From NCBI RefSeq assembly GCF_014697545.1, contig NZ_JACJSA010000008.1:186001-250000 (forward strand): DNA of 64,000 nucleotides. The letters run 5' to 3'. The DNA is from Oscillatoria sp. FACHB-1407 (GTDB lineage Bacteria; Cyanobacteriota; Cyanobacteriia; Elainellales; Elainellaceae). The notes below the pieces were generated by a model, which saw nothing but the letters and a program-made list of their open reading frames with translations, did no database searches and was not told where the DNA came from. A program made the translations under genes and the position numbers. This document shows, piece after piece, positions 1 through 64,000 of this stretch; the stretch's first letter is position 1, and each line of letters opens with the position of its first letter.

Positions 1-574
1 CCAGTCCAGGTGGTGGGGGTTCGGGATACAGGTCACGGTAGTTGGGTCCACCCTCGTAGTTAAACACGGTCGCCTGCCCTTCAAACCGAAAGATGGAACC
101 GTAGACATTGGGCTTGTCCAGCAGCACACAAGCATCGTTCACCAGATAACGGGTAGGGAAGTTATCGGTGCCATCCACTACAACGTCGTAGGGTCTGACA
201 ATATCTAGCGCATTCTCAGAGCTAAGCCGCGTTTCATACAGATCAACCTGACAATTGGGGTTGATTTCTAGAATCCGATCTTTCGCGGAGTGAATTTTGG
301 GTTTGCCGACCCAGGAGGTGCCGTGAATCACCTGACGCTGGAGGTTGGAACTATCCACTACGTCAAAGTCAACAATACCAATCCGCCCGATGCCTGCGGC
401 GGCTAAATACAGCAACAACGGTGAGCCTAACCCGCCCGTACCAATACAAAGGACACTCGCCGCTTTGAGGCGTTTTTGCCCTTCTAGCCCGACCTCCGGC
501 AAAATGAGGTGACGGGAATAACGTTCATATTCTTCTCGACTGAGCTGGATTTCATCCAGATTGGGATCTAGCAT
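1..574 (-). CDS. moeB: Molybdopterin-synthase adenylyltransferase MoeB (3' part outside window)
   Basis: This is an E1/ThiF-like enzyme that adenylates the C-terminal glycine of a small sulfur-carrier protein such as MoaD, for molybdenum cofactor synthesis. The visible 191 residues contain the nucleotide-binding GTGGLG motif (about residues 45-50), the acidic end of the next strand (IVDFDVVD) and the SNLQRQV segment with its conserved Arg, all typical of the family. The frame leaves the window at position 1, so the zinc cysteines and any C-terminal rhodanese domain are not visible. I chose the ATG at 574, giving MLDPNLDEIQL, because cyanobacterial MoeB proteins begin this way. An in-frame ATG at 613 is the alternative. 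It lies just downstream of the M67 peptidase gene and is probably cotranscribed with it. Confidence 0.93.
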   Translation of the reverse strand, partial: MLDPNLDEIQLSREEYERYSRHLILPEVGLEGQKRLKAASVLCIGTGGLGSPLLLYLAAAGIGRIGIVDFDVVDSSNLQRQVIHGTSWVGKPKIHSAKDRILEINPNCQVDLYETRLSSENALDIVRPYDVVVDGTDNFPTRYLVNDACVLLDKPNVYGSIFRFEGQATVFNYEGGPNYRDLYPEPPPPGL

Positions 575-656
575 GGCAATTTTCAAAGGTAATTGAGTCA
601 GGATGCGTAACATCAATCAGCTCTAGAAGAACTGCCCTAGAGGTGAGGGGGTAGGG

Positions 657-1136
657 CTAGTGGCTGTTGAGAATCGTTTCAGGTTGAAACTGGTGAGATG
701 GGTCTAACCTCCAGGATAGTAAATTTTGGGCACAGCCCTGACGCACAGAAACAATCAGATACGAGTAATCTGACCACGCCAACACCCGATCGCACTCCGA
801 CGGCACAGCCGGATGATCGATGTGGGAGTGATAGATACCAATAATTGTGAGGTGGCGATCGCGGGCATAGCGTTGACCCACCAACATCTCTTTGGGATCA
901 ATCCAATAGCGGCGAGATTTGCTCAACGGTAAGTCATCATGAACAGACCCAGACAACTCACGAGCAACCTCATCGCTCCAGGCGTTTTGGGTTTGCCACA
1001 CCTCAACGATTGCACGCATATCCGGCTCATCCGGAACCCCTCGCCCCAACAACAAACCACAGCACTCGTCAGGATAAGTGCCTTCAGCGTGCGCTTGAAT
1101 TTGCTGTAAGTGGTCAGGGGTAAGCCGCAGCGTCAC
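657..1136 (-). CDS. M67 family (JAMM/Mov34-type) metallopeptidase
   Basis: This 159-residue protein is a single JAMM/MPN domain, a zinc isopeptidase fold. Visible are the N-terminal glutamate in the DECCGLLLG segment (near residue 24) and the H-S-H followed by ten residues and D (about residues 103-116, with PSECD), which is the family's zinc-binding signature. Bacterial members of this type trim C-terminal extensions from ubiquitin-like sulfur carriers so that the Gly-Gly end can be activated. Its position directly upstream of moeB, same strand, with a gap of 43 to 82 bases depending on the moeB start, fits that role. The substrate is inferred from context; no sulfur-carrier gene is seen in the window. 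Confidence 0.9.
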   Translation of the reverse strand: MTLRLTPDHLQQIQAHAEGTYPDECCGLLLGRGVPDEPDMRAIVEVWQTQNAWSDEVARELSGSVHDDLPLSKSRRYWIDPKEMLVGQRYARDRHLTIIGIYHSHIDHPAVPSECDRVLAWSDYSYLIVSVRQGCAQNLLSWRLDPSHQFQPETILNSH

Positions 1137-1321
1137 AGACGATCGAGAATGTTAAACCAGCCTTTTATCTTACCGTTACCAAGACGATTAGGAAAGAAGG
1201 ACAGGTAGGAAATGAGAGGGTAGAGGGTTGGAGGAATAGCGGAGTAGAGTGCGCGATCGCCTCGACCAGATTTCTGAAATCTGAGAAATACGGGAGCGAG
1301 ACGCTCCCACTGACCCCAAAT

Positions 1322-1488
1322 CAATGTGAATTCGGGATCAGGATTTCGGCGGTTTTAACCACCGCTATCGGAGCAAAACCAACCTGCGTCGGTTCGTCAA
1401 ATCCTGCCTTTTCCGGAGTCCGCGTCGGTGGACTTCGCTCTAGTAGCTGCGAATTCATTCGCCGAGCTCTTAGACCGAATTGCCCCTA
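1322..1488. mobile_element. MITE-like intergenic element, family A copy 1
   Basis: About 165 bases closely matching copies at 25790-25955 and 57710-57874 and a truncated copy at 30917-30981. In the best copies the ends are imperfect inverted repeats (TAACGTGAATTCGG against the complement of the right end). The interior holds GGCGGTTTTAACCACCGC-type and CCGCGTCGGTGGACTT-type hairpins. No coding capacity: a short open frame running through it (starting 1428) recurs in the other copies only because the DNA is repeated. The ends of this copy are more decayed than those of the 25.8 kb copy. Confidence 0.7.
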
Positions 1489-1531
1489 AATTATGGGCAC
1501 CCTGGATTCTTCTCTACCCCCATTCCCTTCC

Positions 1532-1692
1532 AGACGCGATAAATCGCGCCTCTTCCTATTCCTCACTCCCTTCCAGACGCGATAAATCGCGCCTCTTCCT
1601 ACTCCCCATCCCCTTCCAGACGCGATAAATCGTGCCTCTTCCTACTCCCCATCCCCTTCCAGACGCGATAAATCGCGCCTCTTCCTACTCCT
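1532..1692. repeat. Four tandem 43-bp repeats carrying a GACGCGATAAATCGCG palindrome
   Basis: Units begin at 1532, 1575, 1618 and 1661, exactly 43 bases apart, and differ by only a few substitutions (for example one CGCGCC to CGTGCC change). Each contains the near-palindrome GACGCGATAAATCGCGCC followed by CTCTTCCTACTCC. The array ends a few bases before the stop codon of the CAP-domain gene, so it would lie in that gene's 3' untranslated region. The same palindrome core recurs at 30758, 53055, 61474 and inside the TIR gene near 62109. Confidence 0.85.
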
Positions 1693-1695
1693 CAT

Positions 1696-2508
1696 TCACA
1701 CAGCTGTTCCAAAGTTCTGAGTCCAATAACGCCCGTAATTCACATTCCCTGTATCATTCGTCAACTCGTAATAGCCCACCCCAATTTCCCGGAAGTTGGC
1801 ATTCAAAATGTTGGCTCGATGTCCAGGGCTATTCATCCAGGCATCCACGACCGCCTCAGGAGTCTGCTGCCCTGCGGCGATATTTTCAGCCGCTCGTGAC
1901 CAGCGATACCCCGCTCTGGTCATCCGATCCCAGGGTTGAGAGCCATCGGCTCCGGTGTGAGAAAAGAAGTCCTGAACTGCCATGTTTTGGCTGTGGGTTT
2001 GGGCAGCGGTATTGAGCTTACTGTTAAGGGTCAACGGTTGTAGCCCAAATTGTTGACGAAAGGCATTGGTCAAACTAACCACTCGCTCCACAAACGTGGG
2101 GGAGGTTGAGTTAAGGGTGTCGGTGGTCTGGCTAGCTGTAGAACCCATTAACGGTTGAGCGATCGCACTCAGGCGGTAGCCCGTTTCTCCGGTTGACCGG
2201 GTAGAAACCCGTAAAAAGAAAGTACCAGCCTCTAAGTTTGGTAGATGCAGGGAAGCAGTTGCCCCAGAGGAACGCGATCGCCTAAGGATTTCGGTGCGCT
2301 CAATTTGACCATTACCGTTACGATCCTGGGCTAGCTCAATTGCGACAGGGTTGCTCGCCCGTTTTAAGTTCACGGTGAGCTGATTGGCACCAGTCAGCAC
2401 AAATCGATAAAAATCGTTTTGATCTTGACCCCCAATAGCCTCACTCACTGTAGTTCCTAATCGCAAGGTGCTCGCTTGTCTTGATGTATTACCAACTCGA
2501 TCTCTCAT
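1696..2508 (-). CDS. Secreted-type protein with PPC-like and CAP (SCP/PR-1) domains
   Basis: The N-terminal half (residues about 10-120) has the beta-sandwich pattern of bacterial pre-peptidase C-terminal (PPC) domains, with DQNDFYRFVL and AGTFFLRVS strands. The C-terminal half (about 150-270) is a CAP domain of the YkwD type: H in QTHSQNMA, AENIAAG, the NSPGHRANIL motif and the final YWTQNFG strand. CAP domains of bacteria are extracellular; the biochemical role is unsettled. No classical signal peptide is visible. The longest frame starts at 2526, but the ATG at 2508 is preceded by GGAG at good spacing, so I prefer it (270 residues). It is isolated and followed by the 43-bp tandem array. 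Confidence 0.82.
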   Translation of the reverse strand: MRDRVGNTSRQASTLRLGTTVSEAIGGQDQNDFYRFVLTGANQLTVNLKRASNPVAIELAQDRNGNGQIERTEILRRSRSSGATASLHLPNLEAGTFFLRVSTRSTGETGYRLSAIAQPLMGSTASQTTDTLNSTSPTFVERVVSLTNAFRQQFGLQPLTLNSKLNTAAQTHSQNMAVQDFFSHTGADGSQPWDRMTRAGYRWSRAAENIAAGQQTPEAVVDAWMNSPGHRANILNANFREIGVGYYELTNDTGNVNYGRYWTQNFGTAV

Positions 2509-2737
2509 TGCTTCTACTCCATGCATTTAATATCGACCTGTTCAGTCTTCAGTAAGCAATGAAGTCAAAAAGCAATCAACCTGATATCTACAGAACTCTA
2601 TTGTTAGGTGCGAAGTTTTCTACGAGTTTTTAACGATTTCAATTCAGAATTCGAAAATAAATTGCCCAGAGTGCCGTTGATGTGTTAAGGATTTCTGTCA
2701 ACTCACAAGTGTTTCTTTTTCTAATACAAACCCCATC

Positions 2738-2830
2738 TATAGCAGTCCTATCTGATTTGTGAAAAAGGTGATTTGTGAAAGTGCCTGCCCAATGGGCGGG
2801 CACTTTCACAAATCATTTAGGGTTGCTATA
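2738..2830. mobile_element. 93-bp inverted-repeat element, family B copy 1
   Basis: Ends are TATAGCAGTCCTATCTGATT and TATAGCAACCCTAAATGATT (complement), that is, terminal inverted repeats beginning TATAGC. The centre is a long near-perfect hairpin built from GTGAAAGTGCC and GGGCGGGCACTTTCAC. The same 93-bp element lies in the opposite orientation at 39781-39873 with only a couple of differences, which indicates recent copying. No coding capacity. Confidence 0.75.
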
Positions 2831-2922
2831 TAGCTGCCCTAAATCAGTTATTAGATGAGTGGGTTCGAGAGCCGCATCTCTGAGGGATACGCCTCCCACA
2901 ACCCATTTAAGATTGCTATATA
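2827..2922. mobile_element. Second TATAGC-ended element abutting the first
   Basis: Starts with TATATAGCTGCCCTAAATCA and ends with the complement of TATATAGCAATCTTAAATGGG. It shares the TATATA boundary with the preceding 93-bp element and has a different interior. A third left end (TATATAGCCGTTCTAAATGA) starts at 2917, immediately after, but I find no matching right end. This suggests elements inserted end to end at TATA-rich boundaries. Confidence 0.55.
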
Positions 2923-3240
2923 GCCGTTCTAAATGAATCACAAGATAAGCGGTTTGGGATGATTATAATTCCCCATAACATAAATCCTGTGGAGATTACG
3001 GATGCAGAACGACCTTACTTTTGGGTTCATTTTCTGCACTTCAGCAGGCAAAATAAGTAGTTTCTACAAGGTCGATAATCCGTAGCTTTGACGAATAGTA
3101 GAGTCTGTATATATCCAGATTATTTTCTGTAGAATTACTTAGGTTAAAATGTGGTCATAGGTGCAAGTTTGTCATACTTTTAAAGAAGGCTTTTATCTTT
3201 TGTTCAAGCTTCACTGACTTCAGGGTGGCATTTTGCTACG
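2923..3240. other. Intergenic leader before the sensor kinase gene
   Basis: No gene recognised. Contents are the orphan TATATAGC end noted in the preceding entry, an ACGGATGCAGAACGACC stretch and AT-rich DNA likely to hold the promoter of the downstream histidine kinase. No specific operator could be assigned. Confidence 0.4.
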
Positions 3241-4884
3241 ATGCTGAGCAAATCCTTCTCAGGGGATAATGATTCGGTAATGACTAACAAATCCACCTAC
3301 GAAACCAAGCGACTGAGAGCATTGCGGAGATATCGCATTCTGGATACTCTGCCAGAAGCTGCTTTCGATGATTTGACCACCCTGGCGGCTCACATCTGTG
3401 GTACCCCCATCGCTTTAATTAGCCTGGTTGATATCCATCGGATTTGGTTCAAGTCAAAGGTGGGATGGGATGGGGTGGAAACCCCTCGCAAAAATGGCTT
3501 TTCCGACTATGCCATTCAAAAGCCTCATGAAATTTTAGTTGTCCCCGATGCCTCTGAGGACGATCGCTTTGTCGCTAACGCACTGGTGGTGGCGAACCCC
3601 TATGTGCGGTTCTATGCAGGAACTCCGCTGATCACCCCTGATGGATATGCAATCGGCACCCTTTGCACCCTTGATCGAATTCCACGTAAGCTTTTGCCAG
3701 GTCAGATCGAAGCCCTCCAGGTGTTGGGGCGACAGGTCATTACCCAACTAGAACTCCGTGCTAACGTCAATCGGTTAGAACGCACGATTACTCGACAGAA
3801 GCGGGTTGAAAAAGCTCTGAATCAAAGTAATCGACGATTTCGGCAACTGGTTGAGGAATTACAGCAGACCCAGACTCAACTGATTCAAACCGAGAAAATG
3901 TCCAGCCTGGGGCAAATGGTGGCGGGTGTTGCTCACGAGATTAACAATCCGGTGAGTTTTGTCTATGGCAATATCACCTACGTCAGTCGCTACATGCAGG
4001 ACTTGTTTGACCTGCTCAAGCTTTATCAGAAGCACTATCCCTATCCCCACGATGAGATCTATGACTGCGCCGAATCGATTGATCTCAACTTCTTGTCTGA
4101 AGACTTACCTAAAATCCTGTCTTCGATGAAAGTGGGTGCCGATCGCATTCGGCAGATTGTGCTGTCGTTGCGCAATTTCTCTCGCTTAGATGAAGCTGAA
4201 AAGAAACCCGTTGACATTCATCAGGGAATCGATAACACCTTGCTGATTTTGCAGCATCGTCTTAAAGCAACGAATGACGGATTTGGGATTGAGGTCATCA
4301 AGTCCTATGGCAATGTGCCCCCTGTTGAGTGCTATGCCGGGCAACTCAATCAGGTCTTTATGAATATCTTGAGCAATGCGATCGATGCTCTGGAGCAGGC
4401 TAATACCGCCGCGATCGAAGAGGATGAGCCAACAAAACCGGGCCGCATCTGCATTCGCACAGAGGTGCTCAATCGCCGCTTTGAAAATAAAACCTGTGCC
4501 TCAGCGTTGATTCACATCACAGATAATGGTCCTGGCATTCCGGCTGAGGTAAAGGAACGCATTTTTGACCCATTTTTTACGACAAAACCTGTTGGCAAAG
4601 GAACAGGTCTGGGGCTTTCAATCAGCTACCAAATCGTTGTAGAACGGCACGGTGGCTCTTTGAAATGTGTCTCAGAACCTCAGAAAGGCACAGAGTTTTG
4701 GATTGAGATTCCCATTCATCCGACTTGCGATGCTGATGACTCCCTTGAAACAGCAGCCAGATCGGATCTGGCACCATCTTCTATGGTTTCGTTGGATGAG
4801 CAATCTCCACGGGATGTTTTGCCATCTCCTGATATCTACCAAAAGCAACCCCAAATTATCTCCTCGTCTAAGATCGCGGGATAG
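3241..4884 (+). CDS. GAF-domain sensor histidine kinase
   Basis: A soluble two-component sensor of 547 residues. Residues about 35-175 form a GAF domain of the type opening with [17 protein letters not shown] and containing [17 protein letters not shown] coiled-coil linker (about 175-220) leads to a HisKA segment with phospho-acceptor His232 in [12 protein letters not shown]. The HATPase domain shows the N box ([15 protein letters not shown]), G1 (DNGPGIP) and F/G2 boxes ([19 protein letters not shown]). No transmembrane segment is visible, so the sensed signal is cytoplasmic, and no cognate response regulator is adjacent. M14 (3280) is an alternative start; neither candidate has a strong ribosome-binding site. 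Confidence 0.92.
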
Positions 4885-4899
4885 CTGCCAGGATTCGGA

Positions 4900-5847
4900 T
4901 TACAACGCAACAAAGCGATCGCTCGCCTCCATCAAAGCATTGCCAATACCGGGTTCTGTCATGGAGTGCCCCGCATCAGGCACAACAATAAACTCTGCTT
5001 CTGGCCAGACTTTGTGTAGCTCCCAGGCAGAGATCATGGGGCAAACCACATCGTAGCGTCCCTGCACGATCACAGCGGGGATGTGACGAATGCGATCGAC
5101 ATTCTTCAACAGTTGATCTTCAGGTTCCATAAAACCACGGTTGACAAAATAGTGGCATTCGATTCGGGCAAATGCCTCAGCAAAGTGCTGCTCACCAAAC
5201 TTTTGCTGCAAGTTGACGTCTGGGATCAGTTTGCTGGTGCTGGCTTCCCAAATTGACCAGGCACGAGCAGCGATCGCCCGTGTCTCTGCGTCTGCACTTG
5301 TGAGGCGTTTGTAGTAGGCTCCTATCAAATCGTGCCGTTCTTCCGGCGGAATCAGTTCCAGATATGGTTCCCAGGCATCAGGGAAGAGGTTGCTGGCTCC
5401 CTCTTGATAAAACCAGAGCAATTCCTTTTGCCGCAGCATAAAAATACCCCGCAAAATCAGACCTTTGCACCGCTCCGGGTAGGTCTGACTGTAGGCAAGG
5501 GCGAGGGTGCTGCCCCAACTGCCACCAAAGACGACCCATTGAGAAATGCCCAGGTGAGTCCGAATCGTCTCAATATCGTGCACCAGATTCCAGGTGGTGT
5601 TTTCTCGTAACTCGGCATGGGGCTTACTACGTCCACAGCCTCGCTGGTCGAAGATGACGATCCGCCAGCGTTGGGGATCAAAGAAACGGCGAAATAGGGG
5701 GTCGCTGCCGCCGCCGGGTCCTCCATGCAAAAACACGATGGGTTTACCATCTGGATTGCCCGACTGCTCCACATAAAGGGTATGCAGGTCAGACACGGGC
5801 AACATCTCAACGGAGTAAGGCTCGATGGGAGGATAAAGGTTCAGCAT
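4900..5847 (-). CDS. pip: Proline iminopeptidase (S33 alpha/beta hydrolase)
   Basis: Cleaves N-terminal proline from peptides in the cytoplasm. The 315 residues show the oxyanion HGGPGGG motif (41-47), the nucleophile elbow GGSWGS with Ser110, the DQRGCGRS segment typical of the family, and the C-terminal GRYDVVCP (Asp) and DAGHS (His) completing the triad. Length matches the usual 310-320 residues. It converges on the histidine kinase gene with only 15 bases between stop codons. No strong ribosome-binding site precedes the ATG, which is nevertheless the conserved start (MLNLYPPIEPY). Confidence 0.93.
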   Translation of the reverse strand: MLNLYPPIEPYSVEMLPVSDLHTLYVEQSGNPDGKPIVFLHGGPGGGSDPLFRRFFDPQRWRIVIFDQRGCGRSKPHAELRENTTWNLVHDIETIRTHLGISQWVVFGGSWGSTLALAYSQTYPERCKGLILRGIFMLRQKELLWFYQEGASNLFPDAWEPYLELIPPEERHDLIGAYYKRLTSADAETRAIAARAWSIWEASTSKLIPDVNLQQKFGEQHFAEAFARIECHYFVNRGFMEPEDQLLKNVDRIRHIPAVIVQGRYDVVCPMISAWELHKVWPEAEFIVVPDAGHSMTEPGIGNALMEASDRFVAL

Positions 5848-5891
5848 GAAGTGTCAAACAAACGGCGCAGATCAATCGTAGCGGCTTACCC

Positions 5892-7547
5892 CTATTCCGT
5901 TAACAATGCTCTGGTTGAAGACTGACCCAGTTGCTTGAGTTGTCGTGCCAGTTGGATATTAGCCATTGCGATCGCCAACCACTGTCCCAGAATGGCTGTC
6001 CCAATGAGGGACATGGAGAACCCTTCAGACAGACTGAGGACTGACCAGGGAACAGGCGTAAAGAGCAACAGGAATTGTGCCAGGACAGGTAAATCAAAGC
6101 TGAATCCCAAAATCCCTATGAAAGGAGCAAGCATGGCTGTTCCTACAAGGGCAACGACTCCAAAGGGTCGATTAGATGGTTTAAAGAGCAAGGCAATTTG
6201 GAGCAAGGTTGCATACAAAATGATCAGGTTGCCAGTGATGATGGCCCCTGCAAAGGCATAGCTAAATGCTCGCCAGCTATTCAACCCCAACCCCATTACA
6301 AACAGCAACGCGATACCAAAAATCAGCAAATTCAGGGCGATCGCCACAATAGCTGGACTGCGTTCACCCAACACCAGATCCCACAGGAGGGCGCGATCGG
6401 GCAACCGTTTGCGTAACCATGACCTCTGTCGTTGAGGAGACTCTACCTCAGAGGCGATCGCCTCTCGCTCAAAATGGCGATATCGTGCCCAATCCACGAG
6501 ATTCTGGCGAGAAATAGAGAGCAGCGCAATCAGGCATAAAAACACGGCAACATTGAGAACAGCAATGGCTCCGATGGTTGAAAAAAGCTGGTTAACCTGC
6601 TCTTTGCTACTGAGGAAGAGAGCAAAACCAATAATCAGAATCTCGACGTAGAGGGTTAAGCCATAGCTTTGCTTTTTGCTGATGATGGTTGCTCCAGGCT
6701 GATGAAAACAGCGATGGAGTGCCTGCCAGATCCAGTAACTACAAATCGCCAGATTCATCAGTAGAAATGCATGGGGAATGAATGAGTTGTAAGTTGAAGC
6801 GTCTGTCACCGCATCATCCCCTAAGAAGAAGTGCACGTAGGGAGCCCAGGTGATGTACCCATTCCACAGCATGTAGAGTGGCACGAGGAAGAGTGCTGTA
6901 AACCCACTGATGATCAGGGCATAGATAGTGCCTAAATGCTCACCAACGACACGCCCTGGAAGCTTACTCAAAAACGCATTGAGCAATGCTGCACTGTAGC
7001 CAAGGAAAGCTCCCCCCGCTAGCACAACATAAAAACTCAGCACTATCCAGAGCGGCAGGTTGACGGCAGTGGCAACAACGATATGGAAAGGCACAGCGGC
7101 TACTACTGCAACATAGAGCAAGCTGGGAACCCCTAACAATTTGCCTGACAAAATTGTCCAGGCGGATTGAGGGCTGAGGCGGATAAAGTTTAAAGTCCCC
7201 CGATGCTCCTCCTGGTAGAGGTCTGCGGTTAACAGAAATACCCCTGACACAATCAACCCATACATCAAGAGCCAGTGCAGAACCTGGATCATGTCTGCCC
7301 ACCACGCTGCCCAATCCACTAAAAAATTGCCATTTGCGTCTTTGGGGCATCTGGAGTCGCTGACGCAATAGCTTGAAAAGCCGTGCTCGGCAGGCAACTG
7401 GTTGTAGAAAAAGATAATGATACCAAGCTGAACGAGAACAGAAATGGCGATCGCCATCAACACATTCCTGGCTTTAAAGCGACTCTTCAGTTCTCTAGAC
7501 AGTTGTGGATTCCAATCGCTGGCGTGGTTGATCCAATTGGATAGCAT
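5892..7547 (-). CDS. ABC-2 type transporter permease
   Basis: An integral membrane protein of 551 residues with about a dozen hydrophobic segments in two groups separated by a hydrophilic stretch (around residues 345-390). Early on it carries TADLYQEEHRGTLNFIRLSPQS, the cytoplasmic loop typical of ABC-2 permeases coupled to an ATPase. It is downstream of, and surely partnered with, the ATP-binding subunit at 7663-8613. The 115-base gap between them is filled with heptad repeats. The ATG at 7547 has GGAG upstream. Exported substrate unknown. Confidence 0.88.
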   Translation of the reverse strand: MLSNWINHASDWNPQLSRELKSRFKARNVLMAIAISVLVQLGIIIFFYNQLPAEHGFSSYCVSDSRCPKDANGNFLVDWAAWWADMIQVLHWLLMYGLIVSGVFLLTADLYQEEHRGTLNFIRLSPQSAWTILSGKLLGVPSLLYVAVVAAVPFHIVVATAVNLPLWIVLSFYVVLAGGAFLGYSAALLNAFLSKLPGRVVGEHLGTIYALIISGFTALFLVPLYMLWNGYITWAPYVHFFLGDDAVTDASTYNSFIPHAFLLMNLAICSYWIWQALHRCFHQPGATIISKKQSYGLTLYVEILIIGFALFLSSKEQVNQLFSTIGAIAVLNVAVFLCLIALLSISRQNLVDWARYRHFEREAIASEVESPQRQRSWLRKRLPDRALLWDLVLGERSPAIVAIALNLLIFGIALLFVMGLGLNSWRAFSYAFAGAIITGNLIILYATLLQIALLFKPSNRPFGVVALVGTAMLAPFIGILGFSFDLPVLAQFLLLFTPVPWSVLSLSEGFSMSLIGTAILGQWLAIAMANIQLARQLKQLGQSSTRALLTE

Positions 7548-7562
7548 GGGAGGTTCTCCAGA

Positions 7563-7655
7563 ACAGGATGAAGGATAAACGATAAAGGATGAAAACAGCG
7601 AATCAGGATGAACCGTATAAGATCTTTTAGCCTTTATCCTTCATCCTTTATCTTT
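7563..7655. repeat. Heptad (STRR-type) repeats forming an inverted pair
   Basis: Variants of the 7-base unit GGATGAA/GGATAAA appear on one side (from 7567), and their complements TTTATCC/TTCATCC on the other (to about 7655), so the transcript between the two ABC transporter genes can fold into a hairpin. The same heptad is found at 13558-13679, 17022-17040 and 49095-49170. Confidence 0.75.
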
Positions 7656-7662
7656 GTTAGTT

Positions 7663-8613
7663 TTATGACGTTTGTTTGTGACCTAACTTTAAGAAAATGC
7701 TCTCTAAGTCTTCCTGAGTGCAGTGAAATTCGGTGAGGGGAATGCCTGCATAAATGAGCGATCGCATCAGGTCTGCGATAGTTTCGGGGGTGCCTGAGAA
7801 ATGCACTTTGAGGCTGGAGGTCGCTGGAATAACCTCAATGTCATCAATGTAAGAGCACTGTTGTAGTTCGGCTTGCAAGGCATCCAGACTTCCCAGGGTA
7901 GACATGACAATTTGTTGACGGCTGAAACGGCGATAAAGCTCTTGCAGCGAGGTATTCTCGACCAGATAGCCCAGTTCCATAATGCCAACGGAGGTACAGA
8001 GTTCTGCCAGATCGCTTAACACATGGGACGAGATGAGAATTGTCATGCCCACTTCTCGTAAGGTTTTGATGATGTCGCGGAACTGCATTCGGGCGATCGG
8101 GTCTAGCCCTGACACGGGTTCATCCAGCAACAACACAACGGGTTCGTGAATGATGGTGCGGGCAAGGCTAAGACGTTGTTTCATGCCACGCGATAAAGTG
8201 GCGATCGCATCATTGCGCTTGTGGCTCAGTTGCACCATTTCCAGCACCTCGTGGAGTCGCCGCGTTCGGTGCACACCTTCTAAACGGTAGAGCCGCGCAA
8301 AATAATCAAGATAATCCCAGATTGTGAGGTCTTCGTAGAGAGGAAAATCATCGGGCAAAAAGCCCAGATAGCCTTTGACATGAGTGTTCGCTCTGTCTCG
8401 AAAGACCTGTTCACCATTGATGTAGATTTCCCCCATGGTGGGTTGCTCAGCCATCGCCAGCATCCGAATCAGAGTGGTTTTGCCTGCTCCATTGGGTCCA
8501 ATTAACCCAAAGACCTCCCCCGATTGAACGTGTAAGTCCACATCATTCACGGCAATGTGACGGTCAAATTGTTTGGTTAGCCCACGAGTTGCGATCGCCA
8601 GTTCTTGTGACAT
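7663..8613 (-). CDS. ABC transporter ATP-binding protein
   Basis: The nucleotide-binding subunit of an ABC-2 exporter, 316 residues. Walker A is GLIGPNGAGKTTL (about 37-49), Walker B is VVLLLDEPVSGLDP, and the H-loop is in LISSHVLSDL. The signature motif reads LSRGMKQRLSLAR rather than LSGGQ, a known variant in CcmA-like and Gld-like ATPases. The last 80 residues form a C-terminal regulatory extension common in this subfamily. It is the first gene of the pair with the permease. Confidence 0.92.
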   Translation of the reverse strand: MSQELAIATRGLTKQFDRHIAVNDVDLHVQSGEVFGLIGPNGAGKTTLIRMLAMAEQPTMGEIYINGEQVFRDRANTHVKGYLGFLPDDFPLYEDLTIWDYLDYFARLYRLEGVHRTRRLHEVLEMVQLSHKRNDAIATLSRGMKQRLSLARTIIHEPVVLLLDEPVSGLDPIARMQFRDIIKTLREVGMTILISSHVLSDLAELCTSVGIMELGYLVENTSLQELYRRFSRQQIVMSTLGSLDALQAELQQCSYIDDIEVIPATSSLKVHFSGTPETIADLMRSLIYAGIPLTEFHCTQEDLESIFLKLGHKQTS

Positions 8614-8799
8614 AGGGTTTCTGAGGCTGAAAGCCTCACACCTGAACTTCTATCAGATAGCCTAGCCGTTACCTACTAGCGATGTCATTGGATTTTCAGA
8701 TAAAGAGGGGATCATGATATGCAAAGATAATGAGAGCATTCTTTTCAGGAATGTTGCATTACTTAACGGTCCAGTTGCTAGAGAGAACCCCAAAACGCT

Positions 8800-9027
8800 A
8801 TGAAAGTTGGCGATCGCGTTCGTGTTAAAGAATCGATTACCATTTATCATCATCCCGAACACCGCAATGAGCCGTTTGATATCAAAGGTCAAGAGGGAGA
8901 AGTTATTGCGATTGTGAGTGAATGGCAAGGAAAGCCTATCAGCGCAAATTTACCAGTCCAGGTTAAATTTACGCCTAAGTTTAGAGCGCACCTCCGGGAG
9001 AATGAATTGGAAGTGTTAGAGAGCTAA
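8800..9027 (+). CDS. ftrV: Ferredoxin-thioredoxin reductase, variable chain
   Basis: The small SH3-like subunit that, with the catalytic FeS subunit, passes electrons from photosynthetic ferredoxin to thioredoxin. The 75 residues match the family from end to end: MKVGDRVRVKESI start, a YHHPEHRNEPFD loop, GQEGEV turn, VKFTPKFRAHL and the ELEVLE end. The gene stands alone; the catalytic chain (ftrC) is not in the window, as is usual in cyanobacteria. Confidence 0.92.
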   Translation: MKVGDRVRVKESITIYHHPEHRNEPFDIKGQEGEVIAIVSEWQGKPISANLPVQVKFTPKFRAHLRENELEVLES

Positions 9028-9134
9028 GCACCCCGTCCATTTGAGGTGTTGTTCAAGGTAGCATTCGACTGAGCTTACGCCAAAGTCTACGGTTTCACCG
9101 CCAAACTCCTGATTCCGAACTCAGGCTCAATCGG

Positions 9135-9368
9135 TCACTGCTTGGTTTTTGTCCGCCAAAACCAACTCATCAAGTTGATTTCTTGCCGCATCTTTTGCAG
9201 GTCGCGGCGATTTTCTTCTGCTACCGCATAATACCACTGGCAATATTCCTCAAGGGCTTGCCGATAACGCACCTCCTCATAAAACTCATAGGAGGTTTTG
9301 TGGATTTCGAGTACCTCTATGGTGGGCTGAGGGACAGGAACGATTTCTCTGACAAAAAAATTCGACAC
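9135..9368 (-). CDS. Small conserved-looking hypothetical protein
   Basis: 77 residues, not recognised as a named family. The middle is rich in aromatic and charged residues (YEFYEEVRYRQALEEYCQWYYAVAEENRRDLQ) and predicted helical. No signal peptide or membrane segment. An ATG start and protein-like composition support it as a real gene. The other frames here are less plausible. Confidence 0.5.
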   Translation of the reverse strand: MSNFFVREIVPVPQPTIEVLEIHKTSYEFYEEVRYRQALEEYCQWYYAVAEENRRDLQKMRQEINLMSWFWRTKTKQ

Positions 9369-9436
9369 GGCGATCGCCTTTGGGGGTGATGGGAGTCCTT
9401 TACTCAGAGTAGCGCAGGAGAAAAGAGGTCTTCATG

Positions 9437-9568
9437 GGCGTTGCTGATCTTGGCATGAATGAGTCACGAGCAGGATGCTCGCACTGGTCTAAACGATTCA
9501 CCTGCAAGGAGTGTGAGCGTCTCGCTCACGTCTGTGTCAAAATAATCATCCCTCTATTCAGCAACGCC
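9437..9568. mobile_element. MITE-like element with GGCGTTGCTGA ends (family E copy 1)
   Basis: Bounded by GGCGTTGCTGA and its inverted copy TCAGCAACGCC. The interior has two hairpins: CGAGCAGGATGCTCG and GTGAGCGTCTCGCTCAC. The copy at 32170-32294 has the same ends and the same two hairpins. No target duplication is visible here. Confidence 0.7.
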
Positions 9569-9599
9569 TCGGCTCCTAATGAGGCTTTATCTGATTCGC

Positions 9600-10955
9600 T
9601 CATCCTTCATCTCTCGCCTTTCCCTCACTCTCTGCTTGCTTTCGCGCCATCAACAGATACACCATCATTTCGCCTTTGCCTTTGACGTAAATGTCCCCTC
9701 TGGGTTGAAATTCATAGCGATGTTTGAGCCGCTCATATATCGCTGAGGTGACCTGGATGCGTCCGGGTAGCCCCTGTGATTCCATTCGGCTCGCGACATT
9801 GACCGTATCGCCCCAGAGATCATAGATAAACTTCTTCACCCCAATGACCCCCGCCACAACGGGACCTGTGTTAATGCCAACGCGGATGTTAAACGGGCGG
9901 GATCGGGTGCTGTTGAACTCTGCGATCGCCTCCAACATATCCAGTGCCATCTCAGCGATCGCCTCAACGTGATCTTCACGCTCGATCGGTAAGCCACCCA
10001 CCACCATATAAGAATCGCCAATGGTTTTAATCTTTTCTAAACCGTGATGTTCTGCGAGGCGATCAAACTTTGAGAAAATCTGGTTCAGCAGCGTCACCAT
10101 CTCTTGGGGTGGAACATTGCTCGATAGCTCTGTAAAGCCGACAATATCGGCGAATAACACCGTTGCCTCAGCAAAACTCTCGGCGATCGTCCGATGTTCC
10201 TGCTTCAACTGACGCGCCACTGCCTCTGGCAAAATGTTGAGCAGCAACCGTTCCGATTTTTTCTGCTCCTCTTCTAGTTCCTGTCGAGCATGAAATTCTG
10301 CTTGTTGCAACTGCTCATATAAAAAGATGGACAGATTGCAAATGCAACAAAACCAGAAGAGATAGAGCCACAGCGATGAATCCCACACTCCCGGTTTTTC
10401 TTCGGGCAAACCCAAAATGGTGTTGACGGTGAAGTAGTAGAGCAAAACTCCTATCTGGGACACCATATGTAGTTGCCAGCGCACAGGCATCAGGGTGGCT
10501 TGCGCTAGAAATACAAGCGTCCAGGCAAACACTCCCGGGAAAGCAACGCCTCGTAAGGTTGCCCATACTTGCTCAATCAAGGTAATCGACCACGAGCACG
10601 CTAAGAAAACCCATTCTGGGGATCGCTGCCCCACCGGGAGCCGCAGCAGCACGAGGGAGATCAATAAGCCAACTTCCGTCGCACCCGCCATCAATAGCCA
10701 GGTGGGGTGGCGAGGGCTAACCCCAAGACTGATGAGGATCAGTTCTAGCGTGATGAAGGTGAGATAGGCAATTAGTGCCAGATGAATAGATAGCCGCAAT
10801 CGCCGCCGCAAAAACCTCTTGCGCCACACCTTGTAACGTGCCGAAACAGGAGACTGCTCCTCCTGATGAGGCATCTCTAAAACCTTTGATGCATAAGCAG
10901 TTAGGCTTTTAATGAACACTCTTCGCCACACAATGAAGGGCAACTTGCAATGCAA
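9600..10955 (-). CDS. Membrane-anchored class III adenylate cyclase
   Basis: Makes cAMP from ATP. An N-terminal region (about residues 55-215) holds roughly six hydrophobic helices. A short coiled coil (about 215-240) leads to the catalytic domain. Metal-binding FADIVGFT (Asp270), Lys310 in KIKTIGDSY and Asp379 in YDLWGDTVN, the Lys/Asp pair that selects adenine, argue for adenylate rather than guanylate cyclase. The NVASRM transition-state Asn/Arg are also present. The order membrane domain, coiled coil, single cyclase domain is common in cyanobacteria. M28 (10874) may be the true start, since the first 27 residues look unstructured and no ribosome-binding site precedes 10955. Confidence 0.9.
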   Translation of the reverse strand: MHCKLPFIVWRRVFIKSLTAYASKVLEMPHQEEQSPVSARYKVWRKRFLRRRLRLSIHLALIAYLTFITLELILISLGVSPRHPTWLLMAGATEVGLLISLVLLRLPVGQRSPEWVFLACSWSITLIEQVWATLRGVAFPGVFAWTLVFLAQATLMPVRWQLHMVSQIGVLLYYFTVNTILGLPEEKPGVWDSSLWLYLFWFCCICNLSIFLYEQLQQAEFHARQELEEEQKKSERLLLNILPEAVARQLKQEHRTIAESFAEATVLFADIVGFTELSSNVPPQEMVTLLNQIFSKFDRLAEHHGLEKIKTIGDSYMVVGGLPIEREDHVEAIAEMALDMLEAIAEFNSTRSRPFNIRVGINTGPVVAGVIGVKKFIYDLWGDTVNVASRMESQGLPGRIQVTSAIYERLKHRYEFQPRGDIYVKGKGEMMVYLLMARKQAESEGKARDEG

Positions 10956-11077
10956 TCAACAGGTGGTTATCAGATCATTGCAACAACACAATTCTGTTAT
11001 CTATAACTCTAAGGGTTAGAGCTTCCGTATGAATAGATTTTGTTGATAGATTGACTTTTAGCAGGTGAAACAGAGCA

Positions 11078-11584
11078 ATGTGGCAACACCCCGACTATTT
11101 GGTACACCGCCACTGGATGGAGCGGGCGATCGCCCTGGCAGAGACAGCGGGTCAGGCGGGTGAGGTGCCCGTTGGAGCCGTCATCGTTGGAGCCACGGGG
11201 GAATTAATTGCTGAAGGCGAAAATCGCCGAGAACGGGATCATGATCCCACGGCACATGCTGAGATTCTGGCACTCCGAGCAGCGGGGCGATCGCTACAAA
11301 GCTGGCACTTAAACGACTGTACACTTTACGTGACTTTAGAACCCTGTCCTATGTGTGCCGGGGCGATCATTCAAGCCCGCTTAGGGACTCTGGTCTATGG
11401 GGTAGACGATCCCAAAAGTGGTGCAGTTCGGACGGTGCTCAACCTGCCAGATAGTGCCTGTTCTAACCATCGCTTGCCAGTCTGGGGAGGCATTTTAGAG
11501 GCACCCTGTCGGCAGCAATTGCAAGCCTGGTTTGCCCAACGCCGTCGTAAAGGGATGGATGGCATTGGCACTCCAAATGAGTAG
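11078..11584 (+). CDS. tadA: tRNA-specific adenosine deaminase
   Basis: Converts A34 to inosine in the tRNA-Arg(ACG) wobble position. The cytidine-deaminase-fold zinc site is complete: His60 and catalytic Glu62 in HAE, and Cys90/Cys93 in PCPMCAGAI. The 168 residues fit the family. Start ATG at 11078. Confidence 0.93.
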   Translation: MWQHPDYLVHRHWMERAIALAETAGQAGEVPVGAVIVGATGELIAEGENRRERDHDPTAHAEILALRAAGRSLQSWHLNDCTLYVTLEPCPMCAGAIIQARLGTLVYGVDDPKSGAVRTVLNLPDSACSNHRLPVWGGILEAPCRQQLQAWFAQRRRKGMDGIGTPNE

Positions 11585-11782
11585 ACTTGACAATTCCTAC
11601 GCGCTGATATGGTAGATCATTAATATTCGTCACCGCTGAAAATTTCTCCCTTTAGTTATGCCGGGACAGACATGGAACTGTCCCAGCGACGGAAGGTATC
11701 ACCTGTGAAACAATTTATGGTGTATTTAGTCAAGGCTTAAAACGCTTTGAAGGGTTCGTAGCTGGTTTTTTAGTCGATAACT
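11585..11782. other. Intergenic region with a short hairpin
   Basis: Between tadA and the acyltransferase gene. It contains GGGACAG...CTGTCCC (arms 11663-11669 and 11678-11684) with no U-run, so it is not an obvious terminator. No gene recognised. Confidence 0.35.
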
Positions 11783-12517
11783 ATGGTTTCGTTTAACTAT
11801 CTCAAACATTCCGCTGAAACCCTGGTGCCGATATCCCGGCAGGTTGACCCAATTGACTCGCGTTTTTCTCCCTGGTTAACTCCGTTAGCCTATCCCTTAG
11901 TCGGTGGATTAGTCCTCCCAAATTTCTTTAAGCAGATTAAAGTCTCTGGGCAAGAGAATCTACCAACTGATGGACCCGTGATTCTAGCTCCAACCCATCG
12001 CTCTCGTTGGGATGCGCTAATTCTAGGGTGGGTTGCAGGACGGGGAGTCACTGGGCGCGATTTGCGGTTTATGGTATCTTCTAGCGAAGTCCAAGGGATT
12101 CAAGGATGGTTTATTCGCCGTTTAGGTGGGTTTCCGGTCAATCCCAAACAACCTGCGATCGCCAGTCTGCGGCATGGTGTCGAGATTTTGCAAAACCGCC
12201 AGATGATGGTGATTTTCCCGGAAGGCGGCATTTTCCGAGATACTGAAGTGCATCCGCTCAAACCTGGATTAGCTCGACTTGCCTTGCAAGCTGAGACAAG
12301 CCAACCTGGATTAGGCGTTCAAATCGTTCCAATCAGCTTGCGTTACAGCGATCCCTACGTAGCGTGGCGTAGCACAATATCCATTCAAATTGGTGCCCCC
12401 CTACAAGCCGCACACTACAACCAGGGCATCGCGAAGCAAAACGCCCAACACCTGACTCAGGACTTAGAAACCGCGTTGAAGCAACTAGCTATCACCAATG
12501 ATTTGCCCATGACGTGA
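11783..12517 (+). CDS. 1-acyl-sn-glycerol-3-phosphate acyltransferase (PlsC-like)
   Basis: A glycerolipid acyltransferase making phosphatidic acid at the membrane. The catalytic motif is THRSRWD (His72, Asp77; a variant of NHxxxxD), and the glycerophosphate-binding motif is FPEGG. A 244-residue single domain. The substrate is inferred from family membership; several PlsC-like paralogues usually exist per cyanobacterial genome, so I leave the symbol blank. Confidence 0.88.
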   Translation: MVSFNYLKHSAETLVPISRQVDPIDSRFSPWLTPLAYPLVGGLVLPNFFKQIKVSGQENLPTDGPVILAPTHRSRWDALILGWVAGRGVTGRDLRFMVSSSEVQGIQGWFIRRLGGFPVNPKQPAIASLRHGVEILQNRQMMVIFPEGGIFRDTEVHPLKPGLARLALQAETSQPGLGVQIVPISLRYSDPYVAWRSTISIQIGAPLQAAHYNQGIAKQNAQHLTQDLETALKQLAITNDLPMT

Positions 12518-12665
12518 ATCATGGGGAGTGGAGAAGAGAGCATTTGTCATCCGTCAGATGAGGAATCGCCGATAACAATAGACCACTAACCCCGTTGTCC
12601 CTGGATGCAACTCATAACGGACAAAGTGGATTAGCATTAGAAATGCTACTTCCAGTTTGAAAAAT

Positions 12666-13259
12666 ATGTCCCAGGAGTTGTTGCGATCGCTGGTTTGGAT
12701 GGATTATCGTCTGGCACTTCTATTTTTGGTAGTCGTGCCGTTGGTGCTGTCGGTGTGGGTTCTGGTCCGGCAGTTAGAGGCGATGCAGCGGCTTCTTGTG
12801 ATTTATTGGCGGGTGTCGAGCCTGTTGGCGATTACAGTCTATTTGCTCATTGCCAGCATTCCCGTCGGGTTCATTACTGGCTTAATGGCACGAATTCTGA
12901 TTCCCATTGGTCTGTGGTTTTGGGTTGACCTCAACGAAGAGATTGAAGACCAGCCCAAAAGCCTCCTAAAACTGGTTTTAACCTCCTGGCGTTGGGCAGC
13001 AAGTCTCTATTGCGCCCTGGGGGCGATCGCCATGTTGCCCATTTTGCAATGTGCGCTGTCTACCACCGCGTTGAACCAACCTTTCTGTCAGGTGTGGCAG
13101 GAACCACCATTTCTCTTTAGAGAGTTTTTTCACCGTAACTTGACCCCCCCATTCCTGGGCTTCTTTGGCATCGTAGCCCTGGTTATTTATGTCCTCTATC
13201 TGGGTTACTTTGTTTTTGTTCGGCTAGCTAAACAAGGTCGCATCGCCATCGAACAATGA
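12666..13259 (+). CDS. DUF3177-type membrane protein
   Basis: About 197 residues with five hydrophobic segments, and RWAASLY and LYLGYFVFVRLAKQGR near the C-terminus. I recognise it as the cyanobacterial DUF3177 family; function unknown. The longest frame begins with TTG at 12657, but the ATG at 12666 (MSQELL) is more likely. Its stop overlaps the next gene's start by four bases (ATGA), so the two are translationally coupled. Confidence 0.8.
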   Translation: MSQELLRSLVWMDYRLALLFLVVVPLVLSVWVLVRQLEAMQRLLVIYWRVSSLLAITVYLLIASIPVGFITGLMARILIPIGLWFWVDLNEEIEDQPKSLLKLVLTSWRWAASLYCALGAIAMLPILQCALSTTALNQPFCQVWQEPPFLFREFFHRNLTPPFLGFFGIVALVIYVLYLGYFVFVRLAKQGRIAIEQ

Positions 13260-13552
13260 GCCAATTGGGTTACAGACTAGAGCAGTACACCATCAAACGC
13301 CCGCAAGAGGTGCTGTTGGTCACTGTTGAAATCGACGGAGAGCTAGACCAAATTCTGATTTTTAAGGGCTTCTCCAGTTCCTTAATTCGCCCAACGGCTT
13401 ACGATCCGGACGTGCCGATGCTCTCTGATGATGCACACATTGTGGCGATCGATCGCCTGCAAGCTCCGTATCTACCAGATAATCCACACTACCTTCAGCA
13501 GGGGTTAACGGTGGAGGCGATCCACGAATTACTTGAAGTGGTGGGCGTGTGA
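13256..13552 (+). CDS. Small conserved cyanobacterial protein
   Basis: 98 residues, soluble, with EVLLVTVEIDGELDQILIFKGFSSSL and a proline-rich turn (YLPDNPHYLQQG). I believe it belongs to a small family shared with plastids (DUF7734-like), but the name is from memory. It overlaps the DUF3177 gene by four bases, which argues for a shared process. Confidence 0.72.
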   Translation: MSQLGYRLEQYTIKRPQEVLLVTVEIDGELDQILIFKGFSSSLIRPTAYDPDVPMLSDDAHIVAIDRLQAPYLPDNPHYLQQGLTVEAIHELLEVVGV

Positions 13553-13557
13553 AAGGG

Positions 13558-13679
13558 AAAGGATGAGGGATGAAGGATGAAGGATAAAGGATGAAGGATG
13601 AAGGATGAAGGATGAGGGATGAAGGATGAGGGATAAAGGATGAAGGATGAAGGATGAAGGATGAGGGATGAGGGATGAG
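13558..13679. repeat. Heptad STRR tract, about 17 units
   Basis: A continuous run of 7-base units GGATGAA, GGATGAG and GGATAAA directly after the stop codon of the preceding small gene. Substitutions stay in phase, so the period is preserved across the tract. It fills most of the 340-base gap before glmM. Short tandemly repeated heptads of this kind are a known cyanobacterial feature. Confidence 0.9.
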
Positions 13680-13892
13680 TAGGAGGCACAAGAACTGGAG
13701 TGCAGACAAAACCGACCTGTGTCGGTGCTGCAACGCTGCTTAACACCAAAGTTAATTTTTATTGAGTAGGGGTTGAACTTTAAGGCTTTTTCCTGATCCG
13801 GTGAGTCTCATCTGTCTGATGAAGTATGTAGACTTGCGGAGCGAAGATGCTATGCTCCACTGTGAGTGTGATGTGTGGAGTGAATTTTAAGC

Positions 13893-15368
13893 ATGGTTTT
13901 ATCCTCTGTATCCCTGGATGATGTCTTGTCACCCAAACCCTCGATCCCTACAACTGATGAACGAGTGAGTGCGATTATCGCGGAAGTAACCCAGGCGATC
14001 GCCCTTCCCTCTAGCAAGTTGTTTGGCACGGATGGCATTCGTGGGCGAGTTGGAGACTTGCTGACAGCACCCCTGACACGACGAATCGGGTTTTGGGCTG
14101 GGCAAGTGTTGCAACAATCGGTTGTCTCATCTGGACCCGTTATTGTTGGACAAGACTCCCGCAACTCCAGTGATATGTTGGCAGCGGCGTTGTCAGATGG
14201 GTTGACAGCGGCAGGGGTTGAAGTCTGGAATTTGGGGTTGTGCCCAACGCCGGCCGTCGCTTATCTCACCAGTATCAGTGAGGCGATCGGTGGGGTCATG
14301 ATCTCCGCCAGTCATAATCCTCCTGAGGACAACGGCATCAAGTTCTTTGGAACGACTGGTACAAAGCTGTCGAGCAAGCTCCAGGCTCAAATCGAAGCAG
14401 CCGTGCGAGGAGAAGGCACCTGGGAGCCGAGCCTGACACCTGTTCACCTAGGGCAACACTGCGATCGCCCCGAACTTGTCTCCACCTACGCTGAATCACT
14501 TCAGGCATCCTTGCCTCACGTTAGTCTGCACGGTTTGCGGATCGTGCTGGATTTAGCCTGGGGCGCAGCAGCCCACCTAGCTCCTCAAGTGTTTAAGGCG
14601 TTGGGGGCAGAGGTGATTGCACTGCACAACCGCCCTGATGGCGATCGCATCAATGTTAAGTGTGGTTCAACCCATCTGGAACCCTTAAAAGCGGCTGTTT
14701 TGGAACACAAAGCTGACATGGGTTTTGCCTTTGATGGCGATGCCGATCGCGTCCTCGCAGTCGATGGTACGGGGCGCGTTGTGGATGGAGATTACATCCT
14801 TTACTTCTGGGGTCAGGCATTGCAACGCGCTAATCTGCTGCCCCACAACACGATCATTGCCACGGTCATGTCCAACCTTGGCTTTGAGCGAGCCTGGGAG
14901 CAGCAGGGCGGTACTTTGGTTCGCACTGCCGTTGGAGATCAGTACGTCCACGCTGAAATGGTGCAGCGAGGTTGTGTGCTCGGCGGTGAGCAATCTGGAC
15001 ACATCCTCTGTCGCCACTACAGCGTTTCGGGGGATGGGGTGCTGACGGCTCTGCATCTGGCGGCTCTAGTGCAGCAATCGGGCACAACCCTGGCAGACAT
15101 GATGCAAAACAGCTTTCAGACCTACCCACAATTGCTGCGAAATGTGCGTGTTGAAGACCGCGATCGCCGCCTCAACTGGCAAAGCTGCGAACCCGTACAA
15201 CAAGCGATCGCCGAAGCCGAAGCGGCAATGGGGAATCAGGGGCGAATCTTAGTCCGTGCCTCTGGGACAGAACCTGTGATTCGGGTCATGGTTGAAGCCG
15301 CCTCTGCCGAATTGACTCAACATTGGTGTGATGCCCTCGTGGCCGTTGTACAGCGACACTTGGCGTAG
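13893..15368 (+). CDS. glmM: Phosphoglucosamine mutase
   Basis: Converts glucosamine-6-phosphate to glucosamine-1-phosphate for UDP-GlcNAc and peptidoglycan. Visible are the GTDGIRG opening, the phospho-serine loop [17 protein letters not shown], the metal-binding DGDADR, the sugar-binding GGEQSGH and the phosphate-binding [11 protein letters not shown] motifs. 491 residues, slightly long because of about 40 extra N-terminal residues before LFGTDGIRG, as often seen in cyanobacteria. Confidence 0.95.
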
Positions 15369-15511
15369 AGCGATACTGGTCAATCGTTAATCGTCAATTG
15401 ACTATTGACCATCAACGATTGACCATTGACCATTGACTACTCGCTTACTTACACTCCACTGACACTCTTCTTTCCTACAATACAGAAGTAGTACGTACGC
15501 TCAGAGGTGCA

Positions 15512-17038
15512 ATGGCTCGTACCCCCACGCTGCGGTTTGATCGGGGCACGCTGATCCTTCATCCGCCCCCCAAAGGAAAAGGGTGGATGGATTATGCTAC
15601 CTGGGATGACCGCGTGGAGCGGTTCCGCATTCCAGCAATGCATTACCGGGAATTGGTAGAGACGTTGCAAGCCGAAGGAATCGCGTTTACCGATGAGGCA
15701 AAAGGGTTTGAGGCGATCGCCCTAAAAACTGCCTTAGAGCGCGAACCCTATCCTCATCAACAAGAGGCACTCGCTGCCTGGACTCAAGCGGGACGCCGGG
15801 GAGTGGTGGTGTTGCCCACCGCTGCTGGAAAGACCTACCTGGCACAGATGGCGATGCAGGTTACCCCTCGAAATGCCCTGATTACGGTTCCCACATTGGA
15901 TTTGATGCATCAGTGGTATGCTCACCTGTTAGCCGCATTTCCGGATGCAGACGTGGGCTTGCTGGGGGGTGGCTCTAAGGATCGCACCGCCATTCTGGTA
16001 GCCACTTATGATAGTGCTGCGATTCATGCTGAAACGTTGGGAAATCGCTATGGGTTATTGATTTGTGATGAGTGTCACCACTTGCCCAGTGATTTCAATC
16101 GAGTAATTGCAGAGTACGCGATCGCCCCCTATCGTCTGGGTTTAACCGCAACGCCCGACCGTGCTGATGGCAGACACGCCGATCTCGATACCCTGTTGGG
16201 ATCGGTGGTGTATTATCGCACCGCTGAGGATCTGGCAGGAAAAGCCCTGGCACCCCACGACATCGTTCAGGTCAAGGTCACCCTGTCACAGGAAGAGCGC
16301 GATCGCTACGATCACCTGATTCAAACGCGCAACCAGTTTTTAGAAAAATCCAATTTGTGGCTGGGCACACTGGAAGGATGGCAACGCTTTGTCCAGGCGA
16401 GTGCTCAATCACAAGCAGGACGACGCGCCATGTTAGCTCATCGGGAGGCACGGGCGATCGCTTTGGGCACAGCAGGCAAATTGCGGGTTTTAGCCGATTT
16501 GCTGACACAACACTATCCAGAGCAAACTCTGATTTTTACGAATGACAATGCCACCGTGTATCGCATCTCACAGGACTTCCTGATCCCCGCGATCACCCAT
16601 CAAACCCCCGTCAAAGAACGCCACGACATTTTGCAAAAGTTTCGGGAGGGCACCTACAAAACCCTCGTTGCGTCCCATGTGCTGAACGAGGGGGTAGATG
16701 TGCCTGCTGCCAGTGTTGCTATTTTGCTATCGGGAACTGGCTCAACCCGCGAATACATTCAACGCTTGGGGCGAGTTTTGCGAAAAGGACAAGCCAACAA
16801 AACCGCCATTCTCTACGAAGTCATTGCTGAGGAAACTACGGAGGAAAACGTCTCTCGTCGCCGCCGCACTCCCCCTCAACCCCATCGTCAGCCTCGCCAA
16901 TTAGAACTGGTGCCTACATCTCCGTATGAGGTAGCGGCTCGACGTTTGCCCCTGGCAGCAGAGGAATCTGGTCAGTGGGGAGATGGCACAGGAGAGGAGG
17001 AAGCGAGGGAGCAAGGAGTGGGGAAGGATGAAGGATAA
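15512..17038 (+). CDS. XPB-like superfamily 2 DNA helicase
   Basis: A 508-residue SF2 helicase. An N-terminal damage-recognition-like segment (about 1-75) precedes motif I PTAAGKT (102-108), motif II DECHH (Asp186), motif III LTATP, and in the second RecA domain the VLNEGVDVP and QRLGRVLRKG motifs. It resembles bacterial and archaeal XPB, which works in DNA repair. The nuclease partner often found next to it (Bax1/DUF790) is absent here. The last about 20 residues (rich in E, G and K) are encoded by DNA that merges into GGATGAA heptad repeats, so the C-terminus appears to have been set by repeat sequence. GAGGT precedes the ATG. Confidence 0.85.
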   Translation: MARTPTLRFDRGTLILHPPPKGKGWMDYATWDDRVERFRIPAMHYRELVETLQAEGIAFTDEAKGFEAIALKTALEREPYPHQQEALAAWTQAGRRGVVVLPTAAGKTYLAQMAMQVTPRNALITVPTLDLMHQWYAHLLAAFPDADVGLLGGGSKDRTAILVATYDSAAIHAETLGNRYGLLICDECHHLPSDFNRVIAEYAIAPYRLGLTATPDRADGRHADLDTLLGSVVYYRTAEDLAGKALAPHDIVQVKVTLSQEERDRYDHLIQTRNQFLEKSNLWLGTLEGWQRFVQASAQSQAGRRAMLAHREARAIALGTAGKLRVLADLLTQHYPEQTLIFTNDNATVYRISQDFLIPAITHQTPVKERHDILQKFREGTYKTLVASHVLNEGVDVPAASVAILLSGTGSTREYIQRLGRVLRKGQANKTAILYEVIAEETTEENVSRRRRTPPQPHRQPRQLELVPTSPYEVAARRLPLAAEESGQWGDGTGEEEAREQGVGKDEG

Positions 17039-17188
17039 GGGAGAAGATAGAAGAGGGAAGAGGGAAAAAAGAAGGGGCTAAAGGAAAAAAGACGATACAA
17101 GCTCAAGGCTGAAGGATAAACAGCGAGGTTTTGAAGGATCATCCTGATACTTCAGGCTTCTTTTTCAACTCTCATCTTTTATCCTTTT
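17039..17188. other. Intergenic repeats after the helicase gene
   Basis: A continuation of GGATGAA/GGATAAG-like heptads with purine-rich GAAGAGGGAA runs, then a possible weak hairpin near 17132-17162 (GATCATCCTGATACTTCAGGCTTCTT, imperfect) followed by T-rich DNA that could terminate the helicase transcript. No gene recognised. Confidence 0.35.
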
Positions 17189-17292
17189 ACAGCTATCGCC
17201 ACTTGATTCAGGTTAGAAAGGGTGTGCGGGCTGTGCCCCGGTCAGCGGTTCTACCCCTGCACCCTGTCCTAACCCAAGTCGCTACGGCTATA
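17189..17292. mobile_element. TATAGC/GCCACTT inverted-repeat element (family F copy 1)
   Basis: The left end TACAGCTATCGCCACTTGAT and the complement of the right end (TATAGCCGTAGCGACTTGGG) are inverted repeats, both followed inward by GGTTAG. The interior is GC-rich (GGGTGTGCGGGCTGTGCCCC). It is related to 37849-37946 and to fragments at 39904-40012. Confidence 0.6.
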
Positions 17293-17400
17293 TTTCCCCT
17301 ATGCCTTACCCCTCACGCCCTATACCCTCCTCGACGCAAGCAGGGTCTATCGGGATTCAGTACACTACTAGACGGGGGATGATTTATTGAGGAAACTGGA

Positions 17401-19101
17401 GTGCGCCTGTTTAGGACAGTTGCTGGTTTACGCTGCTATCTCAATCTGGTAAAGCCAGGGTGGCAGGCAAAAGACGAGAACAGGGGGGGCGCGATGCAAA
17501 GCCGTTCCTCTGGGGAGGGCATCACCTTTCCATCTGTTCCGGTGACTGTGGGTTTGGTACCAACCATGGGCGCGTTGCACGAGGGGCATCTCAGCCTGAT
17601 TCGACGGGCGCGTCGTGAGACAGATGTGGTCGTTGTCAGCATTTTCGTTAACCCGCTGCAATTTGGACCCAACGAAGATTTTCAAAAATATCCCCGAACG
17701 CTAGAGTCTGACCAGGTTATTTGTGAACAGGCAGGAGTGGATGTCATTTTTGCACCTAGCGCAGAGGAACTGTATGGAACGGTCGATTTTGCGCCTGCAA
17801 ATTCTGTAAACAAACAGACATTGACACAAGTGATTCCACCTGTTGATATGATGTCGAGATTGTGTGGTCATTTTCGTCCAGGGCACTTTGAAGGGGTTGC
17901 TACCGTAGTCACGAAGCTATTCCATCTGGTGCAGCCCAATCGCGCCTATTTTGGGCAAAAGGACGCTCAACAACTAGCAATTTTGCAACGAGTGGTGAAG
18001 GATTTGAACTTGTCTGTAGAAATTATCCCCTGTCCCATTGTGCGTGAACCCGATGGGTTAGCGTTAAGTTCTCGCAATCGTTACTTAAGTGAACAGCAGC
18101 GATCGCAAGCAACGGTATTGAGCCGCGCTCTGCAACAGGCAGAAGAGCTATTTTGTCGGGGTAACGCCCACAGTGATGACTTGCTTGCCGCAGTCAAGGC
18201 AGAGTTGGCGACAACCCCCGATGTGCGAGTGGAATACGTCGAGTTGGTGCATCCTGAGACGATGATGCCACTAGCGACGGTTGAGGAAGTGGGTTTGCTG
18301 GCGATCGCGGCCTATGTGGGTAATACCCGCTTGATCGACAATATAATTCTGCGAAATCGCCAACCTATTATTGCCATTGATGGACCTGCTGGTGCGGGAA
18401 AGTCAACTGTGGTGCGACAGGTCGCACAAAAACTAGGGTTACTCTATCTCGATACGGGAGCGATGTACCGTGCTGTCACCTGGCTGGTCTTGCAGTCGGG
18501 AGTGGCAATCGATGATGAACCAGCGATCGCGGAATTAGTTAGTCAATGCGACATCGTGTTGGAGAATCCCGAAGAGGACTCTTCCGCAGAGCCGATTCAC
18601 ATGCACACATCACTACTTAAGCCGAGGGTCTGGATCAACGGTCAGGATGTCACGCAGGTCATCCGTAGCCCCGAAGTTACGGCTCAAGTGTCTGCGATCG
18701 CGGCTCAAGCGGCGGTGCGACAAGCCTTGGTCAAGCGTCAACAGGAGTATGGGCGCAAGGGGGGTGTCGTCATGGATGGGCGCGATATTGGCACTCACGT
18801 TTTCCCAGATGCCGAACTCAAAATTTTCTTGACCGCATCGGTACAGGAACGGGCACGCCGACGGCAGTTAGATTTGAAAAATCAGGGACAACTTGAAATC
18901 GACCTGGAAGAACTGGAACGAAGCATCTTTGAGCGCGATCGCAAAGACAGTACCCGTGCGATCTCCCCGTTGCAAAAAGCAGCAGATGCGATTGAAATTG
19001 TCACAGATGGAATGACGATCGCAGAAGTAACCCACAAAATCATTGATCTTTATCGCCAACGGTTGGCAGTCAACCCAACGTCACAAACCCGTGACCATTG
19101 A
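17401..19101 (+). CDS. panC/cmk: Bifunctional pantothenate synthetase / cytidylate kinase
   Basis: A cyanobacterial fusion of two enzymes. Residues about 1-320 are PanC, which joins pantoate and beta-alanine: VPTMGALHEGH (HIGH-type ATP motif), FVNPLQFGPNED and the SSRNRYLS lid. Residues about 322-560 are CMP kinase: the P-loop IAIDGPAGAGKST, DTGAMYRAVT, the DGRDIGTHVFP segment and RARRR. The start is GTG at 17401 (GAGGAAA upstream), which gives the conserved N-terminus MRLFRTVAGLRCYL. A basic, glycine-rich insertion (about residues 20-40) precedes the first motif and is unusual; it may be a local expansion. Confidence 0.95.
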   Translation: MRLFRTVAGLRCYLNLVKPGWQAKDENRGGAMQSRSSGEGITFPSVPVTVGLVPTMGALHEGHLSLIRRARRETDVVVVSIFVNPLQFGPNEDFQKYPRTLESDQVICEQAGVDVIFAPSAEELYGTVDFAPANSVNKQTLTQVIPPVDMMSRLCGHFRPGHFEGVATVVTKLFHLVQPNRAYFGQKDAQQLAILQRVVKDLNLSVEIIPCPIVREPDGLALSSRNRYLSEQQRSQATVLSRALQQAEELFCRGNAHSDDLLAAVKAELATTPDVRVEYVELVHPETMMPLATVEEVGLLAIAAYVGNTRLIDNIILRNRQPIIAIDGPAGAGKSTVVRQVAQKLGLLYLDTGAMYRAVTWLVLQSGVAIDDEPAIAELVSQCDIVLENPEEDSSAEPIHMHTSLLKPRVWINGQDVTQVIRSPEVTAQVSAIAAQAAVRQALVKRQQEYGRKGGVVMDGRDIGTHVFPDAELKIFLTASVQERARRRQLDLKNQGQLEIDLEELERSIFERDRKDSTRAISPLQKAADAIEIVTDGMTIAEVTHKIIDLYRQRLAVNPTSQTRDH

Positions 19102-19124
19102 CGCGGCTATAGCCGTAGCTAATG

Positions 19125-19222
19125 CCGATTTAATGTTTGATTGTGGCAGATCACTGGGTAGGGGCGTTTTGCGAAACGCCCTTACGGAATCCTGTGCAGC
19201 GAAGCCAATTCAAATTGGTATA
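19125..19222. repeat. 98-bp repeat, family D copy 1
   Basis: Runs from CCGATTTAATG to CAAATTGGTATA and contains the common cyanobacterial hairpin GTAGGGGCGTTTTGCGAAACGCCCTTAC. The copy at 25691-25788 is inverted relative to this one and almost identical. Confidence 0.75.
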
Positions 19223-19254
19223 GCCTACGCATATGCATTAGGACATAAGGGGGG

Positions 19255-19363
19255 GGTGATGTTCCAAACCTGTTGATAACCTCTGTAAGACCCCCTGTAG
19301 TCCCCCTTACCAAGGGGGACGGCGACAGCCGGGGGTTAGTAGCAACAGATCTGAAACACTACC
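19255..19363. mobile_element. 109-bp inverted-repeat element, family C copy 1
   Basis: Ends GGTGATGTTCCAAACCTGTTG and the complement of the right end (GGTAGTGTTTCAGATCTGTTG, written from the other strand) form imperfect terminal inverted repeats of about 21 bases. The interior has a CCCCCTTACCAAGGGGG hairpin. The second copy, in opposite orientation, is at 40091-40199. Confidence 0.7.
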
Positions 19364-19392
19364 AAATTCGTGTTTGAGTCATTGCCTTTGCC

Positions 19393-19773
19393 TTAAGCTT
19401 TCTGACCAAAGCTATTTTCCAGGGGTATAGGCTCATACCCTGCCTCTGCTGGGGAAACAACAGAGATAAATACGAATGGCTCATCGCCCCTATTGGTTAC
19501 ACCATGAACGCACCCCGTAGGGGCAACCACAATATCTCCAGCGGCGATCGCCATTGTTGTGCCTGTCTGGTCGAGATAATAGTCACCTACTCCGCTCAAG
19601 ATCGTCCAGGTGTCCTGTCCAGAAGGGTGAATGTGCGGCAGGATCGATTGCCCTGGCTTAACGTACCAGGCAACAACAGTAGCATTGACAGATTCCGTGA
19701 CAACCGATCGAATCGGTTCTCCATCGGCAGGTTGAAAAAAATCAGCACTCTTGAATCGGCGAGTCATGCTCAT
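19393..19773 (-). CDS. Cupin-domain protein
   Basis: A single small cupin barrel of 126 residues. Metal-ligand pattern: HIHPSGQDTW for motif 1 (His-x-His, with Gln in place of the usual Glu region) and the GCVHGV histidine of motif 2, with GD turns between strands. Soluble, no signal peptide. Family members range from enzymes to binding proteins, so no reaction is proposed. Monocistronic. Confidence 0.82.
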   Translation of the reverse strand: MSMTRRFKSADFFQPADGEPIRSVVTESVNATVVAWYVKPGQSILPHIHPSGQDTWTILSGVGDYYLDQTGTTMAIAAGDIVVAPTGCVHGVTNRGDEPFVFISVVSPAEAGYEPIPLENSFGQKA

Positions 19774-19910
19774 GGTTATCTTCTGTCACGATCAGAAGAG
19801 GCAATTATCTCACTGAACCCATTTGAGGATTGTCATTCTGGTGACTTGCACAAGCGATCGCGCTGACGTCATCAAACCTACCATGCATTGTTTTTTAACT
19901 CCCACACGCC

Positions 19911-20240
19911 ATGGATCGTCTGACCCAACTCCGCCATCAGTATCTTGAGTTGACAAATCACGTCTTACCGAATCTGGCGACCTCTCGCCACTTCCCAATT
20001 CGTGAGAACCACTGCTTTCAACGCATTATTTTGGATAATTTGTTTGGTTGTTGTTGGTATGACGTGTTGGAACGCACACGAGAAGCAGCATACAAACAAT
20101 TGACTGAGGAGCAGTTAGAAGAAGCGATCGCCCTAGCCAACGCCATCATGACCCAATCAGACTCTTATCTAGAACAACTCAATCAAAACAGTTTGACCTG
20201 GCGTGGCAAGCAAGGAAAAAAGGGATTGCTTGAGCGGTAA
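19911..20240 (+). CDS. Conserved cyanobacterial hypothetical protein
   Basis: 109 residues, helical, with a distinctive central block HCFQRIILDNLFGCCWYDVL and a QLTEEQLEEAIALAN helix. I recall similar proteins in many cyanobacteria without an assigned function. It lies upstream of the photoproduct-lyase-like gene (89-base gap, same strand). Confidence 0.75.
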   Translation: MDRLTQLRHQYLELTNHVLPNLATSRHFPIRENHCFQRIILDNLFGCCWYDVLERTREAAYKQLTEEQLEEAIALANAIMTQSDSYLEQLNQNSLTWRGKQGKKGLLER

Positions 20241-20329
20241 GCCGATCGCTGGATGATCGGTTCTCTTGACCAGGCGATCGCTCAATTGCCGCTATCCTGA
20301 AGTGTTCTAGCAATTCAGGTGCTGCTGTT

Positions 20330-21433
20330 TTGACGACTCCAACACTTCAACCTAATTCCGTCCAGTCAGACGACTTTAACCGTTTATTGAACATCAAAGA
20401 GATCTATTACGAACCTGCCGTTCTCGACTATCCGCGTGCTCAGAGCATTCTTGCCAACTACCCCAATGCTCAGTTGATTGAAGTTGATTCTCACTGGAAC
20501 ATTCCTGAGCTACACGGCAACGAGGGAGCCGTTGAAGATTGGAACCGCATCAAGCGCACTGTGCTCGTGCTCGGTGTGAAGAAGTCGCTGCAAGCTCGCC
20601 CCAACGATCGCAGTTCTGATTTTGTCGCACCGTCTCACGCAAATGGGTGTGCGATGGCTTGCGGTTATTGCTATGTGGCTCGTCGCAAGGGATTTGCGAA
20701 TCCCATCACCACGTTTGTCAATATCGAGCAGATCACTCGCTACATCAAGCGTCACGCTGCTAAACAGGGCAATAAGCCAGAGCCAAATCAAGTTGATCCG
20801 CAGTATTGGGTTTATGAGATTGGCGAGAATAGCGATTGTTCCGTCGATGCAGCGATTTCTGACAACGTGAAGGACATCATTACGCTATTTCGTGACATTC
20901 CTAATGCGAAGGCGACCTTTGCCACTAAGCGAGTGAAGCGCGAGTTGCTGAGTTACGACCCGCAGGGCAAAACCCGCATTCGCTTTAGCCTGATGCCTCA
21001 ATCCAAAGCTTCAGTGGTTGATATTCGCACCTCCAGTGTTGGCGATCGCATTGCAGCCATTAACGACTTTGTTGAGGCTGGGTATGAGGTTCACGTCAAC
21101 TTTGCGCCTGTGATTTACTACGACGACTGGTTGCCAGAGTACGAGCAGTTGTTTGAGCAGATTGACGACACGCTCTCTAACAAAGCCAAGGAGCAGTTGC
21201 AGGCAGAGGTAATTTTTCTGACGCACAACGATCGCCTCCATGAAGTCAACCTGGGCTGGCATCCCCAGGCTGAGAAGTTGTTGTGGCGACCAGAGTTGCA
21301 GGAGACAAAGTTCTCGCAGACGGGGGGCAGGAATGTGCGCTATAAGCGAGGTTTTAAGGGGACGTTGGTGGATGGTCTATGTGAGTTGATCCGAGAACGC
21401 CTGCCCTATTGCAACATCCGCTATGCGTTCTAG
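20330..21433 (+). CDS. Spore photoproduct lyase family radical SAM protein
   Basis: 367 residues. The radical SAM cluster motif is CAMACGYC (Cys107, Cys111, Cys114), with the family's FVAPSHANGCAMACGYCYVAR context. Spore photoproduct lyases reverse a UV thymine adduct in spores. Cyanobacteria do not sporulate, so the real substrate here is unclear. The start is TTG (20330, MTTPTLQPN); no good ATG lies nearby upstream of the conserved region. It converges on the GNAT gene with a 4-base overlap of the stop codons. Confidence 0.88.
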   Translation: MTTPTLQPNSVQSDDFNRLLNIKEIYYEPAVLDYPRAQSILANYPNAQLIEVDSHWNIPELHGNEGAVEDWNRIKRTVLVLGVKKSLQARPNDRSSDFVAPSHANGCAMACGYCYVARRKGFANPITTFVNIEQITRYIKRHAAKQGNKPEPNQVDPQYWVYEIGENSDCSVDAAISDNVKDIITLFRDIPNAKATFATKRVKRELLSYDPQGKTRIRFSLMPQSKASVVDIRTSSVGDRIAAINDFVEAGYEVHVNFAPVIYYDDWLPEYEQLFEQIDDTLSNKAKEQLQAEVIFLTHNDRLHEVNLGWHPQAEKLLWRPELQETKFSQTGGRNVRYKRGFKGTLVDGLCELIRERLPYCNIRYAF

Positions 21434-22263
21434 TGGATGAAGGCATATTCGTGCCAATCACACACAGGACGATAACCAATTTGCTGATAGATACGATTTG
21501 AGGTGGGATTGGCTAAATCTGTAAACAAAAAACAGGATTTACAGCCCTGATCCAACAGCATTTGGCTAACAGCCGCAACACAGGCGGTCGCGTATCCTTT
21601 GCGGCGATGTTTGGGTGGGGTATAGACAGGCGCAATTCGGGCTGCGGTCGGTGAAAACGGTCTGCCACCCACCATCGCAACGGGAGTCTCGTTTTCCCAG
21701 AGATAGGTGCTCTGCCGCTTTAACTCAACATCCACTCTGCGTTCGATGTCGTTGGGAACAACCCCGTCAATTGCCACATTAAACGCAGTGAACCAGTCCA
21801 ATAACAACGGGCGATCGCCCTCAGTCGCCAACCTGAGCGATCCACTCGCTCTGCCCACGGGTTTTACCTGGGTTAACTGATAAATTCTCGACTCCATCTC
21901 ACAGTGACAGGCTTGCCCCGTTAGCGTTTGCCACATTTTTACGAATGCGTCTGCCTCGGCGACCAAACTGCTAACCCCTGACAATGGATCGTATTGCACA
22001 TCCTGGGCAATCAGCTTTAAAGCATCTGAATCCTGGGCTTTAGACAGCAGAAGGTGACCTGGAGGAGTGCGGAGGGCGATCGCCACAATCTCATCATTTA
22101 CTTGAACCGTTGCCAGATAAGGCGGTTCAGGATATCGCTCTGGAAAATGCAACAGCGTTTGCACAATGCCCAGCAGTGCATTATGTTCCGCCTCATACTG
22201 CACCAAATAGGCTTGAACCTGTTGCCAAAATTCCTGAACGCTATCAAATCGATGTAGCTGCAT
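21430..22263 (-). CDS. GNAT family N-acetyltransferase
   Basis: 277 residues with the GNAT acetyl-CoA site in the last third: PVYTPPKHRRKGYATACVAAVSQ (R/Q-x-x-G-x-A motif) and the closing NPTSNRIYQQIGYRPV. The N-terminal half is a degenerate second GNAT-like domain, as in FR47-type enzymes. Substrate unknown. Confidence 0.87.
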   Translation of the reverse strand: MQLHRFDSVQEFWQQVQAYLVQYEAEHNALLGIVQTLLHFPERYPEPPYLATVQVNDEIVAIALRTPPGHLLLSKAQDSDALKLIAQDVQYDPLSGVSSLVAEADAFVKMWQTLTGQACHCEMESRIYQLTQVKPVGRASGSLRLATEGDRPLLLDWFTAFNVAIDGVVPNDIERRVDVELKRQSTYLWENETPVAMVGGRPFSPTAARIAPVYTPPKHRRKGYATACVAAVSQMLLDQGCKSCFLFTDLANPTSNRIYQQIGYRPVCDWHEYAFIH

Positions 22264-22298
22264 AGTAGCTTCCCTGAAGCAGAAAGAAGAAATAGATT

Positions 22299-22856
22299 TT
22301 AGGTTTGAGTTTCGAGAACTTTTAAATATTGCGCTGGAACTTCATCCACTAACCAGACTCCATTTGCTGAGCAGTAAAAGACAAACCCCGCTTGTTGCAT
22401 GGCTGCACTATCCACTTCAAAAATCACAGGACGACCATGCCGCATCCCAACTTTATGAGCCGTTTCTACATCTCGCGATAAATGCACATGATGACGTGAC
22501 ATTTTGACCAATCCCGATCGCACAATCAACGGAACTGATTTCTCTCCTGTGCCGTGATACAACACGTCTGGCGGAGTTTGCGGCTCCAGTTGCAAATCTA
22601 CCTCGACACTGTGCCCTTGATTGGCACGAATGCGCGTCTTTGTCTCATCAAACGAGAATCGCTGCTTATCACTGTTAGCGACGACTGCTTCCAACTCCGC
22701 ACGAGTTATGGGAAACTGACGCGCGGCGCAGGCTGACAACAATTCATCCACATCAACCCAACCTCCTGGAGCAAGCGTCAGCCCAAGGGCTTCTGGTGTG
22801 TGCCGCAAATGTTTGCTCAGGTACTTACTAACGTTGACCTGTCGTTTTTCATCCAT
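22299..22856 (-). CDS. kptA: RNA 2'-phosphotransferase (Tpt1/KptA)
   Basis: Moves an internal RNA 2'-phosphate to NAD+, giving ADP-ribose 1'',2''-cyclic phosphate. The catalytic set is visible: Arg in KYLSKHLRH, His in LYHGTG, Arg/His in MSRHHVHLS and the C-terminal ANGVWLVDEVPAQYL. The 185-residue length is standard. In eukaryotes this step follows tRNA ligation; bacterial targets are not established. The RNA-repair cluster 8 kb away (rtcA, archease, rtcB) makes an RNA-end metabolism role plausible, which is my inference. Confidence 0.93.
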   Translation of the reverse strand: MDEKRQVNVSKYLSKHLRHTPEALGLTLAPGGWVDVDELLSACAARQFPITRAELEAVVANSDKQRFSFDETKTRIRANQGHSVEVDLQLEPQTPPDVLYHGTGEKSVPLIVRSGLVKMSRHHVHLSRDVETAHKVGMRHGRPVIFEVDSAAMQQAGFVFYCSANGVWLVDEVPAQYLKVLETQT

Positions 22857-22984
22857 AGCCTGCCGTCTGGGTTAAATTCTTGTCTCATACTACAAATACT
22901 ACACAGCCTTTCCCGGATTGCGTATGCCATGAAACGACTGATAGATTTTCCCTCAGGATCGTGGATTTGATAAATCCGCAAACT

Positions 22985-23050
22985 GTACGGGCGGGTTTAG
23001 CAAACTCATCTCTGCCCTGCAATGAATTTGATGGCAAAACCCGCCCCTAC
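22985..23050. repeat. GTACGGGCGGGTTT inverted repeat
   Basis: Arms GTACGGGCGGGTTTAGC and GCAAAACCCGCCCCTAC flank a 32-base loop in the space between kptA and the next gene. The GTAGGGGCGGGTTT core is a frequent intergenic hairpin of cyanobacteria; no other copy is seen in this window. Confidence 0.6.
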
Positions 23051-23081
23051 CAACCATCGAACTTACTTTAATTCCCATTCC

Positions 23082-23660
23082 TTACTCTGGCACCTTGACC
23101 AGACATCCTGCTTGTTGAAACTGTACGACAATCTGCGGGTGATATTCCCTGTAGTAAGTGGACGTTGTCGGATTCTCGACAGGACGGGGATTCGCGTATT
23201 CGTAATGGTACGCCTGATCGTCATAAACCGATATGTTGACCAGAAAGCCACTATCAAGAACGAATATTAGATTTGTGTCGGTGTACAAGTTGCCATTCAC
23301 GACTCTGCCCTGATAGAAATCGGACTCGTCTAAACGACTGTCGATGATGCAAACCTCTCCTGGAGCCGGGAGAGGATAGATCAGCAAGTTTTCTTCCATG
23401 GCTGACCAGTCTCCTAAAAATGGAGCAATTGCACCATCTATTTCAGACCAGGTTTCGACAAATGCTGCCTGTTGTTGATACTCTTCAGGACTGCGGCGAT
23501 CGCTGTAATACCCACTCTGCATCAGCTTGGGAATCCCCTGACGCATTTCTAACACCATTCTCTCGATTTCTATTTCTGTGGCATGACGTTGAGACTGCGC
23601 TAAACCCGGAAGCGGCAACAGCAGAATGGCTAACGTCAGAAACAGGGGACAGGGGCGCAT
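23082..23660 (-). CDS. Secreted hypothetical protein
   Basis: 192 residues starting with a signal peptide (MRPCPLFLTLAILLLPLPGLAQ; cleavage after AQ likely). The mature part has acidic patches and two cysteines (EVCIIDS and QQAGCLVKV) that could pair. Not recognised as a named family. Directly downstream of the DUF952 gene (10-base gap), so probably cotranscribed. Confidence 0.72.
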   Translation of the reverse strand: MRPCPLFLTLAILLLPLPGLAQSQRHATEIEIERMVLEMRQGIPKLMQSGYYSDRRSPEEYQQQAAFVETWSEIDGAIAPFLGDWSAMEENLLIYPLPAPGEVCIIDSRLDESDFYQGRVVNGNLYTDTNLIFVLDSGFLVNISVYDDQAYHYEYANPRPVENPTTSTYYREYHPQIVVQFQQAGCLVKVPE

Positions 23661-23669
23661 AAAGCAAAG

Positions 23670-23996
23670 TTACGATAGTTCAGAGAAAGTGCCATCGGGT
23701 TGGGGTGAAAAGTCAATGACCTGAGTGACCGCATCCAGGTTGAGTGCGCCATACAAATGTGGAAACTCCTCGCCCGTCTCGATCGCGTCGTAGCGTAATT
23801 CAGCCGTGAGTTTGCTTGGATCAATGTGCAACAACACTAAATCTGGGCTATTGCGATAAAACTGATTGGCAACCCAAATGACTTGTTCGGCTTTAGAGCA
23901 ATGGATGAATCCTTCTGTCGTTAAGCTGTCAGCCCGATATTCCCCAATGGATTGAGCCTGTTGCCAGTGCGATCGCGATGTGATGTGAAAAATCAT
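23670..23996 (-). CDS. DUF952 family protein
   Basis: 108 residues with the family's landmarks: MIFHIT start, EGFIHCSKAEQV, LVLLHIDPSKL and FPHLYGALNLDAV. The fold has been grouped with ADP-ribosyltransferase-like proteins (from memory, not checked here). Function unknown. Confidence 0.88.
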   Translation of the reverse strand: MIFHITSRSHWQQAQSIGEYRADSLTTEGFIHCSKAEQVIWVANQFYRNSPDLVLLHIDPSKLTAELRYDAIETGEEFPHLYGALNLDAVTQVIDFSPQPDGTFSELS

Positions 23997-24091
23997 GAGT
24001 GACTTAAAAAGAAGATCATACTAACAGTGTTTTTTGATCGGCAACTTTTGCCGTTTAATGAAAAGATTACGCCAGGGTTCAAGCCATAATT

Positions 24092-25576
24092 ATGTCCGAT
24101 TCCACCCCATCGACAACGCGCAAGTCCAGCATCACAGAGCACAGTCTACCGCTATCCAGTGGGGAGATTCGCTACAAAGCGATCGCTGAATGGCAACCAT
24201 TGTATGAGCGTGAGAAAGCCATTGCCGAAATCTTTCATGTGGCGTATTTCGCCGACCATCAGAGCACGACACCCCGTCCTCTGACGTTTGTGTTTAATGG
24301 TGGACCGGGTGCTGCTTCTGCTTATTTGCACATGGGCGCATTGGGACCCAAGCGGGTCGCATTTGGACAGCAGGGCACGTTGCCCCAACCCCCGGTAAAG
24401 GTTGTAGACAATGCTGAGAGTTGGTTGAGTTTTTCCGATCTGGTGTTTATTGACCCGGTGGGAACAGGCTTTAGTCGGGCAGTCACCCTGGATAAGGAGG
24501 AGGCTAAAGCCGATGAGAAAGCAAAAGCTGACAAACCAGAGGAAAAAGAAACGGAATTTTGGGAAGTAGAACGGGACTTAAATGCTCTGGCAGAGTTCAT
24601 CCAGACCTTTCTCTCAAAACACAATCGCTGGTTGTCTCCCATCTTCATTGCAGGCGAAAGTTATGGTGGGTTTCGAGTGGCAAAACTGGCGCGTAAACTC
24701 CAACAAAACTATGGGGTAGGCTTGTCCGGTGCGATTATCATTTCCCCCGTGCTGGAGTTCAGCTTGTTAGAGGGGACTGATTACAACGTGACTGCCTGGG
24801 CTGCTGTCCTGCCGTCAATGGCTGGAGCGGCAGTGCATCATAATCGCGCTCAACGTGTCGGTGAGACTTTGCAGACCCATCTCGCGGAGGCTGAGTTGTT
24901 TGCCCGCAAAACGCTTATTCCGTTTCTAGCAATGGGCGAATCTGTTTCAGAGGATGAACAACAGCAGGTCTACCAACAGATTGCAGATTTAATCGGGTTG
25001 CCAGTGGAGTTTGTCGCTCGGCAGGGTGGACGGATTGGGATTGAGGGATTTGCAAGAGAGTTGCTGCGCGATCGCCAGCGTATTGTGGGTTTGTATGATG
25101 CCTCTATTACAGCGATCGATCCCTTTCCCGATCGCCCCCTCTATGAGGGCACCGATCCAACACTGGATGGGTTAGATCGGCTGTTCACAGGGGGCATCAA
25201 TAGCCATTTGCGCGGCACATTAGGCGTTGAAACCAATTTGACCTACCATCTACTCAATTTTGAAACCTTCAAAGCCTGGAAATTTGAACTCAAAGGTGGG
25301 TTGAAACAGGGTTTTATTGGTGCAGTGGATGATCTACGGGTGGGGATGACGCTGAACCCCTACATGCAGGTTTACATCACCCACGGACTGTTTGATCTGG
25401 TCACACCTTACTTTGCTTCTAACCATCTCGCCGATCTGATGAAGCTTGACCCAGACGTTCGCCCCAATCTGACGATTCAACATTTTCAGGGTGGGCACAT
25501 GTTCTATACCTGGGAGGCTTCGCGGCAGCAATGGTTTGCGGAGATGACCCAGTTTTATCAACGGGCGATCGCGTAA
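24092..25576 (+). CDS. S10 family serine carboxypeptidase-like peptidase
   Basis: 494 residues. The S10 opening FVFNGGPGAASAYLHMGALGP, the nucleophile Ser190 in AGESYGGFR, the Asp in HGLFDLVTPY and the His in QGGHMFY complete the triad. No signal peptide, so probably cytoplasmic, unlike secreted eukaryotic S10 enzymes. A lysine/glutamate-rich insertion (about 135-155) interrupts the first half. Monocistronic. Confidence 0.9.
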   Translation: MSDSTPSTTRKSSITEHSLPLSSGEIRYKAIAEWQPLYEREKAIAEIFHVAYFADHQSTTPRPLTFVFNGGPGAASAYLHMGALGPKRVAFGQQGTLPQPPVKVVDNAESWLSFSDLVFIDPVGTGFSRAVTLDKEEAKADEKAKADKPEEKETEFWEVERDLNALAEFIQTFLSKHNRWLSPIFIAGESYGGFRVAKLARKLQQNYGVGLSGAIIISPVLEFSLLEGTDYNVTAWAAVLPSMAGAAVHHNRAQRVGETLQTHLAEAELFARKTLIPFLAMGESVSEDEQQQVYQQIADLIGLPVEFVARQGGRIGIEGFARELLRDRQRIVGLYDASITAIDPFPDRPLYEGTDPTLDGLDRLFTGGINSHLRGTLGVETNLTYHLLNFETFKAWKFELKGGLKQGFIGAVDDLRVGMTLNPYMQVYITHGLFDLVTPYFASNHLADLMKLDPDVRPNLTIQHFQGGHMFYTWEASRQQWFAEMTQFYQRAIA

Positions 25577-25690
25577 CCAGGGATGGGGCACCTGATACCG
25601 ATTCAAATGGTAAAACTTGCACTTTGGGGTTGGGAGAACCCCCCCAAAGCCTGGTTTTCACACGCTTGAAACAACCATGCGCCTAATTTA

Positions 25691-25788
25691 ATACCAATTT
25701 GAATTGGCTTCGCTGCACATGATTCCGTAAGGGCGTTTCGCGAAACGCCCCTACCCAGTGATCTGCCACAATCAAACATTAAATCGGG
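25691..25788. repeat. 98-bp repeat, family D copy 2
   Basis: An inverted copy of 19125-19222 with the hairpin GGGCGTTTCGCGAAACGCCC. It abuts the family A element that starts two bases later, so the two are nested or inserted side by side. Confidence 0.75.
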
Positions 25789-25789
25789 A

Positions 25790-25955
25790 TAACGTGAATT
25801 CGGGATAAGAATTTCGGTGGTTAAAACCGCCGCTATAAGAGCAAAACTGACCTGCGTCGGTTCTTCAAACCTTGATTTTCCGGAGTCCGCGCCGGCGGAC
25901 TTCGCTCTAATAGCCGCGAATTCATTCGCCGGGCTCTTAAACCGAACTGACGTTA
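25790..25955. mobile_element. MITE-like element, family A copy 2 (best ends)
   Basis: 166 bases. The left end TAACGTGAATTCGG and the complement of the right end TAACGTCAGTTCGG match at 12 of 14 positions. The interior contains hairpins GCGGTTTTAACC-like and CCGCGCCGGCGG. A frame running through it is repeat-derived and rejected. The remaining part of the 25577-26035 gap holds no recognised gene. Confidence 0.8.
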
Positions 25956-26035
25956 ATTTAGAAATCTGTGTACACAGTAGGCTATGGGTTGGGGATGAGG
26001 GCTGCATCAAGGAGATGATTGACCCGGATTCCAGA

Positions 26036-26422
26036 TCAAACCAATGAGGAAATGTGCGCTTCGCTCATCTGCCAGAGCTTGTAAATGAAGCACTCAACCC
26101 CATCACTCATCACAGCGAGGAACATACCCTCATGGGATTCCTTGCTGTCGGCAACCCAGCTTCCGCTCAGACTCACTTCCACAAACTGATCATTCACGGG
26201 AGTAATCATGACATTTCCGCTGCACTCCTGATGCAACATGATTTCTAAATGCCCCAATTCAGGAATATCAGCAGGTAGCAAAAAGGAGGCACGACCCGGT
26301 TCCACCGAGAGGGCTTGCCCCAACCGCATCGCCAGGATAACCCGTTGCGCGATCGCCATCTCCAATGAAGTTACGACCCATTCCATATACAGTCCAACTT
26401 CGGTGTAGTTCAGCTTTAACAT
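26036..26422 (-). CDS. Conserved hypothetical protein
   Basis: 128 residues, soluble, with an alpha/beta look (MEWVVTSLEMAIAQRVILAMRLGQ, then several short strands). Not recognised as a named family, but the protein has normal composition and a good AGGAG followed by GAGG close to its ATG. Downstream of, and same strand as, the HNH gene. Confidence 0.7.
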   Translation of the reverse strand: MLKLNYTEVGLYMEWVVTSLEMAIAQRVILAMRLGQALSVEPGRASFLLPADIPELGHLEIMLHQECSGNVMITPVNDQFVEVSLSGSWVADSKESHEGMFLAVMSDGVECFIYKLWQMSEAHISSLV

Positions 26423-26509
26423 CCTCAGTCTCTCCTTTAGTCAAGGGATTGGGGGGTATGGGAAGTCGCCGAGCCATTAGCCATTGACTACTGGCTCAGC
26501 ACTCCACAC

Positions 26510-27052
26510 TCAGTCCTCAAGCTTGTTTTGCTCTTTCCAAAACTGTTCAGCAAATGCAATCGCTGGATGGAGCGGTGCTTTGGGTTTGGTTTTGAGCACC
26601 ATTCCGGTTTCGTGTAAGAGGCGATCGCCCTTCAGTGAGTTGCACGTTGCACACGCTGCCACAACGTTGTCCCAGGTATGGGTTCCACCTTTGGAGCGGG
26701 GAATAACGTGATCGAGGGTCAGATGCTTGGTGCTACCGCAATACTGGCAGGTGTGGTTGTCACGACGAAAGACTTCGCGACGATTGACGGGAGGTGCTTT
26801 CCAATGCCGTTCAGGATTGCCACTCGTTAAGCGAATGTGCTCCGGGATTTGGAGAACGACACTGGGCGATCGCACTTCCCATTGCTGAGTGCTACCAAAT
26901 TCCAGTGACTCTGCCTGTCCTGTGACCAGCAACACCACGGCTCGTTTGATGTTGATCCGCGCCAGAGGTAAGTAGTTCTTTGAAAACACCACGACCTGTT
27001 TTTGCAGGATTGGTGGTTGTTGGGTCTGCTGATGCTGTATTTGAGCTTGCAT
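26510..27052 (-). CDS. HNH endonuclease
   Basis: About 180 residues. The C-terminal HNH zinc-finger nuclease has CQYCGS, the LDHVIPRSKGG core (DH catalytic pair) and the second CxxC in ACATCNSLKG. The N-terminal domain (VVVFSKNYLPLARINIKRAVVLLVTGQAE) is typical of a widespread stand-alone cyanobacterial HNH family of unknown target. The longest frame uses GTG (27061), but the ATG at 27052 is eight bases after GAGGAG, so I choose it. Confidence 0.9.
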   Translation of the reverse strand: MQAQIQHQQTQQPPILQKQVVVFSKNYLPLARINIKRAVVLLVTGQAESLEFGSTQQWEVRSPSVVLQIPEHIRLTSGNPERHWKAPPVNRREVFRRDNHTCQYCGSTKHLTLDHVIPRSKGGTHTWDNVVAACATCNSLKGDRLLHETGMVLKTKPKAPLHPAIAFAEQFWKEQNKLED

Positions 27053-27065
27053 TGGTTTCACTCCT

Positions 27066-27107
27066 CAAAAAATAACCCCCGCCTCTGTCATTTCAGGAGC
27101 GGGGGTT
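27066..27107 (-). terminator. Hairpin plus U-run directly upstream of the HNH ribosome-binding site
   Basis: Read on the minus strand, arms AACCCCCGC and GCGGGGGTT (27107-27099 and 27082-27074) are followed by ATTTTTT and then immediately GAGGAG, the ribosome-binding site of the HNH gene. It has the form of an intrinsic terminator for a minus-strand transcript arriving from upstream, or an attenuator controlling the HNH gene. Confidence 0.7.
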
Positions 27108-27129
27108 GGGGAAGTTGATATGCTTTTCC

Positions 27130-27381
27130 CTATGTCGGTGCCAGGGTTACCCTGCACCTCCCGCTCTCGGTCAAATGATCTGAATTGAGCCATTCAGCAA
27201 TGGCTGTAAAGATGCCTTCACGGACGGATTTATGGCTGGGTCGATACACTCCCTTAACAGCAAACACGGCCTCAAAGACAAACAACCCCTCACACGCAAA
27301 CCGCACCGATGCTCTGCCCGAACTCCAACGGAGTCGGCGTTGCATAGCGGTGCGTAAGGTAGCAGGAAGGGTGCGTATCAT
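27130..27381 (-). CDS. Possible small protein upstream of the HNH gene
   Basis: 83 residues, unrecognised; the middle (VRFACEGLFVFEAVFAVKGVYRPSHKSV) looks protein-like. It lies between the terminator-like hairpin and the BlaI-type palindrome at 27418-27437, which could be its promoter region. A frame on the other strand (27185-27418) covers the same DNA, so only one, or neither, is real. The alternative is a non-coding leader. Confidence 0.35.
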   Translation of the reverse strand: MIRTLPATLRTAMQRRLRWSSGRASVRFACEGLFVFEAVFAVKGVYRPSHKSVREGIFTAIAEWLNSDHLTESGRCRVTLAPT

Positions 27382-27417
27382 GGAAGGCTATCGTAGTTGT
27401 ATTACAAATCTCATTTA

Positions 27418-27437
27418 AATACTACACTTGTAGTATT
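27418..27437. promoter_or_regulatory. Perfect palindrome resembling a BlaI/CopY operator
   Basis: AATACTACACTTGTAGTATT: two 9-base arms around CT, containing TACA-N2-TGTA, the half-site pattern of BlaI/MecI/CopY winged-helix repressors. It lies 36 bases upstream of the possible minus-strand frame and 167 bases upstream of the ankyrin gene. No repressor of that family is in the window. Confidence 0.5.
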
Positions 27438-27604
27438 AAATTGTCTACTGTTTTCGCGAACTTTATTCATTGCAGGATAGCCATAAAGCATTCGGTTAGA
27501 GATACACGCAACCGAAGTATAATTCCAGATCCTCAGGGAGTGGGACTACTGAGAATTCAGAACTAATACCGAGCCTATTTCACCAATGCCGACAGTAGGA
27601 TGAA

Positions 27605-29359
27605 ATGTCGAATGGTAAGTTAGCCATGCCTTCTGGTGATCTAGATTCTGAAACTGAAATAACGTCTTTGCAAGAACTGCTTGGTCTGACTAACTTGAGT
27701 AACTGCGATGGTGACACACAATCCATCATGCAGCAATTAGGAGAAATCATTGGAATGCTTGCTCAGGCAGTCGTTACGGATGCCAACCCAAGCAGATTCG
27801 ATACCAATCCTACTGACCTATTTGACAGGCTGTCGCACGCTGCTCAATTGGGCAACAAATCTCTGTTCCAGAAGCTAGTAGAAGCGGAGGCACAAACTCG
27901 ACACCCCAATCAACCCACTCTGCTGATGGCAGCCGTCCTGGCAGAGCGAGTTGATCTGGTTCGGGAACTGGTTGCGGCTGGAGCCGATGTTAATGTTCGC
28001 ATTCAACGTTTCTTTACCTTTGATGCAATGCAGTTTGCAGCTGACCAAGAGATGTTGGAGATTGTCAAAATTTTGGCGGATGCTGGAGCCGATTTGAACT
28101 GGAATGATCCAGGTTTTCGTCCCTTAAAGAAGGCGATCGACAAGGGCAATGTCGAGATGTTGCAAATCCTGCTGGATGCAGGCGCAGAAATCACATTTGC
28201 CACTGGCTTTAATCCACTGGTAGAGGCTGCGTCGAAAACTAACACGCCAGAAATTATTCAGCTTCTGTTGAATGCAGGTTGCGACGTGAATGGCACCAAT
28301 CGAGGCGGTGACACAGCTTTAGTCAATGCATGTCTACATGGATATGATGCTGTCGTTCATACTCTGTTAACGGCGGGTGCAGACGCTAACCAATCCAGAA
28401 AAGATGGGGTGTCTCCACTGCTTGCTGTCTTTTCTGCGCCTCAAATGAATCAGGCGTTGTCTAGCTGGGGGTTAGCGGGAGATGGGGCAGGCTTACTCTC
28501 TCGGATGACAACCATTGTGCAGACGTTAGTTGCAGCAGGAGCCAACCCGAATACCTGTGATTTTCAAGGAAGAACAGCGTTAATGCTAGCTGCCGAGAAG
28601 GGCTACCTGGACATTGCCACAATCTTGCTGGCAAACGGGGCAGATGTGAATGCGATCGCAGATCCGGCAAAAGGATTTATTCCTGACCTGTTGAAGGGTG
28701 TAGCAGATGCGATCGCGCAAAGTTCAGACCAAAAAACCGCTCTTTTGTATGCAACCGACAATGGGCATACAGGTATTGTGCAGGCATTGTTAGATGCAGG
28801 AGCAGACGTGGCGATCGCCGATAAACAAGGACGGACTGCGCGAGATATTGCCATTCAACAGGGCTTTACAGCGATCGTGCGATTACTGGAGCAGGCTGGT
28901 AACCAGGCTCTAGAGGATAGCCCCCAATTCACAGACGCTTTTTTGTTAGGGGCTGCTAAACAGGGAAATTTAGAGGATTTGCGATCGGCATTACAGGCAG
29001 GCGTCAGCCCCAACGCTGTGGAATTGCAGGAACGCCGCAACCCTCGCTATAAAACGGCTTTGATGTTTGCCGCAGAACGGGGACATTTGGAAGCTGTGCG
29101 AATACTGGTAGAGGCAGGAGCCGAGACGAACTTAAGCGATCGCCCCGGTAAAAAGTTGGGCAAAACTCCGTTGATGTATGCGGCTGAGGCAGGTCACGCC
29201 AATATTGTCCGGCTATTGTTGGAGGCGGGCGCAACCGTAGATGCCCAGGATAAACGGGGTGAAACGGCATTATTTCTGGCGGTTCAGCAGAATTGCGTCG
29301 AGGTGGTGCGAGTGCTGTTGGAATACGGAGCCGATCCCCACAAAAAAAGCTGGGATTGA
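27605..29359 (+). CDS. Ankyrin-repeat protein, upstream part (ends at an in-frame TGA)
   Basis: 584 residues. After about 75 N-terminal residues without motifs, the protein is a succession of 33-residue ankyrin repeats (for example LVAAGADVNVR, LLDAGAEITFA, ILLANGADVNAI, LLEAGATVDAQDKRGETALFLAV). The TGA at 29357 falls in the middle of a repeat (GADPHKKSWD, stop, TPFEHA), and the same frame continues with four or five further repeats to 29938. The intact gene would encode about 777 residues. AGGA lies eight bases before the ATG. Ankyrin proteins bind other proteins; no partner is known. Confidence 0.9.
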   Translation: MSNGKLAMPSGDLDSETEITSLQELLGLTNLSNCDGDTQSIMQQLGEIIGMLAQAVVTDANPSRFDTNPTDLFDRLSHAAQLGNKSLFQKLVEAEAQTRHPNQPTLLMAAVLAERVDLVRELVAAGADVNVRIQRFFTFDAMQFAADQEMLEIVKILADAGADLNWNDPGFRPLKKAIDKGNVEMLQILLDAGAEITFATGFNPLVEAASKTNTPEIIQLLLNAGCDVNGTNRGGDTALVNACLHGYDAVVHTLLTAGADANQSRKDGVSPLLAVFSAPQMNQALSSWGLAGDGAGLLSRMTTIVQTLVAAGANPNTCDFQGRTALMLAAEKGYLDIATILLANGADVNAIADPAKGFIPDLLKGVADAIAQSSDQKTALLYATDNGHTGIVQALLDAGADVAIADKQGRTARDIAIQQGFTAIVRLLEQAGNQALEDSPQFTDAFLLGAAKQGNLEDLRSALQAGVSPNAVELQERRNPRYKTALMFAAERGHLEAVRILVEAGAETNLSDRPGKKLGKTPLMYAAEAGHANIVRLLLEAGATVDAQDKRGETALFLAVQQNCVEVVRVLLEYGADPHKKSWD

Positions 29360-29938
29360 ACACCCTTTGAACATGCCACCTATGCAAATCAGGAGATTAC
29401 CAAACTGATCACCTCGGCTGGTCAGGATAAGCGTGACCCGGTGAGCCATGCAGCCCGCGAGGACATGCTGCGATCGGCAGCGTTTGATGGCAATGTCGAG
29501 GTGGTTAGAGACTTGATTCAAGCGGGGGTCAATATAGATGCTGCTGAGTCGAAGGGTGGCTGGACAGCTCTCATCTATGCGGCGGCTAAAGGAGTGACAA
29601 CCGTCGTACAACTGTTGTTAGCGGCAGGCGCGAATGCGAATGCTACTACCCATAAGGGTGAAACAGCCCTCTCTGAGGCTGCTTATTGGGGACATTTGCA
29701 AGTTGTCGAGTTGCTCATCTCGGCGGGTGCAGATCCGAATATCAGCGGCACAGGCAACTACACACCTCTCATGAAAGCGTTAGTCTTTGGCAGATTGGAC
29801 GTTGTACAGGCTCTCATCCGAGCAAATGCCGATCTCAACATTCGCAATGAGGAAGGCAAAACAGCACTGGCGATCGCCCTGGAAAACGGTCATACGGCGA
29901 TCGCTCAGCTCTTGCGCTGTCTTGGTGCGATCGAATAA
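29360..29938 (+). pseudogene. Ankyrin protein, downstream part in the same frame
   Basis: Continues the preceding gene in frame: TPFEHATYANQEITKLI completes the interrupted repeat. Further repeats follow (LIQAGVNIDAAESKGGWTALIYAA, LLAAGANANATTHKGETALSEAA, LISAGADPNISGTGNYTPLMKAL). A GTG at 29441 could start a separate 165-residue product, but it sits inside the repeat series with no convincing ribosome-binding site. Either readthrough, a nonsense mutation or a sequence error explains the stop. Its end overlaps the opposing gene by 159 bases. Confidence 0.85.
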
Positions 29939-30682
29939 ACGCTCTGGATCTTCGGCTCCCTGAAAAAGCCGGAGATCGGGAGTTTCCTCCCTAACGTTTT
30001 GTCGCCGCTCCTTTGCCTTGACATAGGTTGCAACTGCCTCAGATACCTGCTCGATTGGGGCTTTTACCGCAAAGATGGCATACTCTGGATGACCTTCATG
30101 AACTTCGGTCTGAAAATCCCACATTCCCAGGGGTTGAGCAGGCACAACGAGTACATCAACTCGCTCAATATTTGCATCAACCAGATTGAGGTCGAGCGAC
30201 GGGATGTAAACGCCCTGTTCCGTTAGTAAGTCGTTGACTGAGGTGAGAAGCTGTTCTCGCAGAGCGGTTGGCTCAAGACCCTTAAAGTTTAAACGTTTGC
30301 GCAGAAAAGACTCAAAGTAAACACTGTCATTGTGATACATTCGCTCTGCTCTTTCGCGATCGTCATTATTCTGCCAAACCATCCACTCAATCCATCCAGA
30401 CTCATCTGCTTCCCACAGTTGAATCACCTTCCCTGCAATTTTTTGGGAGATTTGGCGACAGTCCCGTTTGAGGTTAATGGATCGCTTCAAATTCCAATAC
30501 ACCACTGCCCAAGGACTATTTTTGAATTGAACAATAGGCACACCCTGCAACTCCGCTAATGTTCCGGTGCTGACATGTTGCATCCAGGTTTCAACTCGAA
30601 ACAGGTGTGACAACGTTTCTGCAACCTGCTCAACGGGAGATTCTACGGCAAAAATGCTGTATTTAGAACCTCTTGCTCCCAT
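29780..30682 (-). CDS. Unknown protein with two IFAV-x-x-P-x-EQV modules
   Basis: About 300 residues, not recognised. Two related modules start with KYSIFAVESPVEQVAETL and EYAIFAVKAPIEQVSEAV, about 200 residues apart, suggesting an internal duplication. The longest frame begins at 30856, but its first part (to about 30758) is encoded by a 66-bp repeat also found in non-coding DNA at 53055-53122. I therefore prefer M59 (30682, MGARGSKYSIFAV). The last 53 codons are antisense to ankyrin repeats of the opposite gene and look unlike the rest, so the original stop codon may have been lost. Confidence 0.6.
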   Translation of the reverse strand: MGARGSKYSIFAVESPVEQVAETLSHLFRVETWMQHVSTGTLAELQGVPIVQFKNSPWAVVYWNLKRSINLKRDCRQISQKIAGKVIQLWEADESGWIEWMVWQNNDDRERAERMYHNDSVYFESFLRKRLNFKGLEPTALREQLLTSVNDLLTEQGVYIPSLDLNLVDANIERVDVLVVPAQPLGMWDFQTEVHEGHPEYAIFAVKAPIEQVSEAVATYVKAKERRQNVREETPDLRLFQGAEDPERLFDRTKTAQELSDRRMTVFQGDRQCCFAFLIANVEIGICSDESLYNVQSAKD

Positions 30683-30757
30683 CCATTCTCGAAATTCTGA
30701 CAATCCTGTTGATATAGCTGTAGTCACCTCAGTTAAGACAAGGCACTCAACAGGACA

Positions 30758-30824
30758 GACGCGATTAATCGCGTCTCTCTCAGCAGGGCTCAAATTCAAT
30801 GTCCTAATGGTTTTGGCGATCGCT
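30758..30824. repeat. 66-bp repeat headed by a GACGCGATTAATCGCGTC palindrome
   Basis: Nearly identical to 53055-53121 (shared: the palindrome, CTCTCTC-GCAGG, AATTCAATGTC, ATGGTTTTGGCGATCGC). The palindrome is one of a series in the window (1532 onward, 61474, 62109). Confidence 0.75.
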
Positions 30825-30916
30825 ATACAACCATGGGCGATCGCTCCTAAATTCATTGCATCTAGCTCAGATCACTCTGGCTCCAATAGGAGTGTTCCCA
30901 ATCGCAGGAATTGGGT

Positions 30917-30981
30917 TAACCTGAGTTTGAGATAAAGATTTTGATGATTGAAGCCGCAGCTACAAGCGCAAAGCTGACCTA
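30917..30981. mobile_element. Truncated family A element
   Basis: Begins TAACCTGAGTTTGAGATAA like the left end of the 57710 copy and continues through AAGCCGCAGCTACAAGCGCAAAGCTGACCTATG, where similarity stops. The right half is missing next to the rtcA stop codon. Confidence 0.65.
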
Positions 30982-30990
30982 TGAAGGAGT

Positions 30991-32064
30991 TCACCTCTGT
31001 GAAAGTGATTGCGATACAGGACTGACCGTGACCAGGTGAGTTGCCTCATCGATCGCAACTTTTGCCAGCCCAAACTGTTCAATCACCCAGGCATTGGTCG
31101 TTAAGTGGGTACTGACTTCAGCGACTCGATATTGGCTGGGTGTGGTAGCGAGAGCAGCAGGCAACAGCAGTTGATCCGCCAAATGGACATCGACAGGCGC
31201 ACCGTGGTTGTGAAATTCTAAAAGCTCTTGGGTGGCGATCGCAGCGACTTCTTCAGCAGGGAGTCCGAGTTTCCCGACTGCCCCAAAGCCTGTGCGGCTA
31301 TGGTCATACTCAGCCATCAAAAAAATGCCTGTTCCGGCTCCAACTCCGCGTTCGCGTCGTGGTTGCACCTGGGCTTTGAGTTGCGCTTCGGCTAACAGAT
31401 TTTCGGCTCGACTCGCCATTCGTTGAGGGATGTGGGAGGGCAATTCAGTTGCGATCGCCACTCCCTGGATCTGGCGTAAGGTTCCCCGTTCTAACAATTG
31501 AATAGAGCGGAGCGAACCAACACCACTACCGTTCCCCCTGACTTGCAAAATTAACTCACCCCCACCACGGGGATACCAACCCCACGCAGCCAGCTTCAGC
31601 GTTGCCTGCACTCCCATCTGTTGCAGCACTGGAAGGTACACCTGCTCAATATAGGGTGCGGGTGGACTCCAGGCAACGAAGGTGCCTCCCCTCAAAATGA
31701 CCGTTGACTCACCCGATATTACTGCCAGAGGCAGCAAAACGGTTTGCAAAATCAGGGTGACGGCTCCGGCTGATCCAGTTCCGAGCGTTTGCGCCACATC
31801 AAAGGTATACTGTCCCGCTTGTACAGGTTGACGCGGAATGAATTCTAACTGAGTGGAACCCACGCGATCGCCCATTACTTCTGCCTGACACAGCGTTGCA
31901 GCCGCCCGAACCCCGGTTAAATGCTGAATAGCTAATCCTGGCTTTTCTCGCCCTGCTCGAATGCGATCGATGCGAATCGGTTGCCCGGTCATCGCCGCTA
32001 AACTCAGACTTGTCCGAAGGATTTGCCCTCCCCCTTCTCCATAGGAACCGTCAATGTATAGCAT
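30991..32064 (-). CDS. rtcA: RNA 3'-terminal phosphate cyclase
   Basis: Uses ATP to turn an RNA 3'-phosphate into a 2',3'-cyclic phosphate through a covalent AMP-histidine. The family opening DGSYGEGGGQILRTSLSLA, REKPGLAIQHLTGV, WYPRGGGE and the nucleotidyl-histidine region HLADQLLLP are all present; 357 residues is a little longer than the usual 340. It is the last gene of the rtcB - G3E - archease - rtcA series. Its 5' leader is made of AAAATCC heptads with no recognisable ribosome-binding site. Confidence 0.94.
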   Translation of the reverse strand: MLYIDGSYGEGGGQILRTSLSLAAMTGQPIRIDRIRAGREKPGLAIQHLTGVRAAATLCQAEVMGDRVGSTQLEFIPRQPVQAGQYTFDVAQTLGTGSAGAVTLILQTVLLPLAVISGESTVILRGGTFVAWSPPAPYIEQVYLPVLQQMGVQATLKLAAWGWYPRGGGELILQVRGNGSGVGSLRSIQLLERGTLRQIQGVAIATELPSHIPQRMASRAENLLAEAQLKAQVQPRRERGVGAGTGIFLMAEYDHSRTGFGAVGKLGLPAEEVAAIATQELLEFHNHGAPVDVHLADQLLLPAALATTPSQYRVAEVSTHLTTNAWVIEQFGLAKVAIDEATHLVTVSPVSQSLSQR

Positions 32065-32141
32065 TTGGATTTTGGATTTTGGATTTTAGATGTTGGATTT
32101 TGGATTTTGGATTTTGGATTTTAGATGTTGGATTTGGGATG
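32064..32141. repeat. GGATTTT heptad tract in the rtcA leader
   Basis: About eleven 7-base units (GGATTTT, with GGATTTTAGATGTT variants) abutting the rtcA start codon. On the rtcA strand it reads AAAATCC repeats, in the place where a Shine-Dalgarno sequence would be expected. Confidence 0.85.
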
Positions 32142-32169
32142 TATCAATGAAGCTGTACCAGGATTAAAT

Positions 32170-32294
32170 GGCGTTGCTGATTGAGGATATGAAATCGCGA
32201 GCAAGATGCTCGCACTCCCTTGTGATGATCCCGATAGGGTGAGCGTCTCGCTCACGTTGGGAATTTACGTATCATTTGTCATTTCAGCAACGCC
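32170..32294. mobile_element. MITE-like element with GGCGTTGCTGA ends and 8-bp target duplication (family E copy 2)
   Basis: Bounded by GGCGTTGCTGA and TCAGCAACGCC. The flanks read GATTAAAT on both sides, an 8-bp direct repeat. The right GATTAAAT contains the archease stop codon (TAA on the minus strand), so insertion took place at the very end of that gene. Interior hairpins: CGAGCAAGATGCTCG and GTGAGCGTCTCGCTCAC, as in the copy at 9437. Confidence 0.85.
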
Positions 32295-32296
32295 GA

Positions 32297-32728
32297 TTAA
32301 ATATCAAGAATAACCTGTGCCATCCATCCGTTATCTATTTTTTTGAGTTGAAACTGATGTAGTGTAACCGCTTTAACGTCAACTCGCTGGTGATGGCGAT
32401 CGCGATCCAATAATTCTCCTTGAGTGATGGCTGTTAGATGATAAAGAGCTTCTTGTTTATCAATCTCAACTTGTTGTGCTCTCAGTAATAGCAACTCACT
32501 ATCTTTGTAATAAACGAACTCTTGCAGAAAGTTAAATAGCAGTAGATCAAGTTCATCATTTTCGAGTTGAAAGGTACGAGTTTCTGTCAGGGCGATCGCC
32601 TCCAAATTATCAATCATCGTGTTGATCACCGCATCTCCTGCGGCTCTAAACACTTCCTCTAAATCATCTCCCCAGGAACGAAAGGCGATGTCAGCCGTGG
32701 CGATGTCTTCCAGAAATTCGTAGGGCAT
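32297..32728 (-). CDS. Archease (RtcB activator)
   Basis: A 143-residue archease-fold protein that promotes guanylylation and turnover of the RNA ligase RtcB. Signatures are YEFLEDIATADIAFRSWG, with the conserved metal-binding acidic and histidine-equivalent region, FQLENDELDLLLFNFLQEFVYYKD and VDVKAVTLHQFQL. It lies between the G3E GTPase gene and rtcA, on the same strand. Its stop codon is inside the target duplication of the MITE-like element. Confidence 0.92.
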   Translation of the reverse strand: MPYEFLEDIATADIAFRSWGDDLEEVFRAAGDAVINTMIDNLEAIALTETRTFQLENDELDLLLFNFLQEFVYYKDSELLLLRAQQVEIDKQEALYHLTAITQGELLDRDRHHQRVDVKAVTLHQFQLKKIDNGWMAQVILDI

Positions 32729-32826
32729 TGGAGTTGGGAATGGAGTGTGAGGTGTGAAGGAAAGGCTACAGGATACGGGGAAAAGTTAATGTCCCATTTC
32801 AACCACGGTTAACAGGTTACCTATTG

Positions 32827-33723
32827 CTAATGTCTCTTGCTTAATTCGCAAGATTGGAGGCGATCGCAAATCTGAGTTTGTTGCTGAGTGATCTGTTTGC
32901 CGATGAAAACGAGTTTAGTTGGAGCAGGCTCAAAGGGTTCTAAATCCCAACGACCAGCGACGAAGTTAAACAGGTGTGTTCCTTCGGGAAATTGCACAAA
33001 TCCTTTGGCACGATAGACATCAGGGCTGAGAGAATCAGCGAATTCGGCAAAACGGGGGCGATCGAAAACGGCTTGAGACGTGTAGCTGAAGGATTCAAAT
33101 TCTGGTTGATGGTGGTGATGCGGGGCAGGTTGCGATCGCTCTCGACCAATACCAAAGAGCAAATCGGGGTCAATTTGGCAGCGAACGGTGGGAATGATGG
33201 AGGTGACTTCATTCAGGGTATGCAGTTTGTCGGTTATGGTTGCCAATTCACTATCGGAAACGAGATCCGCTTTGTTAAGCAACAAAATATCCGCTGCTTC
33301 AATTTGAATACGACTGGTGTGTCCAACTTGGGGATACTTCACCATACCATCGGCATCCATGACGGTAATCACACCATCCAACCGCACTTGGGGCAAACTC
33401 TCTTGAATGTCGAATACCAGCGCATCCGGTTCTGCGACCCCTGTTGTTTCCACCACCAGGTAGTCCGGATCAACCGTGGTAATGATCTCATCTACAGCCG
33501 CTTCAAATTCGCCTAACAACGAGCAACAGACACAACCCCCGCCCAAGTCAGCCATCTCCACATTCTTGCCCTGGAGAATCTTCGTGTCGATCGCAATCTC
33601 CCCAAACTCATTCATCAAAATTGCGATCTTCCGGGGCATAACAGTCAGAATATGCCGTAATAGCGTCGTCTTGCCGCTTCCCAGTGGTCCTGTAATTACA
33701 GTAATTGGCGTCCGTCCTGCCAT
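32827..33723 (-). CDS. G3E (CobW/COG0523) GTPase, probable metallochaperone
   Basis: 298 residues. Walker A GPLGSGKT (12-19), the metal-binding GGGCVCCS (Cys64, Cys66, Cys67), ETTGVAEP and the guanine-specificity NKAD are clear. A histidine-rich loop (PAPHHHHQPE, about 205-214) and a C-terminal CobW_C domain follow. COG0523 proteins deliver metals such as Zn or Co to enzymes. It lies between rtcB and archease; because RtcB needs a divalent metal, a chaperone role for it is possible, but this is inference only. Confidence 0.9.
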   Translation of the reverse strand: MAGRTPITVITGPLGSGKTTLLRHILTVMPRKIAILMNEFGEIAIDTKILQGKNVEMADLGGGCVCCSLLGEFEAAVDEIITTVDPDYLVVETTGVAEPDALVFDIQESLPQVRLDGVITVMDADGMVKYPQVGHTSRIQIEAADILLLNKADLVSDSELATITDKLHTLNEVTSIIPTVRCQIDPDLLFGIGRERSQPAPHHHHQPEFESFSYTSQAVFDRPRFAEFADSLSPDVYRAKGFVQFPEGTHLFNFVAGRWDLEPFEPAPTKLVFIGKQITQQQTQICDRLQSCELSKRH

Positions 33724-33780
33724 ACCTCACTCCTCTAATCTCTACAAACGCGATGAATTGCGTCGCTTCCCCCATTCAAA

Positions 33781-33936
33781 CTATCCCTTCACATTGCCGA
33801 TCGGCGTTAATCGCGCCACTCGTTGACTGATACCTGCCAGTTCTGCCGCTTCAATCACCTCATCCACGTCTTTGTAGGCTCCTCCCGCCTCTTCTGCCAG
33901 TCCTGTGTTTGAAGTACTGCGAACATAGATGCCCCG
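33781..33936 (-). pseudogene. Displaced C-terminus of RtcB
   Basis: Continues the rtcB frame after the TAA at 33937-33939 for 51 residues: [20 protein letters not shown], then [15 protein letters not shown], ending [11 protein letters not shown] and a TAG at 33781. This is the conserved RtcB C-terminus, including the final lysine that contacts the guanine nucleotide in characterised RtcB. No start codon or ribosome-binding site suggests separate translation. Confidence 0.9.
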
Positions 33937-35241
33937 TTATTGCATCTCCTTTTGCAGTTGCTGCCCCTGCCACGTTTTGCGGGCTTTGGTGCGACTCATG
34001 GTACGTCCGCTGCCATGGGCGGTGCTAAAGAAGGTTTGGTCACCAGTGGCTACACCTGTGAGCAGATAAGACCCCGTTTCCATACTGCCACCGATAATGA
34101 CGGGTTGTCCCATCTCCTGATAGCGGAAGGGCAGGTCGGGCATTCCGGGTCCAAAGGCACGGGTTGCCCCTTTGCGGTGAACCAGCAGCGATCGCTCCTT
34201 GCCATCCACAACATGCGTCTCTAGCTTGGCGGTGTTGTGCGCCACGTCATAGACCATGTGCATTCCCAGATCTTCAGGCGATCGCCCAAACACCTCGGAG
34301 AACACTTCACGAATGCGGTGCAAAATCACCTGTCGATTGGCAAACGACATGTTGATGCCACATTGCATTGCAGAGAAGTATGCCTGCCCTTCAGGGGAGT
34401 GAAACGGGGCACAGGCTAATTCGCGATCGAGAATTTTGATGCCGTATTTGCTCTCCATCACCTTGAGAAAGCTTTGCAGGTAATCTGTCGCGACCTGATG
34501 CCCAAACCCGCGACTGCCACAGTGAAACATCACCACCACCTGATCGGGATGGGTGATACCCATCGCCTTCGCCAGAGCCTTATCAAAAATGTTTTCCCGT
34601 TTGGCAACCTGAATTTCTAGGTAATGGTTGCCCGACCCCAGAGTGCCGATCTGGTGAACGCCGCGATCGATCGCCTTCTCACTGATCTTGCTGGCATCGG
34701 CTCCCTTGAGGCAACCCTGTTCCTCCATCAGTTCCAGGTCTTCTTCCCAGCCAAAGCCATTGTGAATGCACCACTGCGCCCCCTGCTCCGCCACCTTGCG
34801 AAACTCGTTGCGGGTGAGTTTGACAAATCCACTACTGCCAACACCTGCCGGAACCCGCTCATACAGCTTGTCTACCAATTTTTTGATGTGCGGTTTGACC
34901 TCTTTGTATTCCAGGTTTGTCGTCACCAGACGCATCCCACAGTTGATGTCAAACCCAATACCACCCGGGGAAATCACACCGCCCTGATCGACATCCATCG
35001 CCGCCACACCCCCAATGGGAAAGCCATAACCAAAGTGACCATCGGGCATACACAGGGCATATTTGGTGATGCCGGGAAGAGTGGCAACGTTGGTGATCTG
35101 GTCGTAGACAGCATCATCCAATTCACGAATCAATTTCTCAGTGCCATAGAGCCGAGCAGGGACTCGCATTCCCGCTTTGTAAGAGACGGGAATCTCCCAA
35201 ATGACATCCGAAATTTGAGTTAAGCCATCGATCGGAGCCAT
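33937..35241 (-). CDS. rtcB: RNA ligase RtcB, truncated by an in-frame TAA
   Basis: GTP-dependent RNA 2',3'-cyclic-phosphate (or 3'-phosphate) to 5'-OH ligase, used in tRNA and RNA repair. Metal ligands are seen in DINCGMR, MFHCGSRGFGHQ and VYDVAHN, and the guanylylated histidine is His409 in AHGSGRTMSR. The frame stops after 434 residues at QLQKEMQ, but the expected final 51 residues continue in the same frame to 33781; the intact protein would be 486 residues. Loss of the last lysine should hurt nucleotide binding. First gene of the cluster with the G3E GTPase, archease and rtcA; a GACGCG-type palindrome lies in the spacer to the GTPase. Confidence 0.93.
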   Translation of the reverse strand: MAPIDGLTQISDVIWEIPVSYKAGMRVPARLYGTEKLIRELDDAVYDQITNVATLPGITKYALCMPDGHFGYGFPIGGVAAMDVDQGGVISPGGIGFDINCGMRLVTTNLEYKEVKPHIKKLVDKLYERVPAGVGSSGFVKLTRNEFRKVAEQGAQWCIHNGFGWEEDLELMEEQGCLKGADASKISEKAIDRGVHQIGTLGSGNHYLEIQVAKRENIFDKALAKAMGITHPDQVVVMFHCGSRGFGHQVATDYLQSFLKVMESKYGIKILDRELACAPFHSPEGQAYFSAMQCGINMSFANRQVILHRIREVFSEVFGRSPEDLGMHMVYDVAHNTAKLETHVVDGKERSLLVHRKGATRAFGPGMPDLPFRYQEMGQPVIIGGSMETGSYLLTGVATGDQTFFSTAHGSGRTMSRTKARKTWQGQQLQKEMQ

Positions 35242-35471
35242 TACGTCACCTCATGGGCTGCGCGAAGGGCATCTTCGCGGGTGGATAGGAGTACTGGATG
35301 GGGCGATCGCACAGTATTGGGTTAAAGCCATGGGGGATTGGGCAGTGTGGGTGGGCTATCCAGGTCTTGGCGATCGCATCGAAACTGCATCCAGTGTCTA
35401 CAGACCAGCCAAAAAGAACCTCCCTCTGCGGGTTCATCCATCGCTAACCCTGAGGAGGCTCACCCACACAC

Positions 35472-35504
35472 AAAAACCGGAAGCATGACAATCACGCTTC
35501 CGGT
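35472..35504 (-). terminator. Rho-independent terminator of psaI-psaL
   Basis: On the minus strand, arms ACCGGAAGC (35504-35496) and GCTTCCGGT (35484-35476) with an 11-base loop are followed by TTTTTG. It lies 40 bases after the psaL stop codon. Confidence 0.85.
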
Positions 35505-35543
35505 GCCTACTTGAACGGATATAAAAACCAACAATCGGATAGA

Positions 35544-36026
35544 CTACAGCAAGTTGCCGAAAGTCTCAAACACACCGGATTTAACGATTTCGTAAACAAT
35601 GTAAGCAAACGCTGCTCCACCGATGCCACCGACCAAAAAGCTTCCAGCGAACTCGCTCCAGCCTTCGGATGTGCTGAGGGATTCGGGAGGATTGGGGGTC
35701 GTGATGGTCGCGATTGGCTTTTGAACACCAACGCCACCATAGAGGGAGAGGCAAATGGTCAGAATTACCACTAAGATGACGGCTTCAATCAGACCAACGA
35801 TATCGGACACAGCCGAATTGCGGAACTGACTTGTGAAAGCGAAAGGTCCAAACAGCAGGTAACCGTGAGCCATTCCGATTTCTAATCCACGCCGTTGAGC
35901 AGAAAGACCCGCTCGATAAGCGGGCAGATTGTTAATCAAGGCTTTTGTGAAAGGAGAGGAATTAATGGGAGTAGCGAGATTGCCAATTTGTGGGTCATCT
36001 GCGGGTTTGACTACATCCAGTGTCAT
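35544..36026 (-). CDS. psaL: Photosystem I reaction centre subunit XI
   Basis: The thylakoid membrane subunit needed for photosystem I trimers in cyanobacteria. 160 residues with the conserved N-terminus (DPQIGNLATPINSSPFTKALINNLPAYRAGLSAQRRGLEIGMAHGYLL region), chlorophyll-ligand histidine in MAHGYLLFGPF, and three hydrophobic helices ending with FLVGGIGGAAFAYIVYEIV. Downstream of psaI on the same strand, the usual cyanobacterial order, and followed by a clear terminator. Confidence 0.97.
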   Translation of the reverse strand: MTLDVVKPADDPQIGNLATPINSSPFTKALINNLPAYRAGLSAQRRGLEIGMAHGYLLFGPFAFTSQFRNSAVSDIVGLIEAVILVVILTICLSLYGGVGVQKPIATITTPNPPESLSTSEGWSEFAGSFLVGGIGGAAFAYIVYEIVKSGVFETFGNLL

Positions 36027-36104
36027 GCTTGGTTATCTCCAAAATTCTTTGTAACGCCTACGTAATGATTCCAGGGTAAAAAAGATCAAGATTCGCGAGG
36101 AAAT

Positions 36105-36221
36105 TTAGATACCGTCTGCGTCTTCCCGCTCAATGTAGATGAACAACAACGCCATTGTTACAGCGGGGAAAACCCATCCGATGATAGGTACAAAAATCGA
36201 AGGCAAGAACGAGGCTGCCAT
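36105..36221 (-). CDS. psaI: Photosystem I reaction centre subunit VIII
   Basis: A 38-residue single-helix subunit: starts [20 protein letters not shown], continues [17 protein letters not shown]. The helix and the IYIEREDA end are diagnostic of PsaI, which organises PsaL. TAGGAAG is ten bases before the ATG. The spacer to psaL is 78 bases. It is too short to appear in ordinary gene-finding size limits. Confidence 0.95.
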
Positions 36222-36510
36222 AACCAAAACTTCCTATCTAAAAGAGTCGTCAGAACAGAATCTACTGCGAAATGAGAACTTTTTGCAGAATGCTAAAGAT
36301 TTTTAACAAATCATCACTGTTTACGGGTCTAATGACGAGTCTCGTCTGCCTCACATTTTGATTTGAGGGTGGGTGACTGGGGGAAGTACAAGCCGTCAAA
36401 AAACCTGGAGCAGTTTTAAAGCGGTTTTGAAGCGCACTTTTTATTAATTTAGTTGCAGACACAATTTCTTTTAATCTCGTTTTCCCATTTCTTCCGACAC
36501 TGGAGAACCT
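36222..36510. promoter_or_regulatory. Divergent promoter region, psaI and amine oxidase genes
   Basis: AT-rich DNA between two divergent genes, with T-rich runs near 36290-36305. It must hold the psaI-psaL promoter. No specific factor site could be assigned. A short frame here (36262-36519, minus) has no protein-like features. Confidence 0.45.
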
Positions 36511-37578
36511 ATGGCGCATACTCCTTTATTTCGCCTGTTAACTCGTGCGCTACAAAAAGCACAGGGGCTTAATCGGCAACACGACCCAGACGATCCCCCC
36601 CGCAGTCGCCGCCGTTGGACACGCCGACGGTTTGTCAAATCTGATAAGCTCACTGTCCCTTTCATCCGCACCCTGATTGAACTGACCATTCGCACAGAAT
36701 ATGGAGTTGAGCCAGAGGAGTCGTCTGCTCTGCAACTGCTGTTTAACCTTCCCAGTGTGGAGGATGAGGATGCAACCCTGCTCAGCAGTGATGAGGCATT
36801 TTTAGTCGAAGGGGGCAATAGCAAAATCATTGAGGGGCTTGCTGATGCGCTATCAGGGCAAATTCAAACCCAGAAGCGACTGACCCGGCTACAATCCAAT
36901 GGTTCCGGTTTCCGTTTGACCTTCGGCAATGGCTCAACAGTCAGCGCGGACTATGTCATCCTGGCAATTCCTTTTCCGCTGTTGCGGCAGGTGAATCTGC
37001 AAGTGAATTTGCCAGCAACCCTGAGACGCTGTATTCAGGAAGTCAATCTCGGCTCTAACGAAAAGTTGTTTGCAGGCTTTCACAACAAGATCTGGCGACA
37101 GGAAAACGGCTTTGCGGGTGAAGCCTGGAGTGATTTGGGCTTTTCGGCAACCTGGGATGACACTGATCGGCAGGGCGATCGCCCCGAAGGCGTGCTGACT
37201 TTCTATTTGGGAGGCGATGAGGTAGCCGCGACTCGTACTGGACTTATTGATTGGCAGGGCAAACGATTTGTTAGCCAGATCGATCCACTCATACCGGGAA
37301 TTGCAGCAGCATCCACGAATCGCTTTTTGCGCACTCGTTGGACTCAAGACAGACTCATTGGAGGGGGTTACACGACCTTTAAGCCGGGACAATACACGGA
37401 ATTCAGTGAGTTTCGCTATATCGAGTCAGATGACCCAGAAGAGAGCCAGAATGTAGCAGTGGGCAATCTTGTTTTTGCCGGAGAACAGTTTAGCGACGAA
37501 TTCTATGGCTTTATGAATGGCGCAGCACAAACTGGACGACTAGCGGCTCAGGTGGTTCTCAATGCCGTTCTCGTGTGA
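36511..37578 (+). CDS. Flavin amine oxidase with internal deletion of the FAD-binding half
   Basis: 355 residues against about 500 for the family. Residues 1-43 look like the start of a Tat-exported amine oxidase (MAHTPLFRLLTRALQKA, RRRWTRRRFVK). The next residues (SDKLTVPFIRTLIELTIRTEYGVEPEE) belong to a point far downstream in full-length relatives. The GxGxxG Rossmann motif and its surroundings are missing. The C-terminal part is good: FLVEGGNSKIIEGLADAL, the substrate domain, and the FAD-contacting FAGEQFSDEFYGFMNGAAQTGRLAA. An in-frame deletion of about 150-180 codons at about 36640 is inferred. The product is unlikely to bind FAD normally. Confidence 0.75.
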   Translation: MAHTPLFRLLTRALQKAQGLNRQHDPDDPPRSRRRWTRRRFVKSDKLTVPFIRTLIELTIRTEYGVEPEESSALQLLFNLPSVEDEDATLLSSDEAFLVEGGNSKIIEGLADALSGQIQTQKRLTRLQSNGSGFRLTFGNGSTVSADYVILAIPFPLLRQVNLQVNLPATLRRCIQEVNLGSNEKLFAGFHNKIWRQENGFAGEAWSDLGFSATWDDTDRQGDRPEGVLTFYLGGDEVAATRTGLIDWQGKRFVSQIDPLIPGIAAASTNRFLRTRWTQDRLIGGGYTTFKPGQYTEFSEFRYIESDDPEESQNVAVGNLVFAGEQFSDEFYGFMNGAAQTGRLAAQVVLNAVLV

Positions 37579-37718
37579 ATGGTGACCGGGAGAGGTGAAG
37601 CCTTATAACAATAAGCTCTGTCACTCTACCCGTGTCTCTCAATCAATGCACTCATCCCAACAGAGTGCTGCTGTAACGTTCTGATTTGAGTCGTGAATAG
37701 ATAAGGGATTTAATTTCT

Positions 37719-37819
37719 GGTGTTGCTGATCCAATCTATGCATTTTGTAGGGACATTTCGCGAAACGCCTCTACAACGATGATCAGTTATCGAGAATCAT
37801 ATCTGGCTTCAGCAACGCC
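37719..37819. mobile_element. Element with GTTGCTGAT / CAGCAACGCC ends (family E copy 3)
   Basis: Inverted ends GGTGTTGCTGAT and TTCAGCAACGCC match the family E ends, but the interior differs: it has the hairpin TAGGGACATTTCGCGAAACGCCTCTA. No target duplication seen. The rest of the 37579-37848 gap has no recognised gene. Confidence 0.6.
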
Positions 37820-37848
37820 TTATCTCCTTCACTTCAGCTTTCATTTCA

Positions 37849-37946
37849 TATAGCCGTAGCCACTTGGGGTTAGGCAGGGGTGGAACCCCTGGCTGAAGGC
37901 GCAGCCCCCACATCCCTCTGCTCTAGATGAAGTGGCGATAGCTATA
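37849..37946. mobile_element. TATAGC/GCCACTT inverted-repeat element (family F copy 2)
   Basis: The left end TATAGCCGTAGCCACTTGG and the complement of the right end TATAGCTATCGCCACTT are inverted repeats; the interior has GGGGTGGAACCCC. It overlaps the first codons of the longest open frame of the TPR gene, which is why I place that gene's start at 38064. Confidence 0.65.
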
Positions 37947-38063
37947 CATCATGGAGAACTGCTGTATCTCAGTCCAGTTTTCTTGTTCGCCCGGACTTTC
38001 GTTGGCGTAGGTTTGCACAAGCGTTTAACCCGATTTATTCTTCTTTTCTCAAAGGTTACCAAG

Positions 38064-39776
38064 ATGTTTCCATACACGTTTCGTTCACTTTTGTTTGTGA
38101 CAACATTGCTCTTAACGTTCGGTGTTGTTGACACTTCAATCACTCCATCCCAAGTGGCGATCGCTCACGATCACGCTGATCAAACAACTCAAACTGAACA
38201 TGCCACTGAATACGCTGTTGTTCCCTTGTTTAACAACTTGGGAAATTATCGGCATCCCATCTCAACTCGCAATGTGTTGACTCAACGCTACTTTGATCAG
38301 GGTTTAATGTTAGCTTACGGGTTCAATCATGCTGAGGCATTTCGCTCTTTTGAAAAAGCCGCCGAACTCGACCCTACCTGTGCGATGTGTTACTGGGGCA
38401 TGGCGTATGTGTTAGGTCCAAACATCAACGCCGCTATGGAAGAGGGAGCCATTCCCACTGCCTGGGAAGCGATTCAAAAGGCGATCGCCCTGAGGGAGTA
38501 CGCCAGTCCTCAGGAGCAGGCTTACATCACCGCCATGGCACAACGTTATAGCCCAGACCCCGATGCAGATCGTTCAGCACTCAACCAGGCTTATGTCGCT
38601 GCCATGCGGCAGGTAGCACACCAGTATCCTGATGATCCGGATGCCCAAACCCTATTCGCAGAAGCGTTAATGGACACGACCCCCTGGGACTATTGGCAAG
38701 AAAACGGCGAACCTAAACCCGAAGGAGCGGAGATCATCTCCACACTGGAATCAGTGTTGGCAAACCACCCCAACCATGCGGGGGCATTACATCTCTACAT
38801 CCATGCGGTTGAGGCAGAGCGTCCCGAACTGGCGGTTGAGGCAGCCGATCGCCTGCGCGCGCTCAATATCAATACAGCTCACTTGTTGCATATGCCGGGA
38901 CACATTTACATTCGGGTCGGACGCTACCAGGATGCGGTGATTGCCAATCAACAAGCGGCAGCAGCGGATGCTCGCTATGTCCACCAACACAACCCAGAAG
39001 GCTTGTATACCATCGCTTATATGCCACATAACCAGCACTTTATGTGGTTTGCAGCAGTCATGGCAGGTCAACAGGATGTGGCACTTGAAGCCGCTGAAGC
39101 TACGGCAAAATTGGCGGATCAATCCTTAATTCGAGAGCCAGGGTATGGCACACTGCAACACTATTCCATGATTCCCCTCTACACGCAGGTCAAGTTTGGC
39201 ATGTGGGATGAGATCCTTTCGGAGCCTGCCCCTGCGGCAGATCTGGTCTATCCAACGGGGGTCTGGTACTTTGCGCGGGGTATGGCATACGCTGCAAAAG
39301 GTCAACTCTCGCTTGCGGCTCAAGAACTGGAAGGACTGCGAGCGATCGCCGCTAGCCCTGCCTTAGAAGGAGTCACTATCTGGGACATCAACACCACTCG
39401 CCATCTCCTGGAGATTGCCACGGAGGTGTTAGCAGGTGAAATCGCGGCTAAACAGGGCAACTACGAACAGGCGATCGCCCACTTGCAACAGGGGGTAGAC
39501 CTGGAGGATGCCCTCCGCTACGACGAACCCTCACCCTGGTATTCTCCTGTGCGGCAGTCGTTGGGTAACGTATTGCTACAAGCGGGACGCTATGCCGAAG
39601 CGGAGCAGACCTACCGGGATGATCTCGCCACCTATCCCAACAATGGCTGGTCGCTGTATGGGTTAGCTCAGAGTGTGCAAGCACAAGGTAGAACCGACGA
39701 AGCCCAAGCCATTCGAGCGCAGTTTGAGGAAGCCTGGCGACATGCAGATGTAACACTCACGGCATCTCGTTTCTAA
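38064..39776 (+). CDS. Secreted tetratricopeptide-repeat protein
   Basis: 570 residues. A signal peptide (MFPYTFRSLLFVTTLLLTFGV, cleavage after the following AIA) is followed by TPR-like helices: FNHAEAFRSFEKAAELDPTCAMCYWGMAYVLG near the N-terminus and YEQAIAHLQQGVDLEDAL to YPNNGWSLYGLAQSVQAQGRTDEA near the end. The centre has HLLHMPGHIYIRVGRYQDAV and a HNQHFMWFAAVMAGQ block found in a widespread bacterial family of unknown function. The longest frame begins at 37932 inside a mobile element; the ATG at 38064 has AAAGG upstream and starts the signal peptide. Confidence 0.85.
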   Translation: MFPYTFRSLLFVTTLLLTFGVVDTSITPSQVAIAHDHADQTTQTEHATEYAVVPLFNNLGNYRHPISTRNVLTQRYFDQGLMLAYGFNHAEAFRSFEKAAELDPTCAMCYWGMAYVLGPNINAAMEEGAIPTAWEAIQKAIALREYASPQEQAYITAMAQRYSPDPDADRSALNQAYVAAMRQVAHQYPDDPDAQTLFAEALMDTTPWDYWQENGEPKPEGAEIISTLESVLANHPNHAGALHLYIHAVEAERPELAVEAADRLRALNINTAHLLHMPGHIYIRVGRYQDAVIANQQAAAADARYVHQHNPEGLYTIAYMPHNQHFMWFAAVMAGQQDVALEAAEATAKLADQSLIREPGYGTLQHYSMIPLYTQVKFGMWDEILSEPAPAADLVYPTGVWYFARGMAYAAKGQLSLAAQELEGLRAIAASPALEGVTIWDINTTRHLLEIATEVLAGEIAAKQGNYEQAIAHLQQGVDLEDALRYDEPSPWYSPVRQSLGNVLLQAGRYAEAEQTYRDDLATYPNNGWSLYGLAQSVQAQGRTDEAQAIRAQFEEAWRHADVTLTASRF

Positions 39777-39780
39777 GTAC

Positions 39781-39873
39781 TATAGCAACCCTAAATGATT
39801 TGTGAAAGTGCCCGCCCGATGGGCGGGCACTTTCACAAATCACCTTTTTCACAAATCAGATAGGACTGCTATA
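39781..39873. mobile_element. 93-bp inverted-repeat element, family B copy 2
   Basis: An inverted copy of 2738-2830. Ends TATAGCAACCCTAAATGATT and the complement of the right end (TATAGCAGTCCTATCTGATT), with the central hairpin GTGAAAGTGCCCGCCCGATGGGCGGGCACTTTCAC (given in parts: arms of 14 bases around CGAT). It starts four bases after the TPR gene's stop codon and could act as its terminator-like hairpin. Confidence 0.78.
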
Positions 39874-39903
39874 TTATTCACAGATAGGGTTTGGAAATAA
39901 AAC

Positions 39904-40012
39904 CAGGGGTGTGGGCTGTGCCCCCAGCCAGGGGTTCCACCCCTGCACCCCATTCCACCTTTATTTATGACGAGTTGTACTCAGGATTGTGGATTTATAG
40001 CTGTAGCCACAT
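39904..40012. repeat. Degenerate family F fragment
   Basis: A GGGGTGTGGGCTGTGCCCCC and GGGGTTCCACCCC interior like 17189-17292 and 37849-37946, then TATAGCTGTAGCCACATTCG as a right end. The left end is not recognisable. No gene in this part of the gap. Confidence 0.5.
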
Positions 40013-40090
40013 TCGATATCTCTCTTACTGCACAGATTTGGCAATAGCAAACCTCTCCAGTCAACAACCGTGTGTTAGTTAACGTGAATT

Positions 40091-40199
40091 GGTAGTGTTT
40101 CAGATCTGTTGCTTCTAACCCCCGGCTGTCGCCGTCCCTCTTACCAAGGGGGACTATAGGGGGTCTTACAGAGGTTATCAACAGGTTTGGAACACCACC
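40091..40199. mobile_element. 109-bp inverted-repeat element, family C copy 2
   Basis: An inverted copy of 19255-19363 with ends GGTAGTGTTTCAGATCTGTTG and (complement) GGTGGTGTTCCAAACCTGTTG. Immediately left stands TAACGTGAATT, the end sequence of a family A element without the rest, so a family A copy may have been replaced or cut here. Confidence 0.7.
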
Positions 40200-40393
40200 C
40201 ACAATTCTTCCCTCCCTCCAGGGCACTACCCGCTCTAAAAGCCGGAGTTTCTGAGTAAACTCTGGCTTTTTGCCGTGAGGCTCTTTCTTCAGGGTGATGG
40301 ATTGTTAGGCAGGAATCATAAAAATGGCGGTGTGAAGACATTGAAATAAACGTGTTTCTGGCGTTTGCCAAGCACCTTAAAGGAAGAAAAATT

Positions 40394-40837
40394 ATGGTAG
40401 CCACTCAACAGAAAAGAGCGATCGGCGTGTTTCCCGATCGCGACAGTACTGAAGCCGCTTTAAATCAACTCAATGATTCTGGTTTTCCAAAAGAGCACAT
40501 CTCTTTAATTGCACGAGATGTTGATAAGTCAGGTGAGGAAATCAGCGGACAAGAGGTTAGCACTGAGATTGGGGATAAAAAAGTTCGCAGCACAACGGGC
40601 ATGGTCGAAGATGTCACTGCCATGAGTGCAACAGGCTTTGTCATGTTGGGGTTGACGAGTTTAGCCCTACCTGGATTGGGTGTAATTTTAGCTGCTGGTA
40701 GCCTGGGTGCTGCTCTAGCCGCAGGGGTTGCCAGTACAGGAGCAGCTGCAATTTCATCTAACAATTTGGTGAAAGCGTTAATTGAATATGGAGTACCCGA
40801 TACACAGGCAGGTGTGTATAGCGATCGCCTGCAATAA
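40394..40837 (+). CDS. YflT-like stress protein, ends early at an in-frame TAA
   Basis: 147 residues up to the stop. The N-terminal YflT/GSP17M-type domain (IGVFPDRDSTEAALNQLNDSGFPKEHISLIARD) is followed by a glycine/alanine-rich hydrophobic hairpin (about 85-130), as in cyanobacterial low-temperature-induced proteins. After TAA at 40835 the frame continues with the family's normal end. The ATG at 40394 has AAGGAAG upstream; the longest frame (40352) has 14 extra residues without support. Confidence 0.82.
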   Translation: MVATQQKRAIGVFPDRDSTEAALNQLNDSGFPKEHISLIARDVDKSGEEISGQEVSTEIGDKKVRSTTGMVEDVTAMSATGFVMLGLTSLALPGLGVILAAGSLGAALAAGVASTGAAAISSNNLVKALIEYGVPDTQAGVYSDRLQ

Positions 40838-40936
40838 GGAAATTATGTCGTAACGTTAGAAGGCACTGAGAACGAAATTCAACAAGCTGAAGGTGTTTTA
40901 AGAGAACAGGGCGTTGAAGATCTACTAGTTTATTAA
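40838..40936 (+). pseudogene. Displaced C-terminus of the YflT-like protein
   Basis: The same frame after the TAA encodes 32 residues: GNYVVTLEGTENEIQQAEGV, LREQGVEDLLVY, then TAA at 40934. This matches the closing beta-alpha-beta of the family (a G-x-Y-x-V strand followed by a helix and a VY end). Confidence 0.8.
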
Positions 40937-40956
40937 ACCTACTTCAAAAGCTGAAG

Positions 40957-41002
40957 AAAAGCATGAAACACAACTTTGTTTTGCCATAGCTGTGTTTCAT
41001 GC
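40957..41002 (-). terminator. Terminator of the metallophosphoesterase gene
   Basis: A perfect 12-base stem, GCATGAAACACA (41002-40991 read on minus) with TGTGTTTCATGC, then TTTTCTTC on the minus strand. It lies 20 bases after the stop codon of the minus-strand gene at 41022. It may also serve the opposing YflT-like gene. Confidence 0.75.
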
Positions 41003-41021
41003 AAAGGCACGGATAGTGTCA

Positions 41022-42689
41022 TCAAACAAGAGTGGATATAGGAGCAATACTGACCGACGTTGTAGCTGGCATTAGGCTATTAACTGCTGTAACAGTAGTG
41101 CGTACTGCACTTCCGAGGGTATATTCCACTTCGAGTACAGGACGGAACATAATCTCACTCGCTTCCGATGAGTAAAGCTCAATTCCATCATCGTTACCAC
41201 TAATACGCTCAGAGATAATTCCCAACCCGTAATTTGCTTCACCATTTGCCCAACGCTGCACAGCACGAGTGACGTTGAGATTTCGCACAGTCAACCCATT
41301 GGGGTCATTATCACCAGAGAAGGTGTTAATTAACTCATCATAGTCGCTGTTAACGTTAAGTCCGCTGCTGAGTGAATCCCAGGTTGAGCTTTCACTCCAG
41401 GATCGCCGCATGAAGTACAGGCGAAAATCAGGATCATACAGTGGGTTATCAATATCATCTTTGACAGTGAGCTTGAGGTTGGCACGAACAATGATTGCAC
41501 CACGCGGAATTCTACCCAGAGCCGCATCACCAATGATATTGTCAAACCGCAACAGAGCTTGTCCCTGGCGATCGCTAAAAACACTATTGTTTACATCATC
41601 ATCCACGATCAAACCACTCCCGTTGCCATAGCTGGAACCTCTGGAAGCCTCACTAATCCAGGTATCCTGTGTTCCCTGATAGCCACTCACTCCATTTTGG
41701 AAGTAGACTGTTGGGTTAACCGCTCGATACTGGTCAAAGTCAACGGTTAAGCTAAATTGGCTATCGGCATCCGTCAAATACTGGTTTAACACAGGGGAAT
41801 AGCTCGTGACGTTGATGCGATCGCCTCCCGTATCAAACTCCATCAACCGCAAAAAGCCATTACCACCATTGGGTTGATCTGTGAAATCTGCCATCACCTC
41901 ATGGACAGGCAAACCAAATCGGTTCACACTTGTCTGATTAAACTCTTCGGCATCATGACCAGAGTTTACTAAGAAAATATTACGGTTCGCTGCAACAAAG
42001 TGATTAAAGAAATCCTCTGCATACACACCATTGGGGTTATATAGAATCTCTGGAGTGGTTGTATACCAGGCATTGGGAATGCGTCCTGACTCAAATTGAC
42101 GAGTAAACAAGTAGGTTGGCTCACTCAATTCATACTCATCTGAATCTTGAATATAACGATGCGTTGTCACCATGACAGGTTTATCACGGTGCTGATTAAT
42201 CACTCCCTGTGCCCATGCCAGTTCAGCATGAGGGGTTTCTAACCCAATGTGCAGTGATAAAAAGGTTCGCCCACCTCCGTTAAAGAAGTGATAGCTGCTA
42301 GTTCCAGAAGGAGAAGACCCTCCATACCAATTTTTACCCTGATACCATTGGGGCCCAAAATTGGCGACGAAATTACGGTTGTCATAGTTATAAATGCCCG
42401 GTATTCGTACACCAAAGGGTAACGAGTCGTGATTGCCTTCAGTAATCCCATGAGGAACATTAGCTTGTCGTAGAATATCGAGAGCAGCGACCGCTCTAGC
42501 GTATTCGGTCGTGGATGCAGCATTCGTACCGTTTTCAACGACATCTCCATAATGAGAGACAAACTGAATGTTGAGAGCAGCTTGATGCGCAGCAATCCAC
42601 TCGGTTTGAGCATTAAAGAGTTGAGGATTGCTTTCGCTGTACTTTTGAGTATCGGGTAGACCAACAACAAAAAATTTTCCGAGAGTCAT
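41022..42689 (-). CDS. Metallophosphoesterase with C-terminal DNRLRE-like domain
   Basis: 555 residues. The calcineurin-like phosphoesterase part (about 1-310) shows the first Asp in VGLPDTQKYS, GDVVENG, GNHD, and histidines in VTTHRYI and NSGHDAEE. The DTQ form of motif 1 belongs to a known secreted or extracellular subgroup. Residues about 325-540 match carbohydrate-binding-like DNRLRE domains (SWSESSTWDSL, ITRAVQRWANGEANYGLGI-like block). There is no signal peptide, despite the extracellular look. Terminator downstream. Confidence 0.85.
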   Translation of the reverse strand: MTLGKFFVVGLPDTQKYSESNPQLFNAQTEWIAAHQAALNIQFVSHYGDVVENGTNAASTTEYARAVAALDILRQANVPHGITEGNHDSLPFGVRIPGIYNYDNRNFVANFGPQWYQGKNWYGGSSPSGTSSYHFFNGGGRTFLSLHIGLETPHAELAWAQGVINQHRDKPVMVTTHRYIQDSDEYELSEPTYLFTRQFESGRIPNAWYTTTPEILYNPNGVYAEDFFNHFVAANRNIFLVNSGHDAEEFNQTSVNRFGLPVHEVMADFTDQPNGGNGFLRLMEFDTGGDRINVTSYSPVLNQYLTDADSQFSLTVDFDQYRAVNPTVYFQNGVSGYQGTQDTWISEASRGSSYGNGSGLIVDDDVNNSVFSDRQGQALLRFDNIIGDAALGRIPRGAIIVRANLKLTVKDDIDNPLYDPDFRLYFMRRSWSESSTWDSLSSGLNVNSDYDELINTFSGDNDPNGLTVRNLNVTRAVQRWANGEANYGLGIISERISGNDDGIELYSSEASEIMFRPVLEVEYTLGSAVRTTVTAVNSLMPATTSVSIAPISTLV

Positions 42690-42949
42690 GATAGATGCTT
42701 TCAGGTGAAGTTAATTTGACAAAGTGCAAGCTAAAGAGTCTGTTGGCACTGCAATACAACAGCATTCACCAAGAAGGGATGAAAGCCTCAATAATCCTAG
42801 TACAGGGAGGTTATCGAGAAAGGATAATGAGGTTATGAAGCGTTAAAATCACTATTCAGCAATAAACCTTTGCAAAAATCAACTCTGCATTGAATTTGCC
42901 TGTATTCTTGCATTAATACATCAAAATAACTTCTTGAAGTATAACTAAC

Positions 42950-45667
42950 ATGGTCGGCATCTTCATATCTTACTCTCGCAAAGATACTGCTTTTGTTAAA
43001 GCACTTTATGAGGCACTTGTTCGCTTAGATAGAGACCCTTGGATTGATTGGCAAGATATTCCACCTAGTGCGGATTGGCTGACAGAGATTTATGGAGCTG
43101 TCGAAGCAGCTGATACATTTGCATTTATTATTAGCCCAAATTCAGTTACGTCAGAAGTATGTGGCTTAGAAATTGCACACGCAGTTAAGCACAACAAACG
43201 CCTTCTACCAATCGTGCGGTGTGAAGCTGATGCCAAAGCTATCCCTCCAGCTCTAAGTGCTCTTAACTGGATTTTCTTTCGTGAGCAGGACGACTTTGAG
43301 ACGAGCTTGCAGAAATTAATCAAAGCGATGGATCTGGATTTGGAATACGTGCGTGCTCATACTCGTTTGCTATTACGTGCAAATGAATGGGATAGGAAGG
43401 AACGAGACACAAGCCTTTCCTTACGTGGAAGTGATTTGGAAGATGCAGAGGAATGGCTTGCACAAGGAGCTAACAAAGATCCAAGACCAACCGAGCTTCA
43501 AGCTCAATTTATTATCGCAAGCCAACAATTTGAACGACAAGAAGCTCAACGTTGGAAAGAGCTATACGAAGAAGCTCAACGAGAACGTAAACGCGCGGAA
43601 ATTGCTGAGGTAGAAGCTTTAAATGCTCTATCTGAAGCTCTTATTCTTGCTCGTGACCAACTTGGAGCTCTAGTTTCTATCGTCAAAGCTACTAAACAAG
43701 CGTATGAAGCTAAAGTACCTGAAACCCTCATGCATCGAGTTTTTCTAAAGTTTCAGCACATCCTCGCTAGCATGCAAGAGCGAAACCGTTTTGAAGGACA
43801 TCACCACGATGTAATCGATGTTTGCTTTAGTTTAGATAACCGAGTCCTCGCCACAGCTGATGCTGATGGAGCAATAAAGATTTGGCGTACTGATGGTGCT
43901 TTAATTAAAACTCTAAAAGATGAGAATGTTACTTGTATTTGTTTTAGTCCAGATTGTCAGACTCTTGTATCAGGGACTACAAATGGATTAATCAGCTTTT
44001 GGTTGTTAAACGGTAAAAGGTTTAAGAGCTTTCAAGGACATGAAACTAAAATTACTGATTTAAGCTTCAGTCCTGATGGTCATACATTAGCATCAGCTAG
44101 TGCAGACACCACTATAAAGTTATGGGGACTTCATGGTAACTTACTCAAAGTTTTAGAAGGGCATCAGGAGTGGATTAGTAGCATTTGCTTTCATCCAGAT
44201 GGTCAGACTCTTATCTCTGGAAGTGCAGATAAAACAGTTTGTTTTTGGAGCCTTGATGGTACACTACTGAGGCAAATTAATGCTCATCAATCCTGGGTAA
44301 CTGATGTTAGTATGAGCCCGGATGGTAAACTCCTCGCTTCAGCAAGTGCTGATAATACAGTTCGACTATGGACTAATAATAGAGAGTTTAGGGCATTGAA
44401 AGGACATCAAGGCTGGGTAACGTGCGTCAAGTTTAGTTCAGATGGGATGACTATTGCATCTGCTAGTGTTGATAATACTGTAAAACTTTGGGATTTCAAC
44501 GGTAAACTTATTCAAACATTTCGAGGACACAGAAATTGGGTAACAAGCCTAAGTTTTAGCTCGGATGGGCAAGTTTTGGCATCAGCTAGTGCGGACCGTA
44601 CTGTAAAGTTGTGGTATGTCGGTCAAGAGAAGCGCATCTTAGAAGCTCACAGTGCAGGAATTAGTTGTATCGATGTATCCAGCACACAGATTCTTGCCTC
44701 TAGTGGCACTGATAGAGTAATTAGATTATGGCAGTTGAATGGAATCTGTATTAGAAGCTTTAAAACTTACAGTCCCAGAACAACGAGTATCTGTTTTCAT
44801 CCCAACGGTCAAATTTTAGCTTCAGCCAGTGCAGATGCAAAAATCAAATTATGGCAATTAGATGGCACTTTGATTAATACTTTTCAAGGACATACAAATG
44901 ATGTTAATAGTATTAGCTTCAGTTCGGATGGGCAATTTCTTATATCCGGCAGTAGCGATAAGACAATAAATATTTGGACAACTGAAGGTAAGTTAATTAG
45001 AACTTTACAAGGTTACTCAGGTAGAGTCACCAGTGTTCGTTTTAGCCCCAAGGGTCATTTCTTTGCATCTACTGGTTTCGATGGCAGCATTAAGCTCTGG
45101 AACTTAGACGGTTCTCCATTGAGAAGTTGGAAAGCTCATAGTTCCGAGATTCATAACATATTTTTCAATCTAGGTTGTAATCAACTGGGTTCAGTTGGTG
45201 CGGATAATATTTGTAAAATTTGGGATTTAGAGGGCAACCTGATTAAGGTATTTGATGAACATACGAACGAAGTATTAGCTGGTTGTTTTAGCCCAAATCA
45301 GAATACTGTCGCGACAGCAAGTTTAGATAAAACTATTAAGCTATGGCGACTGGATAATGATGAAACAAGAACATTTAAGGGACATACTGCTGGCATCACA
45401 AGTTTATGTTTCCATCCAGATGGAAGCTTATTGTTTAGTGGAAGTACAGATAAAACAGTCCGGATTTGGCAAATTCAAGAGCAAGAAAAAACTAAAGAGG
45501 ATAACCCTTTATATTCCAAGTACTTGTCCGAACAAACATTGAACGATTTATTATCTCAATCCTGCGATTGGTTAAAGGATTATTTGAAGAACAATTCTAG
45601 CGTCAAAGAAGAGGATCGATATTTGTGTGACAAACTCCTCAGTAGAGATAGTAGAGCCTTACACTAA
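42950..45667 (+). CDS. TIR-domain protein with fourteen WD40 repeats
   Basis: 905 residues. The TIR domain is at 1-130: MVGIFISYSRKD, WIDWQDIPPSADW, and the putative NADase glutamate Glu74 in SEVCGLEIAHAV. A linker with coiled-coil character (about 150-260) follows, then 14 WD40 units of about 41 residues (pattern GH..V..S.SPDG..LASASAD.TIKLW..DG), enough for two seven-bladed propellers. The repeats are unusually alike. The gene is AT-rich and has no GCGATCGC, unlike its neighbours. TIR effectors in bacteria commonly deplete NAD+ on phage sensing; whether this one does so is inference. Confidence 0.9.
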   Translation: MVGIFISYSRKDTAFVKALYEALVRLDRDPWIDWQDIPPSADWLTEIYGAVEAADTFAFIISPNSVTSEVCGLEIAHAVKHNKRLLPIVRCEADAKAIPPALSALNWIFFREQDDFETSLQKLIKAMDLDLEYVRAHTRLLLRANEWDRKERDTSLSLRGSDLEDAEEWLAQGANKDPRPTELQAQFIIASQQFERQEAQRWKELYEEAQRERKRAEIAEVEALNALSEALILARDQLGALVSIVKATKQAYEAKVPETLMHRVFLKFQHILASMQERNRFEGHHHDVIDVCFSLDNRVLATADADGAIKIWRTDGALIKTLKDENVTCICFSPDCQTLVSGTTNGLISFWLLNGKRFKSFQGHETKITDLSFSPDGHTLASASADTTIKLWGLHGNLLKVLEGHQEWISSICFHPDGQTLISGSADKTVCFWSLDGTLLRQINAHQSWVTDVSMSPDGKLLASASADNTVRLWTNNREFRALKGHQGWVTCVKFSSDGMTIASASVDNTVKLWDFNGKLIQTFRGHRNWVTSLSFSSDGQVLASASADRTVKLWYVGQEKRILEAHSAGISCIDVSSTQILASSGTDRVIRLWQLNGICIRSFKTYSPRTTSICFHPNGQILASASADAKIKLWQLDGTLINTFQGHTNDVNSISFSSDGQFLISGSSDKTINIWTTEGKLIRTLQGYSGRVTSVRFSPKGHFFASTGFDGSIKLWNLDGSPLRSWKAHSSEIHNIFFNLGCNQLGSVGADNICKIWDLEGNLIKVFDEHTNEVLAGCFSPNQNTVATASLDKTIKLWRLDNDETRTFKGHTAGITSLCFHPDGSLLFSGSTDKTVRIWQIQEQEKTKEDNPLYSKYLSEQTLNDLLSQSCDWLKDYLKNNSSVKEEDRYLCDKLLSRDSRALH

Positions 45668-45700
45668 TCATTTCCGAAATACATTGATTTGTTTTGTTTC

Positions 45701-46588
45701 TCACATCTTATACAAATAGCTCCACATCAAACCAATGACAACTTCAGGGGTTTCCAAATGAGGTAAAACTCCTGTGTTAGCGATCGCATAAAGTGCCTCA
45801 ATTGCCGTTGGGTTAATCTGTCCCAACCGTTTACCAATCTCCACAGAACTAAATCGGGCAGCTTCGCCCCAAAAGAAGGCAGTCGGGGTTTTCAAGCGGT
45901 CGATGTAGAGCGACAAATCAAAACACAGATCACCGCGCAGAGATGCCAGTGCAGCATATTCCGCATTGGGTTGTAGTGCGGAAGCGAGGTATGCTTCTAC
46001 GATTTCATTCGTCAGGCGCGATCGCTCAGCAAACAAAAATTGTTGCAAAAAATTCCGCACCGCCAATTCGTTAGCCGCCCCTAATGTGTACAACAGGCGA
46101 TCGATCACGGGAGTTCCTGCCAGTTGAGCCGCAATGTTCCTGCCGTAGTCTAAGCCAAACTCGTTGTAACCAGAGGGACTTACTAACAATAATCGTTGAA
46201 ACAGGTCGGGACGTTGAATTGCAAGGCGAATCACCAACCCTGCGGTGAGAGAAGAGGCACAGACGATCACCGGGGCACTGGCACTTTGCTCAATTAACTC
46301 AGTAATCACCGTGAAGTAGGCTTCAGGGCGGTACTCTTTAGCAGGGTGATCTGACTGTCCCCAACCGATTAAGTCAGGCGCGATGACTCGATAATCTGAC
46401 GCAAACGCAGGATACACTTTTGACCATTCATAGGCTGAGGAACCTCCGCCGAGGCTGTGGAGAAAAATCATGGTGGGTCGCTGTTCATCCACATCCCAGG
46501 GAGTAGCAACAGGTGTGTAGTAGACCATTGCGCCCAATGAGGTTTCAATATCGCGCTGTCCAAAGCCAATCGGTTGAAATTGCAGCAT
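45701..46588 (-). CDS. Alpha/beta-fold hydrolase
   Basis: 295 residues. Oxyanion region FLHSLGGGSSAYEW, APDLIGWGQSDHP, nucleophile elbow VCASSLTAGL (Ser in C-A-S-S, a non-canonical G-x-S-x-G) and a C-terminal histidine near GVLPHLETPE. Soluble. Similar cyanobacterial proteins are annotated only as hydrolases; substrate unknown. Confidence 0.83.
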   Translation of the reverse strand: MLQFQPIGFGQRDIETSLGAMVYYTPVATPWDVDEQRPTMIFLHSLGGGSSAYEWSKVYPAFASDYRVIAPDLIGWGQSDHPAKEYRPEAYFTVITELIEQSASAPVIVCASSLTAGLVIRLAIQRPDLFQRLLLVSPSGYNEFGLDYGRNIAAQLAGTPVIDRLLYTLGAANELAVRNFLQQFLFAERSRLTNEIVEAYLASALQPNAEYAALASLRGDLCFDLSLYIDRLKTPTAFFWGEAARFSSVEIGKRLGQINPTAIEALYAIANTGVLPHLETPEVVIGLMWSYLYKM

Positions 46589-46963
46589 GGCTCCCCGATC
46601 TAAATTCCCTTTTCAAGGCTACACAGTTTTGAGCGATCGCGCACGAGGAATGTCTGACAAAGCCCCTCTCAGCCTTGATTTGCCAACAAAATTCTTTAGA
46701 TTGGTACGAGATGAGACGCTTCACCCAGGACATGGGTTCACCCAAATGGAGGATGTCCCACTGCCGCATCTTTGAAGACATTCAAAGTGTATTGTCTACG
46801 ATTATTCCATCACTCGCATGAAGCTCACGGCGCGTCGCTAACCCAACTTCCACTCTTCATTCCTGCATGGAGAAGGAGCAGATTTCATCGTTAGCGACTT
46901 CCTGAATTGCGTTCCAGTCCAACGCCACAACAGGGCTGATGAAGTTATCAGGACAGAGCCATC
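46589..46963. other. Divergent intergenic region without recognised gene
   Basis: Between the hydrolase and the ABC-F gene. Short frames at 46587-46775 show no protein features. One HIP1 site and no repeats shared with the listed families. It presumably holds both promoters. Confidence 0.4.
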
Positions 46964-48583
46964 ATGCAACAAAAATCGGTCTTACATGCCAGTTGTTTGG
47001 CATATGAATTGTCTGCTACAAAAACGCTATTTCATGATCTTTCCCTCAACATTCAACCAGGCGATCGCATTGGTCTAGTCGGTGTCAATGGAGTCGGTAA
47101 GTCCACATTACTCAAACTATTGGCGCGACAACTGCAACCCACATCAGGAACGATCACGAGTACAGGCACGATTCACTATCTACCCCAAATTAGCCAGGTG
47201 CAGCGTGCGATCGCCCCACAAACGGTGCTGGGATTTCTGAGTAACGCGATCGAAGAGTGGTGGGTTGTTACTCAGTGGCTAGAGGAACGGTTCGATACAG
47301 TGCTCGATTTGGAGCAATCCATCAACAACTTGAGTGGCGGTGAGTTCACTCGTCTAATGTTGGCGATCGCGCTGGCTCAACAACCCGATGTATTGCTGTT
47401 AGACGAACCCACAAATCACCTCGATTTTTGGGCATTACACCAACTGCAAACGCAGTTGCAGACCTTTCCAGAGGCGTTTGTTATCGTCTCCCACAAGCCA
47501 TTCTTTTTAGATCAGGTGGTCAATACCATCTGGGAACTGACCCCAACCGAGTTAAAGGTTTACGGTGGCAATCACACGTTTTACCAGACGAAGAAGGAGA
47601 GCGATCGCCAGGCCGCCATTAGAACTCATGAAACCGCTCAAAAGGAGCTAAAACAGGCAAAAGCAGCTTTGCAAGCTGAACTCACCCGCGCCACACGTTC
47701 ACAGCGAGACGGACATCGACACGCGATCGCCAGTGGTATGGGCAAAATGGCACGCGACTATTATGCCAACCGTGCCTCATCGAATGCAGGAGCTACAAAA
47801 CTCAAGCATCAAGCGGCAGTGGCTCAAGCAACCCAGGCTGTCGAAGCGACTAAACAATTTGTTCCAAAGGCGACGCAAGTTGTGCTCCGAGAAGCCAGTC
47901 CCAAACGCAGAACATTAGTTGAGTTGCAAAACACTCGGCTTTTGCGCGAAGACCGTTGCCTGATCGAATCGGCGACACTCACTCTCAAAACAGGCGATCG
48001 CCTCGCTATTCTGGGAGCAAACGGCTCTGGAAAATCCAGCTTGATTCAGGCAATTCTGGGGACAGAGACGGGGAACACATCCGCTCGATTAGTCGGTGAA
48101 TGGGTACAAACGGCTAACCCGATGCGGGTGGTTTATCTCGACCAGTCCTACGCTCTTATCGATCGTCACCAGACTCTGTTAGAGAACATGCGATCTGCCA
48201 ATCCTGACCTGGACTATCAGGTATTGCGGCAACAATTGGGGCACTTCTTGTTCTTTGAAGATGCCATCCACAAACCTGCTGCGGTGCTCAGTGGAGGTGA
48301 ACTGGCACGACTGGCGATCGCCCTGATCAGCATCTCAACGATTGACCTGTTAGTGCTGGATGAGCCAACCAATAATTTGGATTGGGACACCGTACAACAG
48401 ATGGTTACAGGATTAAATCGGTTTGAAGGGGCGATGTGGATCATCTCCCATGACCTGGAGTTTCTCAGTCAGGTGAGCGTGACTCAGGCTTACACCCTAC
48501 AAAACTGCACCCTACACGCGATGCATCACTTACCCAACGAGCCGGATGCGTTCTACCAGGAGGTGTTGCAATTGACCAATTAA
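46964..48583 (+). CDS. ABC-F family ATPase
   Basis: 539 residues with two ABC cassettes and no membrane segment. Cassette 1: Walker A GVNGVGKST (40-48), signature LSGGEFTRL, Walker B VLLLDEPTNHLD. Cassette 2: GANGSGKSS, LSGGELARL, LVLDEPTNNLD. The linker between them (about 225-300) is charged and helical (KELKQAKAALQAEL), the P-site tRNA-interaction motif of ABC-F proteins. These act on the ribosome, as translation factors or by antibiotic protection. Which subtype this is cannot be told from sequence alone. Confidence 0.92.
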   Translation: MQQKSVLHASCLAYELSATKTLFHDLSLNIQPGDRIGLVGVNGVGKSTLLKLLARQLQPTSGTITSTGTIHYLPQISQVQRAIAPQTVLGFLSNAIEEWWVVTQWLEERFDTVLDLEQSINNLSGGEFTRLMLAIALAQQPDVLLLDEPTNHLDFWALHQLQTQLQTFPEAFVIVSHKPFFLDQVVNTIWELTPTELKVYGGNHTFYQTKKESDRQAAIRTHETAQKELKQAKAALQAELTRATRSQRDGHRHAIASGMGKMARDYYANRASSNAGATKLKHQAAVAQATQAVEATKQFVPKATQVVLREASPKRRTLVELQNTRLLREDRCLIESATLTLKTGDRLAILGANGSGKSSLIQAILGTETGNTSARLVGEWVQTANPMRVVYLDQSYALIDRHQTLLENMRSANPDLDYQVLRQQLGHFLFFEDAIHKPAAVLSGGELARLAIALISISTIDLLVLDEPTNNLDWDTVQQMVTGLNRFEGAMWIISHDLEFLSQVSVTQAYTLQNCTLHAMHHLPNEPDAFYQEVLQLTN

Positions 48584-48669
48584 ACGCCATAGAGGCGAAA
48601 CCTCCAAGCAGAACTTCTAGCTCTGCTACCCGAATGCTTTGCCCTTACGAATAGAGGTTCTGAAGAGAT

Positions 48670-48921
48670 TCAGTCCGCAGGCGGTGGAACGGGTAACCCT
48701 AACCCAGTGTTACCCATCCGATTTTCAAGGGTACGATCCTCATCCGCGTTATTATCCACCGCATAATCATCGGCTGAGGGATGATCGGGCTGGGTTTCAG
48801 TTCCTTGCTGTTGCTCAAGCCGCTCACGCACTGCTGCTTGGTCATCCCTCGATTGAAGCTCGTCTGGGTTTGGCGTCACAAACGGAGGATTTGGATTGCT
48901 AGAAGGTTGATCAACTGACAT
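48670..48921 (-). CDS. Small acidic hypothetical protein
   Basis: 83 residues, proline-, asparagine- and aspartate-rich and probably disordered (VTPNPDELQSRDDQAAVRERLEQQQG...). Not recognised. Start moved from 48936 to the ATG at 48921 (MSVDQPSSNPN), as the first five residues are hydrophobic and unlikely. Moderate support from composition only. Confidence 0.5.
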   Translation of the reverse strand: MSVDQPSSNPNPPFVTPNPDELQSRDDQAAVRERLEQQQGTETQPDHPSADDYAVDNNADEDRTLENRMGNTGLGLPVPPPAD

Positions 48922-49094
48922 AAATAAACACTTCAATAAAGTCTGGAAATGGCTTTATTTCTAGTATTCAGTCAGATCTGAGGGGTTACGTCCGTCTCAG
49001 GAATCAAATCAGCATAGGTCATTAATCAATCAGCATGGGTACATCTTGAGTACATCTATAGTGCGTTATGCCGCACTCATGACAGCCTACGCGA

Positions 49095-49170
49095 TCGCCC
49101 TTTATCCCTTCTCCTTCATCCCTTATCCCTCATCCTTTATCCTTCATCCTTCATCCTTTATCCTTTATCC
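49095..49170. repeat. Heptad STRR tract (complement of GGATGAA)
   Basis: Units TTCATCC, TTATCCC and TTTATCC in 7-base phase, followed to about 49230 by CTCTTCTCTCTT pyrimidine repeats. It stands just past the stop of the PIG-V-like gene. A short frame through it (49046-49249) is rejected. Confidence 0.85.
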
Positions 49171-49234
49171 TTTCCTTTTTCTCTCTTCTTTCTTCTCTCT
49201 TCTCTCTTCTCTCTTCTCTCTTCCTTCTTCCCTC

Positions 49235-50527
49235 TCATCCCGCCCATAGCCCCTGAGCAAATCGCACCGAAAGGCTTCCCATGAGAATGCCAAAAAAGAC
49301 CATCGTGGCATAGCCCCAACGAGGATAACGACTGAGCAACAGCCCCAGCGCGATCGCCAACGTCACCACTCCAAAAGCATAGCGTTCCGCCGAAGTGGTT
49401 CTGCCGGTGCTGAGGATGATCAACCAGCTAAAAACACCATAGGTCAGTGCCACTCGACCCAAATCACGCCGGGTGTGCCACAGCAAGTAAGCTCCGCCAA
49501 ATACCATGACCAGATTGACCAGAATGGAGCCTCCAAGCAACCACAGAGCCAATGCCACCAGGCAAAATCCATATCCCGTTTTGGGCGAGCCAAGTCGATG
49601 GCGTGTTCTCCAGAGCACGACTGCCAGAGCCAACAAAATCAGCAACGCGATCGGATACCAGGGATCAACGATTCTGCCTTCATCCTGGTTAGCAGGTCCA
49701 ATTAGAACCTCCATGAAACGGCTGAGCCATACTGCCCCATGAAACGCCTGATCATCCGATTGCCACCCTCGCTGAGCAAGGACAAAGGCGAATGGTTGCC
49801 CAAACCGCACCCCGCAATAGAGCGTATAAAGCAGCAATCCCATACTGCTAGCAATGGCAGTGATATAGGCGATCGCAGTTCGTCGTTCGCGCCAAGCCAC
49901 CCACAAAAACGTGGGGATCAGAGCAACTCCCGGTGGACGAATGGCAGTGGTCAATGCACCCCAAAACGCTGCCCAGCCATACAGTTGCTTCTCAAAGGAT
50001 CGCAACGCCAACGTACTGCACAGCAGAAACAAGCCTTCGGTGTAGATCACCGTGCCAAACAGCGAAAACGGACACCAGGCTAAAGCAGCGGTTGCCCAAC
50101 GTGCGATCGCCTGATGATGCTCCTCCCGCACCCAGCAGTAAAGGATAACCAGCGCACCCCAAAAGGCAACATTATTGATCAGAGTGCCTGCCACCTCAAA
50201 GGGCAAACCGAGTTCCATGGCTACTTTGATCAGGAGGGGAAACAACGGAAAAAAAGCGACGTTGTACCCCTCACCATCATTTTGAAACTGGTAGCCAAAG
50301 GTCACGATCGTGTCGTAGATACGACTGTCCCAACGTGAAAAGATTTCCCAACTGGCGATCGCCGCTTCTCCCCCCTCTGGAGTCGGTAATGCTGGAGCAA
50401 TCACCAACAAACACAGCAAGATCACCAAACGACTGGATAACCACATCACCGTGGCAAAGCGAAACGCCTCCTGCCAGGGCAATTGAGCCTGATTTGGCGT
50501 AGGTGAATCGAAGGCTTGATCGGTCAC
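49235..50527 (-). CDS. PIG-V-like mannosyltransferase-family membrane protein
   Basis: 430 residues with about ten hydrophobic helices. After helix 1 there is SRWDSRIYDTIVTFGYQF, the WD-x-x-x-Y-x-x-I-x-x-x-GY signature of dolichol-phosphate-mannose-type GT-C glycosyltransferases (PIG-V/COG5542), then NVAFFPLFPLLI and AALTTAIRPPGVAL. It probably transfers a sugar from a lipid carrier to an extracytoplasmic acceptor; donor and acceptor unknown. Confidence 0.83.
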   Translation of the reverse strand: MTDQAFDSPTPNQAQLPWQEAFRFATVMWLSSRLVILLCLLVIAPALPTPEGGEAAIASWEIFSRWDSRIYDTIVTFGYQFQNDGEGYNVAFFPLFPLLIKVAMELGLPFEVAGTLINNVAFWGALVILYCWVREEHHQAIARWATAALAWCPFSLFGTVIYTEGLFLLCSTLALRSFEKQLYGWAAFWGALTTAIRPPGVALIPTFLWVAWRERRTAIAYITAIASSMGLLLYTLYCGVRFGQPFAFVLAQRGWQSDDQAFHGAVWLSRFMEVLIGPANQDEGRIVDPWYPIALLILLALAVVLWRTRHRLGSPKTGYGFCLVALALWLLGGSILVNLVMVFGGAYLLWHTRRDLGRVALTYGVFSWLIILSTGRTTSAERYAFGVVTLAIALGLLLSRYPRWGYATMVFFGILMGSLSVRFAQGLWAG

Positions 50528-50654
50528 ACGTAATGGCTGAGATAAAGACGATAAAGTGCCCCCACCGTCTGAGGAGCAGCAAGGGAAACCATTCCCCAGT
50601 TAGGGACACACAGCCCCCACGCTCCTACCTCGGAACATGACTTAAAGAACAACC

Positions 50655-51827
50655 TTAAGCAAACCGAGTCGGTGAGAATTGAGCCATAATATCATCCGCC
50701 TGTCCCGCCAGAAAGCGAGCATAACGACGGGCTAGCGGTGGCAAGACAGCAAAGGGGCTGCTAAATCCCGAAAAAATATGAACCCCTTCAACGGAGGGTA
50801 GTGCCCCAATCAGCGGTAGATGATCCCCTGTAAATGCGACCAGACAATGCCCCCAGGCTCCCGGCACATGTTGCAGCTTCGGCAGAATGCGCCCAACTTG
50901 CGTGCGAATCTCTAACTCACTTTGGGCTGCATCTGCTATGGCATAGGGGTCGGTCAACACACGGCTAATCTGCCCCATTCGCACACGCCCATCGCAAAAC
51001 TGGATCGCTCCCGCATCCAAAATCGGTGGAGCAATTTCGTGTCCAGGTGTGTCCCACAGCGAATCAATGTCTGGTTGCCCGGCGATCGCCTCTAGCTGAA
51101 ACCGCTTCAACTCCGCTGCCATGACAATGGTTCGCAGTTGTATCTCCAGTGGTGGAGTCTCCACTAATTCGGCTTGGGTAAAGCAACACCGCACCGGGAT
51201 GTTGACTGCTTGCAACAGCGATCGACTCAGACCACCCGCACTCACTACAACATTGGCAGCAGCATAGGAACCCTCAGAGGTGACGACCCCAGTTACACGA
51301 TCGCCTGTTTTGATAAATCCCGTTACCTCAGCCGTGTCGATCGCACCTCCCAAACGCAGCATTCCCTGCACATAGGCTTTGGTGATCAACTCTGGCTCTA
51401 CATGCCCATGGCGACCATGCAGCGCAGCCGCGATCGCACCAGGGTCTAACAATGGCTCCAGTTCACAAGCCGCTTCAGCCGAAATCAACACCGGGGGAAT
51501 GGCACAACCTGCATATGCTGCTGCGAGCGCGGCTGGATCAGCATCCGAGTCGATGGTCAGCACCAGGTCTAACTCTCGAAACTGAATATCCGCCTCCAAC
51601 TCAGCAGACAGGTTGCGATATAACTCCATGGCTTCCTGACAGATTAGCCGCGTCAGGTCTGTCGTCGCTGACCAGTAGGCGATGCCGCCATAGCTATAGC
51701 GTGTCGCGTTCTGTGGCACTGCCTGCTGTTCTAGCAGCACGACCGAAAACCCAGCCCTGGCTAACTCATATCCTAACGCTGCTCCGGCAAAACCCCCTCC
51801 TACCACAATCCAATCGGCTGTCTTCAT
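50655..51827 (-). CDS. FAD-dependent amino-acid oxidase family (DAO)
   Basis: 390 residues. N-terminal FAD-binding VVGGGFAGAALGYELARAGF and LLEQ (the acidic end of the second strand), a VVVSAGGLSRSLL motif and the C-terminal GHCLVAFTGDHLPLIGALPSVEGVHIFSGFSS segment of the DAO superfamily, to which glycine oxidase and D-amino-acid oxidase belong. The substrate is not deducible. Its ATG overlaps the stop of the RidA gene by four bases, so the pair is translationally coupled. Confidence 0.88.
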   Translation of the reverse strand: MKTADWIVVGGGFAGAALGYELARAGFSVVLLEQQAVPQNATRYSYGGIAYWSATTDLTRLICQEAMELYRNLSAELEADIQFRELDLVLTIDSDADPAALAAAYAGCAIPPVLISAEAACELEPLLDPGAIAAALHGRHGHVEPELITKAYVQGMLRLGGAIDTAEVTGFIKTGDRVTGVVTSEGSYAAANVVVSAGGLSRSLLQAVNIPVRCCFTQAELVETPPLEIQLRTIVMAAELKRFQLEAIAGQPDIDSLWDTPGHEIAPPILDAGAIQFCDGRVRMGQISRVLTDPYAIADAAQSELEIRTQVGRILPKLQHVPGAWGHCLVAFTGDHLPLIGALPSVEGVHIFSGFSSPFAVLPPLARRYARFLAGQADDIMAQFSPTRFA

Positions 51828-52228
51828 TCGCTCAATCCTGCATTTGCAATCACAGCATCCACTTCAATTTCTACTAACATATCGGCTGTCGCCAGACGAC
51901 TCACCTCTACTAGCGTATTGGCTGGACGAATTTCGCTAAAAAAGTCATGGTGTGCGCGAGTGCTCTGTTGCCACTCATCCATGTTGGTGAGGTAAACGCG
52001 AGTTCGCACCACATCCTTTAACGTCGCCCCAACGGATTGTAGAGAAGCCTCAATCTTGCGATAAATATAGGTCGCCTGCCCGTACACATCGCCAGGATGT
52101 TGAATTTGCCCATTAGTATCGGCAGCGGTAGTGCCTGAAACATAGACAAATGGACCCACCCGCACCACTCGTGAATAGCCTGCGATCGCCTCCCACGGGG
52201 TGCCCGTCGAAACTAATTTGCGCTCCAT
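51824..52228 (-). CDS. RidA/YjgF family enamine-imine deaminase
   Basis: About 134 residues. RidA landmarks: RVVRVGPFVYVSGTTAAD, QATYIYRKIEASLQSVGA, and the catalytic-site VVRTRVYLTNMDEW and RPANTLVEVSRLA. RidA hydrolyses reactive imines released by PLP enzymes and by FAD amino-acid oxidases, which fits its coupling to the downstream DAO gene. M11 (52228), preceded by AGAGAG, is a better start than 52258. Confidence 0.92.
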   Translation of the reverse strand: MERKLVSTGTPWEAIAGYSRVVRVGPFVYVSGTTAADTNGQIQHPGDVYGQATYIYRKIEASLQSVGATLKDVVRTRVYLTNMDEWQQSTRAHHDFFSEIRPANTLVEVSRLATADMLVEIEVDAVIANAGLSE

Positions 52229-52392
52229 ACTCTCTTTGCTGCTGTCATCTGGCACCAATCTTACTCCGACCTACCAGACTAAACAAATTTGGCAGCTCAC
52301 AATGGCAAGTTCGTTACAAACCTTGGGTACAATAATCGGGATCATCAAGGGTGTGACCAAGCAAACTCACATCTATCTCCGGACAGAAAAAT

Positions 52393-52653
52393 ATGAGTAG
52401 AAAAAACCCTTCAGCCAATAATCACTCCCAGCGTTTGTTCTTGTTCGTTGGAATTTGTAGCATTCTTGGAGTCGTGCTTGGAGGTACAGCCAGTCATGCT
52501 GAAATGCAACAATGTCTGACGGCTGAAACCCCTTCTAATGAATGCTTGACACAAGACCCAACCATTAAGGTTGTTGAAGGCATGAGTGGGGGTCTGGTTG
52601 CCGGAGCCGGAGCCGCGATCGCTGTTACCTGGCAATCCTGGCAGAAGAAATAA
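52393..52653 (+). CDS. Small membrane or secreted hypothetical protein
   Basis: 86 residues. An N-terminal hydrophobic segment (RLFLFVGICSILGVVLGGTASHA) could be a signal peptide ending in SHA. Two cysteines follow in QQCLTAETPSNECLT, then a second glycine-rich hydrophobic stretch (GLVAGAGAAIAVTW). Not recognised. Confidence 0.6.
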   Translation: MSRKNPSANNHSQRLFLFVGICSILGVVLGGTASHAEMQQCLTAETPSNECLTQDPTIKVVEGMSGGLVAGAGAAIAVTWQSWQKK

Positions 52654-52665
52654 CCCAAAAGCCGT

Positions 52666-52938
52666 TTAAGCAGGGCGACGAGTCAGCAAGCCCCAGAAGA
52701 AGATCAGCGTAATCGCACCGATGACCGCGAGGGCAATGCTGGGAATGGTGAAAGCACCAACAGTCCCACCGACCGCAATTCCGAGCAAGGCTTTTCCTAA
52801 GTAGCCTCCCAAAATCGCGCCCAAAATGCCTAATCCAGTCGTTGCCCAAATGCCACCCCCCTGCTTGCCGGGGTAAATTAGTTTCGCAACCGCACCTGCA
52901 ACAAAGCCTAATAAAATCCAAGCAACAACTCCGCCCAT
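52666..52938 (-). CDS. GlsB/YeaQ/YmgE-type stress membrane protein
   Basis: 90 residues, three hydrophobic helices. The family pattern is GFVAGAVAKLIYPGKQGGGIWATTGLGILGAILGGYLGKALLG. Members are often called transglycosylase-associated proteins, but the role is a stress-related membrane function of unknown chemistry. Converges with the preceding small gene (12-base gap). Confidence 0.9.
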   Translation of the reverse strand: MGGVVAWILLGFVAGAVAKLIYPGKQGGGIWATTGLGILGAILGGYLGKALLGIAVGGTVGAFTIPSIALAVIGAITLIFFWGLLTRRPA

Positions 52939-53054
52939 TCACTCCTCCCGGAAGGTGATCCAGCGACTGGCTGGATTGTGCGTACACATTACCACTTCAA
53001 CTTAGTAGGATGCCTCTACCCAATGGAGTAGAGGCATACAGGGCTAGAAGAGCA

Positions 53055-53121
53055 GACGCGATGAATCGCGTCTCTCTCGGCAGGACTCCAATTCAATGTC
53101 GTCATGGTTTTGGCGATCGCC
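53055..53121. repeat. 66-bp repeat headed by GACGCGATGAATCGCGTC
   Basis: The second copy of 30758-30824, here in clearly non-coding DNA between the YeaQ-like and AtzE genes. This copy shows that the repeat is not itself coding. Confidence 0.75.
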
Positions 53122-53169
53122 ACAGGTGATGTGATCAGCGATAACCTTACCCCTCTACTCCTCCACTCT

Positions 53170-54582
53170 CTATTCCCCACCTTCTCTTGGTCGAACCACA
53201 GGCGCAGAGATCACACCTTTTTCCTCCAACACCTGGGCTGCCCGCAAAACCAACGCCTCATTATAAGGAGCGGCGATAATCTGCACTCCCAGGGGCAAGC
53301 CACCCGCTTGTTGAATCGGCACAGACACAATCGGCAAGCCAATGAAGGACAACGGTTGAGTAAATAGCCCCAGGTTTGGGCGATTGAGCACTTCAACCCC
53401 ATCGATCACAATCGTTTGTTGACCAATCAACGGAGACGGACAGGGCGTTGTCGGTGCCAGAATCAAATCAACCGTTTGAAATACTTCCCGGACGCGATCG
53501 CGGAACCAGCGACGAAACCGCTGCGCTTGCAAATACCAGGTCGTCGGCACCATAGCTCCCGCTAAAAAGCGATCGCGGGTTGCAGGGTCAAAATCCTGCG
53601 GTCGGGCTTTGAGATTGTCAAAGTGCAGATTGCTCCCCTCACAGGTGGTGATCACATAGGCTGCGGCTCGTGCTCGATGCGCTTCTGGCAGCGTGACTCG
53701 CTGCGTTGCTCCCAGAGCTTGAGCCACCTTTTCAACGGCTGCCCATACCTCTGGTTGTGCGCCTTTCGCAAAGTAATCATCGGCGATCGCAATCCTGAGT
53801 CCCTCAATGCCCTGATGGAGTTGGGGCAAGCAGAAGTCGGGAGAGCGAGTTGTGCAGATCGGATCAAGGGGATCAGCCCCCTGCATCACATCAAAGGACA
53901 ATGCCAGATCGCGCACTGATCGGGCAAAAGGGCCAACGTGATCTAAACTGCCGACAAACAGGCAGACCCCCGCACGAGACAACCGCCCATAGGTCGGCTT
54001 TAACCCTAAAATGCCGCAGAGAGAAGCAGGCACTCGAATTGACCCGTTGGTATCTGACCCCAAGCTGAGCGGCACCAACCCTCCAGCAACCGCAGCGGCA
54101 GATCCCCCTGAGGAGCCTCCGGCAATGCGACTCAAGTCGTGGGGGTTGTGCGTGGGACCGTAGTGGCTGTTTTCCGTCACAAATCCGTAGGCATACTCAT
54201 CCATGTTGAGTGCGCCCACCAGCACCGCCCCTGCCCGTTTGAGGGCAGCCACGACAGTTGCATCCTGGGTTGCAGGGGGGTGTTCTCGATTGATCTTGGA
54301 GCCTGCCAGAGTGGGCAAACCTGCCACATCAAACAGGTTTTTGACCGCAAAGGGAACTCCTGCCAGAGGACCAACCTCCTGCCCTGCGGCGATCGCCCCA
54401 TCTACCCTGACCGCATCTGCGATCGCCTGCTCTGCCAACACATCAGTAAAGCTGTTAAGAGCTTTGTCGTCAGTCGCAATTCGGTCGAGAGAGGCGCGAA
54501 CAATACTTTCAGCACTGACTTCACCCGATCGAACTGCCGTGGCGATCGCGGTGGCATCTGCTTGATCAAACTCTAGCGTCAT
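53170..54582 (-). CDS. AtzE-like amidase (amidase signature family)
   Basis: 470 residues. The Ser-cisSer-Lys triad is visible: Lys in PFAVKNLFDVAG, the cis-Ser in GGSSGGSAAAVA and the nucleophile in SLGSDTNGSIRVPA. The C-terminal part resembles AtzE, the 1-carboxybiuret hydrolase of cyanuric acid breakdown. A small AtzG-like gene immediately upstream (4-base overlap) strengthens this, since AtzE works in complex with AtzG. Non-cyanurate substrates are equally possible in cyanobacteria. Confidence 0.87.
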   Translation of the reverse strand: MTLEFDQADATAIATAVRSGEVSAESIVRASLDRIATDDKALNSFTDVLAEQAIADAVRVDGAIAAGQEVGPLAGVPFAVKNLFDVAGLPTLAGSKINREHPPATQDATVVAALKRAGAVLVGALNMDEYAYGFVTENSHYGPTHNPHDLSRIAGGSSGGSAAAVAGGLVPLSLGSDTNGSIRVPASLCGILGLKPTYGRLSRAGVCLFVGSLDHVGPFARSVRDLALSFDVMQGADPLDPICTTRSPDFCLPQLHQGIEGLRIAIADDYFAKGAQPEVWAAVEKVAQALGATQRVTLPEAHRARAAAYVITTCEGSNLHFDNLKARPQDFDPATRDRFLAGAMVPTTWYLQAQRFRRWFRDRVREVFQTVDLILAPTTPCPSPLIGQQTIVIDGVEVLNRPNLGLFTQPLSFIGLPIVSVPIQQAGGLPLGVQIIAAPYNEALVLRAAQVLEEKGVISAPVVRPREGGE

Positions 54583-54776
54583 GGTTCAAAATCGGGGCGA
54601 AAGGTAGGGGCAACTTCAACGTCAGGTAACGGAAAATCGAGCACGAGTTGGGCGATCGCGGCAGTTCGGGCGACATTATCGACAACACCGGGCTTATACT
54701 CTGGAGCGATCGGCAAATCCAGCACGAGTGCCATTTGTTCGACGTAGCTCTCAAAATTCAGGATCTTTTCTGTCAT
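54579..54776 (-). CDS. AtzG-like (DUF4089) small subunit
   Basis: 65 residues from the ATG at 54776 (MTEKILNFESYVEQMALVLDL). Ends VLDFPLPDVEVAPTFRPDFEP, the PLPDxxExAPxFxP pattern of DUF4089. In the AtzE/AtzG complex this protein buries and stabilises the amidase. Its stop overlaps the amidase start (ATGA). The longest frame uses TTG at 54800. Confidence 0.85.
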   Translation of the reverse strand: MTEKILNFESYVEQMALVLDLPIAPEYKPGVVDNVARTAAIAQLVLDFPLPDVEVAPTFRPDFEP

Positions 54777-54990
54777 ACCGTTTTCAAACGTCTTCTCCAA
54801 ATTCTAGTGGGTCATGGCATCCATTCTTTGCAAATCTGCATTGGCGATCGCTTCATTCCACAGGACATTTCCTCAATCTCGCACTGAAACTTTTGTAAAA
54901 ACGTGTTCTTTTTTACTTAAAGCAGGCATTAGCTAATCGTCCTAAAATTGAAACACTGATAATTTCGTCCCATACAATTTGGATTTTGAA

Positions 54991-55740
54991 ATGGAATCAT
55001 TTCTGCTAATAGCCAGCATTATTTTGTTAGTGACAACCGGGTTTTATGCCTGGTTCACTTACAACATCTTGAAGGAACTGCGTCAAGAAAATAACCTGTA
55101 TAGAAACCTCATTGAAAAACAGTTAAGACTATCAACTGTTCCTCATATTCACTGCGATATGAAGCCTGATTTTCAGGCAAATAATGTCAAGTTAGAACTT
55201 TATAACTTAGGAAATGTTCCGGCATACGATCTCCAAGTTTGTGTGATCGGAGCTTACACCGAAGAGAATATGGATATTCCTACCTTCATGCGAACGTTTA
55301 TCCAACCCCGATTTCGCAAATATCCACTCCAGGTTGATAAGGTTGGTTACTACGGTATTCGCAGCAGTATGCGTCATCCATTACTGCCGTTTCAACAGCG
55401 ATTAGCACTGCCTTTAAACCTACCTGCCCCTCCAGTTGATGTCTATGCTTTGCTGCAATATCGAGAGATTTCGGGTGGCAATTATTATCAGGTTTATTGC
55501 TTTTCAGACTTAGATGAGCAGGGCAATTACAAAGCAAATATTCTGGAACCCTCAAAACAGGAACCTCTAGAACGATTTCACTTTTATGACACGGATGATA
55601 TCAACCTTGCAACGAATGAAAAAGTCTTACCGTATCATGTGCGAGACTTTATTGATTTGTGGAACCATTCTCTCTCGTATCGTTTGACGATCTTTTTTGC
55701 AGGGGAAACAACCAATCCTCAGGAGGCTAGCGGAACCTGA
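54991..55740 (+). CDS. Membrane-anchored hypothetical protein
   Basis: 249 residues from the ATG at 54991. One N-terminal transmembrane helix (LLIASIILLVTTGFYAWFTYNIL), then a soluble domain with alternating strands. Not recognised. The pattern, helix plus a beta-rich domain with YNLGNVPAYDLQV, resembles small bacterial proteins of unknown function. The longest frame starts with TTG at 54979. The gene is somewhat AT-rich compared with its neighbours. Confidence 0.65.
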   Translation: MESFLLIASIILLVTTGFYAWFTYNILKELRQENNLYRNLIEKQLRLSTVPHIHCDMKPDFQANNVKLELYNLGNVPAYDLQVCVIGAYTEENMDIPTFMRTFIQPRFRKYPLQVDKVGYYGIRSSMRHPLLPFQQRLALPLNLPAPPVDVYALLQYREISGGNYYQVYCFSDLDEQGNYKANILEPSKQEPLERFHFYDTDDINLATNEKVLPYHVRDFIDLWNHSLSYRLTIFFAGETTNPQEASGT

Positions 55741-55775
55741 GCGATTGCAATATTTTATAGCTTTGGTCAGAAAGC

Positions 55776-55836
55776 TTAAGACAACGGCAACGGCTCAAGC
55801 CCTAATTCTGGGGAGGCTGCCTGACTCGCCTCCGCC
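55776..55836. repeat. Repeat shared with 58253-58313
   Basis: CTTAAGACAACGGCAACGG and later parts match CTTAGGACAATGGCAATGG at 58251 onward over about 60 bases with scattered differences. Flanked by TATAGC at 55757 and GCTATA at 55854-55859, so it may be the interior of a TATAGC-ended element. Confidence 0.5.
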
Positions 55837-55863
55837 GCATCGAATGTGGCTATGGCTATAGAT

Positions 55864-55921
55864 GACGGATTTTAGATTTTGGATTCTGACTTCAATCTAA
55901 AATCCGAGATCTAAAATCCAG
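55864..55921. repeat. GGATTTTA heptads and inverse copies
   Basis: GATTTTAGATTTTGGATTC is followed by ATCTAAAATCC repeats in opposite sense, forming a hairpin about 60 bases long. Same heptad type as the rtcA leader. Confidence 0.7.
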
Positions 55922-55933
55922 AATGGGTTGTCC

Positions 55934-56380
55934 CTAGTCTGCCTGGCGTTCCACCAGGGCTTCCATGGTGCTGCTGAGATAGTGCCCTGACATCACACTG
56001 CTGGACAGGCAATATTTGTTCTCACCCAACTGGTGCAGAGTTTCAAAGCCACTTCGACGTTGGCGATCGCCCAGTACCCAGTAGCGTTGCACAATAGATT
56101 CGGGAGCAATCCAGCCTTCGCCTTCCACCCGCCCCAGTTGGCTATGTTGCAGCACAAAGGTATATTGTCGTTCGCCTCCATTAAAGCGACCCCGATATTG
56201 GAAGGCAATTTCTTCCCGCTCGGTGCCAGGAAACATCAGCTTTGTCACCATGGTGTACCAATTGTCACGACTCCAGGCAATTAAAATTGCCCCTTTGACC
56301 GCAATTGGCATTGCATCCCGGTCGAGCCAGCTTCCTTGAAGTGTCCAACGTCCTGCTTCCAGCAAAAAAGTGTGAGACAC
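55934..56380 (-). CDS. Conserved cyanobacterial hypothetical protein
   Basis: 148 residues, a beta-rich soluble protein (WTLQGSWLDRDAMPIAVKGAILIAW, GERQYTFVLQHSQLGRVEGEG). It resembles lipocalin-like or heme-domain folds in pattern only. No named family recognised. Four bases separate it from the anmK stop, so they may share a transcript. Confidence 0.7.
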   Translation of the reverse strand: MSHTFLLEAGRWTLQGSWLDRDAMPIAVKGAILIAWSRDNWYTMVTKLMFPGTEREEIAFQYRGRFNGGERQYTFVLQHSQLGRVEGEGWIAPESIVQRYWVLGDRQRRSGFETLHQLGENKYCLSSSVMSGHYLSSTMEALVERQAD

Positions 56381-56384
56381 AGTA

Positions 56385-57635
56385 CTAATCCTCGTACGTT
56401 TGTCCTGGGTGGTGTTCGTGCTGTCCTGAATGGCAATTCATGTTACCACGCAGGCTTTGTTGCACCAGGTGAATTTCCCCTAGAGTTACCGCTTTCTTTG
56501 CCCCAGTCACCTCCGGGAGATTACCGGGAATGTCCTGCATCCGCCAATATGCCAACACTGCAAAGGCGATCGCTTCTTTAAAGTCTGCATTCAAGCCCAC
56601 ATCATCGGTTGTGCAGACAGGAATTAACTCCAGATTAGCTTGTATTCGCTGTTTCAAATAGAGATTATGACTGCCGCCCCCACAAATCAAGACCTGATCG
56701 GGCAACTTCGGCAAAAATTGATAATAGCTTTGAGCAATTGAAGCCGCTGTTAACTCCGTCAGAGTTGCCAGAATATCCGCCGGAGAAAGGTTGTAACTCG
56801 CTGCATCACGCAGGCATTGATGGAAGTAATCGAGGCTAAACAGTTCTCGTCCTGTCGATTTAGGAGGTGGTATTTGGAAGAAGTCTTGCTGCAACCATTG
56901 CTGCACGAGCGGTTGACAGGGGATGCCGCTGGCTGCCCAGGCTCCATCCTGATCGTAGGTCTGCGCTCCGTTGGAGAGATGTTGCACTGCCAGATCCAAT
57001 AGCGTGTTTCCCGGTCCGGTGTCCCAACCCAGGATTGAGGGAGTTTGAACAGCCGACTGGGGTGCATTGCGGGCAGGCAAGTAAGTGACGTTGCCGATAC
57101 CGCCGATATTTTGCACACACCGATCGAGCGTGTCATGTCCTAACACCCACTTATCTAGCGCAGACACCAGTGGAGCACCCTGCCCACCAGCAGCAATGTC
57201 AGCCACCCGAAAATTGCTGACGGTGGTGATCCCGGTGCGATGGGCGATCGCCTCTCCCCGTCCCAGTTGCAGGCTGTAGCCCAGCGTCTCCACCACGTTA
57301 TCGGCATAGCGGCTTGTCGCGGGAGGTCGATGATAGACCGTTTGCCCATGAGAGCCGATCAGTTCAGCGGTTGGGTGCCCTTGCTGAATGGCGATCGCAG
57401 CTTGAGCGAATTGTTCTGCGATCGCATCATCCAGCGCAGCAAACTCTGCCATGGAGAGGGATCCGTCGGCAATCACGGACACAATGCGCGATCGCAACTC
57501 TGGCGGATAGGGATAGGTTGCACCCGCCACCAACTCCACGCGCAGATCGGTCGTTGTGCCAGAGAGCCTGACCAGAGCAGCATCAATCCCATCTACCGAC
57601 GTACCACTAATTAAACCGATGACTAACATGGGCAA
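56385..57635 (-). CDS. anmK: Anhydro-N-acetylmuramic acid kinase
   Basis: Converts 1,6-anhydro-MurNAc to MurNAc-6-phosphate in peptidoglycan recycling. ASKHA-fold signatures: [16 protein letters not shown] at the start, GSHGQTVYH, catalytic-site [30 protein letters not shown] and LICGGGSHN. 416 residues, with about 30 non-conserved residues at the C-terminus ([19 protein letters not shown]). No MurQ-like gene is nearby. Confidence 0.93.
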
Positions 57636-57709
57636 GAAATGTGAGGAACTGAGATCCCATGCTAAAGGAGAAAGGGTTCATTCAGTAGAGAGTAAAAGGG
57701 TTAGATATT

Positions 57710-57874
57710 TAACCTGAGTTTGGGATAAGGATCTTGGCGGTTAAAACCGCGCTACAAGCGCAAAACCGACCTGCATCAGTTCGGCAAACCTTGACCTTCT
57801 GTAGTCCGTGCAGGCGGACTTCGCTCCCATAGCCACGAATTGATTCGCCAGGTGTTTAACCCGAATTGACGTTA
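57710..57874. mobile_element. MITE-like element, family A copy 3
   Basis: 165 bases. Left end TAACCTGAGTTTGGGATAA, right end (complement) TAACGTCAATTCGGGTTAA. Interior hairpins are conserved with the 1322 and 25790 copies. Confidence 0.75.
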
Positions 57875-57897
57875 TTTAGCCAGCAAGCTTAGGAGAT

Positions 57898-58011
57898 AGG
57901 ACTTACGCACTTGAGGCCTAAAACTTCGATCCCCCCTAGCCCCCCTTAAAAAGGGGGAATTCCGGAAGCCCCCTTCTAAGGGGGTTTGGGGGATCTAACT
58001 GCGTAAGTCCT
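57898..58011. mobile_element. 114-bp element with perfect AGGACTTACGCA inverted ends
   Basis: Terminal repeats AGGACTTACGCA (57898) and TGCGTAAGTCCT (ending 58011) are perfect over 12 bases. The interior is a large C/G-rich hairpin: CCCCCTTAAAAAGGGGG and CCCCCTTCTAAGGGGG. No clear target duplication and no coding capacity. Single copy in the window. Confidence 0.75.
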
Positions 58012-58051
58012 GGAAGATTTCTGAGAAAGAATCTACCCGTCGTTTTTTTGG

Positions 58052-58079
58052 TAGGGGCGTTTCGCGAAACGCCCTTACA
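58052..58079. repeat. GTAGGGGCGTTTCGCGAAACGCCC hairpin
   Basis: A near-perfect palindrome (GGGGCGTTTCGCGAAACGCCC core). The same core occurs within 19125-19222, 25691-25788 and 37719-37819. Remaining DNA of the 57636-58363 gap: a repeat copy at 58253-58313 and no recognised gene. Confidence 0.75.
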
Positions 58080-58363
58080 GGTATTTTGTTTCCTGGAAAT
58101 CCCCTTAGGATCGCGAATTTATTGAGGTGTAATTCCTGGCGTAGGGGGGTGGCATTCGGTCAAAAGCCTTTGCCATCGTTTCAGAACCCTCTGCCGAATG
58201 CCGCGCCCGTACAGGGGGTTGCCGTTTTTCAGGTTATTTAATTCACGATCCTTAGGACAATGGCAATGGGTCAAACCCGGATTCCAGGGGAGCTTTCCGA
58301 CTCCTCCACCCTCCCACTCCCCGGTAAACTCAAAGATGACGTATCGCAGTCTTTTTTAACCGC

Positions 58364-59218
58364 ATGACATCAACCCTACAGCAACAGATCCGCGACTTTT
58401 ACGATGCCTCATCCGGGCTATGGGAACAGATCTGGGGTGAGCATATGCACCACGGATATTACGGAGTTGATGGGCGCGATCGCAAAGAGCGACGACAGGC
58501 GCAGATCGACCTGATTGAGGAATTGCTGGCATGGGGTGGAGTGCAACAGGCAAGCCGCATTCTCGATGTGGGCTGTGGCATTGGGGGCAGTTCCCTTTAT
58601 TTAGCTGATCGGTTCAACGCCGATGTCACGGGCATCACCCTCAGCCCGGTGCAAGCCCAACGCGCCACGGAACGGGCACAAGCTGCCGGATTGAGCCAAC
58701 GTACCCGATTTCAAGTGGCAGATGCGCTGGAGATGCCCTTTCCAGATCAGTCCTTTGACCTGATTTGGTCGCTGGAGAGTGGCGAACACATGCCCGATAA
58801 AGTGAAGTTTTTAGCGGAGTGCGATCGCGTCTTGAAGCCTGGAGGGCTGCTGTTAATAGCAACCTGGTGTCATCGCCCGACAACGCCTCCGGCCGCACCA
58901 CTCACTGCCGATGAGCAGCAACATCTGGCTGACATTTATCGGGTCTACTGCCTGCCCTACGTCATTTCGCTGCCAGAGTATGAGGCGATCGCCCACCAAC
59001 TGTCGCTGCAAAACATTCGCACCGATGACTGGTCAACGGCTGTCGCCCCCTTCTGGAATGTTGTGATCGACTCTGCCATTACTCCAAGAGCAATATTTGG
59101 TTTGCTGCAATCGGGTTGGACGACGATTCAAGCGGCACTGTCTCTGGGCTTGATGCAACGGGGCTATCAACGGGGTTTAATTCGCTTTGGGGTGTTGAGC
59201 GGCATCAAACCAGACTAG
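58364..59218 (+). CDS. Methyltransferase, tocopherol O-methyltransferase-like
   Basis: 284 residues, SAM-dependent. The SAM-binding motif I is LDVGCGIGGSS, motif post-I is in ADVTGITLSPVQAQRA, and SLESGEHMPDK is motif II. The N-terminus (IRDFYDASSGLWEQIWGEHMHHGYY) and the SLPEYEAIAHQL and WTTIQAALSLGLMQRGYQRGLIRFG ends resemble cyanobacterial gamma-tocopherol methyltransferase, which acts on thylakoid lipids. Related methyltransferases of other quinone pathways share this look, hence no symbol. Confidence 0.83.
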   Translation: MTSTLQQQIRDFYDASSGLWEQIWGEHMHHGYYGVDGRDRKERRQAQIDLIEELLAWGGVQQASRILDVGCGIGGSSLYLADRFNADVTGITLSPVQAQRATERAQAAGLSQRTRFQVADALEMPFPDQSFDLIWSLESGEHMPDKVKFLAECDRVLKPGGLLLIATWCHRPTTPPAAPLTADEQQHLADIYRVYCLPYVISLPEYEAIAHQLSLQNIRTDDWSTAVAPFWNVVIDSAITPRAIFGLLQSGWTTIQAALSLGLMQRGYQRGLIRFGVLSGIKPD

Positions 59219-59278
59219 CCTCTGGGCAGAGGCTTATCCCTTGAGCCAAGATAGGGGCAGTTTAGCCACACCAGGACG

Positions 59279-61300
59279 ATGCCCCAATTCCCATCCCTGC
59301 GCTATCTGCTCCTCGCAGTTTTGATGATGGTTGCCGTTGTCGGATGCAATTTGGCAAGCGGGCCTCCCTTTCCCACCTCGTCTGCCCGTCCAACACCGGA
59401 AGTCCAACAGAGCGATACCCCAAACCAGGCGATCGCCGCTGTTGATTCGACGGGTGGGCAAGCGGGCATCTTCACCGATCCAGCGGGTTTGATTCGGGTG
59501 GAGCCATTGCCCATCGACCCTGCCCTGCGCAACGAGTGGACTCCTGAATTGGAGGAGGGCTTCTGGCAACGGGCAAATCAAGTCATTCAACACTTTGCTA
59601 ACCGGGGCTACGGCAATACACACGGAGAGAACGAGAAGCGATCGTATCCCTTTGCGATGTATGACTTTTTAGCAGGGAACCGCGAACAGGCGTTGGAATT
59701 TTTGCAAAGTGAGGACAACCAGGGAGAGGAGCACGAACACACCGAAGGAATTGACTACTACTTCTCCTTTACGCTGAAGGGACAAATTCGCAAATATTTC
59801 TTCTTTGGGCAGTGGCTCGATCCCGATTACCGGGAACGCATGTTTGCAGGGGCAAAACGCTGGACAGCCGAAGACCCCACTACTCGTCCCCACCCGCTCT
59901 ATGGCGAGGGTAGTGGCGAAGGCAACGAGTGGACCGTGCAACGACGGGGCTATTGGGTCGATCGCCGCAACACAGACAACCTGCGAGCCATGCGAGAGGT
60001 CGCCGTTTATCTAATGGCAGAAGAAACGGGCAATGAAGCCACACGCGATCGCTACAAAGAAAAGCTACAACGCTATGTCTGGGCACTCTACAACATCGGC
60101 ATGGGCGAGTGGGATTCAGAAACCTATCATGGACATACCTTTGCGGCGTATCTCAATCTCTATGACTTTGCCAAAGATCCAGAGGTAAAACGCCTGGGTA
60201 AAGCGGCTCTCGATTGGCTCTCGGCTTCCGCTGCATTGAAGTATTATCACGGCGGTTGGGGCGCACCCAGCAAACGAGATGATGGTGGCGGAAATGTAGT
60301 GCTGCAAGCAGACGCCGCCCGTTTCTTCTGGATTTATTTTGGTGACACGCCTGCCCCCAACGAATCGCCAGAACGAGACATCATTCATGCCATCACCAGT
60401 GCCTATCGTCCGCCACTGGCAGTCATGGCGTTAGCTCATAAACAGTTCGATCGCCCGGTGGAATTGATCAATACCAAACCCACCTACGAGAACTGGAAAC
60501 CCGGCGGTGAGGATGCCCCCGTTTATTGGGAGACACTGTTTTTGGGGCATACCTACCAGATGGGCAGCGTCGTCTCCTCCTTTGCTGATGGGGATGTTGG
60601 TTCATTCAGGCTCATGGCAGACAACAGCGATCGCGGTGTTGATTGCTTTGTGGTCAATACTGGCGATGAGTGGGTTGAGTCTGGCAAACGCGAAGGCGAT
60701 CAGATTGGGCAATTCCGCAACTCCCTGATCTGGCTCAGCCCTGCGGTGGGTCAACCCTTTGCCTTTCAACTTCCCAAAACGGCTCAGACCGAAATTGACA
60801 GTGATATCTGGTTCTTTCAACTGGAGGACACCTGGTTAGCCCTGCATCCGATTAACCTTCAGCCCTATCAATCGGTCGAACCCAATGAAGACCAGCAGGA
60901 AGACTATCCCAACGAGCAGGGGTTGAAATCTAGAGCACAGGGCAATGGCTATGCCGGGTTTGTCTTAGAAGTGGGAGAACCTCAATCTCATCGCAGTTAT
61001 GCCGACTTTAAGCGATCGATTAAAAACCGCAGTCGCCTCAATTTGAGTGCCCTCAATCAAGGAAACGTGACTTACACCAACAGCACTAGGGAAACATTAG
61101 AGCTAACCTACAACCGGGAAAATGACTTGCCTACCGTGACTCGCAATGGCGATCGCTACGATTGGGCATCTCACTATGACCTGTATCGTCCAACCGAAGG
61201 AGACCTCATTTCACTGGGCTGGAAACAGGGCACCTTGCGCGTCAACACGGGTGGACACCGCTTTGAAACCACAGTCGGGGGCGATCGTCTGGTTCGCTAA
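59279..61300 (+). CDS. Large lipoprotein of unknown function
   Basis: 673 residues. A lipoprotein signal (LLLAVLMMVAVVGC, lipobox cysteine 23), then a disordered linker. The body (about 85-670) has an alpha/alpha-barrel look at first (WQRANQVIQHFANRGYGNTHGENEKRSYPFAMYDFLAG; WDSETYHGHTFAAYLNLYDFAKDPEVKRLGKAALDWLSA), then beta-rich DNA-encoded segments, reminiscent of toroid-fold polysaccharide lyases such as heparinase II/alginate-lyase types. No catalytic residues could be assigned. Not recognised as a named family. Confidence 0.8.
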   Translation: MPQFPSLRYLLLAVLMMVAVVGCNLASGPPFPTSSARPTPEVQQSDTPNQAIAAVDSTGGQAGIFTDPAGLIRVEPLPIDPALRNEWTPELEEGFWQRANQVIQHFANRGYGNTHGENEKRSYPFAMYDFLAGNREQALEFLQSEDNQGEEHEHTEGIDYYFSFTLKGQIRKYFFFGQWLDPDYRERMFAGAKRWTAEDPTTRPHPLYGEGSGEGNEWTVQRRGYWVDRRNTDNLRAMREVAVYLMAEETGNEATRDRYKEKLQRYVWALYNIGMGEWDSETYHGHTFAAYLNLYDFAKDPEVKRLGKAALDWLSASAALKYYHGGWGAPSKRDDGGGNVVLQADAARFFWIYFGDTPAPNESPERDIIHAITSAYRPPLAVMALAHKQFDRPVELINTKPTYENWKPGGEDAPVYWETLFLGHTYQMGSVVSSFADGDVGSFRLMADNSDRGVDCFVVNTGDEWVESGKREGDQIGQFRNSLIWLSPAVGQPFAFQLPKTAQTEIDSDIWFFQLEDTWLALHPINLQPYQSVEPNEDQQEDYPNEQGLKSRAQGNGYAGFVLEVGEPQSHRSYADFKRSIKNRSRLNLSALNQGNVTYTNSTRETLELTYNRENDLPTVTRNGDRYDWASHYDLYRPTEGDLISLGWKQGTLRVNTGGHRFETTVGGDRLVR

Positions 61301-61473
61301 CGGCGGCAGAACGGCTTCTGGCTTGAACCTCTAGACTCCGGGCTTCTTTGGGTGAGAGCAGAAATCTCTGTCATTCCTTAAAGGAAGCCGGGGATTGAAT
61401 GGCAACCCACTATACTGGCGAATATATTCCTGCCAAGATAATTAATCTCCTGAGAGATCATCCTCCTCGTACA

Positions 61474-61491
61474 GACGCGATTAATCGCGTC
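61474..61491. repeat. GACGCGATTAATCGCGTC palindrome before the TIR gene
   Basis: A perfect 18-base palindrome, 26 bases upstream of the TIR-STAND start codon. The same sequence recurs in the coding linker of that gene (62109-62126). Confidence 0.8.
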
Positions 61492-61517
61492 TCTGCAAAC
61501 TCTTTCTGCCCTTTTCC

Positions 61518-64000
61518 ATGACTCCCAATTCCCCTAACCCTGAACCCCTCAGCGTCTTCATCTCCTACTCCCACAAAGATGAAAACCTGAAAGATGAACT
61601 TGTTGTGCATTTGGCAAACCTGAAGCGTCAGGGCAAGATTCGCGCATGGCAAGACCGTGACATCGAAGCGGGAGCCGAATGGGACGCCGAGATCAAACAG
61701 CAACTCGAAGCCGCTGAAGTGATTTTGCTGTTAATCACTCCCCGTTTTCTGGCTTCAGACTATTGCTACGACAAAGAGATGCAACGGGCAATTCAACGCC
61801 ACGACGCAGGCACCGCACGAGTGATCCCCATCATTCTCAAACCCTGCGACTGGCAGGATAGCCTCTTCAGCAAATTGCAGGTCGTACCCAAAGATGCCAA
61901 ACCTGTCACGAAATGGGATGACCAGGACGAAGCCTTTCTGGATGTCGTCAAAGGGATTCGTCGTGCGGTGGAGTCCCTTCAAGCAAAAAAGCCTCTGGGG
62001 GAAACGCCTGATTCACCCACCGTTTCCCCTTCTGCTACCAATACACGTACGGACGCGATCGCCCATCCCATCGGTACGGACGCGATCAATTTTCACGGCG
62101 CAGGTACGGACGCGATTAATCGCGTCCCTGCCAATCCAATTAATCGCGTCCCTGCCAATCCAATTTTCTCCACCTACAATCCCACCACCTTTACCGGACG
62201 CGACGCTGAAATCGCCCATCTCACCCAAATTCTGCAAAACGGTTGCCGTCTGGTGTTGATTCACGGCATGACTGGAATCGGCAAAACTGCCCTTGCCGAA
62301 CGGTTAGCGGTTAATTTTGTTCAACCCTCCACCCGCTACAGTCAGGTGATTCTCGATCGCGGCGTATCCTCCAGCGACTTCACCAGGGGTGCGCTGGCGA
62401 TTTTGGCAAAACTGGGAGACGACACCGCCCAACAATTGCCCGACGAGCAACTGTTGCCCCATCTGCTCAAAAACCTGGAGCAGCAACCCTGCTGGCTGCA
62501 ACTCGACTCCCTGGAATATCTGCTCTGCCAAAACGACCAGGGGGAATTTCATTTTGCGGATGCCACCTGGTTAGACTTCCTGGAGCAATTTCTTACTCGC
62601 ACCTCTGCGTCCCGCCTCATTCTCACCTCTCAGGCATTGCCGACAGACTGGGGCGATCGCGCCTTTCGCCTCGACAACCTCTGGCAGGAATACGCCCTGC
62701 GCGGTCTGGACAAATCGCAGCGCATCGACCTGTTTCGGCACTATGGCGTGACCCCACAAACTGACGTTGATAGCGATCATCTCTGTGCGATCGCCGACTA
62801 CTTTGATGGGCATCCCCTGATCCTCAAAATGATTGCCGGGGATATTCAAAAGCGTCCCTTTAACGGCAATATAGACAAATATTGGCGCGACTATTATCAA
62901 CAACGCCAAACCCAAACCCGGTTAAAGCTGCACCAGAGCCAGGAAGAGCGGGCGCGGCAGTGGGTGAGACAAACCCTGGAGCAACTGCCCGACCTGCCTC
63001 GGCAAATGTTGCAACGGGGTGCGGTGTTTCGACGTGCGGTGCCAGAAAGCTTTTATCCCGCGATGTTGCCTAACATCCCTGACTCAGAGAGCAGCACTGC
63101 GCTCACGGTGCTCAAATCGCGCAACCTGGTAGAAGACACTGACCTGATTAACGGCGAATTGTGGGTGCAACAACACAACCTGATTCGGGAGATTGCTCTG
63201 GCTCAACTCAAAACTGACACTGCCATCTGGGAAGCAGCGGAACGTCAAGCGGCTCACCTCTGGCTGACGGCTTACACTCCTGCCCCTGATGCCCCAAACT
63301 TGGAAACGGTGCGCGGTTACCTGGAGGCATTTGACCATTATTGTGAGATTGCCGATTGGGATACGGCTTGTTCGGTTCTAGATATTCAGATCGACTCGCC
63401 TACACAAGAACCACTCCACTGGCAGCTAGAAACCTGGGGATACTACAAAGAAGAAATTCGACTTTATGAGAAGGTAGTTGGAAAAACTTTGCCTGACCGG
63501 GATATCCTCTGGTCTCGAGGATTTGGACTTGCGTACTCTGGACTTGGTAACTATTCTTCCGCCGCTCAGTACCATCAACAAAGCTTGAAACTAGCGCGGA
63601 GTAATGGTGATAGAAGCAGCGAAGCAAAAGCCTTAGGCAATCTGGGGGGTGCGTACTACAATCTGGGGCAGTACGAACGGGCAATCGATTTCCATCAGCA
63701 ACACCTGACCATTGCGCGGGAGATTAGCGATCGCCAGAGTGAAGGCAATGCTCTGGGCAATCTGGGGAATGCGTACCACAGTCTGGGAGACTATGAGCGG
63801 GCGATCGACTACCATCAGCAATATCTGACCATTGCATGGGAGATTGGCGATCGCCAGAGTGAAGGCAATGCTCTGGGCAATCTGGGGCTTGCGTACTACA
63901 GTCTGGGAAACTATGAGCGGGCGATCGACTTCCATCAGCAATGTCTAACCATTTTGCGAGAGATTGGCGATCGCGCTGGTGAAAGCAAAGCTCTGGGCAA
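61518..64000 (+). CDS. TIR-NTPase-TPR (STAND) protein, cut by the right edge
   Basis: At least 827 residues visible. The TIR domain (about 10-150) has LSVFISYSHKDE, WQDRDIEAGAEWD and the candidate catalytic Glu87 in SDYCYDKEMQRA. A linker (about 160-218) includes TDAINRVPANPINRVPANP, encoded by palindromic repeats. The NB-ARC-like ATPase begins at TFTGRDAEI, with Walker A HGMTGIGKT (249-257) and a Walker B-like CWLQLDSLEYLL. From about residue 650 there are TPR-like repeats with the unit ALGNLGNAYHSLGDYERAIDYHQQ, still running at the edge. STAND proteins of this order act as immune sensors in bacteria. The function here is inferred. Confidence 0.9.
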   Translation, partial: MTPNSPNPEPLSVFISYSHKDENLKDELVVHLANLKRQGKIRAWQDRDIEAGAEWDAEIKQQLEAAEVILLLITPRFLASDYCYDKEMQRAIQRHDAGTARVIPIILKPCDWQDSLFSKLQVVPKDAKPVTKWDDQDEAFLDVVKGIRRAVESLQAKKPLGETPDSPTVSPSATNTRTDAIAHPIGTDAINFHGAGTDAINRVPANPINRVPANPIFSTYNPTTFTGRDAEIAHLTQILQNGCRLVLIHGMTGIGKTALAERLAVNFVQPSTRYSQVILDRGVSSSDFTRGALAILAKLGDDTAQQLPDEQLLPHLLKNLEQQPCWLQLDSLEYLLCQNDQGEFHFADATWLDFLEQFLTRTSASRLILTSQALPTDWGDRAFRLDNLWQEYALRGLDKSQRIDLFRHYGVTPQTDVDSDHLCAIADYFDGHPLILKMIAGDIQKRPFNGNIDKYWRDYYQQRQTQTRLKLHQSQEERARQWVRQTLEQLPDLPRQMLQRGAVFRRAVPESFYPAMLPNIPDSESSTALTVLKSRNLVEDTDLINGELWVQQHNLIREIALAQLKTDTAIWEAAERQAAHLWLTAYTPAPDAPNLETVRGYLEAFDHYCEIADWDTACSVLDIQIDSPTQEPLHWQLETWGYYKEEIRLYEKVVGKTLPDRDILWSRGFGLAYSGLGNYSSAAQYHQQSLKLARSNGDRSSEAKALGNLGGAYYNLGQYERAIDFHQQHLTIAREISDRQSEGNALGNLGNAYHSLGDYERAIDYHQQYLTIAWEIGDRQSEGNALGNLGLAYYSLGNYERAIDFHQQCLTILREIGDRAGESKALG

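What the first reader, a model, noticed from the sequence alone, without database searches (positions are those of the whole stretch)
61518..64000. TIR-STAND-TPR gene with a linker encoded by palindromic repeats
The 62040-62160 part encodes TDAINRVPANPINRVPANP-type sequence that is a translation of GACGCGATTAATCGCGTC, the same palindrome that lies 26 bases before the gene and in several intergenic places. The element seems to have inserted repeatedly into the coding frame without breaking it, lengthening the spacer between the TIR effector and the NTPase. The TPR repeats further on are also highly similar, suggesting fast sensor change.
Basis: partly seen in the sequence, partly recalled or inferred. 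Interest (0 to 1): 0.62.

Follow-up and report, generated by a model that had tools for sequence, protein, structure and literature searches.

The report
Repeat-built linker in a TIR–STAND gene
A cyanobacterial immune-type protein has a floppy spacer between its toxin-like TIR domain and its ATPase switch that was built from a small mobile DNA palindrome scattered through the genome; the process is known from other bacteria, but here a relative's spacer at the same place was built from a different palindrome.

Summary
The 18-bp palindrome GACGCGATTAATCGCGTC lies 26 bp before the ATG and again, in frame, at 62109-62126 inside a 1037-aa TIR–STAND–TPR gene that runs past the window end. The genome holds 62 exact copies. 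The linker (residues ~160-216) is predicted disordered. The close paralogue (72% identical) and two other homologues lack the element and have linkers of about 27-43 residues, against 62 here, so it is an insertion.

"Inserted repeatedly" is only partly right. The pattern fits one palindrome plus local copying of half-units, with spacings of 24, 27 and 30 bp, all multiples of three. Half-unit arrays of this family also occur between genes, where spacing is often not a multiple of three.

The element is not special to this gene. The same palindrome, always read as DAINRV, lies in this genome's MutS, in a secreted-type protein, in a membrane protein and in a RAYT-like transposase gene, and in another family's MutL interdomain linker. 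In-frame palindromes are already described (Rickettsia RPE, GTAG/CGTC REPs).

The unexpected part is that the homologue in Cyanobacteria bacterium FACHB-471 carries a different lineage-specific dispersed palindrome in the same linker. Most likely this is neutral, tolerated linker expansion. An effect on immune signalling is untested.

The parts
61474..61491 (.). Exact dispersed palindrome GACGCGATTAATCGCGTC upstream of the gene (preceded by GTACA)
61518..64000 (+). TIR-STAND-TPR gene, 1037 aa; continues to about 64631 (G000:C8:247518-250631)
61554..61886 (+). TIR domain (PF13676, residues 13-123), invariant E87 in YCYxxE
61995..62165 (+). Interdomain linker, residues 160-216, predicted disordered (pLDDT about 27-34 for residues 161-210)
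62047..62059 (+). Left half-element 1, GTACGGACGCGAT
62074..62086 (+). Left half-element 2, GTACGGACGCGAT (27 bp after the first)
62104..62116 (+). Left half-element 3 (30 bp after the second), runs into the full palindrome
62109..62126 (.). Complete palindrome, read in frame as DAINRV (residues 198-203)
62115..62165 (+). Exact 24-bp tandem duplication of the right half plus tail (2.1 copies, 100% identical)
62190..62450 (+). STAND NTPase core (AAA_16/NACHT matches), P-loop GMTGIGKT at 62265-62288
63639..64000 (+). TPR array with 120-bp units (6 regular units, continuing past the window)

Best explanation
The gene encodes a bacterial NLR-like protein (TIR effector, STAND NTPase, TPR sensor). 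Its disordered TIR-NTPase linker was enlarged when a small dispersed palindromic element of this genome, which is open in two of three frames, entered it in the DAINRV frame. Slippage or recombination then copied half-units in 24-, 27- and 30-bp steps that kept the frame. Shown: the element is dispersed through the genome, absent from paralogue and homologues at this site, in frame, in a predicted disordered linker, with half-units largely private to this linker. Inferred: how the element moves (possibly a RAYT/Y1-type transposase), the order of events, and that the effect on protein function is neutral or a small change of tether length. The protein's presumed job, sensing an invader through the TPRs, oligomerising through the STAND NTPase and letting the TIR consume NAD or make a signal, is inferred from family knowledge only.
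For: 62 exact genome copies, control 0. Linker 62 aa against 43 (paralogue L007), 50 (L018/L137, other palindrome), 27 (L020/L139) and no palindrome in L138. Flanking domains align at 72% identity to the paralogue, with the gaps concentrated in the linker. Linker pLDDT 27-34, no secondary structure. Half-units private to this linker: 3 of 4 and 2 of 3 genome copies. Exact 24-bp duplication. In-gene spacings of 24, 27 and 30 bp here, and 27 and 45 bp in L063, are all multiples of 3, while spacings at other sites include 20, 29, 31, 43 and 65. The same palindrome is in frame as DAINRV in MutS, a TPS-domain protein, a membrane protein, a KDPG-aldolase tail and a RAYT-like gene, and in MutL of another family. 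Known precedents: PMC3733652, PMC2229807.
Against: No empty-site strain of the same species was available, so the moment and length of insertion are not seen directly. Left half-elements 1 and 2 are followed by unrelated sequence, which simple tandem duplication does not fully explain. Some intergenic arrays also have 27-bp units (L084), so the multiple-of-three pattern is suggestive, not proof. No mobilising enzyme was tied to the element.
Confidence: 0.8

Rival explanations
1. Several independent insertions of the palindrome, later degraded to halves, built the linker.
For: Three left halves and two right halves are present. The element is common in the genome.
Against: The halves share a variant (GTACG) found only once elsewhere in the genome, while independently inserted copies would be expected to carry the commoner flanks GTACA, GGAGA or GAAGA. 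The right half is an exact tandem copy including its non-palindromic tail.
Confidence: 0.15
2. The palindrome is kept in the linker because it does something for the protein or transcript, for example setting tether length for TIR assembly, or forming a DNA or RNA hairpin that tunes expression together with the copy 26 bp upstream.
For: Two related genes in different genera carry different palindromes at the same linker. The linker strand folds better than shuffles, z -2.8 as DNA.
Against: Homologues without any palindrome keep an intact TIR-STAND frame. The same element sits in MutS, MutL, a secreted-type protein and an aldolase tail, so tolerance of disordered sites explains the placement. 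A palindrome folds well by construction.
Confidence: 0.12
3. The linker repeat is an ancestral coding repeat of this protein family whose DNA only resembles the dispersed palindrome.
For: Low-complexity Pro/Ala/Ser-rich linkers occur at this place in all homologues.
Against: Exact 18-bp identity to 62 genomic copies including intergenic ones. The 24-bp extended copy is shared with an unrelated RAYT-like gene. It is absent in the paralogue and homologues.
Confidence: 0.03

Closest known systems
Rickettsia palindromic elements (RPE) inserted in frame in protein genes
   Same: Short palindromic repeat dispersed between genes and also found in frame inside unrelated conserved genes (PMC2229807)
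   Different: RPEs reviewed there are 105-146 bp with long stem-loops; here the core is an 18-bp loopless palindrome in a cyanobacterium, amplified locally as half-units
Intragenic GTAG/CGTC-tagged REPs (PMC3733652)
   Same: Small palindromes in many genomes, including cyanobacteria, found inside genes, many of them DNA-repair genes; the present element is likewise in MutS and MutL
   Different: This core has no unpaired GTAG or CGTC tag; its CGTC ends are paired with GACG.
Cyanobacterial small dispersed repeats (Elhai and colleagues 2008; paper not held, from memory)
   Same: Very small mobile repeats in cyanobacterial genomes
   Different: Could not be compared by sequence
TIR-STAND-TPR / TIR-AP-ATPase conflict proteins of multicellular bacteria (PMC7159879)
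   Same: Domain order TIR, STAND/AP-ATPase, TPR
   Different: No VMAP, peptide-processing or other partner gene was identified next to this gene, though neighbours were only read by eye

Membership tests
Dispersed small palindromic repeat (REP/SDR-like) | Many near-identical short copies across one genome, far above chance | tested here: met
   62 exact copies, reversed control 0
Dispersed small palindromic repeat (REP/SDR-like) | Patchy presence among related genomes | tested here: met
   5 of 36 genomes of the family; 9 of 388 genomes of the class for the 23-bp form, with 24 to 122 copies in three genomes of one distant genus
GTAG-tagged REP | Terminal GTAG tag | tested here: not met
   GTACA flank occurs 14 times on the 62 copies (both strands), other sequences in the rest; the different palindrome in L018 does begin with GTAG
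CGTC-tagged REP | 8-9 bp stem with 4-5 nt loop and unpaired CGTC at one end | tested here: not met
   Core is a perfect 18-bp palindrome in which CGTC pairs with GACG
RAYT-mobilised REP | Transposase gene flanked by copies of the repeat | tested here: inconclusive
   None of the six Y1_Tnp loci has the palindrome nearby; a RAYT-like 160-aa frame at C3:67-546 contains one inside
In-frame palindromic insertion (RPE-like) | Inserted in frame in genes whose homologues lack it | tested here: met
   STAND linker; the MutS site lacks the palindrome in all cyanobacterial orthologues whose linker could be read
STAND NTPase / bacterial NLR-like protein | N-terminal effector, P-loop STAND NTPase, C-terminal repeat sensor | tested here: met
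   TIR_2 3e-18, AAA_16/NACHT, TPR arrays; fold matches to plant NLR resistosomes and the STAND-TPR protein PH0952, Z about 14-15
STAND NTPase / bacterial NLR-like protein | Anti-phage or cell-death activity | not testable with these tools
   No assay available

The most novel reading that the evidence does not exclude
The TIR-STAND joint in this family is a recurrent landing site where lineage-specific palindromic repeats are recruited to lengthen or re-space the effector tether, helping effector and switch modules to be swapped. Two genera have independently filled the same linker with unrelated palindromes, and the same joint is where different TIRs and NTPases have been exchanged.
Probability: 0.15. 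Interest if true: 0.65.

Novelty: new member of a known kind. Interest (0 to 1): 0.38.

Why it matters
It shows how an intergenic repeat becomes protein sequence in an immune-type receptor, and that the same repeat also sits in MutS and MutL linkers. If linker length matters for TIR activation, such repeats would be a cheap source of variation in bacterial NLRs; if it does not, this is a clean example of neutral protein growth through mobile palindromes.

Tried and rejected
No paper in the held library prints the palindrome, and the Elhai paper is not held. Rfam finds nothing at the site. None of the six Y1_Tnp loci has the palindrome nearby, so a RAYT origin stays a lead only. Comparing unit number between strains was not possible: one genome per species is held. 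Spurious short ORFs over intergenic copies were not counted as genes. The idea of a special hairpin in the linker was not pursued: a palindrome folds well by construction.

Full report
WHAT IS THERE. The window is part of an 8.13-Mb cyanobacterial genome (G000:C8:186001-250000). The ORF from 61518 is open to the window end and ends at about 64631 (1037 aa). Pfam gives TIR_2 at residues 13-123, AAA_16/NACHT from about residue 225, and TPRs from about residue 670. A structure model of residues 1-483 gives a TIR fold, a STAND NTPase fold matching plant NLR resistosomes, CED-4, Apaf-1 and the STAND-TPR protein PH0952 (VIA Z about 13-15), and a linker at residues 160-212 with pLDDT under 50 and no secondary structure. 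The presumed catalytic glutamate of the TIR (E87, in YCYxxE) is invariant in the four close homologues; that it is catalytic is family knowledge, not tested.

THE REPEAT. The 18-bp palindrome is exact at 61474-61491 (26 bp before the ATG) and 62109-62126 (in frame), and at 30758 in the window. With up to 3 mismatches there are 9 in the window against 0.01 expected, and 62 exact copies in the genome against 0 for the reversed control. Of 41 contexts read, most lie between genes or in short spurious frames. At least six lie within convincing coding frames, all read as DAINRV: this STAND gene, MutS just before domain V, a TPS-domain secreted-type protein, a membrane protein without Pfam match, the C-terminal tail of a KDPG aldolase, and a RAYT-like transposase gene. 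In a genome of another family the same element sits between the N-terminal part and MutL_C of MutL, again as TDAINRVS. One of the three frames of the palindrome has a TAA stop; the other open frame (TRLIA) was not seen in any convincing gene.

IS IT AN INSERTION? Yes, by comparison. Between the end of the TIR (GIRRAVE[ST]L) and FSTY the linker is 62 aa here, 43 aa in the paralogue at G000:C3:362411 (72% identical over the aligned part), 50 aa in G016/FACHB-471 and 27 aa in G024/L139; in L138 it is about 40 aa and has no palindrome. The MutS site likewise lacks the palindrome in every orthologue whose linker could be read; those have other low-complexity fillers, some made of 7-bp tandem repeats (L094, L100).

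HOW IT GREW. The repeat part holds one complete palindrome, three left halves (GTACGGACGCGAT, including that of the complete palindrome, at spacings of 27 and 30 bp) and two right halves in an exact 24-bp tandem duplication. GTACGGACGCGAT occurs only four times in the genome, three of them here; ATTAATCGCGTCCCTGC only three times, two here and one in the RAYT-like gene. The simplest account is one insertion followed by local copying. Half-unit arrays of the same family exist elsewhere (L068 20 bp, L084 27 bp, window 1508-1695 43 bp), so this is a habit of the element; within genes all spacings seen were multiples of three. Left halves 1 and 2 are followed by unrelated sequence, which remains unexplained.

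THE UNEXPECTED PART. The FACHB-471 homologue (L137; same linker as L018 of G016) has, at the same linker, a different palindrome, GTAGGGGCGAACGGCCGTTCGCCCCTAC, preceded by two partial copies. Its 22-bp core occurs 3, 15 and 5 times in three genomes of that genus and not at all in G000. So the same linker was occupied independently by two lineage-specific palindromes. The linker is also the joint at which modules have been exchanged: L152 joins the same TIR and linker head to another NTPase, and L022 joins another TIR to this NTPase. With only five homologues compared over the whole linker, tolerance of a disordered joint is enough to explain this.

TPR ARRAY. Units are 40 aa and average 82% identical at DNA level within this gene, against 68% to units of the FACHB-471 homologue; third positions 78% against 56%. 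This fits lineage-specific duplication or homogenisation, common in TPR arrays, and is similar in FACHB-471 (78% within). It does not show fast sensor change in living strains.

NOVELTY. In-frame insertion of small palindromes is known from Rickettsia RPEs and from intragenic GTAG/CGTC REPs, many of which lie in DNA-repair genes (PMC2229807, PMC3733652). This element is a new member of that kind; it fails the tag criteria of the GTAG and CGTC families. Mobilisation is not shown.

Noticed in passing
L079 1496-1513 (G000:C8:134895-134912): MutS of this genome carries the same palindrome in frame (STDAINRVS) 12 residues before domain V; relatives' MutS linkers at this place vary in length and some are made of 7-bp tandem repeats.
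   Followed up: partly
L177 1165-1182 (G333): MutL of a distant cyanobacterium has the same palindrome in frame in the linker before the MutL_C domain.
   Followed up: partly
L059 67-546 (G000:C3:67-546): A RAYT-like transposase frame contains the palindrome between its HUH-like part and its C-terminal part, with the same GTCCCTGCC tail as the STAND linker copy.
   Followed up: partly
L063 (G000:C3:255100-258100): A membrane protein gene has one palindrome plus further in-frame half-units in 27-bp steps, the same architecture as the STAND linker.
   Followed up: partly
window 1508-1695: A 43-bp x 4.4 tandem array carries a variant palindrome GACGCGATAAATCGCGCC, apparently non-coding.
   Followed up: no
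L021 and L141: A close TIR-STAND homologue has a frameshift inside the same linker.
   Followed up: no
L022 and L152: Same NTPase with a different TIR, and same TIR and linker head with a different NTPase: the linker is a module-exchange joint.
   Followed up: no
G000:C8:252246-252590: A Y1 (IS200-type) transposase gene lies about 1.6 kb after the STAND gene; no palindrome next to it.
   Followed up: partly
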